A DNA stretch of 64,000 nucleotides. Source: Vitis vinifera (Eukaryota; Streptophyta; Magnoliopsida; Vitales; Vitaceae). Numbering within the stretch: the stretch's first letter is position 1; every line of letters starts with the position of its first letter. Below the pieces are notes generated by a model that searched no databases, was not told the origin of the DNA, and saw only the letters and a list, made by a program, of their open reading frames with translations. This document shows positions 1 through 64,000 of this stretch, one piece after another. The stretch lies in NCBI RefSeq assembly GCF_030704535.1, contig NC_081812.1:15597001-15661000 (forward strand). Reading direction: 5' to 3'. A program made the translations under genes and the position numbers.

Positions 1-1110
1 CAACGTTCGTCTTTAACCCGCTCGACGCAAAGTATAGTGGAAGAAGTAACCCTGTTACAAAGTCTTCTATCCTCTCTATCAGTCTTTCTGAAAATCCTCC
101 TCCTTTCGGAATGGTTAGTCCGAACACAAACGCGCCAAATATGGAGTGGATTCCTATCAGATCCGTCACAAATCCCGACACCATTACTCCCGCAAGGGTC
201 AAGCATATATAGGCTTCGTCTACTGAGTGGCTGTCCGGCGAGCGCCGAGCTACCCAACTCATCGCCGGCTTTATCACTACCATCATGAAAATAACAAAAG
301 CAACACCAGAGAGGAGGACCCACACTGATATTAATGGGCTCTTGTGTTCTCCACCTTCTCCGTCGCCGGCGAGAGCCACTGCCAGAGCCAGCAAAATCCA
401 CGCAACCACGTCGTTGAACGCAGCGGCGGCCATGGCGGTCTCACCCACCCGGGTGGTGAGTAGTTTGAGTTCAGCCAATATACGAGCGAGGACGGGGAAG
501 GCGGTAATAGAAAGGGCCACTCCCATGAACACGAGGAAGGTACCATAACCGGCTTTGTCGGCTCCGTCAACACTTTTCCGAAGTACAAAGGCGACCCCTA
601 CGCCGCAGACAAAAGGAAGAGTAATTCCGACCGTCGCTATACTGAGGGCTTTTCTGCCGCTCCGACGAATGGAGCTGAGATCCAATTCGAGACCCACAAG
701 GAAGAGAAAAAACAGAAGCCCTATACTTGCCACAGATTCCAGTATCGGAGTGCTCCAACTCGGAAAAATTCGGTGCAAGTAATTCTGGTTTCGCCCCAAA
801 GCAGAGGGTCCAAGTAAAATCCCACCCTAGACATCAAAAGCACAAAATCATCAATTCTCATTCATAAAACAAAAAACCATGAGAAAAAAATCAAGTCATC
901 CAAAGAAAATGAAACGATCAAACCGCGTACAATAATCTCTGCAATGACTTTGGGTTGACGGAGGGGTTTAAGAAGAAATGCAAGGAAGCGACTGAGGGCG
1001 AGGATCAAGGTAGTTTGAACTATTAACAACGGGAAGGCGAAATCCAAGGGATTATCACCTTGCCAGACTCCGTTGGACGATGTGCTAATCGAGGTTATGT
1101 TGACTGTCAT
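1..1110 (-). CDS. Cation/H+ antiporter, CHX17/18-like (5' part, cut by window edge)
   Basis: Monovalent cation (probably K+)/proton antiporter of the plant CPA2/CHX family, which acts in endomembranes or the plasma membrane. The start is the ATG at 1110. Exon 1 (1110-931) gives 60 residues, including QGDNPLDFAFPLLIVQT and the family motif LRQPKVIAEI. A 104-bp GT-AG intron (930-827) follows. Exon 2 begins at 826 with GGILLGPSALGR and runs off the window at base 1 in the motif GLKTN. About 335 residues are visible out of the roughly 800 usual for CHX proteins. Repeated hydrophobic helices, PVLARILAELKL and NDVVAWILLALA lie in the Na+/H+-exchanger domain; the Asp of NDVVAW sits at the position expected for ion binding. 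No stop or frameshift is seen. The C-terminal cytosolic domain is outside the window. CHX family membership is certain; the CHX17/18/19 subgroup is inferred from the N-terminus. Confidence 0.93.
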
Positions 1111-3770
1111 GTCTGGTCACTGCTGCTGTTTCCTTCCTTTAGTCACAATAATACATGCCAAGTACCGTACACTTTATAGAGGAGTGAAGGCGGGCCCGTG
1201 CCTCTTTACACGCTATTCATGTACTGTGACTCCAACAATAAAGGCCATTTTTTGGGATGGTGCTACACTCAAATTTATATTGGTTCATTCTTAAAAGTGG
1301 AGTTATATTGGGCAAAAAAAATCTACCAAAAAGGTCGTAAACATACGATGGTTTTTTTGGGTTCAAAAAATGAGATTTTTAAAATCCATTGAATTATTTC
1401 ATTTTGCGGTTCAACACGTCGCAGGTCAGAAGAACTACAGCTGTACCCAAAGTCGCCTGTGAGCTCCGAAATGTTGCCTTTCTAGCCAAACCCAAAACCA
1501 TCCACACCCCGCACGCATTTATATTTTATACCACCATTCGGTCCATTCCTTATCTTATAGCAAAGCAACTCGTTTTCTCTCCTTTTATTTTAATCAGTAA
1601 GTAACACATTTGACATTTCTGCAGATAAATTTAAAATAATGAAAGTTTTTGTGGGAATTGATTTATGAGGAGAAGTTTGAGAATGGAACAAGAGTTGATA
1701 GGCGCATGAAATTTAAATTCCAATCACGTACGTAAGGCTGCTATTATTCCAAGACGTCTCTTGGCAGTCCGCGAAATTGAATGAACAAACTGACGAAAGA
1801 GCCCATCACAGAGACCGAGGAACATAGTCCCAATGTAACTATTTATTGCCTCTGAGCCGATTCGGAGGCCGTGTCAAAGTTTGCAGAGGACACGTTTCCA
1901 CTTTCCCCCTCTTGCTTCATCAATCAACCGGTGGCTATTTTCACGGTTGACCGGTGGTGGTCGAAGGCATCACGTGACCTCACCAGACGGTAAGGCTTTT
2001 TCAAACGAAAAAGGATCACGGCGCTTCGGCTAAATATTGACTTTTAACTTCTTTTTTTTAGCCTTACTCGCACGAAGAGGTATGTCAAAATTTTATTGGA
2101 AAAAATGTCATTAGTATAATTAAAAAAATTCAAATGTCCACAGATTGAAAGTTGCTAATGCATTGGGATTAAGATTATAATAAATTAAATGAAATCTACA
2201 AATCCATAAGACTCATGAATTAAATTTGGTATGAATTCTTAATTAATTTCCAAACACAAACAGTGTTGAACCTGTGTGTTACACGAGGGGTCATAATGAG
2301 AAATGGATTTCCGCAGGCGCCCAAAATTGAAAATTCAAGAATGCGCCAATGTTGAACTGAGTTTGGCAAGTAGGCACTCCACATTCTACTTGCATTCAAT
2401 GTTGAACTGAGTTTTAATAAGATTTTATGAAAATTTAATGCGGGCAAGGGATAAAATGGTCAAATTTACTATTTTGTGGATAGGATAAGAAATTAGAACC
2501 ACAAACAATATCACAAATTCGGAAAGATATGGTTAATTTCATTTTACCTTTATCCAGAAAGCCAAGGGACCATTTAACATCCACGAGATCCCTGCAAAAG
2601 GGTCCGTGAGGGGCTAGACTTGTGAGCCATACAGACCCATTTTGAGCCTGCACCTCATAGCCATACTTTTGGGGGTATGTGCCACTTTAAATCATGAGAG
2701 GAAGAACAAATGACGAAAAAAGTTAGAGAAATAATGGGGATTTATGGTTAAATGAGGATAATAAAGGTGCTATAAAACAGCCACCACCACATACCATCAC
2801 AATCCTACTAGGCCCCAGCTACCACCATGCCACTAACATCCAACAGCATCATTCATTCTTCGTCATCACCATGGCCACGACAACTACAGACCATGTGCTT
2901 CAACCCTAATGTTATTACAACACATTGCTGTCAAAAATGTTTGTTTTTGGTAATTTTCAAACTATAATGGAAGTTGAGGTAATTCCCCCTTGGACATACC
3001 GAAGAATTTCATGTGTGAAAACCAGCTTTTGATTCAAGGGCGTGCGGAGAAAAAGTTGGTGAAGCAGGGTGCGCGTGAGACGACTGGAAAAGGCTCATTC
3101 ACGTGTTCCCATTGTCCCACTAGCGGCCGGGGATCAATTTTACACCATACATTAATGTTTCAAATTAAAGGCAGTAAATTTGTGATTTTAGCTTCGCTCC
3201 AATAAAAACAGCCAACACACGGGCCGCAATCATTAATTAAGATTCTTTTCCTGAGTACTGAGTTGGAGAAAAACGGTTAGTCCCGAATCATGGATTCCGC
3301 ACCGAAAGAAGCCCAGGCCGCGTAGCCAAAGTGGGTGATTTGGCTTTTGAGGGCTCGGTTTGTTTTCCTACTTCTGTGGTGCAAGATGTTTGTGAGGACA
3401 AAGATTGAATCACAATCATCCGAGACCGAGTGCACACTTTTTCTTCATTTTTCTGCCGACTGACCTTTTGGCTCTTGTGGCGGTGGCCCGGGGTGCAGAC
3501 ACGAAGAGGCAACTGACTTTATTTTTTCTTTTCCAATTATGTATGATATTTACTAAAGTAAATACTTTATTATAAAACTTATGTTATTGCAGTCTAAAAT
3601 TGAAATTTGGAGAATGAATATGACATTAGACAAACATAAAGAACATTTTAGGACATTCAATAATAGAGGATCAACTCCCTTTGATCCTCTATCTTGAACT
3701 TCCCATGGTCATAGACGCTTCGATTCACATCCATTCAACTCCCTTCGGTCAATTCTCATCATCGTAGTTT
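1111..3770. other. Intergenic, CHX upstream region
   Basis: About 2.7 kb upstream of the antiporter start. The first few hundred bases should hold its promoter and 5' UTR, but I cannot fix a TATA box with confidence. Short reading frames here have no recognisable domain and are taken as noise. No transposon with clear ends was found. Confidence 0.6.
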
Positions 3771-3775
3771 TGGTT

Positions 3776-5826
3776 TGTAATACCCTAAGCCCACAAGATT
3801 TTAATATTTAATTATGGGTTTGGGTTTAAAATAAGAAAATAAATAATTAATAATTAAAATAAAAATAAAGTAAATAATTAATTAAAATTTAAAATATAAA
3901 TACTAGAGTCAAATTTTGAACAATTATTTTTAGACTCTCATGCAAAAAAATCTAGGGTTCTGGATTTAAGTGAAGAAAATGAGAATTTTGATCTTTTTGT
4001 TCTTCCACGAGAATTTCAGGGTAAGTGATACTTCTTAAAGATTTTTTTTAATTTTTTATTTTTTCTTAAAAATTTTAGTTTCTTGGTAAGATTCGGAAAG
4101 AATTAATGGAAAATAAGAAATTAAGATAATAAATTAAAAGTAATTAAATCTAGAATGAAAGAAAAATAATAATAACAATAGAAAGTTTGATACGTTATTA
4201 ATGAAACCTAGAAGAAAATTCTGTACGAAACAACCGAGTTTATGTTTTTTTATGAATAAAAAAAATATAGGATTTTTGGGAGAAATATGTATGCATGTAA
4301 ATAGAAATTCTTATGTGTAGAAGATAAGAATTGTATTTTAAAAAAAAATTAAGGCTAAAACCTAGAATTTTGTATCCTAAGATTCCAAGTATATAGGAAG
4401 TAGAATTATATGAAAGATTCTTTATTTAAAACAAATGGAATTTAGTGCACAGGAGGATTCCTTATTTGAAGGAAATAGAATTTGTTGGGAGATATATGGA
4501 TTGGTGTAGCTGCATAGGGTGTAAATGCACAGTGACAGTGTATGAGAGAGAAACTTTTGATGAAGTGTTTGTACTGAAAATAGAGTTTAAAAAAAATAAT
4601 AATAATCGGGATAAAAATTTAAGTAATATAATTGGAGACCTAAAATCTAATAATGTTAGGATTCCATAATGAAATAAATTTGTATAACTTAAATAAATTA
4701 TATTAAATTAATGTAATTTAGATTAGATTAATTATAAGTTAAGGAATTTGAAAAGTTTAGGACAATAAATTCAAGACAGTTAAGAAATGGAAATATGATA
4801 TTTTTTACGGATGAATGAATAATTTATATATGTGTTAAATATATATATATATATATATATTTAAAATATAATTATTATTATTAGAACATTAGTGTAAAGA
4901 ACTCTTCTAATTTCTTAAGTGATTCGTAGATAATTCCATCACTTTGATCTTTAGAGTTTGAGTCTAGGTAAGAGGATTGACTAAAAATATTTCTTTTATG
5001 AATTATCAAGTATAATTTTGTTTTAAAAGTTTCAAAAAAAATTGAGAAACAATTTTGTTATATTGTATATGTTTGTTTACATGTGTGATGAATTTTTTTG
5101 TTTTAAAAGAAAAAAAATTAGGATTGGTAATTTGATCCTTGATAACAAGGAAAGTGTTTTAACTTTTTGATAGAAGTAACAATAATCTATAAACCTAATC
5201 AATGGGGGTAGTTACTAACCTATGGTGGTATACAATTAGATTGGTTCTAGTTTCACCCACTAAAGATCACATGAGGCTAGCCACTTCTATGAGTCCCATT
5301 ACAATAGACATCTTTGTCAGTTTCAATTTGATGGACATTTTCTATAAAAAGCCAAAGTTGTACATTTAATATATATGTTTGTAAAATAATGTCACGCTTA
5401 AAGTATTCTAAAAATGACACATGAAATATTAGTTGTTTTGTTGTATTTAAAAGCTTAATACGAAGATTCTCTATTTCATTTTTGAAAACATGTATACTTT
5501 TGACATTTAAACCCCTTATTGGGTTTTAAACTCAATCCTTGAACTAAAATGTTTTCAAGTACATCTAATTTTGGCAAGGAGTGATTCGGGTAGGAGAGGT
5601 TCTTCAAATGTCCATTTAATTCTTAGTTTTAAGTTTAATATCATAGTGACACTTTGTTATTAGTAATTTAATTTACCACTACTATTTTAGATAATTTGTT
5701 ATATTTGGATTATGGATGTTGTGCAAAAGAATAATTTCTTATTATTTCTTTTAAGATATATCATTATTTTTGGAGGTTTACTTGTAAAATGATCTTGGTG
5801 CTTAGGTTACGATCAGGGTCATTACA
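3776..5826. mobile_element. Solo LTR, about 2.05 kb, target duplication TGGTT
   Basis: The segment begins TGTAATACCCT and ends AGGGTCATTACA, which are imperfect inverted termini with the TG...CA ends of an LTR. It is flanked on both sides by the same five bases, TGGTT (3771-3775 and 5827-5831), as expected for a retrotransposon target-site duplication. There is no second copy of the terminal sequence inside it and no gag-pol, so it reads as a solo LTR left by LTR-LTR recombination. It is very AT-rich and holds an (AT)n run near 4840-4860. The length suits a Ty3/gypsy LTR, but the family is not proven. Confidence 0.8.
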
Positions 5827-5831
5827 TGGTT

Positions 5832-7370
5832 CCTTCTAAATCTCGCTCTCACTCACAATTTGATTTGGCATGGCTTCGAATCTATATTCGCTTTCCGGAT
5901 TCGGGTCATCAGACTCTAAATTTGGGTGCTTTTTGTTTTCGATTTTTGGCTGAAAACAAAAATATTGTTAAGAGGGTGATCATTGTACTTATCCATGTGA
6001 TAAAATTGTTACTTTTCAACCACAGTAATGTGGGCAAGGAATTGCCGCTCCGTGAACAGGTTCCTACTCTGGAGTCACTGAATGGTCGGTAAAATTCGAA
6101 CATTGCTATCTTTAACTGCTTTCCATAAATGTGGGTAATGATCTTCCCTTGAACGTTCATCATTCAATTTCCCTGTCCTCTGTACAGACATATCTTAAAT
6201 ACTTGTCATCAACAGCCTTGTTTGTTAAATGCCCCCTTCTGTTGTGAAGGATTTCTTTTCGACACTATAGCATTTTTGGTTCCAGCATCTTATGTTATGG
6301 TCCATTGTTTTCAAAATAAGAGAAATCCTCATTCAAAACAATATTTTGTTTTGAATACGGAGAAGACAATTTCTTTTAATGCACGTGAAGATGAAAACAG
6401 GAACAGTAGAGCAGGAATCGTGTTTCCAAACAAAGAGAATTCCAATGGTCCACTTCCTCACAAGAGTGTGCTTTGATCACATTTTTACACTAATGCTAAT
6501 GTTTAAAAATTTTCAAAGGCATCGCATATCGTTAACGTGGTTGAAAAGTTCAACCCTTCAACTGGTTTCGGAGAAATCTATCTTTCTACCGCCCCTTTCC
6601 TCTTCTACATAGCCACCTATGAACCTCTAAACATCATGACCGATTCTTAAAACTGCTTTGCTTCTGAATCATAATCTCTTCCATTTTTAATAATATGAAA
6701 CTTACACTTCGCCAATAATGCTTGGTAACATAAATAGAAATGAATATAGTGATATAGAAGATAGTAAACAAAGATGTTGTATGACATAAGTGAAAACACG
6801 ACAGTTGACAGCAATGGACATTTGGATAGCAGTCCTAACGGCCTCGATCCCACTTAATTTTGTCAGTAATTTAAGTTTCATTTACGCTAGGGCCAAGATT
6901 GCCAATCACATAAGGGCCTTTATTGCTTGAATTGCAAATCCATATCCGCCGGACCTACCCAATCCTTCATAAATTGAAAAGGTCGAAAAACCAAAGTGAA
7001 ATCTTTTGAAAGAAAAGAAAATTCTTCGGAAATAAAATTATGAACCGCGTATATACCGAATTCAGATAGTAGCATTTGCCCCAATCATAATTCCCAAAAT
7101 CTTATAATCTATTTGTTAAGCTCATCAACCAACGGAAAGATCGAATGTAATTAAAAATATACAGAACGAAATTAAATTGGAAGGAACACAAAAGAAATTC
7201 TAATCGAAAATGGCGATCTTTGCATCACAATTTCAAGGAAAATCAAACAGAAATCAGTAAACTAACACTAAAACCAACAACATCATTAGCCCTAAATTTG
7301 AACCCACTCTTTACAACTGCCTACATCTACCGCCCCAAACCCTAAAACACCAACCAATAGAACCAAGAAA
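5832..7370. other. Intergenic, H4 downstream side
   Basis: About 1.5 kb between the solo LTR and the end of the histone gene. It should contain the H4 3' UTR and polyadenylation region next to 7370. Reading frames of up to 88 codons are present, but none shows a domain or plausible splice structure. I see nothing else I can support. Confidence 0.55.
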
Positions 7371-7845
<475 letters not shown>

Positions 7846-9439
7846 TGGTTTCGTTGCTTTTGAAGCGTCCATTGTGCTCCAATGGACGGTGGAGAATCGT
7901 TGTTTTATGTTTGTGGATTCGGGTGTTTTTCTTGTGAGGTGCGGATTGCTGATGTGGCGTGTTTTTCCTTTTGAATGAGCCCGCGGCCTAACCAAGTGTA
8001 TCCATGCTTCATGAGCATCTGAGAGTAGCTGAGAATATGTTTGAAGATAAACATTTAAATTCAAATGATGCAACATTATAACATATGAACTATGTACGGG
8101 GAGAACTTGGATCATAAATCTTATGATTGCTCATGTCATGATATAGCTCGTGTAACATATATTAGACACATGATACGTGCACATAAATCTTACAAATTAG
8201 GACATGAATGACCCATAATAAAATTAATAACAATAATGAAAAATAAAATATGCTAGTAATAAATATGATTTTGAAATGTTGAATATTGTTATCATGATAA
8301 AAATTATGTTTCATTAAATTTAATTACTAAAAATAGACATAAAAGATTTTTGGTGAATCAATGTAATGATTTCATAACTTAATTGAAGTCATTAAATAAA
8401 TTGAACATATCCAATAAATAAATTAACATCATAATTTTAAATATTTAAATTAAAATAATTTATTTATTATGAATCTTAAATCTCTTTTGCCCTATTTATC
8501 CACGTCTAATTAATTCTTTTTGCAATACAGCTTGTTGAAAAAAAAAAAAAAACCGCAACACCTAAACTCAACAAGAAAAATAAAATAAAATGAAAAATAA
8601 AAAATATTTATATGGTTCAGGATAATCACACAAAATATTTATGTTGTTAAGTGACTATGAAAATCAAAGTTATTATAAACTTCCAAAAGGTATATTTCAA
8701 ACTCTCTCAAACATTGTCCACCGAAAACTTCATACACTTTTCCTACACCTCTTCGCTATTTGCTCACTTTCTTTTCTCTCCCCCTCTATGTAAATCTATT
8801 ATAGAAGCATGTATTCATAGTATTATAGATTGACTTTAAATCAATAATATTCTTATTTTAGAGTGTGTTTGATAGTGATTATAAAAAATGTTTTTAATAT
8901 TTTTTTTAATACTTGAATAATAAAACTTTTCAAATGTTAAAAGAATTAAAAGTATTTCCTAAAATCACTGCTAAATGGGTTATTCGTTAAACTTAAAAAG
9001 GCAAGTTGTTAAAACACAAACTTTATAAATATTGATAGTCAAATCTCAACAATTTTATGTATGTGATACTTTTAATTTGTATGTTTAGCAAATTAAAATT
9101 TTTAATTAAGGTTAATAAAGATAGATATTAGTTAAATTTAATAATGGTAAATATTAGTTAAAATTGACGAAGATAAATATGTCAAAAAATAATTAATTTA
9201 ATTTGATCAAATTACCTAATACCTGAAATAAAAATCATGTATTAATTTTTAAATAAACAATTCAAGAATAATTTAATTGAAATACAATAATTTAAAGCAA
9301 TAAATATTAAAATATGTCAAACATCCTCAAGATTGTTATAATGATTTTTATGTCTATAATATACAAGTTGATGAAATTCGATATAAGATATAATATTATA
9401 TTATTTGATATATAAAGTAACATTAATCAATATTAATCT
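7846..9439. other. Intergenic, AT-rich
   Basis: About 1.6 kb upstream of H4 with no recognisable gene. It contains a poly(A) run near 8540 and one MITE-like copy at about 8864-8977, listed separately. The rest is AT-rich sequence that I cannot assign. Confidence 0.5.
8864..8977. mobile_element. MITE-like element, relative of the copy at 15536
   Basis: The left end GTTTGATAGTGATT and the inverted right end ATTTAGCAGTGATTTT form terminal repeats of about 15 bp. The same termini and an AT-rich core are found in the 112-bp element at 15536-15647. No clear target duplication is visible here, so the exact ends are approximate. Confidence 0.5.
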
Positions 9440-10465
9440 TCTTATCATTTATTAAATGGTCTGTTTTTTCATTGGGACCTCCAAATAAATCAATGTCATA
9501 TTATGTTAGGTTCAATCTATCACTATTGGTAAAGTTCATCTCTATCTCTTTTTGTTTTTGTTTTTATTGATGCTTAGTAAAGATCGACCAACTGTTTGGG
9601 CATATGACAAGTACGCGACCAATGCTCTTTCATACCACATCTATAATAATTATTCTCATGGTTCTTAGGAGGTTTATCTTGTAAACACTTCCCATTTTCT
9701 TGTTTTGTCTCGGTATTATTCCATTTCTGGTGGTGCAATGAGGTTTTTCTTTTCTAATATTTTGATGAATTATTACTATAAGAACCATGGTATCGAGGAT
9801 TTCTTCTACAACCATGTCCTTGTCCTCGTCCTCATCCACATCCACAAGTTTGGGCCGATATTACATTCACTTCAGGGAATAGTTCAAATCCAGTTGGACG
9901 AGACTAGTGATTTCTCATCAAAAACTCATTATTTTGTTCAACAACAAGAAGACAAGATATTAATTCAAAATATTTTATAAATTTGCGCTCTCGATATTGC
10001 TGCAGCAGAAGCGCATTCGAGACATGTAACATCGTAAAAGTTTTCTCTAACATGTATTCTTCTGTGATTTTTCTCCGCACAGCTTTAATTGAGAGCTAAT
10101 TTTGAAAAATGTGGAGTTATATTCACTAACAGTTTTAAAAGTCTGCAATCTATGGTGCATCCAATCATATCGAGCTTTTGGGAGAATCACAGTTTTCTGG
10201 TGGTCATATCTTTTCTTCAAATTACTTCATAGAGTAAAAAGGTCTTTTACCGTAAGATACTCATTTTTTAAACCTTCATGGAGGTGATGGTGAAGGAAAA
10301 TTAGTGCTTTTGTGCGATCCTATAGGGATGCTTGATTTTCTTCTTTGATTGTAGCTTCACAATTCATTGCATCAAGATGTATTTCAGCATCAAGGATCCA
10401 AGATAAATAGTTCTTTCCCAAAATGTCAAGTGCCACAAATTCGAGTTTTGTGATATTTGACATTG
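9440..10465 (-). pseudogene. Decayed Copia gag fragment
   Basis: Read on the minus strand from about 10465, the translation matches the start of a plant Copia Gag (NITKLEFVALDI, YLSWILDAEIHLDAMN, RTKALIFLHHHL). Further on there is a nucleic-acid-binding zinc knuckle with the pattern C-x2-K/E-x-HW-x-RTC and then KQLVDLY and FGGPNEK. In-frame stops and frameshifts break it in several places, so it cannot encode a full Gag. No protease, integrase or reverse transcriptase follows. This is the remnant of a Copia element. Its LTRs are not clearly delimited. The solo LTR at 10587 lies just upstream on this strand and was inserted later. Confidence 0.8.
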
Positions 10466-10586
10466 TCAAATAACTTCATATATATGACAAAACAATATTA
10501 TTAGAATCAGATATAATAAATTGATAGCATTGATATAACTTTTGATTATAAAAAAAACTAAATAATTTGCTTATAACTTTTAACAA

Positions 10587-11881
10587 TGTGAAACCAAGGT
10601 TTAGTTAATCTTGATTTTGATTATAATAAAACAAGGTTTAGAACTAATGATCATATTTTAAGTGTGATTAGGTAAGACGACCTCCAAAGTGGCAATCCAA
10701 AGACAAATCAAGCCAAGGAGAAATCATGAAGAAGAAGACCACCTCAAAGAGAAGAGTTTTTCAAGACCAAAGCTTCTTAAGATCTCTTTGTAAGGTTGTT
10801 GGTGCACTAGGACTTTCATGCATTTCATTCTTTATTTATGCATCAAAATCATCCAAGAGTAATATTGTTTTAAATATCTTAAGAATTGAATGATTTCATG
10901 TTTTCAACTAAAACCTTGTGTTAAATGATTTTCAAACTTGTGTTAAAAGGTTTTAAGTTGAAAAAGGTTGAGTGTTGAGCCAAAAAAAATGGTTCAACCG
11001 GTTCAACCGGTCGAGGACTGGTTGAGGGAGGCCAAAAAGTTTCTCTCTCCCAGTGGCATTTTTTTCCCCGATCAAGGTTGAACCTCAATCGGTTGAGGTT
11101 CGGTTGAGGCCCAACGGTCACTTTTCCTAACAGCTAGTCAACTGGTCGAACCCTAACTCGACCAGTCGAACCCTAACTCGACCGGTCGAACCCTAACTCG
11201 ACCGGTCGAACCCCCAACGGCTAGTATGACTTTTTTCTTATATAAAAAGGCTCTTAACTTCATTGGTTTCACAAGCAAAACCTTCCCAAATCTTTCTTAA
11301 TTATATTTGAGCCTTGGAAGAGTATTTTTTAGTGCACCATTATTCCAAAACTTGCATATCTTTAGTGCACCATTCAATCATAGTTTTTCTTGTATCTTTG
11401 AACCTAAAGTTCTATTACTAGGATTTTGAGAGATCATTATTTGTATATCTTTGTGAGGAATTTTCTCAAGTGAGGGGTATCACTTGAAAGGTTGTTCAAG
11501 ACAGTGATATCTCTTGAAGAAGTGTAAAGGGTGCTTGGAGCCAAAAGTCCAAGAGGGTGAATTGGAACCATAATCCAATTGTAAAGAGATTGGAAATTTT
11601 GTTGAAGCTTCAAGATAGTGGAACCCTCACTCAGTTAGGAGGTTGAGGAGAGTGGATGTAGGTAAGGAAGTGCCGAACCACTATAAACTCTCGTGTTTGC
11701 ACTCTCTCTTCCCTAACTCTTTTAAATTATATGCAATTGCGTTTATTTTGATTATTATATATTTGCATATAATTGTCTCTTATTTTTGCATAGTTTAAAT
11801 TTGTGACAAAGAGACCATCACCCTATTTACCCCCCCTCTAAGGTGATTACCATAGTTTGGATTAGTCTCAAATTCCTAACA
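10587..11881 (+). mobile_element. Solo LTR, 1.3 kb, target duplication AACAA
   Basis: The element begins TGTGAAACC and ends TTCCTAACA. It is bounded by AACAA on both sides (10582-10586 and 11882-11886), a perfect 5-bp target duplication. A TATATAAAAAGG motif at about 11237 has the look of an LTR promoter and sets the + orientation. A 20-bp tandem repeat lies at 11144-11213. No internal coding region or primer-binding site is present, so it is a solo LTR. The Copia/SIRE-like assignment is a guess from length and composition. Confidence 0.83.
11144..11213. repeat. 20-bp tandem repeat inside solo LTR, 3.5 copies
   Basis: The unit GGTCGAACCCTAACTCGACC repeats head to tail about 3.5 times with one or two substitutions. 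Each unit contains a partial palindrome (GGTCGA...TCGACC). It lies just upstream of the predicted LTR TATA box, where LTR enhancers are usually found, so it may be a duplicated enhancer. Confidence 0.85.
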
Positions 11882-11886
11882 AACAA

Positions 11887-12467
11887 TATATGACAAAACA
11901 AAATCAACAATAACATAAATATGTAAAGTTTTATTCTATATAAACAACTTCAAGTTCAAGATACGAGAATTACCTTTAGAGCAATTCTTGCTAATAATAT
12001 GTTGTAAAATAAGGATAAATGGAACATAAATAAAGTAGTAGAGATAAATTATATATTATTTTGATAATAATATATAATAGGGAAGAATAAATCACAAAAG
12101 AGAATTGAGAAAGTTGAAAGAATGAAAGACAAAGAGAATGAGAGAAAGTAAAAAATTTATTTATTGGTTAGAGAATGCATATTACAGAGGATGAGAAACA
12201 TTTTTATCGGCTTTCTAAATTGTTTCCATTAATATTTATATTAATGAATATTAATAGAAGTCATAAATAATATTTAATTAATATTTATTATAATTAATGT
12301 GGTGGCATTCATTATTTGTTATAACAAAATTTGGTTAATTTGTTAATTTTGAAAATCTTCATAGTGGAGTTAATGGTGGGAAAACTACAGGTCTCTTGAG
12401 AACCTAGTTGTCACGTATGGGAAAGCTAAAGGTCTTTTGGAATGTTTTCGGAAATTGTTCTCAAAAT
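11887..12467. other. Transposon-derived AT-rich spacer
   Basis: Between two solo LTRs. Its composition resembles a decayed LTR of the neighbouring Copia gag remnant, but I cannot define ends. From about 12362 it enters a degenerate repeat built on GGGAAAGCTAAAGGTCTTTTGG, which resumes after the next solo LTR. Confidence 0.45.
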
Positions 12468-14140
12468 ATAATTGTAGACCCTCATTTAAGGCTCATTTTC
12501 ATGCAGGTTATTTTACCAGGTGTCACAATCCTGGAAGGCCACATGTCGATTCCCAATTGATCTTTATGGAATCACAATAGTGGTTAGAGAGTGCAATAAG
12601 GAGGAAACACATGTGAGGAAAATCAGGAGGAACATGTTTTCGGTTATAAATAGCAGGTTTTATTGCTTGAGGAGGAGGGGATTCTGTTGCTGACGGAGAT
12701 TTTTGAGGAAAGGCCTTTCTTGGAGGGCAAGTTTTTATAAAGTGGAAAACATACTAGTTTTCTTGGGGGTCTTTTGGAAAGCAAGCAAGGGTTAGAGAGA
12801 GATAAAAAAAACCAGAGAGGAAGTAGCTTGAGAGAAGACAAGAGAGGTTTGAAAAGATCAGTTGAGGAGTGAAACGATTTTGCTAAGAGAAATAGAGAAA
12901 CCGAATTCTTGCTTGAAGAAGGGGAACATCAACTTTGGGCAAATCAACCAAGCATAACAAGAGCTTCAAGTGCACTAGTTGGGATTCAGGGGGGGCAACG
13001 GTTTCTCTCACCAACCAAAGTCTGTACAGGAAACAACACTCATTGCATGGCCACCTTTGGGCCACGTGTCATCTCTCACTCAAACATCCTTGATTTTTTA
13101 AAATAATTTCCCAAATTCTTTTCTCCAAACATTTTTCCAGATTTTATTTTTGTTTTTATTTTTCTAAATAAATCCACTCTTCAACTTTTTCATCCTTAGT
13201 AAAAATCCCATTTTAAATAAAATTTGCGGCCATTTTCTTCGGCAAGCAATCTTCACATCATCCATGATTTTTAAAATATTTTAAAATAAGCATAAATTTA
13301 ATTTCGTAATTCCAAGTGATGGAATTTACGGAATTGATTCATGCAAAAATAAAATGGGCTTTGGTGGGGGCCCAACATCGGTGATTGTTTCCTCATAAAA
13401 TGAACTTGATTGAACTGTGATATCTGATGATTTATTACTCGGTTTAGTGACATGTGTGCTATATTTTATGTTCATTATTATGCACTAACCTCATCTCCTA
13501 ATTAGCGCATTGTCGTTTGTTGCCAAGGTACGCACCTGCTCTCATTCTGACTATTCCACATGCATGTTTTAGCTTTCAGTGTGTGATTATGTTTATATCC
13601 ATTGATTTCCTTACCAATTGTCATGATTGCTTCATTTCATCAGTAAAGACCAGTTTTTAGGGACTTAGAGAGATGTTACGGTCTTTACGTACCTTCTTGA
13701 TAAGTAACCTAACCCTCGAGCCCACATTTGATTTTTCACATATCACCTTTTCCAAAATAAAGAGTCACACTTAGAGTTTTATTTTTTATTTTGTTTGCCC
13801 TTTCAAAATAAAACAAAAATAAGTGACGACTCCAAGTCATTTTCAAATAAATAAATCATTTTTTCAAATAAAAAACAAGTTTGCCATCGAGTGGGAGCGT
13901 ATGAGCAGAAATACGGGTCCACAATAATTTTTGAAAAGGGTTTTGATGTTGGTTGAGTTGTAAATTTTAAAATTTTCCACGGTAGAAATGGAATTAATGG
14001 CATGTCACCTAGTTATGAAAAAACTAAAGGTCAATTGGGAATGTAGTTCTGAGAAAGCTAGAAGTCTATGGGGGAAACATAATTATGGGAAAGTTAAAGG
14101 TCTATTGGGAACGTAGTTATGGAAAAGCTAAACGTATGTT
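12362..14140. repeat. Degenerate minisatellite interrupted by the solo LTR
   Basis: Related units of about 35 bp, with the core GGGAAAGCTAAAGGTCTATTGG followed by AACGTAGTTAT, occur at 12362-12440 and again at about 13990-14140. The 1451-bp solo LTR at 12473-13923 and its duplication ATAAT lie between the two blocks. Removing the LTR would bring them together, so the repeat is the older structure. Confidence 0.6.
12473..13923 (+). mobile_element. Solo LTR, 1.45 kb, target duplication ATAAT
   Basis: The element begins TGTAGACCCT and ends CGGGTCCACA, near-perfect inverted termini typical of a Ty3/gypsy LTR. ATAAT flanks it on both sides (12468-12472 and 13924-13928). A TATAAATAG motif at about 12645 gives the + orientation. 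There is no internal gag-pol. Reading frames inside it (for example 12644-12841 and 12909-13106) are not credible genes. It is inserted into an older repeat that continues on both sides. Confidence 0.85.
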
Positions 14141-14726
14141 GGAACATTTTCAAAAATTGTCATAACGCATAATTATTGAAAATAATTTTCAAAAATAGCT
14201 TTACATGTTTCCTAAAAACAAAAGTTAAAAAAAAAATATATATTTCACAAAATATAAATATTTACTCCCTTTTAAAAAAATTTAAAATTAAAGCACTAAA
14301 AAATACCTTAATTTTTTTAAAATAATATATTTTTTAATTTAAGTTTCTAAATTTTATTATATTTTATATAAAAATTATTGAATTAATGTTAAATTCCATT
14401 TCATCCTTGTGTTTTAAAAGAAAATGATTTTGATCATACTCAAAATGGAAAATACGATTTTGACCATTCATTTGATCATGTGTTCATGCACCAATTGGGA
14501 GAATCCATATCCAAAAGGGGTATATTAGTATCCCTCTCATGGTTTATCCAAGCAAGGTATTCTGATAATACGAGACAAATAAGACCCTGCAGCCAAACAC
14601 TCCACATTTTGAGTTACGCGATGTGGACATTGGAAAAAACCTTATTTAAGGGTAAAGCGTGGCCTCGGCAGTCAGCGAGAGAGAGCAAGAGGGAAGAGAT
14701 TTAGAGAGCATCGTCGAATCAGAGAA
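14141..14726. other. Intergenic and promoter of the ATP synthase subunit gene
   Basis: The left half is AT-rich and unassigned. The last 100 bp before the ATG at 14727 are GA-rich (GAGAGAGAGC, AGAGGGAAGAGA) and probably form the 5' UTR. No convincing TATA box was identified. Confidence 0.5.
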
Positions 14727-16451
14727 ATGGCGAAATTCGATCCCTGGCCGGTGTTTTTCAGGAGAGAATGGAACCGTAACTGGCCATTCTTGGTTGGATT
14801 CGCCATAACTGGCACCATCATCACCAAGTTCTCTCTTGGCCTCACTGGTAATCTCTTTCTTCATTCATTTCTTTTCCTTTGATACCTGATAAGACTCATT
14901 CGCTGATTCGATTTCAACTATTTGTCAGAGGAGGATGCCAAGAACTCTCCCTTCGTGCAGAGGCACAAGAGGTGCGTCTCCGATTTTTGCCCTATTTTTC
15001 AGATCTGTATATAATTAGGGTTTTTTTTTCTCTATTTTGAAATCGATTGTTGGTTTAAGAAATTGATTACTTAAAATTGATATGATCAGGCTGTTTAGGG
15101 GGTTGAAATATTACGACAGGGAAAATATTCTACGATGCAAAACGTTTTTAGTGAAAATAAACGAACCCAAGTCTTTGGTTATAATTCAGCTTGTAGCTAA
15201 ATTTGTGGAAAACGAAGCATGTGCCTTTGGGATTTTACCTTCCATGTTGTGGATTCCCCATCTCGATGGGGTATTTGGTTGCCTAAACACACATTGTAGT
15301 GTACTGAGGCTTTTATTTCAATCTTAGAAACTGCCAGAGAATGGGGGGAAAGAAGAGAAAAAGGAAATAAAGAAAAAAGAGAACATTAACAGTTTATTTT
15401 GTTAATTGCGATGATAAAAATGAAGCAATGAATATAATGATATATTGAATTTTTTACTCTTTTAAGGTCTTCATTTTTTTTTTAAAAAAGTCTGAATAAA
15501 GTTAGGGAAAGAGTGGGATGAAACAATACACTAAGAGTACGTTTGATAGTGATTCTAGAAAACATTTTTAGTATTTTTTATACTTAAAAGATAAAAATTT
15601 TCAAGTGTTAGAAATGTTAAAAACATTTTTTAAAATCATTGCCAAACACACTAAGTATCTTCCCCTATTATTTCCTATACATGGTTTTTAGATCCATACA
15701 GTGCCTTAAGAAGTAGAAAAGCATGCATGACAGGGGTGTTCTTGTGCTGCCCCTTTTTTCCTTCTGATTTGTTACCTTGGCTGACAACACCAATACTACA
15801 GTTTCCATAATAATAACAATTGCTTCATCCATCTCCACAATCAATTCTTTGATATCAAAACAGTGTATTTCCAAACGAATGGATGTTGAATTCCTCTAGT
15901 TTCGTATTCCTTGTGCGATTCCAAGAGTACCCTCTAAATACACTCTCCGTTTATTGGCTAGGAATGGTGTTTGATATTTATCTTTATTTTTCACTGGAAG
16001 GAATCCTTTGTACTATGAGTCTGTCCATATCCCTCTTTTTTCTGGAAGAATCCATATACTGCGTTGTTATGCTAGTATTCCTAGAATATTTAAACAATTT
16101 GTTGGCATCTGGTCTTGTTTTCTTTTCTTCTTTTTTTCTTTTCTTTCTCTTCATAATTAGCAGTTTACTTGAATGTTTTTCCTATAGCTTTTAAATTGGC
16201 AGCTTACAGCCATAATTGTTTAGTTGATAACTATCTATTTGACATGTTATAGTTTATATTAATATATTGTTGTCAATCTTCCTAGATTGCCATATGTTTA
16301 TTGATTCTTCACTTGTTGCCTATATTTTATGCATTAAATTTGTCAATGTGACAGTTAACTTGGTTTTGCTTATGTAAAAAAGACATTACCCTATTGATTA
16401 TAGGGTATGCAAAATTTCTAGATTTTGAAGCGTTGGGTTCCTTGCAGGTGA
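14727..16451 (+). CDS. ATP synthase 6-kDa subunit, mitochondrial
   Basis: Small plant-specific subunit of mitochondrial F1Fo-ATP synthase (MtATP6). Exon 1 (14727-14847) encodes MAKFDPWPVFFRREWNRNWP and then a single hydrophobic helix (FLVGFAITGTIITKF). Exon 2 (14929-14971) encodes EEDAKNSPFVQRHK. Exon 3 supplies only the last base of the final Arg codon and the TGA (16448-16451); the rest of exon 3 is 3' UTR. All junctions are GT-AG. The product is 55 residues, equal to the Arabidopsis relatives, and ends in the basic HKR expected for the family. Intron 2 (1476 bp) holds a MITE. An alternative acceptor before 15091 would replace the end with a longer, unconserved tail and is judged less likely. 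Confidence 0.9.
15536..15647. mobile_element. 112-bp MITE in intron 2, hAT-like
   Basis: The inverted ends GTTTGATAGTGAT and GTTTGGCAATGAT enclose an AT-rich core. A perfect 8-bp duplication ACACTAAG flanks it (15528-15535 and 15648-15655), as in hAT-superfamily insertions. It has no coding capacity. It sits inside intron 2 of the ATP synthase subunit gene, and a relative lies at 8864. Confidence 0.8.
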
Positions 16452-17079
16452 ATTCCCAAATGCCTATGCAGCATTGAATCAGCAATATGCCTCTTCCCAT
16501 GGAGAGGACAGTTAATATGTTTCTGCAGTCATGTTATCCAATAATAACAGAATGCCTTCAAGACTAGTTCTGAATTAATTTTGTAATTCATCACTTCTCC
16601 CATTCCTCTCCCTTTTTCTTTCATGGATTTATTAGTCTTGAAGTTTATGATCATTGATCAACTGGGCAGCCTTGGTGGGCAAGTAATGGGATATTTGACA
16701 GTGAGCTTTCTTTTATGTGCATGATGCAATTACATAGATTGCGTTAGAATTTGAATCTGCTGAAATCAATTTGGGAGGTTGCTTTTTCCCCTAAAAAATG
16801 TTAATTGGTTGTTGGTGTGAATGCTATGTGTTTTCAATAACCTAATGTTGAAGGGCCATCGGGACTTTATTCTTTTTTTTTTTTTTTGTCTGTTACTTAA
16901 AAGTTTAGGAGGCAGTCCATGTAAATTTGTTTTTTGTAGATGCATTCCCATATCTCTAGTTGGTTTAGAAAGTAAATGGGCATAATGATAAAGAAAAACA
17001 AGATAAAAAAACAAAAAAAACAAAAAAACAAAATTAGTACGAGATGATTCAAAAGTTATAATAAATTGCAAACAAACAC
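16452..17079 (+). other. 3' UTR of the ATP synthase subunit gene, then intergenic
   Basis: The first 200 bp or so should be 3' UTR transcribed from exon 3. A-rich and T-rich runs follow (16871-16888 and about 17000-17035). No further gene is seen before the inverted repeat. Confidence 0.5.
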
Positions 17080-18190
17080 ATGATATAAATCAGTTTAAAT
17101 AGTTTAGTCATAAGGTAAGATGAGATACTCATAATTTAAAACCTATGACTTATATTTTCATTAGTACAAGTGAACATGAAAATAAAAAAATCATGGTTTA
17201 TGTTATAACTTGTTGATGAAATGATTTTAATGTTTTTTGTCTTAATCTTTCTATGTTGATTTTCAGTTGAACAAATCGGAAGAATAGCTATAATTCTTTA
17301 ATTTATAACTTTTTGTCACATGTTCAATAACTTTATCCTCTCAGACTCCATTTCTTCCTTCATATTACACTCAACATTACTTTCTACACTTAGAGGGCCT
17401 TATTGGGTATCGTCTTTTCTAATCTCTTTCATTTTATTCTTATTTTCAATTGCATTAGCATCTTTCTTCATCTGTTTTAACTCCTTGCCCTTTATTTTGC
17501 TATATTTTGGACATGCTTTGGGTATTGTGGCGATTGACCTCGTAGTACGATTTGCACCCTTAAAGTAGGATGATTTTGATTTCGACTTTTATTTGAATTG
17601 AGATCATGATTTGGGGTTGACTTCAAAATCTTGTAATATGAAGAAATCATAAGTCAACCCCAAATCACTACCTCAATCCAAGTCATAGTTGAATTAAAAT
17701 CGTCTTATTCTAAGGATATTCTACTATGAAGTCAATCACTTAAATGCCCAAAAAATACCCTAAACAGAGCAAAGTAGAAGGTAAGGAGTTAAAGCGGGTG
17801 AAAAAGGAGATTGAAGCAAATGGAAATAAGAATGGGAAGGCGAGTGGAAAGTATGAGATGCCTAAAAAGGCTTTTTAAATGAAAAAAAGTAATGTTGAGT
17901 GTGATGTGAAGGAAAAAATGGGGTGTGAGAGAGTAAAGTTGTTGAAGATGTGAAAGAAGTTAAAAATTGAGGAATTATAGTTATTCTTGTGGTTTGTTAA
18001 GTTGGAAATTAAGATGGGAAGATTGAGACAAAAAACATTAAAATCATCTCATTGACAGGTTATAGCGTAAATCATGATTTTTTTGGTTTTTATGTTCACT
18101 TAATTTAATAGATTTTAAATTATAAGGAATATGTCATCTTATCTCATGAATATAATCTGTGTAAATTGATTTATTTTATGTCTGTAGTGA
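17080..18190. repeat. Long inverted repeat, about 540-bp arms, 27-base loop
   Basis: The left arm (about 17080-17623) and right arm (about 17651-18190) are reverse complements along nearly their whole length. At the centre GATTTGGGGTTGACTT (17608-17623) faces AAGTCAACCCCAAATC (17651-17666) with only 27 bases between. Matching blocks continue outward, for example CACTCAACATTACTTT and ATTTTAATGTTTTTTGTCT in the left arm against their complements in the right. By eye the arms agree at roughly three quarters of positions. The hydrophobic frame at 17320-17568 lies wholly in one arm and is not credited. This is a foldback transposon or an inverted duplication able to give a hairpin RNA. Confidence 0.85.
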
Positions 18191-20174
18191 TTTTTTATAT
18201 TTTTGCATAAGCTTTATTTTTTAGATCATGTCTATTACGTTCTAATTGTGGAAATGCTTCGACAGGAAATGAACTCCTTAAACTTGATTTTGATTCACTC
18301 ACATGGGTGCCAAGCTTTGCACATATATCTAACATTTTTGAGATCGTGAAATGGGTTCTTTCAATTTAAAGTTGTTATTAGTCATGGTTTTATTTTCTTT
18401 AGCTTTCATTTGGTTAAGAGAAAAATAAATAAAACAATTTCCTTTGGTTGAACATTTTTCGAACCGGTTAATAAGTTTTGTGGGTTATTTATTTTGAATT
18501 TACTACTCCTGCCATTCTAGAATATTCATGGTGGAGTCTATTTCTGATCAAACAATATTACTCTTTTACTATTATGATAGGTAAAGATCATATTAAAAGC
18601 ACTAAGGGATAAAGAGAAAATTTCCCCACCGCACTAGTGCGCAATCGATCAATGAAGCCCAACATGGAAAAAGAGCTATCACCTGTACACTCTTGTCCGA
18701 CTCCCAACATATGGATAAATGATTGTTTGGTACTTGATATGGATAGCTTGGTATCTTTTTTAAATATTCGCAAAAGTTGTCGAGTGTTTTTCTTTCCAAT
18801 TGGTTTAAAATGAGCACAAATGAGCTATCTTTCATGTTTTCATTATTTTCTTCTTGACAAGAGATCCCATTATTTTTCTTCTAGACAAAAGGTACATGTT
18901 ATAATCAATTGTTTTTCTTCTCTCTTGTACAAATAGCATCAATTTGAGATTCCATTCTCCTCTCCTTATCTTGTCTAAATCTTAATCATGTATGTGTCCT
19001 CAATAATTTGGGGTTCCAACACCCTTAAGCCCATTATTCTTCCACATTTTCAAGCATCTTTAATGATGACTATTGAGAATAAGATAGAGAAGACTACATC
19101 CACACCACCTAATTCGAGACTTCACCCTCAACCCATTTCTCACCCTAAAATGTCATAAAGTTTTCTCGCCTCCTTTTAAATAACATAATATAAAAGTTTT
19201 CTATTTAAAAAATTTAAATATTTTAACCATAAATATTATTAAAAATAAAATAAAAAATTATGATTTTAAATAAAAAATATTGATATATGATATAATTTTT
19301 ATTTTAAACATTAAATTAATATATATTTTATATTATTTTTTAATCATTTCATAAATTAAATATAAGCATAATATAACACAACATATTACATTAGATATGC
19401 TCCTTTAGAACATCATGTCTATAAGATATATCCATTCATATTATAGCTACCAACTAACCAAACGTAGCTATAATATGTTTTTAATAATAATAATAATTAT
19501 TATTATTATTAAAAACATATTATTGCAAAATAGTTAGGGAAAAGCAACTACCCGTACAGCATAAATTGGTATGTTTTGCTGGAATTAGGACATTCAAATT
19601 TCGCTAAGAACTTTGGAGGTCCAGCGCAAGGAAAATGTACAATATGGATTAAGGAATATTGACGGATTTGGCTGAGGCTTGAGGAATTTATCATGAAAAC
19701 AGAGGCATCCCTCCTCCCCTTTCCTACCTCAATCTGATGGCAACCGTCAAGAAATGACCTGTTTCCAAGTCCAGGTATTGCACGAATATTCGTTAGGTGC
19801 TGATTGGTTACCATTTTTTAAGGGCTTCACGCTTTCAGCCACCTTCAAAAATCCCGTAAAACCAACGTACATCAAATCAAAACACACAGCTTACTCACCG
19901 CACAAGGACGACTTCAGAAATAAACCAACACGCAATTCTCACAGCTATACAAGGGCAACATAAAATAGAAGCGTTGTTCATGCCACAATTTGTCAAAAGG
20001 CATTGGGACTGAAAGCTGTAGCAAAGATTGAAGAGCATCCATTTGACAAGGGCCAAGGCATTAGCTAATTTTACCCTCTTTTTTCTACTACCACTTTAAA
20101 CAAAATTCGGATAAAGAGTTGACATATACATTACAAATACACAGAAGCAAACCCAGACTTTGAATCCGTTGCTT
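18191..20174. other. Intergenic, no gene found
   Basis: About 2 kb between the inverted repeat and the 3' end of the KNL2-like gene. A perfect AT palindrome at 19470-19523 is listed separately. Some bases next to 20174 should be 3' UTR of the KNL2-like gene. Otherwise nothing recognisable. Confidence 0.5.
19470..19523. repeat. Perfect 54-bp AT palindrome
   Basis: The left half ends in (TAA)n and the right half is its exact reverse complement in (TTA)n, bounded by ATGTTTTTAA and its complement TTAAAAACAT. There is no spacer at the centre. It probably arose by expansion of a TAA/TTA microsatellite inside a short AT-rich foldback element. Confidence 0.9.
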
Positions 20175-23100
20175 TTACATTTTGGCGGCACATGCCGACA
20201 CAATGATGTAACCTGTGGAGAATAGATGGAAAAGAGTTAAGAAAGAAATGATGAGGAAGCACAAATACAGTCCCTATTGCATGTTGGTCATTATTAAGAA
20301 CACATAAATTACAAGCCAATGGACATAAACAAAATCATTCCAACAGATTCTAAATAGCCTATAGTCTTCCCTTTCTGTTCATAATTTCCCATTTACAGAT
20401 CATACAGATGCATCTCCTTGTGCCTTGTTGAGAAACTTGTCCAATTCAGCCAGTAGAATATTGCTCCAAATAGGAAAATTCTATAGTATCTTCGAAGCTA
20501 CAATACCTCCAAAATCTCAACTGTCTGGAGGCATCATACGTCAATTGTAGTGTTGAATGACCCTCCAGCAGAAAGCCATGAATAAGTGTCTAGCAGAAAT
20601 GCCTTACAACTGGAGGTTCACTCATTTCCTTGAAAGAACAGGGAAAATGAATTCCAGAATACATTGCATGTTGAGGTAGCTTTTCTTAAACAGGACTTTT
20701 AATACCCAAGCAGACCACATTTTCTGGATCTTCAGCCATCTTATTAACAATTTGATCCAGACATTGCTTTAAATTTGTGAATTTACCTTTATGAGATTAC
20801 TCTATTTCAACAGCGGATTGGGAGAAGCCCCAGAGTTCATTTGAGTGGCCTCTGCTTTCCCTGAGGCTCAGATCTACTCCCTACCAACAAGGTGAAGAGG
20901 CCTATTAGCTGCAGGTATATTCAAGATTTTTAGATGAGTTGAACACAAGAAGACCTGGCTAACTTAAAATGCAAACCACCCGTTACCACCTGAGCCATGC
21001 CCCAGGGGCAGGTTAATCCACTTAAACAGCTTAAAATAACAATTGTCAATCAAAGAGGTAAACCAGCTGTAGAAGGAGAGCTAGAATCTCATGCTTTTAA
21101 CAAAAATATGACTTCAAGGGCAAAATAGTGGAGCAAGGGAGGCAGTGCCTCCAAATAATAGGATAAATTATTACATGGACAAGTGGTGATTCAATACATA
21201 ATTCATGCACAGCAGAATAGGTATTTTGTTGTTTGCTTTTCTTTATTGAGCCTTGTAACTTCTAAGGATGTAAAAACATTCATGAGTTGGGACCCATCAT
21301 CACTGCAATTAAAATCCAGGTGTACCTACTTAACATCTCATTTTTTTTTTCTTTACAGTTTTCAGCATTGTGTTCATTTCTACATTACTACCATTGTAAG
21401 ACATTCACCTTAGTTTTCTTTCTAAGTGGCAACAGAAGTACCAGATTTCAGTCATAAGTGTGTTAACTACACAAACCTCTAGATGGTTCTACCACATGCA
21501 GGACTTCCTGAATTCCAGTAATTCTCCGATCCTGAAAATGAACAAAATCATAATGTTTTCATTCTTGCATAAAAAAAAACAGAAACATAACTGAAACATG
21601 CATTTTCTAATGCTGGATAACTAATAGAGTTGAAGTATAAGTACAAGTAAATTTGGAGGGCTCATATTCCAAATGATTACATACGGAAACACTAAAGGGA
21701 TGTTTGATAAGAATATTAAGTAATTCAGAGACCAAACACATCAAGCAAAATTACATGTGTTTCAAAATGTAAATGATGTAGCACTTAAAAGGTAGATTCT
21801 ACTAAAAGATTACCTAAAATATTAAGTCAAAGAGACCTAACTGAACCCTTAAAGCATAACACCTTAAGGGTTTTTAAAAATTTATGACTTTTGACCAGAT
21901 CTTTTACCCTCTCTTTTTTATGCCAAATTCCTATTTAGTTTAGAATTCTTTTGCAATGAATTTTAATCACAAAGAAATTATGTCAATCCTGATTTCTTTC
22001 TACTTTTCCATTTTGTTTATGAAAATATTTTAATTTATTGAAAATGAGTTCTTATTTAAAGAACCAAAGACACAAAAGTGTTAGGTCGAATGAAAAATAA
22101 ATAAATTATATCATGAGCTTTTTAGAATCTGTAAACAATAAAAAGGCATGTCACATTAATATGTCAAATGTTAGACCAAAAGGAAAGCTCATATCGACAG
22201 ATTTGCATTTCCAATTTTTTAACTATAGGGAAACATTTGAGTTTGTATACAATATTCTTCAATAGCCTACAAAAGACCAATGTTCCTATATGTTGTATAA
22301 TCCAACATGTGGTTAGCCACAAACACTTTAGTAATGGCATGTTGACAAATCTGTAATGAATCTAATTATATTCAACATCTAAATTTAAATTGAAACCAAT
22401 AATTCACTTCTACAATACACTACCTAATCTTTTAGCACTTTGATTCAGCACTACAGTTTTCAAAACTTTATTTTTAGTTGGATGAAACACGCTCCCTTAC
22501 ATAGTCAAGCAAAAAAAGGGAAAGTACTAAAGGAAGATAATGTGCATTTGGCACTATGCTAAAATAGAAAGACGAGGAAAATGGAAGGAAATTATCTAGT
22601 AGCTTTCAATAAGGGAAAATTAAAACAATTAGGGTCATCAGGCAGAAAATTTTATGGACAAAACCAACAAACACTACACCACACCCAAACCAAACCCACA
22701 ACTCACCATGCACCCACCCCAAACATGTGTGTGTGTGTGTAAACAGTTTAAGATATGCATTCATGTGTCTGCTGAACAGATACAAAAGTCAAGATAAGAA
22801 ACCATGTATGAGGCAGGAAGATATCACGAACCGCATCATAAACTGCCTTTTGGTTGCGCCAGAAATCTAGGGAAGGTAAAAGTAGTCTTCCTGCAAAAAA
22901 TTAAACTTGATAAACAGAAAAGCTAACACAAATGTGGAAAGCAACAGATGAGTATACATAGAAGAGGAAAGAACATTTTTTGGTTTATAAAGGGTGTATC
23001 CAAACATCCCATGGAGATAAAATCATTCATTACCAAATTTCATAGCATAGCAAGGCAAAAGGTTCATGCTTAAAAGATTTCAAGAAATTATATCATTTAG

Positions 23101-26100
23101 ATTTTCTACTACCTTTTTTGGCAGAAGTTCAAAATTGATCCTACATGAAATATCAGACTTTTGGCTATGGGAATAGCTTCTTATTTAAACCCCTTTGTGG
23201 GGGATTTTTTTCACTTGAGTTTGTTACTTTTGCTTTGGTTATCCTTATCCATGTCTTGGTTTGTTGTTATTTTTTTCTCAATAATAATTAATCCTTCTTG
23301 TCGTGTTATACTCATTTTCTGTTAAATGAATTGGTTTGTTTTCAATTAACAACTAATAATTTGTAATATATTAGACTCAGTACAAGCAATATAATAAACA
23401 AAATGAAAACATCCAAATGTGATGCAAAATGTAATACAATGACTTCTTCCCTTCAGAACTACCATCTTCTTCCACCACCCCAGCCCCCACAGGGGACATT
23501 AATTTAACCAATAACGAGTATAATTTGTAGCAACAAATTTATTGTGAAGTAAAATAATAACACTATTGAGGAGTTCGCCAAAGATAGGTTACAATTAAAA
23601 AACATACAGAAAATAAATGCATGAGAGGATGAAAAACAAGTAGGTCAATGCTCTTTTATTTTAGCTATTACATAAACAGGACACCAGGGGAGGGATTGCT
23701 ACAAATTTACCTGATCTGGATCGTTTCAAACTCAATAATTCTGGAGAAACAATTGACACTTCTGTTCTCTCTTTGATGCTAGGATGCGTTACCTAAATAA
23801 AACACATTAAGAAGGAAAGAAAAAGAGATATAGAATAAAGTTAAGAAACAATAAAACAGATAAATAAAAACAAACCCAGATAAATTAAAACAAATAGGCA
23901 ACAAAACTGCAGATAGAAACATGCTGAGAACATCAGAAAGTTACATCAACCAACCAACAATAATAGCTGCGTCCTATCCCATCTCATGAACCCCCAATTT
24001 CCAAGTTACAGTAATCATGAGTAAGAACTAACTCAGGGTTAAATGCTATTTCAAGCACCAAGGTTGTTAAGGTACCTAGATGATAACATTTCATCTGCTA
24101 TCTACGTAAATGTTACAGGAAACCCAAATGCTAACATATCTCAGTTAGCAGCACCATTATATACAAGACTTATCATATTGCATCAGATTGTTATATTAGA
24201 ATAAGAATTGTCCCATCAATTCCTTCACTTAGAAAATAATTCCTAACTAGAGATTTTAATCACCTTCAATCTCATAATCACTATATAAATTGAGAAACTG
24301 TTGAGAATATATCTGGTTGATCATAATGGAAATGTCAGTCAGTAAATAGCCATCAAATTGTAAATCAATATGTTTGATGAACAGCCAGGTTCTTATAATT
24401 AATGCACATAAGTTAAAGGAAAAGTAAAATAGACTTTATACAGAGAAGTCCTGAGAACAACTGACCTGTATATTGTAATCTAATTTCCTCTTAGTCTTCT
24501 TTCCAGAACTGCTTGCTCTCTCCCCAACTGGGGTTTTCAGGTCGATTTTTTGGTTTGCCTGACCGGGCCTAGTGGAAGGTCTGACTGATTCATTTGTGTT
24601 CTTACTCTGTATTTTGGCTTGAATCATAATGTTTTCATGGTTTTGTTTGCATTTTGCATTAGTATAAGCAGGAGGGAACTCAGAATTCTTCTGAGAACCA
24701 TCTTTTAAACACTCATCATCTAGTTTTTCTACTGTTATATTATGATGCTCTTGAGGTCCAACATCAGACAAATTCGAGATACTTTCTCCTCCTATTTCAC
24801 GGCTAATATTTCCTACAGTGTTGTTTACATGATCAAAACCCACTGGAACGGAAATGAAGCTTTTTCTTTTAGTTTTCAACCCAATTTCAGCCTTTTGTCC
24901 TTCCTGCCATTTTCTGTTTGACTTCCTTGACTGACATTTTGATACTTGGCCCTCTGATTGACAGGGAATATCCTCCGAGATGTCCATTTTTTTCCCAGAT
25001 TGAGCACTTGCAGTCAATGAACTTCTGTTCAAATTCCCTACATCTTGGTTCTCACAGGCTTCAAATGGAGAACTCCGCTCATTATTTTTACGCTTCATTT
25101 CCACAACATCTTCACTGTTTTCATGTCTTGCTTCATTAATGGCCTTCTTGCACTGGTTTGTTTCTTCTTGCAAAAAAAGAAAGAACATTAGTTGGACAAT
25201 GATTTTCTTGCCACCTACCACTCCCAATTCACATAAGAAAAAGAAAAAATGGAAAACTTAACATAGTTTAAGCAGAATTCTTGAGATTGGACAAGAAAAT
25301 TCATAATGGAATATGACTCGAATGAAATGATGCTACATATATTACTTTCTGAGTCCATCATTAACTTGTCTAGGTCATGGGTACTTATTGAAACAACGCC
25401 AGGGTTACTTCTTGAAACAAACCCACTGGTAGAGCCTCCCTCAAAGCACTTTTCAGCATATTCCTCCCAGTGAGGAGGAAAACCAAACAAGAAATGATTG
25501 AACACCTGTCTACAGGAAAAGGAAAACATAAACTTCAATTTGGAATGGAAACAGCTATACAAACTTGAGCTATTTTCCATGAACATGGCAAAGCTATCAC
25601 CTGACATCAATACAAGTAAACATAGTTTGGCAATGACAGAATTAGTTGCATATCATGTCTCCAAATTAAACTTTTCCTTAATGCTTGTAAAATTAGAAAT
25701 TTATATTATATATGGTTTTACGTTTGATTTGTTCCTTTTGCTATTGCTCATACCATTGATATGTCTAGATCAACATATCATCAGTATGTCAAAGTAAAGG
25801 GAAAATCATATAATGAGTATGTGTGTTTAAATCCTATGTTAGGGGTCTTTCAAATGCCCATATCCAATAAGCTGTGAATATGTCTAATGCAGATCCTTGT
25901 TGTCCTACATCAATGTTAGACTGAAACATTTTACCAGTACAAAACAGGACTCTGAATCGAGACTTGATACAAAAGTAAATAGATAATTCTCCATAGATAT
26001 CAACTAGATCTTGAATTAAGTTTTATTGCCTTTTTTTTTTTCCCTGATAGGCACTGTTGCAAAAATTAATTAAGAAAATGACCTTTAATTAAATTTTGTT

Positions 26101-28015
26101 AATAGAAATCATTCTTTCTAAAAGAGATTGGGAGAAGCAAAAATCTACCTACCTCAGAGGGAAACCCATTTTCATTTGTACGTAACTTGTTTATGAAGCC
26201 CTTGATAATGACAGTTATTCCATCAGCAGTCTCAAGAGTGAATACATCATATCTCTTGATAATTGGTGCAGATGAAAACACTCGCACAGCTCGTTGCCTG
26301 CAGCATAAAAAGGAATATCCTTAAATGGCTAAAGTACCAGTACCTCCAGGTCCCCTGGAATTATTACGGATCAAAAAATGAAAACATGCAGGAATATGAA
26401 ATTAAACCTAACTAGTGACTCGGCTGCATGTGATGTGCATGTTTGAGTCTTTGAGATGATCCAATTCAGCAAATCAACTACACAGGCCCTGTACAATTTG
26501 ATGATATGAACATCTATCTAATTCCATGGACCAGCACAAAACTCTAGGAATGTTGACTAGTTTGTCAAATTAATATGATTAAAATTTAAAGTCCAACAGC
26601 TCAAGGCATTTCTTGTACTATATTTCCATAAAATTGGAGCCCTCAGTCTGTTTGTTTTTCTACATCATTCTATCTTCCCCCCATCCCCCATTCCCCCTCT
26701 CTCTCTCATTTTTCTATTTTGATATAGCATGCTGGAAGTGGTTCATGTCTTGTAAGCATCTCTAACATCAAGTTCCACAACAACTATTTCAACACCATTA
26801 CAAGGACATGGGAAAGTGAGGGAGAGAATTGTCTTGGAGGTAATACTCCAACCACCATTTTGAACACTGTTAGATTACTAAATTAATATTGATGTACTCC
26901 TTAACTTCTAATATTTAGCCTAATTCCTTCTTTTTTACTTTTGGGTTGGGCAAAGGTGGTCAAAATTGATGTTTGAGGAAATGGTTATGATGGTTTTTAG
27001 TTCCTAGTATAGATGAAAATCGAAGAAGTAAAAAGGACAGCATAACAAGATAAGTCCACTGCAGAAAGGAGCAAAGTGAATAGCATTATATTAGAAAACA
27101 AGAAATGATAGCCTTTCTTCCAGTAAAAATGTACCAAGTACATCACCCATGGAGCAAAACTGCAAAACATCAACCAAACGACCAAATAGTAAAATTAAGT
27201 TTTTAACAACTGAATTAACCAACAAATAAGCCATAGTATAGCTTTTTTTATGACTCTACACTCAAGATCAACTTAGATACTTTACAATGACTATTGTAAC
27301 ACCCACGTCTACACAGTCAAGAGCTTCTCTCCTCACAATTACCCCATGCAACTATGACATCCTAGTCTGTGTCACATGAGATTGCAAGGCCAGATGGACA
27401 GACACTCTTTGAGGGCCAGACAAAAGACTCCCATACCATCTGTAATGCCCCACTCTGTCCCATTCAGATTTTGTCCACTCCTAGCTAGGTCCTCAGTTTT
27501 GAACGCGTTTTCAAGGGTCCAATAGAAGGAAAATCCAAAAATTCTTCAACACAAACAATAATTTAGAAAGAAAAGAAAAGAAAAATAGAGGTTGACGACT
27601 TCTTCTGAGATTACAATTTCAACTACATATTTATATTTGATTTCATTATTTTATACTACTCAAATGGACATGTAATAAAAAAGAAATCCTTAACAACGAA
27701 AAGGATCTTACTCCTTTGAGGACAACCCCGCAACCGCTAGTCGTTTCCCTTCGAAGCCCTTCTTGGACTTGATCAGCCACCAATCTTGCAAACAAACCTT
27801 GGAAAAGAAGAAATGCATTGTTTATTTGCCGAGCAATGAGAGGAAAATAAAGTTTCTATTCCTTACTGATGATTTCCCGCCATACAGAATCAAAACCGAA
27901 AAATTGAAATGCAAGAAAGGTTTTGTGAGGAGGAAGTGAAGAAAGCACTTACTGTTTGTTGAAAATAAGATGATGAATCGTTGCTGTTGATGCTTGGATC
28001 AGAGTCCGAAGCCAT
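20175..28015 (-). CDS. KNL2: KNL2-like kinetochore protein (SANTA domain and CENPC-like motif)
   Basis: Plant KNL2 proteins bind centromeric chromatin and promote CENH3 loading. The nine exons I infer are 28015-27953, 27797-27712, 26297-26153, 25505-25346, 25166-24466, 23792-23711, 22890-22832, 21531-21477 and 20212-20175. All junctions are GT-AG and every phase fits, giving 462 residues. Exons 2-4 hold the SANTA domain (DWWLIKSKKGFEGKRLAVAG, KRYDVFTLETADG, FINKLRTNENGFPSE, FLFGFPPHWEEY; residues 22 to about 120). Exon 5 encodes a long polar, lysine-rich linker ending in basic KKTKRKLDY. Exons 6-8 hold the CENPC-like motif RSRSGRLLLPSLDFWRNQ followed by DRRITGI (residues about 409-439), with the expected Arg and Trp. 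The 12-residue last exon is the least certain part. An internal exon may be missing, because the Arabidopsis protein is longer. Confidence 0.88.
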
Positions 28016-28110
28016 GGAAGTAACCGATTGAAGGAGACGATTTCAGACTCGAGGCGATCCTAGGGTTTTGAGGTTTTGAAAGGGCTTACTAAGAGGCCCA
28101 TGGGCCCAAA
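28016..28110 (-). promoter_or_regulatory. KNL2-like gene proximal promoter: telo-box and site II-like palindrome
   Basis: The telo-box AAACCCTA lies on the minus strand at 28068-28061, 46 bp before the ATG. A perfect palindrome GGCCCATGGGCC (28095-28106) contains two GGCCCA site II (TCP-type) cores back to back. Telo-box plus site II is a known pair in plant genes expressed in cycling cells, which suits a kinetochore gene. Function is inferred from the motifs. Confidence 0.6.
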
Positions 28111-29011
28111 ACGCGGGCAAACCGAAACCTCTCTCACTCTACCATCTTCGCCGAAAATCCTAGGTACCAAATATCGATGACTATTTTATGGAGGAAAATT
28201 CTAGATACCGATTATGAATATGGTTGTAAGTATATAATAAAATTTAGAAATATTTGGTTAAAAATGATGAAATAATCTCTAAATCGGAAATTTAACTCAA
28301 CTTATTTTTTTTTTTAAAGTAACTCATTTTTTATATAAATACCATTTTCTATTTAAAGTATTTACATGTTAGTTTTAAAAGAAATAGTTATTTTTATAAG
28401 AATATAATAAGGATATTTTTGTCCAAATGATGTCAAAAAATGGTGAAAGGTTAAATTTCAAAAATTGAGTTTTGAGTGGCCCTTTTAATCAAACAACCCT
28501 AAAATTTAAATCAGGTAAGTATTAAGTATATAAAAGCAAGTTATAGGAAGAATGATATGAAAAAATAATGCTCAACTTAGGCACATAGTATATATATATA
28601 TATATATAATATTTTTGTTTTATAATTAAATAAATTTAAAAACATTTTCTATTATGTTTCTGAATAGGGGAGGTAACTTACATACAAAAAGAAGTGAATT
28701 GAACCTACTAACCAATCTCTATATATATACACTCAGTTTTGATGCTCACTAATCTATCAAAAGTCATTTGATATTAACAGATGCAATATGTCCAACCAAA
28801 TAAAACAACTGCATTTTGCCTTTTATTTTGTTTAATATAATGAAAACATTCTACATGTAAGAATTTATTAGTCATTCTCATGGAAGTTGGAACCATGTGC
28901 TTCACACATCGTAGAATTCGGTTTCCTGTCAACACTCGAGGCGTTCCAGAAAATATGATAATATTTCCAATGTGATGACCAAGCCTAACAGTGCGAAAGT
29001 GGGGAGGAGAA
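28111..29011. other. Intergenic between KNL2-like and 5-oxoprolinase genes
   Basis: About 0.9 kb of AT-rich spacer with a (TA)n microsatellite at about 28589-28608. The right end should include the 3' UTR of the 5-oxoprolinase gene. No gene seen. Confidence 0.6.
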
Positions 29012-32000
29012 TCAAAAGAGAGAACCCCATCCTCCACCTCCCGGAGTTAAAATCCGAAGAATTTCCCCTGCCTGTACCGCCACAGTGTTTTTACCTCCGA
29101 GATACACTTCTCGTTTATCTTTTGTAATGAGGTAATTAGCTCCACGAGCCCCATCTTTTCCTCCCTTCAACCCTCTTGGTGCATGAACACGCCTCTCTGA
29201 AAGAATGCTCACCACAACTGGTCGCCTAAACTCAATCTCCCTCACAAGCCCATCACCACCTCGGTGAAGCCCTGCTCCTCCGCTGTTCTCTCTCAATCCA
29301 AACGTATGCAAAATGACTGGATATCTCTGCTCAAAGATTTCTGGGTCAGTCATTCGGGTATTGGTCATATGGCATTGGACCCCACTGGTGCCATCCCAGC
29401 TGGGACCAGCGCCACAACCACCTCCTATTGTTTCATAATAACCAAAAGTATCATCCCCAAAAGTGAGATTATTCATGCAACCCTGTGAACAGGCACAGGC
29501 CTGAAATGCAGTCAGTACAACATCAGTAACTCTCTGGGATGTGAGAACATTACCTCCCACCACAGCAGCCTTATCACTTGGAGAGAGGAATGAACCTAGG
29601 GGAATATGGATTTTAACTGGAGCCAAACAACCTTGATTGAGAGGGATATCAACATCAACCAAACATCGGATGCAGTATATGACTGCAGCAGCTGTGACTG
29701 CTTCTGGTGCATTCCAGTTCCCGTAAACTTCTGGACTGGTCCCAGAAAAATCAAAATTTGCTTCCCCTTTATGAGGATCGATGGTAAGTTTCAGATGAAT
29801 AACAGAACCATCATCCATGTAATCCTCTTCTTCAATGGTTACAGAATCTCCTGCTCCAAATTTAGGTGACTGAGATGTAACCCTAGCAGCAACTGACTTG
29901 AGCATTTCTCTCACTGCTCCTTCTGCATTGATTTGCACGTAGGTCATGTAGGCCTGAACAGTGTCCAAACCATACTGCTCAATAAGCTCTTTGATAAGGG
30001 TAATTCCTCTCCGGTTTGCAGCCACCTGTGCTTGAAGATCTGATAAATTATCTTGAAGCCTGCGAGTTCCTGGGATGTTATGAGCTGATTCATCAGAATT
30101 AGGGAACTGGAGAAGTTTGATGATTCCTTCTTCTTGAAAAATTCCCTTGTCCACAAGCTTGAATGCTTTTATGGCAGCACCTTCTTCCCATATGGACTTC
30201 GAGAAGGGAGGCATACTTCCAGGAGTGATACCCCCAATCTCTGCATGATGACCTCTACTTGCCACAAAAAATACCAGTTTCCCATTATTGAAAACAGGTG
30301 TGACAACAGTTATATCTGGAAGATGACTACCTCCAGCACAAGGATGATTTGTGACCAAAACATCACCTTCATTCAAATTGTTACCCCAGTACTTCAGCTG
30401 CCATCGAACTGTACTGGACATAGCTCCTAGATGCACAGGTACATGGGGGGCATTGGCAACCAGCCCACCATCTGGTCCAAAGAGAGCACAAGAGAAATCA
30501 AGCCGCTCCTTGATATTGGTTGATATAGAAGTTCTCTGAAGAGTCCGTCCCATCTGCTCAGCTATTCCCATAAATCTGTGATTGAAGATTGAGAGCTGCA
30601 CCACGTCTGCAACTTTTTCTGCTACCTTCACAGTGCCTAAATTCGACTGAATTTCAATTTTAATGTTGCCATATTTGGTTATTACTGCTTTACAATTGGG
30701 TTCTACTATCACAGTACTATTTCCATTCATGATGATGGCAGGACCAGGCATGACATGCCCGTACCCTAAATTTTCAAGCTTGAATAGGGGTGTATGGTGC
30801 CATCCATTCACAAAGTAAACCTTGTAGTGGCCTTCAACTTTAGGTGTACCTGAAGCAGGTTCTAGGGCCCTCGGCTTCAAAATATTAGTGACTCCTATAC
30901 CACGAACTCTTACATCACAAATTAGGATATTCCTGTTCTGCAGTTTGAATCCATACTCTTGCTGGAATAGCTTGACAAATTCAATAGCGTAGTCACATCC
31001 TACCCCATCTTCATTTAATTGTCTCTTTACCATGATGGCAGTATCTGTACCCTCATACCTCAAATTTAAATATGTTTCAGTTGTAATGTTTTCCTCTCTA
31101 AACCCTTGCATTTGCAGTTTTTGTCTCACCAGCTTTACTAAAATCACTTCTCTTCGAGTAGCCTCCAGGAGAGATTCAGGACCATAAACAGCAGAGTACG
31201 GTTCCTGAGCTTCTTCGATGACATCTGCCAATCCCATCCCATATGCACTTAAGATCCCACAGAACCTGTGAATTAGAACCTCTTTCATACCCAGAGACCT
31301 TGCAATGGCACAGGCATGCTGTGGCCCAGCACCACCAAAACAAGCAAGGGCATGGTTCCTTGTCTCATGGCCCTTCATCTCCGTTAACTGTCGTATTGGA
31401 CGGCACATTGTTTCATTAGCAACATTCACAAACCCCAGAGCAATTTCCTCCACCATCATGTCCTTTGCTGAAGGATCCTGGCTCTTCCTATAGGAGTTTA
31501 TTTGTTTTGCAAGCTTCTCGAATTCTTCCCTTGTTGCCTTGACATCTAAAGGCTGGTCCTCGTTGGGTCCAAATATTGATGGGAAATAATCAGGAATAAC
31601 AAATCCTAGAATCAGATTCGCATCCGTAACTGCCAACTCCCCTCCTTTTCGGTAACACACAGGACCTGGGTGTGCACCAACTGATTCTGGTCCCACCCGG
31701 AAAGCTCCAAATTGGAACTTTAATTTTGATCCACCGCCAGCAGCAACGGTGTTTATGTCAAGCTGAGGTGCCTGAATTATGGCACCAGCAATCTGGGTTT
31801 CTAGAACTTGTTCATAACTTCCTGCATAACGGCTTACATCTGTAGATGTACCACCCATGTCAAACCCAATGAGAGGCTTTTCTGTTTCAAGCCCAAAAAG
31901 AGTCTGTGAATAACCAACAACCCCACCTGCAGGACCAGACAAAACTGCTTTGTGGCCTGAAAATCTACTTTCTGGTGCAAGTCCTCCATCTGACTGCATG

Positions 32001-32821
32001 AACAAAACATTCACCTTTCCCAGCCCTTCATCAAATCTGGATATGAACCCTGACAAATACTCTTTAATAACAGGGGTCAGGTATGCATCCACACTAGCTG
32101 TTAAACCCCGAGGAACAGCTCGAACCATAGGAGACAAAGCTGAAGATAAGGAAACATGCTTAAAACCCAAACTCACAGCTAACTTTTCTACTGATATTTC
32201 GTGCTCTGGGTAAGTGTAGGAATGCATTAATACAACTGCTAGACAGTTAATCCCTTTCTCCAATAGACCTTTCAGTAAAGGCTTTAGAGCTTCTTCATTG
32301 AGTGGCTTCACAACCCTGAGAAGCTCACCTGAAACCCCTTTAACTAATGATGCAGAAGAATCCTGGTTTTCTTCCTCCGTATTAGGAACAAGCTCAATTC
32401 TCTCTTCAACCTCGATAACCTCCTCATAGAGATTAGATGGTTTTGATACAGTGAGGTCAAAGATGCGAGGGCGAGCCTGGTTACCAATTTGCAGCAGATC
32501 CTTGAAACCCTGAGTCACACACAGTGCAATCCTCTCCCCTTTTCTCTCTAAAAGTGCATTTGTTGCCACCGTGGTACCCATCCTTATCCATTCTATCCTG
32601 TCTGTTGGGATTTTTGAAGTCCGGGGAATGCTCTCCCCTGTAAATTCTTCAAGAATCCTTCGAATTCCTTCAATTGGAGCATCATCATAGTTTGAGGGGT
32701 CAACAGACAAAAGTTTCATAACACGGCCATCAGACTGCCCTGGTATTTCAGCATAAACATCAGTGAAGGTGCCCCCTCTGTCAATACAAAATCTGAGTTT
32801 CTCTTGGTTCACACCATCCAT
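29012..32821 (-). CDS. OXP1: 5-oxoprolinase (ATP-hydrolysing)
   Basis: Cytosolic 5-oxoprolinase (EC 3.5.2.9), which hydrolyses 5-oxoproline to glutamate with ATP in glutathione recycling. The single-exon frame gives 1269 residues, close to the 1266 of Arabidopsis OXP1, which is also intronless. The N-terminal HyuA-like half begins [15 protein letters not shown] (the ATP-binding loop, residues 11-25) and has [16 protein letters not shown] and [17 protein letters not shown]. The C-terminal HyuB-like half has [40 protein letters not shown] and the Gly-rich end GGGGWGSLF. No stop or frameshift interrupts it. A 5' UTR intron is possible (donor after 33757, acceptor before 32836 on the minus strand), but this is weakly supported. 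Confidence 0.98.
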
Positions 32822-34450
32822 ATCTATCCTCGGATCCTTAGATCAAAATCTTATGCCAGTCCTTAATTTCAAGAAGCAGCTACTGCTTTTGTTAAGAAGT
32901 GATCCAGATCTAGAGGCCTGGACAAAGAAACAAAAAATCAATTTCCATAATCTAAGGGCATAATGACCCAATATCGTGTATTTAGTATAGATAGGGCATG
33001 CAATCCATGGTAGAAAGTGGGTCAGCATTTGGTTGTACAGAATTGAATTTTATTTGGAATTTCCATTTTTACGGACTTGGAAAATATTGAATTCCTTTTG
33101 TGGATTTGGGCTGTATGGGATTTGACACAATTTCAAATCCGTTGGTTTACAGATAAACCAAATAGTGGAATTAAAATGGAGGCCTTCAATTCCAGATCCT
33201 AAATCCCATCAAAACAAGTGCAACCTCAGTGCCCATAAATACTATTCATTCTTAAAAAAAAAAAAAAAATACATATCAAAAGATGGTCCTGGAGTCAGCC
33301 TAAGTAAATCAATATCCACAAGAATGACGAAATGGGAACCGAAACGTTTGTCCAAGAATCAACTCTTCCCCTACAACAAATGAAGAACACCCTAAAATAA
33401 ACTTCAACAAATTATTAGGGCTTATGGCCATTTCAATGCAAATCCAAACTGATAGCTCAACAATAAGATCACACAGAAACAAACACTCAAAATAATTAAT
33501 TAAACTACAAAAACAGCATAAGCACACAGTTGCTAAACTTCATATGCTCGAATTCAGTAAATTTACATACGAACCGTACAAACCACCGATCATAAAACGT
33601 TGAAGAGCATACCCTGGATTGAACAATCTATATTTTTCCAGTAGAGAGATGCATGTGAATAAAGCTGGAAACCTGATAGGATTTGAGTTTTGACTAAACA
33701 AGAGTGATTTTCAGTAATTGTGGGCACCGATGGAAATGATAAGGAACTCAGTGAACCTGGACGAGATGTGCGATGGTGTGGGAGTTTATGTGAGGCAAAA
33801 GCGTTGAGGCAGAGTCTACGGGGGCGCCGCCGATTCGCTGGTGTTTGCTTTATCGTCTAACTTATATATTTACAAATAATTTAATATTTATATAAAAGAG
33901 AAAAAATAATTGAAATAAGTTTTTAAAATATAAATAAAAATTATTTACTAATTATTTTAATTTTTTTTTATATTTCCTTTTGTTTTTTCTCACTATTTTC
34001 CATTCTTCGATAACTATGATTGAGATACTAATTATTTTCCATCACAATTTGAGGAACCCATTCTCAAATTTAACGAATCAAAATTTGAAAATAAATTGCC
34101 TCAAATATAATAGAATATTTATTATGTGACTAATATTTTTTATTAATAAAAAATAAATTAAATAAATATCAATTTTATAAATAAAAGGATATTTTATCTA
34201 AAAAATTTGTAATAAATTCAAGAAATAAGTTTCATTGTATGCTCAATAGTCTAACATTTTCCTCTTAACAATCATATGTATCCAATAAAATAGATCAAAT
34301 TTATATGTATAATAAAATAAATAGAAAATTTGTTCTTAAAATAAATTTAATTAAATAACATCATAAAAGAAAAATACCACAAATTTTAATAAATGAATTT
34401 TATCTCTATAATGATAAATAAATATAAAAGTTCATTTCCTACAACTAACC
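32822..34450. other. 5-oxoprolinase leader and upstream region
   Basis: Leader and promoter of the 5-oxoprolinase gene lie in the first kilobase. A GC-rich patch near 33815-33835 stands out from the AT-rich surroundings and may mark the transcription start side. Beyond about 33860 the sequence is AT-rich with no gene. A poly(A) run lies at about 33256-33270. Confidence 0.5.
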
Positions 34451-34458
34451 ACTTCAAA

Positions 34459-35082
34459 GTAGGAGTGTAACTCGGATAGGTTGAATCAATCCAACTCGAC
34501 ATTTGGACAGGTTTAAACAATTATTTTTAATACTCTGAATGGGTTCGGATTAGGGCTTTTCAACCCAAATTCGATATGGGTTAAGCTCGGACCAAGTTTC
34601 AAATAATTAGAATTAAATCTAAACTTAATCTAGTGTTTTCATAATATTTATGATGTAGATTATCATATATGTTAGTATTCTTATTTTTATATATTTTGAA
34701 GAAAAAAAATCAAATTATACTATATTATATATTTTTTCAAAATTTAAAAAATATATATAAATTTATGTTTTTTTTTAGCTATTTTGATGTCTTATTTACC
34801 ATTTAAAATTTGCATATATATATATATATAGAAAAAAAGTTATTTTAAAGATATTATAAATGAATTTTGAATTATGTAATCCTATCAACCTGATTAATTT
34901 AAATTCAACCTAAGTCTAACTTTAACAACTTGAATTAAACCTGAGTTTAAAAAAATAAAGTTGTGTTGGGCTTAGGTTGAATATATCAAGTTAGAAATCG
35001 AATTAGGTTGAACTCAAATTGATTGTTTCTTGTTTCAGGTTGGTCTTGGGTTTACCATCAACCTAATCAATTTGCTCATGTT
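34459..35082. mobile_element. hAT-like MITE, 624 bp, duplication ACTTCAAA
   Basis: Both sides carry the identical 8 bases ACTTCAAA (34451-34458 and 35083-35090). The ends, GTAGGAGTGTAAC on the left and the complement AACATGAGCAAAT on the right, are weakly similar, as is common in old hAT derivatives. The interior has no coding capacity and holds an (AT)n run at about 34814-34830. Confidence 0.65.
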
Positions 35083-35090
35083 ACTTCAAA

Positions 35091-35858
35091 TAATCAATTT
35101 TATGAATTAAATTTACTTTCAATATATTTTTTAATGGTTTTATAAATCATTTTTTGTCATGATTTTTTTTCTTTTTCTAAATTTTGTTTATAGATGATGC
35201 ATAAGAGAATTTTCGAGTAAATATTAAGGTGATAAGTTTATCATTTTTAAAAAATCTATGACCCTATCTAGCAACTATTTTTGAAAATAGGTTTTTTTTT
35301 ATTTATAAAAATACATTTCATAATAAAAAAACATAAAATGACTTTTTACTTTTTAAAACACAAAATATTACATATTTTATAACAAAGAAACCAAAAAAAT
35401 AACTTTTTGCTTTAAAAAAAATATATATATAGTATTTTCATAAAACATATTTTAGTTATTTTTTAATTATTTTTTACTTGTTTTTAGAAGATTATTTTAA
35501 AAAATAATTATATAAATATGAATAATAACTAAATATAAAGCACTACATATAAAAATATATTTAAAAATATAAAAAATATATTAAAAACATTTCAAATCTT
35601 AAACATGTTTTTATTATACAAAAACATTATTTTAAAAAACAGTGTAGATAGTTTCAAAAATATTAAAAAATGCAAATTAAATGTTCTATATAAAGTAATA
35701 TATGAAATAAATTACAATTATGACACTTTGGTTACCACATGCAGTAATAGAATGAATCATTTAACATTTAACGTCATTTAGGGGTTTAGGGTTAGGGTTA
35801 GGGTTTTTCATCTTGCACAGTTGCACTCCGCTGTCTGCGTGGAAACAGAGGACGGAGA
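35091..35858 (+). other. AT-rich spacer and promoter of the RRM gene, with telomere-like repeats
   Basis: AT-rich DNA without a gene leads to the RRM gene. At 35783-35806 there are three and a half head-to-tail TTTAGGG/TTAGGG-type units ending in TAGGGTTT (35799-35806), the reverse complement of the plant telo-box. They lie 53-76 bp before the ATG, in the promoter or 5' UTR. Such telo-boxes are common ahead of plant genes for translation and organelle biogenesis. Confidence 0.65.
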
Positions 35859-38566
35859 ATGGCGACGAGAGCAGGGCTTTTGAAGCGATTTTTTTCAACG
35901 TCAATGTTCTCTTCGCAAACCACGGCTGCTGCTAATGCTAAACCTGCACCTATTCCTTCAACCACCCTCTTCATCTCTGGTAATCACTGCTCCATCAAAT
36001 CCATCTTCATAATCATCCATTTATGTTCACTCATAGGATCAAGACGTTCATTTTTCTTAGCATTTTTTGTTATTTTCTTAGCACTTTCTAGGAGCCAAAC
36101 ATAAGCACTTGAGAAATGGCATGTTCAATTGAAATCTGAGATGGTTTTAAAAGTTTGCAAATCTTGCCTGTAACCAACCAAGCCTTAGCTTTTGATCCGA
36201 GCCACAAGTGTTCAACTGCTTGTGGTGATTATTTTCCTATTGCTTTTTCGCCAATTTTTTGGAGAAGGATCAATGCAATACTCAACTTTACAGCATAATT
36301 CTGATTTCTGAATATGTGGTTTCAGGGCTCAACAAGAGAACTACATCTGAGAAACTGAATGAAGAGGCCTCCAAATTTGGTGAAGTCGTTCATGGTAATT
36401 GTGTTTTCCTTCCTAGAATACTTCTTGTTGGTTTGTGTTTGTTGGCAACTGCCTTTATGCGTGTGCAACTACACACTACAGACTCTTGTCTTCTAGATTT
36501 CCAGGTGCTTTGCTTTGCAGCTTTCAGCTAGATTAATCTGTCTGGTAATCACGGACTGAATGATGCTAACTTTCTCTGTTATTCCCTCTCCCATGATAAC
36601 ATCTTAGACCCATAGAATACAACCTTATCTGTCCATCAATTGGTTGAAAATGCAGACGAGGGGGTGGTTTGCTCTCCACAAAATTTGCTTTATAAAATCA
36701 CCTATAAAAATTATTTTTAAGTATTTAAAAATAATTTAGTTGATTTTATTTTTAATGAAACAAAATTTCAATAACCATTATAGTAAGAGTAAAATTTATT
36801 AATCTTGTTGATCATCCCCTTTTTCTTATTTTCTTAATGTGTTTTGTAAAGTATTAGATTGAGATTACCCGGGGTGCCACTGTGGACTGGGATCCAACTG
36901 CCCAGGTGAATGGGGTTATGATCCATACGGATGAACTGGGTGAGTGGGTACCCAACTACTCTTAATGGTTTCTGTCAGTGGGCATCAGGGCAAATCCACC
37001 CAACTCAACCATGCATCATATAAATGGAAGAAATGCAAAGCAATTATTCAGAAAGCACGGCCTGTTTAAATCATTTTGGTCCTACTGTTACTGCTCAAAT
37101 ACCTTGTTTACTCCTCTGTTAGTTTTCTTGTATATGGATTGCCATTGAAGAGAAATTTACGAATGGACTTTTTTCTCTGATGAATTTTCAAAAGTTAATT
37201 GTATTTTTTCTTAGATTTTTTATTTTTTAATGTGTTGAGATGTATCTATGGATCAATGATGTTACTATGAAACTGCGCTATCTATCTGAAACATCTTAAT
37301 AGAATTTGAAGATAACGGAATAACATCGTGAAATCCAATTTTGTTCTTGTTTTTGGTTGCCTTTTGTGTTTCTTTTTCTAATGTTAAAGACGAGCCATAG
37401 TCATAGCACTGAGGAACTCTATAATTGTTTGTGTTATGAACAGTTAATGTTGCTGAAGTGCAATTTTCTTCCTTTCATTTTAAATCATATCTTTTGGTTT
37501 ACCAAACTTTGTCTGGCAAACAATTTTATTTTATTTTTAAATATAATTGAACAATTCTCAGAAGCAACATTGTCAAGATGGATGTTTTCTGTCCCTCTCA
37601 TCTATGTTAATGTTTTGCACAATTTATTTTGTTGTAGCTCTTACATTCTTTCGTTTCTTATGGCTGTGTGAATTCTTTCTTTATGTGGAAGATTAGACCA
37701 AGCTATATTGGGCTTCGTTTGCTCTGTCAGTATAAATAAGAAGCGCTTTTTTTTTTTTTGTGAAAAAATAAAATGTTGTGGATGATGCATATGGCATTTG
37801 TATGCTTAACAAAAATGTAATCCTTGGTACAACAGAATTGTTGATCATGATTACTAAAGGCAAATTCAAATAGTTAGGATGAGACTTTGGTTTGGCCAAC
37901 TTGAAGATAAGTGTGGGCAACCCCAATTTCATTTTTCAGCTCACTGTGTCATTCTTTGATTTTCCAAATGCCCTTGGTGAAGGAAAATATTAATGAAGGT
38001 CCTTGATCTGATGTTTAAGATCTTGCTTGCTTCAAATCTTAATCTTTGCAATGTCAGGACTCAATTCAACTTTGTTAGCATCAGTCTTAGTAATAAATGA
38101 GTAAAATGTTTATGAAATTGATAACTTTTTGCTTATGTCTCAGCCAGGGTTGTGACAGACCGTTCCTCTGGATATTCAAAAGGTTTTGGATTTGTGAAAT
38201 ATGCCACTATAGCTCAAGCAGAGCAAGGAATAAAGGGATTGGATGCTCAGGTTAGATCATCTTCCAACCTGGTTAAATGATAGAAAGCTTGCCTAGAATA
38301 TTGCAATTTGTATGTATTTTTCATAAGTTTATTCATTGACCAAACCTTGGTGGCAACAGGTAAAGTTACCACTATGTGATATGAATTAATCTGGTCAAAT
38401 ATCATTTGAATCTCTTCAAAGTAGTGTACTTGTGAGTAACTGTATTTGTGATGGTGTGCAGTTTCTTGATGGATGGGTAATTTTTGCTGAATTCGCGCGT
38501 TCAAGAACTCCCCCAGGATACTTGGCATCCACAGAAAAGAACACCCATCAGGCTGAAATGGATTGA
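35859..38566 (+). CDS. Small organelle RRM RNA-binding protein (ORRM2-like)
   Basis: Four exons inferred from GT-AG junctions with matching phase: 35859-35979, 36326-36394, 38144-38250 and 38462-38566, giving 133 residues. Residues 1-35 (MATRAGLLKRFFSTSMFSSQ and on) are rich in Arg, Ser and Ala with no acidic residue, like a mitochondrial targeting peptide. One RRM follows: RNP2 is LFISGL (about 37-42) and RNP1 is KGFGFVKY (76-83). TDRSSGYSKGFG and FLDGWVIFAEFARSR match the small organelle RRM proteins such as Arabidopsis ORRM2 (At5g54580), linked to organelle RNA editing. Family assignment is strong; which paralogue it is, and an editing role, are inferred. Confidence 0.88.
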
Positions 38567-39137
38567 ACCAATGGATTTACCTAGCAAATTGGTGGGAGCT
38601 ACAAAAAGGAGAAATTGTTATTGTTATCACGAGATATATTTGGCTTTACACAGGTGATAGATGCAAGTAGTATTGCGGAAGCGGGGTGCTTGAGCTGTTC
38701 GTCATTTGCAAGTTCGATAATCCAGTGCCTGAATTTTGGTGTCTTGAGTCCTTTGTATCAGCATATTCCCATAATTATGAACCAGTATACAATCCTCTAC
38801 TGACAACCATTAAGACCTAAGTAAATATACTCACCGTCTGCTTACTGTCATAATTACGACCATAAACCCAGTTGAGAAATCAATATGTCGGTTTCTCTGT
38901 TTATATTCCTTCAATCTTTTCTGCTTTTATTTTGCTTCCTCTGATTAGTGTAGGAAGAAGACAGGCCAACTTTGTATTCAGTCTTGCATTACACATTTGT
39001 TTTGTCATTTTATCTTGGGGATGGAGTGGGTTTGGCTTGTAACTACACAAAACGAAAAAGCAAAATAATTTGAGACCTTTTATTTGCACTAAGCATGGCA
39101 GCAGTCTTCATAAATGAGTAAAGGATGTATAAGATTT
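38567..39137 (+). other. 3' UTR of the RRM gene and spacer
   Basis: Probable 3' UTR in the first few hundred bases, then unassigned sequence up to a MITE-like element. No gene seen. Confidence 0.5.
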
Positions 39138-39140
39138 GGT

Positions 39141-39562
39141 AGGTGTTTGGTAAACAACCGTAATAATTTAATAGTGATTTAATAGTTTAATTTAAGTTAT
39201 TAAGTAAATAATTTAATAATATGATTTAAAATAAAAATTAATTGTATGTAATAAGTAAAAATAATTAATTTATTATTAAGTTTATATTTTTATTTTATCT
39301 TTTTATCCTAATTTATTTTAATTATCTGATGATTTTTGTTTTTTTGTTCTACCATTTTCACCATTATTTAGTATTATTTGTTCTAATATAATTTATGAGG
39401 ATAAATATATTTATTTAATAATTTAAAATATATTTTAAATTAAAAATTAAATAATCTTAATGCCTAAAGTAAAAAAATTAAATAATAAGTTTTAAATTAA
39501 TAATTTAAATATAATTTAATTTAAAGTCAATTTAAATCATTAAATTTTATTAAACAACTTCT
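39141..39562. mobile_element. AT-rich MITE-like element
   Basis: The left end GTGTTTGGTAAACAAC and the inverted right end GTTGTTTAATAAAATTTAAT are similar, and both lead into AT-rich TTTAAT-containing blocks. The ends are of the common plant hAT-MITE type. No convincing target duplication was found, so boundaries are approximate. Confidence 0.5.
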
Positions 39563-39565
39563 TAG

Positions 39566-41246
39566 ATAGTAACTTGTCTGGTTAGTGGGGAAGGCAGAAT
39601 TCACATTTTTGATCGATTGTATTCGTCAGCCAATATGGTTTCCTTTGATCTTCAGTCGATGTTTTATACGGTAAGTACCTTGTGCCCTGCGTTTCCAGCA
39701 CATGGACCTGATAAATAGATCCCGTAGCCACAGGGGAACGTCTTCAATAGCTTTCAAGAGGAAAGTATCGGTACTGAAGCAACTTAATTACCCTTCACTG
39801 TCAACAAGCTAGCTACTCAATTGACTAAATTTTTTTGAAAAAATTAATTTTCGAAATGCAGCTTTTAATTAATTTTATTTAAAAATTTAATTATGAAAAA
39901 TACATTTTTTTCTAACTTATTAATGGTGGAGGCAGTGTATTTCAGTTCGAAATATGTTTCATATTTTAAATTGTTTATTAAAACATTATATAAAAAATAT
40001 CTGAAAACCTCTTATGTTTAAATTAGATTTCACTGGAGCCTCCAAATCTCCGACTTCATTGTTTTATCAAAGTTGCAGTTGCAGTTGCAATTCGTTTTAC
40101 TTATTTTTGGAATCCCATAGAAATTGAAACAAGTTGATATAATGCCAAAAACAGCCTTGATGAGCACCGACATCTGAATTGAATCTCAAACAGTCGGTAT
40201 TCTTATTCAAGGACATCTCAACATCTTGCCTGTCAAATTACAATTTTGAGGATGTCATTTCCACGGTTAATTTTGCAACTTATACAAAGTTTCCATTATT
40301 TCATATGCTTGTGGCTGTTGCCGCATTGGCAACCACGACAAAGTTTTCTTCACTCTACTTTTGATCATGAGCTTAGTGTCACAAAATGCTTTCTAACCAA
40401 GCAAGTGAGCTTCCAAGCACTTGAGAGCTTCCTTGAGTTAATAAGAGCTTCTATTCTTTAAAGAGTTGTCCACTAAGCTTCTCAAGCTTCAAAGTCGTGA
40501 GTATCTTAACCTAGCAAGCTAAGCATTGGAGGAAGGCTGACTTAGCAAGATCAAGCGTCTTGACTTGCCTAAGTGCCGCACGAGCTTAGCGAACGACTAA
40601 GTCCGTGACATCAGGCTGCAACATCAATTTCTGTGATCCCAAAAATGGGGGCAATGGAAAGACGATGCCAGACGAGCATCTTTATTTGGGTTAAGGACTT
40701 GAAGAGTATAGCCATTGGCTACTAGCCTACAAGTCCTGAATCTCAGGCTTCTGAGCCAAGTTTTTCTTTCAGGAATTGTATACATACCAATTCAAAAAAT
40801 CCTCTTAACAGATGAAAGTGCTGACAACTAATTAAATCAACATATCCAGTTTTACATCAGAGATCAAATCAACATATCCAATTTTACATCATAAATTATA
40901 TTTAAGAAGCTGAAATTAAGCCCAATTGTGCACTTGAAATAAAATTTTTAAAAAATAAAAAATAGAATAAAAAGAGAGAGAACATCTACTAACTAAAAAT
41001 GTACAACATGCTACCTATAATTCAATCATGGAACTTTCACACAAGCTGCCAATATGTATTTGTCTCAACTTATATGGGTATCCAGCAAATTTAGTACAAC
41101 AACTTTGTATTAACTATTTTTTTTTTTTTTTAACAGGCAACAACTTTGTACTAACCTTGATTCAGGTTGTTACCTCTTTGTGATGTAAATAAGTAAATAG
41201 TAAATATTGGGAAACAACAAATGAAGCAAGAAACACAAATCAACCT
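39566..41246. other. Intergenic, no gene found
   Basis: About 1.7 kb between the RRM gene and the end of the CUE gene. A T-run lies near 41118-41135. The part next to 41246 should be the 3' UTR of the CUE gene. I recognise no domain or element with clear ends. Confidence 0.5.
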
Positions 41247-44200
41247 TTAGAATATATCTGGGTGAAATTGGCCAGGAATTGAGCTACTTCCTTGGGCCCT
41301 CTGCAGATGAAGCTTTAATGTATAGTTGTTAAGCTGCACCAAAACAAAAAAGTAATGTAACTATTTGCACAAGTACCCAGCTTTGGTCTTTCATCATTTA
41401 GTTATATTTCAATGTTAGTATTTTTGGGATCATGGAACTTTGGCAATGTGCTAGCTTTGGCCACTAAAGACCAAACCAGTATTCACCTCCAATAGAAGGA
41501 ATTATGCAGTTGAACGGGTGCATCCATGCCCCCCATGCAAAATACATCAGGTGACAATTTACAATGAGGTCTTAATCATGTATCACCGACATTTTATCAA
41601 TTTCTGTTACATGGTGCTTAATTATGTATCTGACTACTTTCCTTCCATGGTGGACAAAGAAAGACAGCCTAATTTACAATGAGGTCTTTCCAGCTCTCCA
41701 GTTAAATGTCAATTCATGCAGTTCTAGAATATGTAGTTACATGGTTGGCAAATATTTTATAAACCCATCCATAAGTTCTCTAACACCCAGTAACTATATA
41801 CCGAACTTGTATTAGATATTTTACTTTACTATGCAGGTAAAGTTCACTTACGCATGAAGCTGCCTCCTTATTCTAATATCCTTCAGGATCCTGATTTTCC
41901 CCACAACATAACAGCTCCTATCAAACCCAAAACAGAAGACAACAGGAATAGCTCCAGAGGGGAAACTGTTCTTTTCAATTCCAATGCATCAAAGTTTGTG
42001 CAAAGGCCAATCATAAAGAATTAGAGATGACAAAGTTTGATACAATTCACCAACATGACTTGAACTCAACCTTCTTTTCGCACTTTTGATTGAGTGTAAT
42101 CATGTTTGGATTAAATTTGTGTTGACCTACATAGCTTGTTAAATAAATAGGTAATTTTTAAGTCAACTTGCATAACATGAATTTGACCTTAATTGATTCA
42201 TTTAATAATCATAATGATTAACCTAATAATAACTCTAAACTATTTAACATATATTTAACTCAATTTAAATGTGTTGAATAAATAGGTTAATTGAATCGTA
42301 AACATATCTAGTAGGGATATTAATCATATAGACTTATAAAAACCTAACTTGATTATTAAATATACTTTGTCTTTGATAGATTTTGTAGATTGGCTAGCCA
42401 CCAAGTAAGGGTCATGTTTGTTTTGTCCCTTTGTTTTTTGCTTCTTTGTCTTTGGTATACTCCGTGTATACCTTTTCTCTAGCCTTTGGCTCTTAATGAA
42501 ATCTATTTACTTATCAAAAAAAAAAAAAAAATTAAACCTAATAATAACTCTAAACTATTTAACATATATTTAACTCAATTTAAATGTGCTTTTGAATAAA
42601 TAGGTTAATTGAATTGTAAACATATCTAGTAGGGATATTAATCATATATAGACTTATAAAAACCTAACTTGATTATTAAATATACTTTGTCTTTGATAGA
42701 TTTTGTAGACTGGCTAGCCACTAAGTAAGGGTCATGTTTGTTTTGTCCCTTTATTTTTTGCTTCTTTGTCTTTGGTATACTCCATGTATACCTTTTCTCT
42801 AGCCTTTGGCTCTTAATGAAATCTATTTACCTATCAAAAAAAAAAAAAATTAAATATGATGATTTGATCATAAAATGGGTTAATGGGTTACATGACATGT
42901 TACTTGTTTAATAATTATGTCGCATGTGGGCTTATGTTTTTAACCTGATTATAATTCGTGTCACTTTTGGGTTGACCTATTTAATAGAATGTCTAAACTT
43001 TTATACGACACAAGCATGATCCACCAACACAAATTGTTACCCCTATTAAGTATGATCTAACCTTTTCTTTTGGCCTCTATAATAAAGATTAACCTTCACC
43101 CTCAGTCTTACAGGATCTTTTTCAAATCTGATCAATCAATTTCTATCTGAAAAATGAACCACTGATCACTCAAAAGAATGGAACATCTCAACAAATGACA
43201 CAGCACAAAAGCCTGTTTCAACTGAAAATGCAAGTGAACAGCACAACACAAAAAGGTTATCTTGGTAAAGTTACCAGAAAAATACCTACTCAGACATGAC
43301 TGACAAGAAAAATACAGAGAAAATAGATCAAGACAAACCAATGTGCCATATCTAGATCAAATTAGTGTTGGAAGAAGGACAAGGAATATAAATACCATAT
43401 CAAATGTAGAATAACTAAGTAAAGGTAGATACCTCTAAAGCTCGAACTTGTTCTTGGTACTGTCTTATCACATCCTTTAATTGTTGCACTTCCCTAGCCC
43501 TCTCTTCTTGCTCTAAGTTGCGATCATGCTGGATGGCAACCGCTCTCTTTAAAATTTGGTTATCTCTTAAGAAGTTCTGAAGATGTTCCTTCAGAGATGC
43601 ATGCTCCAGCTGCACCATGGAGACAGAAAAACACATTAACAGAACCATAGCAATGAAAATCAAATTCAGGTTCCATCTTGGTAACTATTCAGCCAAAGAA
43701 TATGAAGTGAAAATTTAAATTTTAACTACCTCCTTTAATTCCATTGAGTGGGAAACAACATTTTTTTCAAAAGCCTCTAAAATCCTGGCTGCTCGTGCCC
43801 TAGCATCACTAAGATCAGTTGCGTTCATCATCTCATGGACAAAAAGATCCACCCATTTGGACCCATCCATTGCATTTCCAAATTCAAACATCGATTTGAG
43901 GTCCTGCACATCTTCAACCTTCTGCTCCGTCGTCTGACCATCTGGTTTTTACAGATTAAAACAAAAACAAAAACAAAAAAGAGCTGTCTAAGCCAAAGAC
44001 ATAAATTTTGAATGCTAAAGAAAAAGAGCTATTTTTGTTAAAAGTAATCAAGGAAATGAAAGAATAAAAAACAGCATACATTCATGCTCACTCTGAGCAG
44101 GACCAGTGTCATTGTTTCCCATCATCGCAGAATCGAGTCCTTGTGATTCATTTCTTGCAATAGTATCACCAAGGGAAAGTGCATGAAGACTCTCAATTGC

Positions 44201-47200
44201 ATCTTCAATTTTATTATTATGAGTTCTAAGAACAGTTTCCACCATCTATATGGAAAAAGAAAACGAGATAATTAGAAGGTAGAAGCACAAGGGGTGAAAA
44301 TGAATTAACTAATGATACAATATTATTTTTGGTTTTTCACCCCAACTTTCCTGCCTTTTGCACAATGAGCATCATTATTCATTACTGCATGCTCTTAATA
44401 GTTGTTGGTTTTTTTTTTATACACAAAAGTATAAAAGATGAATCAATAGGCATCTAACAAAAATGGGGGTGCTACTCTGGTACCCTACGACACAGGAAGA
44501 AGTGTACTTCTTTTAGACAACTATTAATATACTCTTTAACAGTTGTCTTAAAGAAGCACAATTGACCCTGAACATGATTTGTGTCTCCCTGTATTTTGCC
44601 AAAGCCCACTCCAAGGTCAGTGACCCAGATTGCCTGTTGGGAAACCAACAGGGTCATTAGCTATCTTATCACTAGATAAGAATGGCTCATTCTTAAGAAA
44701 CTTACCCTCATGTTATAGTCACAAGGACTGAAAATAGAAGGCATTCCGGTTTCAACACCAACAAAAAAATAGAAGGCACTCTAATTTCAACACCAACAAA
44801 ACAAAGCATCATCAAGTTTCTTTATTGACCTATATATTTAAATTGGATATTGGAAAGCTTATATCAAAATCCAATTTAATTTCCAAATAACATCATATTA
44901 TATTCATTAGGCACTGGTTTTGAACCAAACTGTCATGTATAAAATCTATAAACCATAAGAGAGTGCACAAGAATTGCTAAATTATGGTTTACAGAACATT
45001 TAAATTAAAACATCAAACGTCCACCATGGAAGTTAGGACTATAGTATTAAAATGAAAAATGTCATGGCCTAAGTGAGGTATCCATTGTTGATATCTGGTA
45101 ACTCTGTAACCATTCAGTTAACTACAATACATTCTAGCTTGGCAGATGGAAGTCAACCTGGTACAGCAGAGAAGCCAACAACTTTCCTTACTATTCCTCC
45201 AGGTGCCCCCCTCCCCCCCATGTCACAATCCAATAGGAATGTCAAGTGTGAAAGATTGAAACTACTAGATAAAGATGACATGTCCCCCATATAGAGAACA
45301 TTTATGAACAACCCCTACATTCTTGTAACAGCTTGTATTGTGATGTATATAAAGGAAATTTAAAAGCAAAAGATAATTGACAGTATTTTTTTAATTTTGG
45401 AATTATTGTCTTCTACAATTTAGCAACAATTATGGGAAAATGAATGTCACACCAAGCAGATCTAGCAGGAGGAGCTGGAAGTACTGAACTAAACAGAGGG
45501 AAAAATATTTTAAGGGATTCTTGTGCGCAACTGGAACAACAGGAAGACCAGTTTAACCAAAAGTTGCAGTCTTTAATCCAGCAGAAAGAAATCCTGGCTT
45601 GAGACAATGAGGAACTAAGACAACAGTCACATGCTCAACGATCTCCATCTCTACCATTAACTATGATGACTTATCTTTCAGCACTGTGATCTTTGTGTGG
45701 GGATTCTTTTCCTTCCCCGGAAGAGGGGAAATTGGTTTGAAATGGGAAGGCTAGGTCTCACAAAGAACGAGGTATCCTGGAGATCCAACTTACTGAGTTG
45801 AAAGGTGGAGTAGATTCTATGAGAGGAAGGACTTCCTACCACCTGATCAATAAAACAGTCCAAATGTTGTCAAGCTCCCCGTTTTCTCCCATAATCATAG
45901 ATGTTGAGGTACCCATCAGATTTATTTTCCCTAAATTTCAAGCTTATGATGGGTTAGGGTACTCAATGGATCACCTTATGCATTATTGTCGATTGACCCA
46001 CATTAATGTGCAAGGTTTTCCCCACAAATTTTCAAGGACCCACATTAATTTAGTTTCACAATCTCCCCAGTAGGCCCATTTCAACTTTTTAAAAACTCAG
46101 CATTGTATTTGTTTCTCAGTACATGTGTTCCTCAGGCCAACAACGTGATGTGGACTCGCTCTTCAATATTAAGATGAATGAGGGAGAAACTTTGAGTGAA
46201 TATGTGCAGCACTTCTCAGCCACATTAGTACAAGCAAATGCCTATGATGACGTGATGACTGAAATTGCCTTTCAGTGTGGTTTGCTTCCTAACTCCAATT
46301 TGCACATGCCACTGCACAAGAAGAAACCTGAAAGTATGGAAGAGTCCTCAACCCTTGAGGAGGCTTGGATTAAGTAGTAAAGGGTTGGTGAGGGTTTGTG
46401 GGAGGTTCCAAGTTCAATTCCTAATGAGGGCAAAAATTTACCTATCAAAGAGGAAAAAAAAAGAAGGATGCCAAGAAAACATCGCAGCCTCTCACCCTAA
46501 GGTCATAATAGCTGCCAACTCTAAAGAAAAAGGTAGTCAACGGAGTTGGTAACACCATAATGAGGCAAACGGCACATACAAAGAGAGCAGCTGGAGGGAG
46601 GTGCATATTTAGATCAACAAAGAGAAATGCAGACTTCATGTTCACCAAGTTAAATGCTCCCTATACCAAGTATGCTAGGAATAGTGCAAACTTTAGGACT
46701 TTCAATTTTCATCTTAGCCTAAAGGAGATCTTTTGAAGTGAGACAGGAATCAATATATTGCTATCACAGGGTGCATAGAAATATCACTAAAGAGTGTAGA
46801 AGTTTGAAGTAAGTGATAAAGATGTAGCTGAAAAGGGGTGTGTCGGGTCAGTTCCTTTCCACCTCTTGTGAAGGAGTTCAAGAAGCCTGCCAACTTGACA
46901 ATCCCCCTAATGAAATGGTGATGGAGGGTTGCGGTGAATCATTTCAGTCATCCATGGCAGATATCCACCAACTCAGACAGGAAACTTGTAGCAAGTTAAC
47001 CAAGTTGGTGTCAACATCTAACCCATCAGAATTGATTTAGATTGTAGCAATGATTTGGTTTTTGTGCAAGTGAGTTGTGACGAGATGTCACGACAACATG
47101 ATGATACTTTGTTGATGAATTTGTTGGTAGCAAATTGAGAATTATAGCATATTTAAGTGGACACAAACAGTTCAACCAATATTTTATTCAAGACCACCAA

Positions 47201-50200
47201 TACAAAAATGGGGTTGCCTTTCAACCAGTTGACATCTACAAGTTCCCTTGTCAAGTTTAATAGAGATTTTGTCAGTCTAATAGGCGAAGTGATGCTGCCA
47301 ATCAGCCGTTGGGCCAATGACTATTACAGTTAAGTTCCTAACACTGGAATGATGACTATTATGGTGAAGTTCCTTGTGGTAGATGTTATCTCTCCTTATA
47401 ATGTTATTTTGAGGTAGAGTTGGATTTATCATATGAAGCTTGTTCCATTGACTTTGCACCAAAAATATCATTTCTGACTAGCTAGGGAGTGATGGAGATA
47501 GCAGGTGATCAAGCTTCACTAGGAAATGTAATTGTGTAGCTTTGAAGGGAGCTTTTAAGATGTTACACATTGGTTACAGGGAATTATAACAACAACAGGT
47601 GGCAAGAAGGAAAGGGCACCACTTCTCTAACATTGAAGTAGGAAAAGTTAACTTGGCCAAATACTCTTTTGTCTGAGAAGTATGACTAGGCTAGAGCCTT
47701 TTGAGAGGATGGAGTTGATTAAATTGTTGAAAGATTATGTGGAAGTTTTTGCCTAGGATATCTGGTGTGTGCCAGGAATAGACTCCTTGGTGGCAATCCA
47801 TCATCCCAATGTAGATCCAAAAGATGCTAGATGAGGGAGGTTGGGTTTATAAAGGAAGTGCAGTATCCCAGATGGTCAGTCGATGCAGTCGATGTCTTGA
47901 AGAAGAATGGAACACGCCGATCTTGTGTCTATTGCACTGACCAGTACAAGGCCTGCCTAAAGGACTGAGTTCCATTGCCTTGAATTGATCAATTGGTGGA
48001 TGCTACAACAAATTGTAACAAGTTGTCATTTATAGGTGCCTATTTTGGATACAAACAAATCAAAAAAGATCCCACCAACATAGTTGTTAACTCGTAAAAT
48101 GTATTGTGTATCGTTTTTCTATTTTTCTATATCATGATAGTATCATGTATCATAAGTTTTTTTATACAGTGAAAAATAAATAGGAAAAAAATATGCATAT
48201 GTGTGCATATCCATTGAAAGCATGAAGTATAGAGTAATATATAATCAATTTTATGGAAGATAGTAGGATCTATATAGTTAAACTATATCGTATCATATGA
48301 AAACACTGAATATTAAAGTTTTGACAAGTTCAAATTAACAAAATATGACTTTAATATATAAATTCATCACATAATCCACAAAAACAAACTTCTTCAATTT
48401 TTAGCTATGATTTTTTGTTGGACATCCTAACTAGGCATATGTACTTATTGTGTTGTTGATTGATATATATATATATATATATATATACCTTTATATGTCT
48501 CTTCAAAGTTCCATATTAAGTAAAAGTTTTTATTCACTAATCACCATCATTTTCATTGTCAACATTCAAATCATTCAAATGAAAATTCTCCAATATTCAT
48601 TGTAAAAATAAATTTACTTGACTTCTAATACAACATTTGACAACAACAATGTAGTTTTTCTTATAAGATTATTTTACCTATTTCTCATTTTTATGATCAA
48701 TTTTTAATCTTTTAGTATATTTTAAACATTTGATATAGTAAATTTTTTTAACAAAAAAAATGATAATAATAATTTGATTTTTTTTTAATTATAGAAAATA
48801 GTTGAAGATGTATGGATCGTTGTATCATTATATCATGTATTGTATTGTGTATTGTATATGTATTGTAAGCTACGTTTTAAAATAAGATACGGATTGTGAT
48901 ACATATCAATTTCCATAAAAAAATGTATCATATCGTGTATTGTAAGTTTTTAACAACTATGCCCACCGATGCAAAGAAAATTACTTTCATTAAGAAGAAG
49001 GGCAACTTCTCTTATCAAGTAATACCCTTTGGGCTTAAAGAACATGAGTGTCAAATTTACTTATCAAAAAAAAAAAAAAAAACATGAGTGTAATATATTA
49101 ATGACTTGTTTTGAAGATGTTTTTTCTGTTTGTTTTTTTTTTTTATATATAGGTTATTTTGAAGATGTTTTTTTATTTGATCAACAAGACCATGAAGACT
49201 TTATATAGGTGACATATTAATCAAGACTAAAGACTCGCCTATTAAAAAAAATTAATCAAGACTAGAGACTCAATGCACTAACTTGCAAGAGAGCTTTAAA
49301 TATAAGGTTAAAGTTTGGGATGCGATTGAACTCTAACAAGTGTGTTGTATACCCCAAAATTGGTCCTAGGGTCTTTTATCCAAAGTTTTAGGCCCATTTT
49401 TATTCATAGATTTTAAGTCTATTGGATTATAAATTTTAGGCCCTCTTAATCTTAGCCCATACACTTTTATTTGTATTATTATATCTTGTTTTATTTTATA
49501 TTATTTATTTTGGAGGAAAAAAATAGAATTAGAAAAGGGAAAAATAAGAACTATTTTTAAGGGAAAATAAGAATTTTTAGGATGAAATAGGAATTTTTTA
49601 AGGAAATAAGTAAGGATATTGTTTAGGAAACATAAAAAAAATCTTTTTAAAAAGTTCTCTCTTTTTCTTCAGCGAGGCTTCTCTTTGCCTCTTCTTCTTT
49701 ATTTCTTCTCAATCATCCCCTTTTCCCCACGCACAACTGCCACCCACTTTAACTTCCCAATTCTTCCTTTTCCTCCCTCTTCTTCTTCTGCCTTCTTTCT
49801 TTTCTTTTCTTTCCTCTCTCTCATCTCTGCCATCTACCATGGCCATCAACATCCAAGCACTGCTACCGCCAACCTTCATGGGCACCATCAATCCACCAAA
49901 CCCACAATTGTGGCCCACTTTAGCTCTCTCTACCATCTTATTCTTCTTCTTCTACTTTATGTTTCACTCACTTTTGACATCATGCTAGCAAATATAGCAA
50001 TGATCTACAAGTATTAGCCATCTAATTACCATGTTATGCACATATTAAAACTAAAAAGAAAAATTTTTGCAACGAATCTCAAGTCAATGACAATTACCAT
50101 GTTGGTTGCTCTCTGAAAGTTTGTGATCACGGTTGACAAGGCAACATTTTTCAATCTTTCTCGGTCTTCTACTAAGAAAATGGGTCTTGAAACTTACTTT

Positions 50201-52993
50201 GGAAAGGATGATCCAAGGATAGCTTTGAGCAAATCCACCAAACTTGAATTGCAAATTGGGGGAGCTATCTTCAATCCTAGCTCTCTATAAGGAAGGTGGC
50301 ATAGTTGACAAAAATTTATCAACAATTTCTATTAGGTTGGCAACAAAAGATATAGGAATGACTTTATTTGAGATTCCAACTAATTCCATCTCTCGAGGCC
50401 ATTTTTCACCAAGCACATGATTGCTCAGTTGCCCATTTGAACTCCCCACAAGCCTTTTCTAGCTTCTAGGCATGTTCTTGGCCTTTTTTCTGTCATAAGT
50501 GGTAGAAAAAAAATTCCATTCCAAGTCAATCTCTTCTAGTGGAGCTATGTGATCTAATGATTCAAGAACTTTAAACTTTGGTAAGCGTTGTTTTCTATGA
50601 CGTGGAGGCTCTTAGATTTCAAATTTTGCAAAGTTGGAGGAAGGAAAGTGATCAAGAGCTCTATTAGCATTGATCAACTTCCTTTAAAGAAATAAGCCTT
50701 CTTTTCTTCCTGGCTTCTACAAGTACTTTTACATGCTCATTATTAATCCAATAGCAAAAGCACCCATGCTACCTTGCATATTCACCAAGTTTGTTGGCAT
50801 AGAAAATTTAAAAGGATAAATGGAAGAAAGCTAAGTACTTGATGGACAAGAAACACCTAACTAGTCGGTCAAATGTTCTTAGAACATCCCACAACTTCTC
50901 TTCCCTTGAGTCAAATTCCTAGTCCTCGGATGCTTCAACTTAACCATTCTCCCAAACTTTGTTATGGCCAAGGAGATTGAAAACGAAAGAGTGTGACCTC
51001 TTTACAGGAGAGAGCAAGTAGGCGCTTTCCTTTTCCATCTTCTTCAAAACATATATAAACAATATCTCCCCCAACCCAACATCTAGGTTATGCTGATGAT
51101 TTGAGTATTAGGCACCCAACCAACAGCCTCATAACATTGGGGTGGATTTGGCAAATATGAAGTTAGAAGAAGTGAAGGAAGTGACCAATAAGAGCCTGAA
51201 ATGGTAACCTTGCCTAGAAGTGGGAGTAGTACAGGGCTATTTTGCTATGATTTTCTGTTTGAAAGTTGGGATCTTCTGAATGGGGAAGTAGACGAATATG
51301 GACTCTCTTGTTGATATTGTAAAGAAAACAGAACATGGCCTCTAGGGTATCTAGATTGCAGGGAGTTGCCATCTCACAAGACAAAGTTAACAAAAAGATA
51401 AAAGGAGGATGAAAAAGGTGGAAGGGAACATAGATGTTGCATGGTGAAGTGCTAAGAGATATATAGACAACAATAAAGAGAACCAGGAACCACCTAGGAG
51501 CTAAATAGAATGACCGATCAACAGATGCAAAAACAAAAAGGAACCATATATATATATATAAGGAGAAGACGAGAAAAAAAAAAAGGATAAAATCAGTAGC
51601 ATAACTAATAAAGACAGGCAGTGGTGGAAGGTTAGAAGGATAATGAAGGTACATTGGAGCTAAAAATATAAGTAACATGAGAAAAGGGGAGTTTCAAAAG
51701 AAGAGAAAAAGAAAGGATAAAGATTATATGTTATGCCAATAACCCTAGATCAATGATGAAGAATGTGAACAGGGTTAGCAATAGAAACAAAGGTAGTGGG
51801 GAAAAAAGTCTGTGCTACCAATGGAGCCCCCTTTTATAGCCTTCTTGGTGACAGTTCACCATCAGCACACCAGTTCATTAGCCTCTAATGATGCAAAATA
51901 TAAGGGAGAGATTTTGGAAATTGTTTAAAATTTTAAAAGGAGGCCACCTTGAAAAGGGCATAGCCCCAGAAGTTGTGGCAGCCTAATGATGGGTGTGGGA
52001 CACATGTGCTCACCAGGAGAGTGCGAAAATGCTAGACTTGCCTCTATGCAATTGACATCATCCAACTGCAAGGGGGAATGGTATGGCATCCACCGATGAT
52101 ATCTGACAACTCCATATCCATTCCATTAACTGCAATTTATTTGAGTTTGATAAATGGAAGTCAACCCAGCACAACAAAGAAACCAACAACTAGCCCCACT
52201 ATTCCCTTCAGGTGAGCCTCATGTCACCACCAAATAGGAATGTCAAGTGTGTAACTACTAGAAAAAGGATGGCATGTACCCCATTAAGAGAACATTTAGT
52301 AACAAACCCTAGCTCTCTTGTAATGGGCTAATGGCTTGTCTTGTGATCGATAACAAGGAAATTCAAATAGAGATTGACATTATTTTTTGTGCTCTTGGGA
52401 TTATTGTCTCCTACAATATGATTTGCAAAATTTTAGATTACCTGTTCATGAAATTAAATCAACAAACTGCACTTTTCTACAATGTTCATCAAATTGAATA
52501 CACCAAAAATTACAAATAAATACTAAGTGAAAACAATAATGTGATTAATTAACCCAGTACATAGAGAAATTCATATTAAAATGAATATAAAACATGAAAT
52601 AAATACAGATTAAAAAGTAGATAAAACATGAAATAAATAGAGAAATTCAGATTAAAATGTAAATAAGACATGAAATTCCTATTTTAACGATCTGAATTTT
52701 TTATCATCAAAAAATACATAATAAACAAGAAGCAGTTCTTCAGATCAAACCTTCATGAAACTAAAATTCAAGAATCGAATAGAAGGTAATGACAAAACAT
52801 GGAAGCACACCTCACGGTCCAAGTTAGGGAACATTTGGAGCAAGACAGAAACCGAATCGTCAGATCCGGATCCGAAATCGGACGATCGGACCGGAGATCC
52901 GAAAGTGGAGCACCTGGACCTCTTCGACGAAGTCGAAGAAGATCCGAAGATTTCTTCGAAACCCACCCGCTTCCCACAGACTCCTGCAGACAT
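41247..52993 (-). CDS. CUE-domain protein (ubiquitin-binding type)
   Basis: Five exons with matching phases and GT-AG borders: 52993-52811, 44245-44080, 43941-43730, 43609-43433 and 41333-41247, giving 274 residues, close to the Arabidopsis relative At5g32440. The N-terminus is MSAGVCGKRVGFEEIF, then a Ser-rich basic stretch. The CUE domain spans the exon 1/2 join: SVLLQMFPNLDRE (49-61) followed by MVETVLRTHNNKIEDAIESL, with the MFP motif at 54-56. Exons 3-4 encode a predicted coiled coil (ARILEAFEKNV, LKEHLQNFLRDNQILKRAV, LKDVIRQYQEQVRAL). The C-terminus ends GQFHPDIF. CUE domains bind ubiquitin; the cellular role of this plant family is not known to me. Intron 1 is 8.6 kb because of a Ty3 insertion, and intron 4 carries a hAT MITE with a LINE tail. 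A telo-box lies at 53002-53015, just before the ATG. Confidence 0.88.
42364..42530 (+). mobile_element. 5'-truncated LINE 3' end (copy 1)
   Basis: A short segment with the 3'-end motifs of plant L1 elements (GGTATACTCCGTGTATACC, TCTTAATGAAATC, TTTACTTATC) closing in a poly(A) tail. The target duplication ATTAAATAT precedes it at 42355-42363. Its right partner is found only after copy 2 because of the tandem duplication. Confidence 0.75.
42684..42848 (+). mobile_element. 5'-truncated LINE 3' end (copy 2)
   Basis: Same segment as the preceding copy, about 2-3% diverged, ending TTTACCTATC plus poly(A). ATTAAATAT flanks it on both sides (42675-42683 and 42849-42857), the 9-bp duplication of the original insertion. 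Confidence 0.78.
45060..45417 (+). repeat. 5' LTR of the old Ty3 element
   Basis: Begins TGTCATGGCC and ends TCTTCTACA. It aligns with 52079-52415 through shared blocks such as ATGGAAGTCAACC, CCAACAACT, AATAGGAATGTCAAGTGTG and ATTATTGTCT. Identity is roughly three quarters by eye, so the insertion is old. Confidence 0.8.
46110..46650 (+). pseudogene. Ty3 gag remnant
   Basis: The frame at 46123-46377 gives VDSLFNIKMNEGETLSEYVQ, the retrotransposon Gag core of plant Ty3 elements (Tat-like), then AFQCGLLPNS. Upstream and downstream the frame breaks repeatedly. A SINE-like unit sits at 46362-46449, inside the region that should encode the Gag C-terminus. Confidence 0.75.
46362..46449 (+). mobile_element. 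tRNA-derived SINE-like unit
   Basis: It has a box A-like TAGTAAAGGGTTGG and a box B-like AGTTCAATTCC at a spacing usual for a tRNA-derived promoter. It ends TTTACCTATCAAA, the same tail as the LINE ends at 42.5 and 42.8 kb. GAGGA flanks it on both sides (46357-46361 and 46450-46454), a short duplication that could be chance. Confidence 0.5.
48079..48961. mobile_element. 883-bp MITE inside the Ty3 reverse transcriptase
   Basis: Perfect 12-bp inverted ends CATAGTTGTTAA / TTAACAACTATG. CCCACCAA (48071-48078) and CCCACCGA (48962-48969) are the target duplication, with one mismatch. Joining the flanks restores the reading order ...KKDPT / DAKK... of the RT, which confirms the ends. The interior is AT-rich, repeats TATCATGTATYGTAT-like motifs and has no gene. 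The 8-bp duplication suggests hAT or Mutator. Confidence 0.87.
49052..49080 (+). mobile_element. 29-bp A-tailed retroposon insert
   Basis: CAAATTTACTTATC plus fifteen A, flanked by the 11-bp duplication AACATGAGTGT (49041-49051 and 49081-49091). The 14 non-A bases match the 3' tail of the LINE/SINE units nearby. This fits an extremely 5'-truncated target-primed insertion. Confidence 0.75.
49126..49156 (-). mobile_element. 31-bp T-rich insert with 17-bp flanking duplication
   Basis: A T-rich insert (poly(A) on the minus strand) lies between two copies of TTTTGAAGATGTTTTTT (49109-49125 and 49157-49173). It may be a tiny retroposon on the minus strand or a simple local duplication; the A-run does not reach the duplication edge. 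Confidence 0.5.
49237..49250 (+). mobile_element. 14-bp A-tailed insert with 21-bp flanking duplication
   Basis: GCCTATTAAAAAAA lies between two copies of a 21-bp sequence beginning ATTAATCAAGACTA (49216-49236 and 49251-49271), differing at one base. CCTATT plus A-run resembles the CCTATC-A tail of the SINE-like unit. Confidence 0.55.
52079..52415 (+). repeat. 3' LTR of the old Ty3 element
   Basis: Begins TGGTATGGCATCC immediately after the purine tract AAGGGGGAA and ends TCTCCTACA. It is a diverged direct copy of 45060-45417. Confidence 0.8.
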
Positions 52994-55032
52994 CGCCTCG
53001 TAAACCCTAGGGTTTTTTTTCTTTCCCGGTTCTCACTTCTCAGACAACCCTTACCAAAAATTGGGGGGAAACCCTAAAATAGAAATCTATTTTAAAAGAA
53101 AAACAACAGTGTGGATCTGAAACTACAGCATCGAAACAATGGCTTCCATTTCGCCTTTATATTTATAACTTGTTTCCTAAAAAAATATATAATAATTATT
53201 ATTATTATAATTATTATGACGTATCATTGGAGTTATGCTCTGAGGGTAGGGTTTGGTGAGAAGGAGCTTGAGAAGATGTTTATGCGTGGGGTTTTGGAAT
53301 CTTGAGAGTCTTCTACCATTCAAAGTTTACAGTCTCGGTAGAAGCAAGAAAGGTACCATCGTAAACAGAGGCAACCTCTCCTCCTTTCGCCTTGATTCCC
53401 TACATCTCAGCCTACTCATCTGAACTGCAGATGGTGGGACCGTTTATCGGCCGTTGTCAGTTGCTTTGATTCTATTTTCCTTATTTGCTTATTTATTATA
53501 TGTCTTCTTGGATTTTTTCGATGAAGATAATCTAATTTTATTATTATTTAAATGAAAAATAATGCTGACGCGATCCGAAAATTGTAAGAACACCTTTGTT
53601 AAATTTTGGTTTGTGATGTACAAATATTATAATTGTTTTGAAACTTATGCCTCACGTTTTAGGTTTATTAGAAGAGCAATAAGTTTTCATGAGGATGTCT
53701 TAAAAATTTTGGGATTTAACATTTTTATATTTTAATTATTTTTTTATTTTTTATATTTAATTTTTTGGAATTTTTTTATAAATAATTATATAAATATAAG
53801 GAATGGTTGAAAATAAAATATTATACATAAAAATAAATTTTTAAATATTTGAAAGTATAAAAAATATATTAAAAATATACCAAATTCTTAAAAATATTAA
53901 AAATTGTTATCAAAACGCATTTCTTTAAAAAATATTTTCAAAATCATTCCCCAGCACTAACATTTATTTTCCATTCTAAAGAGTTCCTTGAGTGTTTATA
54001 AGTATGTTTGGGTGACTTGGTCATCTGGTTGCAAATATTGTTATCGCATAATAAAAGATGTTGTCATTTTTCATCTACAAACTTTATACAAAATATATTA
54101 TGTATGTATGAGGAAAAAAAAAATTATGATATAATTAAATGTACGTATACATTTATTTGACTTTATGATATTGTGTTTTAATAATTTAAATCATGTCAAA
54201 TCTACGTCTATTTTAGATTTAAAATGATATTTTAATATTTTTAAATTATTAAATTATAACACACTATTTAATTAAAAAATAATTATCACCATTAGTTTAA
54301 AGATGATCATGTTACAAAAGAATACATTAAAACAATATTTATGTATTATCCATAAAATAGATAAAATATTCAAATAATTGTCTATAACTTTAAAAATATT
54401 TATATAAAAAATAGCTTTTATATATACATATATAGTAGATAAAAAAGAATAATAATATTTTTTAAGGAGTTTACAAAATATTTATTATATATTTTGTAAG
54501 TTTGAAAAAAAAAATTATATAAGGTGTTTAAAAAATATTTACTTAAAAAATGTAATAATAATCATTTTTAACCATTCATTTATAATATTCAATTTATCAA
54601 ACATTGTTTTTGAGAGAAAAATAATTGGTGGAAATAGTGAGCTCCCTAACTATGAATTAATTTACATGATCTTGCCAATTAACATGTGAGAATAAGGTAA
54701 GATGAATGAAAAGAGAGATAGTGAGAAAGAGAAAAATGAGAAAGAAGTGGGAAATTGGTTGTTTTTTTTATTTCTTTTTTACTGTCAAAAGCATTTCATA
54801 AATTTTTAAAAGTTAATGTCTTTCAATTCAATTTTCACTCGTTTATTAAGTTTTAGACTCGATTATAATGGATGTGAAGATTTTGGGCCAATTTTCAAAC
54901 CCAATATAAATTACAATTCTCCCATAAATTAAAGATTAACTTCAAAACAAGATCTAAAAGATTAGCAGAGAATACCTCCAAAGCCACGACAACTTTGCAT
55001 CATCTTAAACAAGGTATTGGCTAAGTTGGAGT
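52994..55032. other. Intergenic between the CUE gene and the Copia element
   Basis: The first few hundred bases hold the CUE promoter and leader: telo-box AAACCCTAGGGTTT at 53002-53015 and an ATT-repeat at about 53188-53215. Beyond 53.5 kb the DNA is AT-rich and I can assign nothing. Confidence 0.55.
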
Positions 55033-55657
55033 TGTTAGATTAATTTTTGTAATTAATCTATAATTTGGGCCACACATGTAAATAATTAAAATGTGTGTGC
55101 TATCATTTAATTAAGCCTAAATATAGTAATCTAATTAATAATTGATTAATTGGCTTAAGGGTATAATTGTCATGAGATTATTGTGTAGATACCATTAGAC
55201 AATTATTATTTCTATGAGGGGCAGAAATATAATTGTGATAAAATTAAAACTGCTCTAGCGGTTTATAAATAGGGTTATGGTCCCCATTCTACGACTACGC
55301 ATTCCAATTTCTGAAAATCCTCTCAGAGAGAAATTGACACAGAATCTAGTGGTTAGAATTGGAAGACCATCTCAAAGGGTTTTCTTCCTATAAGGTTTCT
55401 CCTTCAATGGATTCAGGTATGCTTCCGCTATTATTTTTTTTACTCATTGTTTTTAATCAAGAGATTCCAGTATATATGAAATTAGGGTATTCTCCTTGTT
55501 AAATATTCCAGTATATATGAAGTTAGGGTATTCACCTTATTAAATATTCCAGTATATATGAAGTTAGGGTATTCACCTTGCTAAATATTCCAGTATATAT
55601 AAATTAGGGTATTTATCTTGGTTGAGTTATAACAATGATCTTGGTTGGATTCTAACA
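55033..55657 (+). repeat. Copia 5' LTR
   Basis: TATAAATA at 55264-55271 is the probable promoter, placing transcription start near 55295. Four tandem copies of a 41-bp unit (about 55464-55626) occupy the 3' third. An ATG at 55407 is followed after ten bases by a consensus-like splice donor GTATGC. Confidence 0.95.
55464..55626 (+). repeat. 41-bp tandem repeat in the Copia LTR, four copies
   Basis: The unit begins ATTCCAGTATATATGAA and contains TTAGGGTATTC. The copies start at 55464, 55505, 55546 and 55587; the last is diverged at its end. The same array is in the 3' LTR at 61190-61352. Confidence 0.93.
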
Positions 55658-55659
55658 AG

Positions 55660-55672
55660 TGGTATCAGAGCC
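55660..55672 (+). other. Copia primer-binding site (initiator tRNA-Met)
   Basis: TGGTATCAGAGCC begins two bases after the 5' LTR and is the standard plant Copia site complementary to the 3' end of initiator tRNA-Met. Confidence 0.93.
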
Positions 55673-56212
55673 TACTCCTTGATTAATTCTTTGAGTTATT
55701 ATTTTTAATATATGTCAATGGATTAAGATTTATGAAATATTGAGTTGATAAATTTTTTATTTATTTATTACTATTATTATTATTATTATTTAATAGCATT
55801 TTATGATATTAATATTTAAGTTATTGATCTAGCATTTTAAATAGGTTAATTAAAGCGGAAAATCACCAAAGTGACATCTTCCGTGTAGATTAGTCTGTTC
55901 GGGGTGTTAGATATTTGTGTGTATGTGATTCATGCGGGTATTGACTGGCCCAAAAGAAAGTTAATATTTGGTCAAATTGCATACATACTTGTGGTGATAA
56001 ATATGTGATGATTATAAATGTAACTTAATGTGAATAATAAATCAATCCAAAGATAGATTTATTATTTGACATAACTTATCATCAATGTTTGATCACTACA
56101 ACAAGAGTACCACTTACAGTTAATATTACTGTCCAAAGACTTGATATTAATGTTGTGCTAGGTATCTTGAAATGTCATAATTTGCTTTTAAATTTAAAGA
56201 TTATGTGTTTAA

Positions 56213-59200
56213 TTGCTTATTTTATGTGAGCATGATGGTTTATTTGATTCATTTTATTTTGTTCTCGATTCAGCTTTTATATCAACTACTTCTATATCTG
56301 CCAACATCAATAATGTCCCTATGTTAAATGGGACTAATTTTAAGGACTGGAAAGAGAATATGATGATTCTCTTAGGCTGCATGGATATAGACTTGGCCTT
56401 GAGAATGCCCAAACCTGATGAACTCAATGAGCAAAGTACTCAAGAGGATGAGGTTTATTGGGGTAAGTGGGAACGTTCAAATAGGCTAAGTCTTATGATC
56501 ATGAAGCGCGGCATTCCAGAAGCTTTCAGGGGTGCGGTAACCGATGAGGTTACTAATGCCAGTGACTTCCTTGCGGAAATTCAGAAACGTTTTGCCAAAA
56601 ACGATAAGGCTGAAACGAGCACGCTTTTAGCAAGCTTGATTTCAATGAAGTATAAAGGCAAAGGTAATGTTCGGGAGTACATCATGGAGATGTCTCATCT
56701 TGCTTCAAAACTTAAGGCTTTGAAACTCGAGTTATCTGATGATTTACTCGTGCATTTGGTTCTCATCTCTCTTCCTACACAATTTAATCAATTCAAGGTC
56801 AGTTATAACTGTCAAAAGGATAAATGGACTCTTAATGAACTCATTTCATTTTGTGTGCAAAAGGAAGAGAGATTGAAGCAAGACAAGACCGAAAGTGCTC
56901 ATCTGGCTAGCACTTCTAAGGATAAGGGCAAACGAAAGAATAAGGATAATAAGGTTACTGCTTCTAATGGTTCAGAACAAAAGAAACAGAAAGTTGAGGT
57001 AACATGTTTCTTCTGTAATAAGCCTAGACATACTAAGAAGGAATGTACCAAGTATGCTGCTTGGCGTGTTAAGAAAGGTATGTTTCTTACTTTGGTCTGT
57101 TCTGATGTTAATTTAGCTTCAGTATCTAGAAACACATGGTGGTTAGATTCTGGTGCTACTACTCACATTTGTGTTTCTATGCAGGGTTGCCTGAGTTACC
57201 GAAAACCAAGTGATGCTAAAAGATGCATCTATGTCAGAGACGGTCAGTCGGTAGAAGTAGAGGCAATACGGCACTTTAGATTATTATTGAAATCTGGTTA
57301 TTTTTTGGATTTAATAGATACTTTTATTGTACCGTCTTTCAGACGGAATTTAATTTTAGTTTCTGTTTTGGACAAATCAGGTTATTGTTGTTCATTTGGA
57401 AACAATAAATTTACATTATCTATTAATTCAAATGTTGTAGGAACCGGTTTACTTAATGTTTATGATAATCTATATTTGTTGGAAACTGTTCCGTCCTATA
57501 ATGAAACCTTGCATGTGGAAACACGAGGTACAAAATGTAAATTGAATAAAGATAATTTGGCCTCATTGTGGCACAAACGCCTAGGTCATATCTCTAAATC
57601 TAGAGTTGAGCGACTTGTGTCCGATGGGATTTTGGATTCACTTAACTTTTCAGATTTTGATATTTGTGTTGAGTGTATTAAAGGAAAACAGACCAAAACA
57701 AAGAAATTAGGTGCCAATAGAGCTACAGACGTCTTAGAATTAATTCATACAGATATCTGTGGACCATACCCTACGGCATCTTGGAATGGTCAACAGTACT
57801 TTATAACATTCATAGATGACTACTCAAGATATGGCTACCTATTTCTTATACATGAGAAATCACAATCATTGGACGTGTTCAAAACATTTAAAGCAGAAGT
57901 TGAGTTACAACTCAACAAAAGAATAAAGAGCGTCAGATCTGACCGTGGTGGTGAATACTATGGTAGATATGACGGATCAGGTGAACAACATCCAGGACCA
58001 TTTGCTAAATACCTAGAGGAATGTGGGATCGTCCCTCAATACACCATGCCAGGATCACCTAGCATGAATGGTGTAGCAGAAAGACGAAACCTAACCCTTA
58101 AGGACATGGTAAGGAGTATGATTAGTCATTCTACTTTACCCGAAAAACTCTGGGGTGAAGCACTCAAAACGGCAGTTTATATCCTCAATCGGGTGCCAAC
58201 TAAAGCGGCTGCTAAAACGCCTTATGAGCTTTGGACGGGTCGAAAGCCCAGTTTAAAGCATTTTCATATTTGGGGATGTCCAGCTGAAGCGAGACCTTAT
58301 AAGCCTCATGAAAAGAAATTGGACTCTAAAACAGTTAGCAGCTACTTTATTGGCTATGCAGAGCGATCAAGGGGTTTTAAATTTTATGATCCTGCTATTA
58401 GGTCAATTTTTGAGACGGGAACTGCAACATTTTTTGAGGATGTTGAGTTTGGGGGGAGAAATCAGGCTAGGAATATTGTCTTTGAGGAGGAAGAGGGATC
58501 TACTATTGCTTTTGATAATGTACAGGTTTCACTACCTATCATTGATCAAGAAGTAAATTTGGATCCTCAACCAACAGACAATATTGTTCAACCCTTAATT
58601 GCAAATGAGGACATTGCTCCTGAAGAACAAACTCAACAACCTCAAGAAAATATGCCATTAAGGAGATCCACTAGAGAGAGGAGAAATGCAATTTCGGACG
58701 ATTATATCGTATATCTCCAGGAACGTGAGGTAGAAAGTGGAATGATGGAAGATGATCCAATCAACTTCCAGCAAGCCATGAAAAGTTCCAACTCTCAGAA
58801 ATGGATTGAAGCCATGAATGAAGAGTATAAATCTATGCAAGACAATAAAGTTTGGGAACTTGTCCCATTACCAGTTGGTACGAAACCCATTGGTTGTAAA
58901 TGGATATTTAAAACCAAACGGGATTCAAATGGTAATGTAGAAAGATATAAAGCACGTCTTGTAGCTAAAGGCTTTACTCAAAAAGAAGGAATTGACTTCA
59001 AAGAGACCTTCTCTCCAGTTTCTACGAAGGACTCTTTCAGGATAATCATGGCACTAGTTGCACATTATGATCTTGAGTTACATCAAATGGATGTTAAAAC
59101 AGCGTTTCTCAATGGTGACATTGATGAAACAATTTATATGGTACAACTAGAAAATTTTGTGTCCGAAGACTCAAAGAATATGGTTTGTAAATTGACTAAA

Positions 59201-60337
59201 TCCATTTATGGGCTCAAGCAAGCTTCTCGTCAGTGGTACTTCAAGTTTCATCAAATTATTGTCTCATATGGTTTTGAGGCAAATCTTATGGATGAATGTG
59301 TGTATCACAAATTCAGTGGGAGTAAGTATATTTTCCTGGTTTTATATGTCGATGACATATTGCTAGCCACAAATGATATTAGCATATTGCACGACACCAA
59401 GAGATTTTTATCAAAACATTTTGAGATGAAAGATCTTGGTGATGCCTCCTTTGTCTTAGGAATCCAGATACACCGAGATCGTTCTAGGTGTATTTTAGGA
59501 TTGTCACAAATGACCTATATTGATAAAGTCCTCCAAAGGTATGACATGCAAAATAGCAAACCAGGTGATACCCCTGTCGCTAAAGGAGACAAATTCAGTC
59601 TTAATCAATGCCCTAAAAATAGTTTAGAAAGTCAAGAAATGCAGAAGATTCCTTACGCTTCGGCTGTGGGGAGTCTAATGTATGCTCAGGTATGTACACG
59701 TCCGGATATTGCGTACATTGTTGGCATGTTAGGCAGATATCTAAGTAACCCTGGAATGGATCATTGGAGAGCAGCCAAGAGGGTTATGAGATATTTACAG
59801 AGAACAAAAGAGTACATGCTTACATATAGGAGATTGGATCAGTTAGAGTTGATTGGGTATTCCGACTCCGACTTTGCTGGATGCCAAGACAGCAGAAGAT
59901 CCACATCAGGCTATATTTATTTGTTGGCTGGTGGAGCAATTTCATGGAGGTCTGCCAAACAGACACTCGTAACTTCATCCACCATGGAAGCAGAGTTTGT
60001 AGCATGTTATGAGGCATCCAATCAAGGAATATGGCTACGAAATTTTGTCACTGGGCTGCGTGTTCTGGATGGTATTGAAAGACCACTGAAGATATTTTGT
60101 GACAATAAATCAGCAGTTTTATATTCCAATAACAACAGGAGTTCTACAAAATCAAAATACATTGATATCAAGTTCCTTGTTGTAAAAGAAAAGGTACAGA
60201 GTGGACAGATATCCATAGAGCATATTGGAACAAACTCCATGATAGCGGATCCGCTTACAAAGGGATTACCACCCAAGGTCTTTCATGAGCACACTGCTCA
60301 TATGGGTGTTGTCTCATTTGAGGATATCCAAATTTAG
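56213..60337 (+). CDS. Copia gag-pol polyprotein
   Basis: One open frame, stop TAG at 60335-60337. Numbering codons from 56213: Gag core ([14 protein letters not shown] from 37), CCHC zinc knuckle C265/C268/H273/C278, protease DSGA from D312, pre-integrase LWHKRLGH, integrase catalytic D514, D577 and E623, reverse transcriptase with YVDD at 1045-1048, RNase H with YSDSDFAG and SSTMEAEF, and the C-terminal [10 protein letters not shown]. Order protease-integrase-RT-RNase H defines Copia. Codon 56213 is TTG, not ATG; the first in-frame ATG is 56321, already inside the conserved Gag core. The more likely start is the ATG at 55407 in the LTR, joined by an intron 55417-56273 (GT-AG, in phase), giving 1357 codons plus the stop. 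That splice is inferred. Confidence 0.93.
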
Positions 60338-60742
60338 TGGGAGTTTGTATTATTCATTGTATATTGCTCTATGTTATGTTTAGACTTTATCTATACATTT
60401 GGATTGTGTTCTGCAGAAATAAAGTATTCATTTTATTGCACTCTGTTAAATTATGCTAAAGATTTGATCTCAATAAAGTTAAGTTGGACCAGTTGGAAAT
60501 AGGCATGAATAGATCACATTGCATGTAATTTCCATGCTATGCACTCATGATTGATCTATGTCATTTAGCTGTGCAGATATATGTGACCATTGATTGGTCT
60601 AGTAACGATTGATGTAACAAAGGCCACCTTGATCCTATGTCAGTATAGTTAATGGACGAGATTGTTCGGATATACCCTAAGGACATGATAGCAAATTTTG
60701 AGCTCATAAGGTTAAGCACATTTATTTGATTACATATGCATG

Positions 60743-60757
60743 TGGGCCAGTGGGAGA
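60743..60757 (+). other. Copia polypurine tract
   Basis: Purine-rich GTGGGAGA just before the 3' LTR, the expected plus-strand primer position. It is less pure than usual because of an upstream CC. Confidence 0.7.
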
Positions 60758-60758
60758 T

Positions 60759-61383
60759 TGTTAGATTAATTTTTGTAATTAATCTATAATTTGGGCCACA
60801 CATGTAAATAATTAAAATGTGTATGCTATCATTTAATTAAGCCTAAATATAGTGATCTAATTAATAATTGATTAATTGGCTTAAGGGTATAATTGTCATG
60901 AGATTATTGTGTAGATACCATTAGACAATTATTATTTCTATGAGGGGCAGAAATATAATTGTGATAAAATTAAAACTGCCCTAGCGGTTTATAAATAGGG
61001 TTATGGTCCCCATTCTACGACTACGCATTCCAATTTCTGAAAATCCTCTCAGAGAGAAATTGACACAGAATCTAGTGGCTAGAATTGGAAGACCATCTCA
61101 AAGGGTTTTCTTCCTATAAGGTTTCTCCTTCAATGGATTCAGGTATGCTTCCGCTATTATTTTTTTTACTCATTGTTTTTAATCAGGAGATTCCAGTATA
61201 TATGAAATTAGGGTATTCTCCTTATTAAATATTCCAGTATATATGAAGTTAGGGTATTCACCTTATTAAATATTCCAGTATATATGAAGTTAGGGTATTC
61301 ACCTTGCTAAATATTCCAGTATATATAAATTAGGGTATTTATCTTGGTTGAGTTATAACAAGGATCTTGGTTGGATTCTAACA
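60759..61383 (+). repeat. Copia 3' LTR
   Basis: Same length as the 5' LTR, with about seven differences, mostly transitions. The TATA box (60990-60997), the ATG with splice donor (61133-61144) and the 41-bp array (61190-61352) are all kept. Confidence 0.95.
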
Positions 61384-61388
61384 GGAGT

Positions 61389-62484
61389 AGCACCTATACA
61401 AAATTTCGCAATAAGACTACATGGTAGAAGGCATCTCTAGAGCCCATCTATAAAAGAGAGCCTACGCATAAAAGATGTTTTACCAATTGTAGAATCATAA
61501 TAACGAAAGGTTTCTTCTATTATTTTATTTTAATCTCACTACAAATCCTATCACATCACATTTATTTTAATTATAACAAATGTCCAAAATTGTTTTTTTA
61601 ATATATATATATATATATATATATGTATAAGTGTTGTATAAAAAATAATATTGATTCGTTTAATCATTATAAAATTAGAATGTCATGCCGCGTTAATTAA
61701 TTTTGATTATTTAAATTTGTGGAGGATCTTATTATGTGATTTATAATGTGTAAAGGACTAGTAACTGATGTTGAGGACATAAAAGCTCCGTTATCACTTA
61801 TTTTGTTATTTATAATATTTTTTATTATATAGTAAAAAAATTATTACACATTCATGGATGTACATATAATTGATCATTAAAACCTCATATATTATTATAT
61901 AAATTATTTTATTTTTGTATTATTGAAATATTCTTACACATTCGTAGATGTGCGTATAATTGATTAAACCATATTAAAAACTCGTATATCATCGTGTTGA
62001 TTATTATTGAATTAACATTGTTCATATTAAAGTTTTCGTTGACTCAATAAATTAGTATTACAACTTCTGATACATAATAACGAAAAATAAAATAAAATAA
62101 AACATAGAAAACAAATTATGTATGCAATTCAGAACCTTCAAAACTGCACAAACTCTCCCAACTCAAGTTAAATCTCAACAAATTTTATGTTAATTAAGAG
62201 AAAATATATTTTAACATTTTGAACTAAGATTTTCATTCACTTTTAAATAATTTTAAGTCATTTAAAAAAAATCGTTTTGCAAAAAAAAAATTGTATATTT
62301 TTTGCTATTATTTAATTTATATGTATCAACAGTGCATTTAATTTTTAATTATGTCAATTAATGAATTTTCAATGCCCAAATAACAATTCTGTATGTCGAT
62401 ATACCTGATTATTGATATATATTAATTATGATGTCTTCGAAGATCTCTGTTAATATTTATCTTTTTCTCGATTTAAGCTCAAAT
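61389..62484. other. Intergenic between Copia element and tRNA
   Basis: AT-rich with an (AT)n microsatellite at about 61603-61624. No gene or further element with clear ends. CAA at 62480-62482, three to five bases before the tRNA, matches the plant tRNA transcription-start motif. Confidence 0.5.
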
Positions 62485-62556
62485 GTGGCTGTAGTTTAGT
62501 GGTAAGAATTCCACGTTGTGGCCGTGGAGACCTGGGCTCGAATCCCAGCAGCCACA
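62485..62556 (+). tRNA. tRNA-His (GTG)
   Basis: Complete cloverleaf of 72 bases. The acceptor stem GTGGCTG pairs with CAGCCAC, with discriminator A at 62556. The D arm contains box A (TAGTTTAGTGG). The anticodon stem CCACG/CGTGG holds loop TTGTGGC with anticodon GTG at 62518-62520. The T stem CTGGG/CCCAG holds loop CTCGAAT (box B). There is no intron and no encoded CCA, as usual for a nuclear gene. A TTTT terminator follows at 62558-62561. The extra G at position -1 would be added after transcription. Confidence 0.97.
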
Positions 62557-62557
62557 G

Positions 62558-62561
62558 TTTT
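62558..62561 (+). terminator. RNA polymerase III terminator of tRNA-His
   Basis: A run of four T begins two bases after the discriminator base; further T-runs at about 62571 and 62576 could act as backup. Confidence 0.8.
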
Positions 62562-64000
62562 CAAATTCTTTTGATTTTTACTAGTTCTAATACAACGAAA
62601 CTATCTATATACGTTAAATAATTTACCTGTACTCACTTTCCATGTCCTCATACAAAACTTCTTGTGCTTCTTAGCGGATTTCTCAAAGCCTTGTCAAAGT
62701 TACATAATAAAATTTCCGAACTTTGTCTAGTCGAAAGTTACTCTAAAAAAAGTTTTTTAAAGTTTTAAAGTTTGATAATCAAACTTTTTAAAAATAACTA
62801 TGCTTTCTTAAGGTTTTTAAAACTCCACCATCTTTTAAATAAAATATTTATATTTATAAAACCTATTTTAGAATTATAGAGAGTTTCTTAATTATAAAAT
62901 ATTTATAAAAAAAAATACCAATTTAGAGATAAACACGATTTTAAAACTTACTAAAAAATATTTTAAAAATTATTTTTTAGAATTAAACACAAATCTAGGG
63001 GTAAACATAATTTTAAAACTTACAATTTGTTGAATTAAAAATATAGTAAAAATCAAATTATGAAATATATAAAATATTTTATTTCTAATTTTTTGTATTA
63101 TTAATATTTTTTGAATCCGAATTTGATGAAATCTAAAATTATTTTAAGATAAAATAAGACATAAGAAAGTAAGTTGCATTTAATTAGTAAAAAATTAACA
63201 AAATTATCAACTAGATAAAATATACCAATAAATAATATTATAATACCATTTTTAAAAATTCTAATTTTTAAAATTAAGAGAGAAAACATTAAACATTAAT
63301 GTTTATTTTTTAATTAAATGAGACCATTCTTCTCAAATTTTGATTTTTTAAAAATAAGAAGGCGAGAATGTTAAACATTGATCTTTAATTTTGAATAGAT
63401 AAGAAAAAGGATTTTGAATGCTACTTAGTTTATAATATTTTTTGGTGATTTGATTTTTTTAATTCTCATTTTTATTTTGCATTAATGAAATATTATGATC
63501 ACATTTATTATTAAATTTTGTTTTTTAAAGATAAGAAGAGTATTATAAATGCATTCAATATGACACCGGATGACCAACATCTTCTTCGTCCGATGACTAA
63601 CCAGGTGGACGGATGAGGGAACGACTTTATAGTTTGGGACCCACAATAATGATATTTTGTTCGACGAGATTATGTTTCAACTTCTTGGCTAAAATCCTTA
63701 TCATGCCCCATAACATAGATTGATGATTTCTTCACGTAATTAGGTTTGTCCTTTGATGTAACAAAATCGATCCAAAGCCAACACCATTGTTAGCACCTCA
63801 GCTACATGTTCCATGGATGCAACAAAACAAAGGACTCGTATTCATATTCTAATTTGTTAAATGGAGCGGGATCTTTGTGCTTCAATGCGTGAAGTATAAA
63901 TTAAATGTAAATAGAAGGAATTAAATTTTTATTCAGTATTACACTTATTTTTCAACAAAACGACGTCGTTATACTGAAAATTTGCCAACATATGTACGCT
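62562..64000. other. Intergenic, AT-rich to window edge
   Basis: No gene recognised. The only frame above 60 codons (63101-63289 on the minus strand) is low-complexity. The last 400 bp are less AT-rich and could approach a promoter beyond the window, but nothing can be named. Confidence 0.5.

Follow-up and report, generated by a model that had tools for sequence, protein, structure and literature searches.

The Ty1/copia retrotransposon in the analysed window, a stretch of 64,000 nucleotides from the Vitis vinifera genome, probably holds the start codon of gag in its LTR and joins it to the gag-pol frame by splicing. We assign a probability of about 0.8 to this reading, which is based on sequence comparison and in which one LTR promoter would supply a set of RNAs differing by two introns (Table 1). 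The unspliced RNA would be the genome, retaining the primer-binding site (PBS) and a structured leader, and it would be essentially untranslatable because 23 further AUGs lie between its first AUG and gag's own first AUG. With intron 1 spliced out, the LTR AUG (M-D-S-A...) would be fused to gag-pol, yielding the Gag-Pol mRNA, which, having no PBS, could not undergo normal reverse transcription. If intron 2 were removed as well, the protease active site would be gone and the frame shifted, leaving a Gag-only product.

Table 1. Features of the retrotransposon and its flanks in window coordinates.
Feature	Position	Strand	Remark
Target-site duplication GGAGT, left copy	55028-55032	.	same 5 bp at 61384-61388
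5' LTR, TGTTAG...CTAACA	55033-55657	+	
TATAAATA box (TATAAA at 55264)	55264-55271	+	
Exon 1, proposed coding part ATGGATTCAG, predicted first AUG of the RNA	55407-55416	+	ATG in 25/26 other LTR stretches
Intron 1, proposed, 857 nt, GTATGC...GATTCAG	55417-56273	+	inferred from sequence
U5 tandem repeats of 41 bp, about four copies	55464-55626	+	right end approximate
PBS TGGTATCAGAGC	55660-55671	+	0/12 variable columns, 17 rows
Four consecutive RNA hairpins A-D, within intron 1	55825-56170	+	folding z-scores
Exon 2, gag-pol frame	56274-60337	+	open from 56213, stop 60335-60337
Gag zinc knuckle CX2CX4HX4C	57005-57046	+	
Intron 2, 107 nt, AAG/GTATGT...TATGCAG/G	57078-57184	+	cleanly absent in 2/17 other copies
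Protease active site LDSG	57143-57154	+	
3' LTR	60759-61383	+	repeats ATGGATTCAGGTATGC at 61133
Target-site duplication GGAGT, right copy	61384-61388	.	

The locus at 55033-61383 is an intact Ty1/copia retrotransposon. Its LTRs run from TG to CA, the target-site duplication (TSD) is 5 bp long, the PBS is of the initiator-Met type, which we take to be a match to initiator tRNA-Met, and a single frame carries gag, integrase and reverse transcriptase in the copia order. This frame is open over 1374 codons with its domains kept. Gag matches the Copia capsid chain 8vvw ('Copia VLP protein', E 2.2e-5) in an alignment starting at residue 35; a DUF4219 match at residue 38 is weak and sub-threshold, and the significant Pfam gag match begins at residue 83. 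A search of 55000-61500 against Rfam gave no match at the gathering score. From the position of TATAAA, transcription is expected to start near 55296.

The sequence-only reading had proposed an ATG with a GTATGC donor in the 5' LTR, an acceptor at 56272-56273, an in-phase junction and an intron of 857 nt taking out the 41-bp repeats, the PBS and an ATG-rich leader, and coordinates and codon phase bear out each of these points. The donor interrupts its codon in phase 1, and exon 2 resumes in the matching phase, with 56274 at the second codon position of the open frame. Repeats, PBS and hairpins A-D all lie inside intron 1, together with 22 ATGs, and no ATG occurs between the expected transcription start and 55407. 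The first in-frame ATG of the gag-pol frame itself is 56321, as had been claimed, but its placement inside the Gag core did not hold, since Met56321 lies at the core edge, shortly ahead of the DUF4219 match and far ahead of the Pfam match. The motif is also present in both LTRs, as an identical 16-mer, although this says little because the LTR pair differs at only 7 of 625 sites; the 26 other LTR stretches considered below say more.

Despite an imperfect GTATGC, the donor ranks first among 60 GTs in the leader, and the acceptor ranks first among the 40 AGs scored. Intron 1 has a U content of 42 %, compared with 31 % and 30 % in its flanks. A composition break calculated for T only falls a little before the donor (55345-55397), and a four-letter break at 55368-55436 spans the donor. 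Splice-site weights were used for scoring, with a plain consensus count as an alternative. With the weights, an equally good solution starting from the first AUG occurred in none of 4000 shuffles; further controls reached it in 1 of 3000 shuffles and, for overlapping segments of the real window sequence, in 2 of 2586. The plain count yielded 5/3000 and 5/2586, respectively, and when any AUG was allowed, it reached the observed score in 80/3000 and 35/2586. That the first AUG combines in phase with the top-ranking donor and acceptor is more than chance. Because GATTCAG precedes both splice sites (55410 and 56267), the match may partly have a different origin. Reverse transcriptase can also switch between these two repeats and mimic the junction in cDNA; in copy L018 the repeat at the acceptor reads AATTCAG.

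In this reading, the leader hairpins would have a role in packaging. Folding of the region is stronger on the plus strand, with a z-score of -8.6 versus -2.6 on the minus strand, and the z-scores range from -7.3 to -14.7 over 17 aligned rows. When the hairpins were examined for covariation, 28 of 2077 cells had a change on one side with pairing kept, 27 had a broken pair and none had changes on both sides; variable columns made up 17/260 paired and 8/86 unpaired positions. Strong sense-strand hairpins would also suit an internal route of translation, in which the unspliced RNA is read from AUG 56321 or just upstream by a shunt, an IRES or a near-cognate codon, and the splice signals are accidental. 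Plant pararetroviruses do shunt over a leader hairpin (PMC5902531), and a start at 56321, which would give a Gag beginning MLNGTNF in place of MDSAF, would retain the entire significant Pfam gag match. Nevertheless, we consider this route improbable. Six AUGs (56172, 56203, 56224, 56232, 56235 and 56313) lie between the end of the last hairpin at 56169 and 56321, the only in-frame near-cognates before 56321 are TTG 56213, ATT 56219, ATA 56279, ATA 56294 and ATC 56306, and the in-phase pairing of the best donor and acceptor would be left without a reason.

Comparison with the same genome covered 26 other LTR stretches, 17 of which run on into gag. The proposed check on related copies came out in favour of the spliced start: GTATGC is kept in all 26 stretches, the ATG in all except one (L030, where only the LTR is present and the codon is ACG), and the acceptor AG/C in all 17 copies reaching gag. 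An ordinary leader ATG in relatives, named beforehand, together with the lack of a conserved donor, as evidence against splicing, was absent in frame before exon 2 in 15/17 copies; it was found in L017, at codon 56264 (ATGGATTCAGCT), and in L032, where a leader indel puts two upstream ATGs in frame. Intron 1 varies from 822 to 922 nt in the 17 copies, all three length classes modulo 3 occur among the 16 aligned, and indels between copies are numerous within 55423-55657. The stretch 56274-57077 measures 804 nt in the 15 copies keeping intron 2; the 802 nt in the other two comes from the aligner placing the last AG past the gap. The 16-nt exon 1/donor block has 1 variable column of 16, versus 15 of 111 upstream, and does not clearly stand out in conservation from the LTR around it. 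A copy without intron 1 was found in 0/17 cases with a query consisting mostly of intron 1 sequence, which disfavours such copies. Scans of viral and genome contig collections yielded no confirmed relatives beyond the host genome. The three pattern matches among the genome contigs (L001-L003) were bacterial to judge by their titles and were rejected, L001 having no match to the element.

Some of the copies are decayed, as indicated by six distinct stop-making codon changes in gag among 16 aligned copies; together with 25 synonymous and 30 non-synonymous changes across the young copies, these give no clear coding constraint. This decay would fit a family that lost its gag start and is mobilised in trans by the Gag of other elements, the LTR ATG and donor being coincidental, in the manner of BARE2, which has no gag start and is packaged by BARE1 (PMC3735527). 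Such a history appears even less probable than internal translation, given the open frame and kept domains of the window copy, gag being open to 57077 in 12 of the 17 others, and the chance controls, which oppose coincidence. Least probable of all is an ordinary ancestral ATG at codon 56264, with the LTR version a later duplicate or a template switch at GATTCAG: the repeated GATTCAG and the codons ATG in L017, CTG in four copies (L015, L020, L021 and L025) and TTG in L032 speak for it, but the ATG is missing from the window element and 16 of the 17 other copies, that of L017 looks derived because it is nested among CTG copies on a tree with several weakly supported nodes, and the proposal accounts for the origin and not the present expression of copies without that ATG.

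Intron 2, which was not among the earlier claims, lies at the gag/protease border and is removed in vivo, as its retrocopies document. Two of the 17 other copies (L022 and L025) miss exactly this stretch, and L022 has two flanking LTRs with a perfect TSD GGAAG on both sides. Its splice sites form the top donor-acceptor pair across the entire gag-pol frame, a result matched by 12 of 1000 synonymous shuffles when gag-pr was considered and by 58 of 1000 when the whole frame was. The U content is 43 % versus 23-25 %. With intron 2 removed, the protease DSG is lost and the shifted frame continues for 9 residues before a stop at 57211.

For intron 1, we lean towards an obligatory role with an all-or-none fate, in which each RNA is either Gag-Pol mRNA or reverse-transcription template and never both. 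Since the start codon precedes the donor and the intron contains both the PBS and the structured leader, no RNA could have dual use. If this is true, intron 1 would be shielded from loss by retrocopying, unlike intron 2, for which loss is seen, copies lacking intron 1 should be very rare or absent, and the ratio of genome to mRNA would be set by one donor in the LTR. The leader intron would then choose between translation and replication altogether. Genomic copies provide a natural test of this logic, since some have lost intron 2 but none, as yet, intron 1; the logic bears on how one LTR-retrotransposon transcript acts as both mRNA and genome. Annotation confined to the ORF lying between the LTRs would overlook the gag start of such families.

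Among known systems, yeast Ty1 likewise has its gag (TYA) start codon inside the 5' LTR, but there it is read straight through without an intron. EVADE/EVD of Arabidopsis is ATCOPIA93, and the leader of rice tungro bacilliform virus is not an LTR. In this virus, a leader short ORF is spliced to the distal ORF IV, enabling its translation (PMC5902531). The arrangement here is alike, with the donor inside a leader short ORF and in phase with a frame without an upstream AUG, but the virus is a pararetrovirus and its distal ORF is not gag-pol. BARE-1 had been named as a precedent for balancing two RNAs, but its intron is not in the leader: this barley Ty1/copia element has a short U-rich GT-AG intron of 104 nt after gag, at the gag/protease border, which leads by frameshift to an early stop (PMC3735527). 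The analogy fits intron 2 better than the leader; intron 2 shares border position, U-richness, GT-AG ends and the frameshift to an early stop with the facultative gag introns of BARE1 and EVD. The parts of the source available place the BARE1 gag start downstream of the leader that separates LTR and gag, describe one RNA pool for translation and another for replication, and contain no AUG-supplying leader intron (PMC3735527). In EVD, alternative splicing drops the protease to give the Gag-only shGAG mRNA and the unspliced RNA is mostly nuclear; its gag-pol intron is coupled to premature polyadenylation, and an LTR start codon is not described in the sections available (PMC12786077, PMC8892269). 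Spliced Gag RNAs were likewise found by nanopore sequencing for triticale Ty1/copia elements (GAG-RNAs) and sunflower Tyran/Varan, where a short isoform has two introns, but the accessible text places none across an LTR or PBS (PMC7765848, PMC7730604). Within grapevine, the canonical elements of the ten copia families described are 4,086-5,519 bp long and their LTRs 147-502 bp, and no family matches the window element in size (PMC2576258), and the available part of a transcriptome study does not mention a leader intron (PMC9097378). In the plant cases as far as described, the post-gag intron tunes Gag versus Pol (PMC3735527, PMC12786077, PMC8892269).

The Ty1/copia element in the window is intact, with a perfect 5-bp TSD (GGAGT), a PBS (TGGTATCAGAGC) starting two bases past the 5' LTR, and a single gag-pol frame open for 1374 codons from 56213 to 60337, whose Pfam domains follow the copia order (Retrotran_gag_2, GAG-pre-integrase, rve, RVT_2). 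The two LTRs differ at 7 of 625 sites. This corresponds to a divergence of 1.1% and hence to a recent insertion, dated to about 0.4 million years ago with 1.3e-8 substitutions per site and year. U5 holds 41-bp tandem repeats (55464-55626), where indels between copies are frequent.

Features of the element and its surroundings (window coordinates)
Feature	Position	Strand	Remarks
Long frame	7371-7757	-	presumably histone H4
Long frame	29012-32842	-	presumably 5-oxoprolinase
Element	55033-61383	+	LTRs, TSD, PBS, open gag-pol frame
5' LTR	55033-55657	+	pairs with 3' LTR
Intron 1 (proposed, leader)	55417-56273	+	857 nt
Four abutting hairpins	55825-56170	+ (sense)	-112.7 kcal/mol
Intron 2 (gag/protease border)	57078-57184	+	donor AAG/GTATGT at 57078, acceptor TATGCAG/G at 57185; absent from the sequence-only reading
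3' LTR	60759-61383	+	pairs with 5' LTR
tRNA-His gene	62484-62557	+	

Intron 2 is removed in vivo, as genomic retrocopies decisively show. In two of the 17 family copies covering leader and gag, L022 and L025, precisely this segment is missing and AAGAAAG directly abuts GGTTGCC; the intron measures 107 nt in 14 of the remaining 15 and 106 nt in L020. L022 is flanked by two LTRs, with the TSD GGAAG at both sides, and so represents a spliced RNA that was copied and integrated; for L025, no 3' LTR was found within the 1.4 kb inspected. The nearest neighbours of this pair over leader and gag, L019 and L023, carry the intron, which suggests two separate losses. A single shared loss may also explain the pair, since in gag alone L022 is nearest to L025, with weak node support. 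In the splice-site scan, intron 2 was the top pair within 70-200 nt across the whole frame, and its score was reached by synonymous shuffles in 12 of 1000 cases in gag-pr and in 58 of 1000 anywhere. Its U content is 43%, compared to 23-25% in the 52-nt flanks. It starts 31 nt past the zinc knuckle and contains the protease LDSG; its 107 nt are 2 mod 3, and removal leads to nine residues and then a stop at 57211. Another strong donor-like site, CAG/GTATGT, lies at 59690 in the later pol frame.

The case for intron 1 begins with the translation start. Judging from a TATAAA at 55264 in the 5' LTR, transcription probably starts near 55296, and the first AUG thereafter, at 55407, still lies within the LTR. 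Together with 22 AUGs between donor and acceptor and one in exon 2 (56313), it makes 24 AUGs ahead of the first in-frame AUG of gag at 56321, so that scanning ribosomes could hardly get to gag on unspliced RNA. Joining exon 1 (55407-55416) to exon 2 (from 56274) would, by phase arithmetic, give a Gag N-terminus beginning MDSAF. The sequence-only reading placed Met56321 inside the Gag core, which is too strong: the residue just precedes a motif weakly matched by DUF4219 (Pfam E-value 0.079, below the cut-off), and a start there would therefore cost only the N-terminal arm.

Scored with splice-site weights, ATGGATTCAG/GTATGC is the best donor among 60 GTs in 55296-56320, and 56274 the best acceptor among 40 AGs at about 55441-56330. 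The first AUG has four in-phase solutions, the top one scoring 10.6 and the runner-up 0.8. This top score was matched by 0 of 4000 and then 1 of 3000 dinucleotide shuffles, and by 2 of 2586 real window segments elsewhere, which overlap and include any true introns there. A plain consensus count, less reliant on the choice of weights, was matched by 5 of 3000 shuffles and 5 of 2586 real segments. If any AUG is allowed, the weighted fractions are 1/2000 and 3/2000, and further 10/3000 and 5/2586; plain counts give 80/3000 shuffles and 35/2586 real segments. Motifs resembling branch points occur 18 to 50 nt upstream of the intron end, and U content is 42% inside versus 30-31% outside. A composition break lies close to the donor, which is included in the four-letter support range (55368-55436) and missed by 20 nt in the T-only range (55345-55397). 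The 7-mer GATTCAG immediately precedes both donor (55410-55416) and acceptor (56267-56273), and a reverse transcriptase jump between the two would mimic the splice; L016 has GATTTAG ahead of the donor.

A search of the 495.6-Mb host genome (21 contigs) gave at least 51 match rows for the family, with 40 of 130 candidates scored. Outside the window lie 38 of the scored places; 26 of them were fetched, and the remaining 12 are their 3' mates. The conservation in related copies that the sequence-only reading proposed to check was found: 25 of 26 stretches retain the LTR ATG (L030, LTR only there, has ACG), all 26 the donor, and all 17 that extend into leader and gag the acceptor AG/C. Conservation alone is nevertheless a weak argument, given how young the copies are; in the ATG-donor block 1 of 16 columns is variable, versus 15 of 111 just upstream. 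Intron 1 measures 822-922 nt across the 17 copies, with all classes mod 3 among 16 aligned, and gag is open up to 57077 in 12. The stretch 56274-57077 has 804 nt in all 15 copies with intron 2; the 802 nt read in the two others arise from the aligner moving two bases over the intron 2 gap. An in-frame ATG before exon 2 occurs in just two of 17 copies, indicating that the missing start is a family rule and not one copy's defect. L017 has it directly at codon 56264 (ATGGATTCAGCT) and groups in the tree within copies that have CTG at this codon, and in L032 a leader indel brings two otherwise out-of-frame ATGs into frame. In L034, the exon 1/donor sequence is matched twice at a spacing of about 1.6 kb, and L034 may be a short two-LTR element.

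The leader hairpins reach z -8.6 on the sense strand versus -2.6 on the other, a bias indicating an RNA function, and z lies between -7.3 and -14.7 in the 17 aligned rows (25 shuffles per row). Taken one by one, the hairpins (z -3.2 to -5.8) are unusual but not unique, since 5% of 104 background windows of 90 nt have z <= -3. The simplest reading is that they serve genome RNA packaging or dimerisation; alternatively, they may control splicing. The 73 nt ahead of the acceptor at 56171-56243 show zero substitutions in 17 rows, unlike other leader parts, and the Gag coding stretch 56380-56499 also folds unusually well (z -4.7).

Taken together, three RNAs would be expected. The unspliced RNA, with PBS and hairpins, would be the genome and not translatable; removal of intron 1 would yield the Gag-Pol mRNA, and removal of both introns, with the loss of intron 2 seen in retrocopies, would yield the Gag mRNA. 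Both L022 and L025 retain intron 1, a must if copying needs the PBS inside it. ATG and donor are also present in the 3' LTR, so U1 binding alone presumably cannot distinguish the two LTRs.

Among the matches listed, titles and abstract openings mention no copia element whose gag start codon lies in the LTR and is joined via a leader intron, nor do the text portions on triticale (PMC7765848) and sunflower (PMC7730604) nanopore RNAs mention an LTR-to-gag intron. The element's Gag aligns to chain 8vvw, 'Copia VLP protein', in which 7 residues, any tag not discounted, precede the aligned part, compared to 17 in the spliced Gag.
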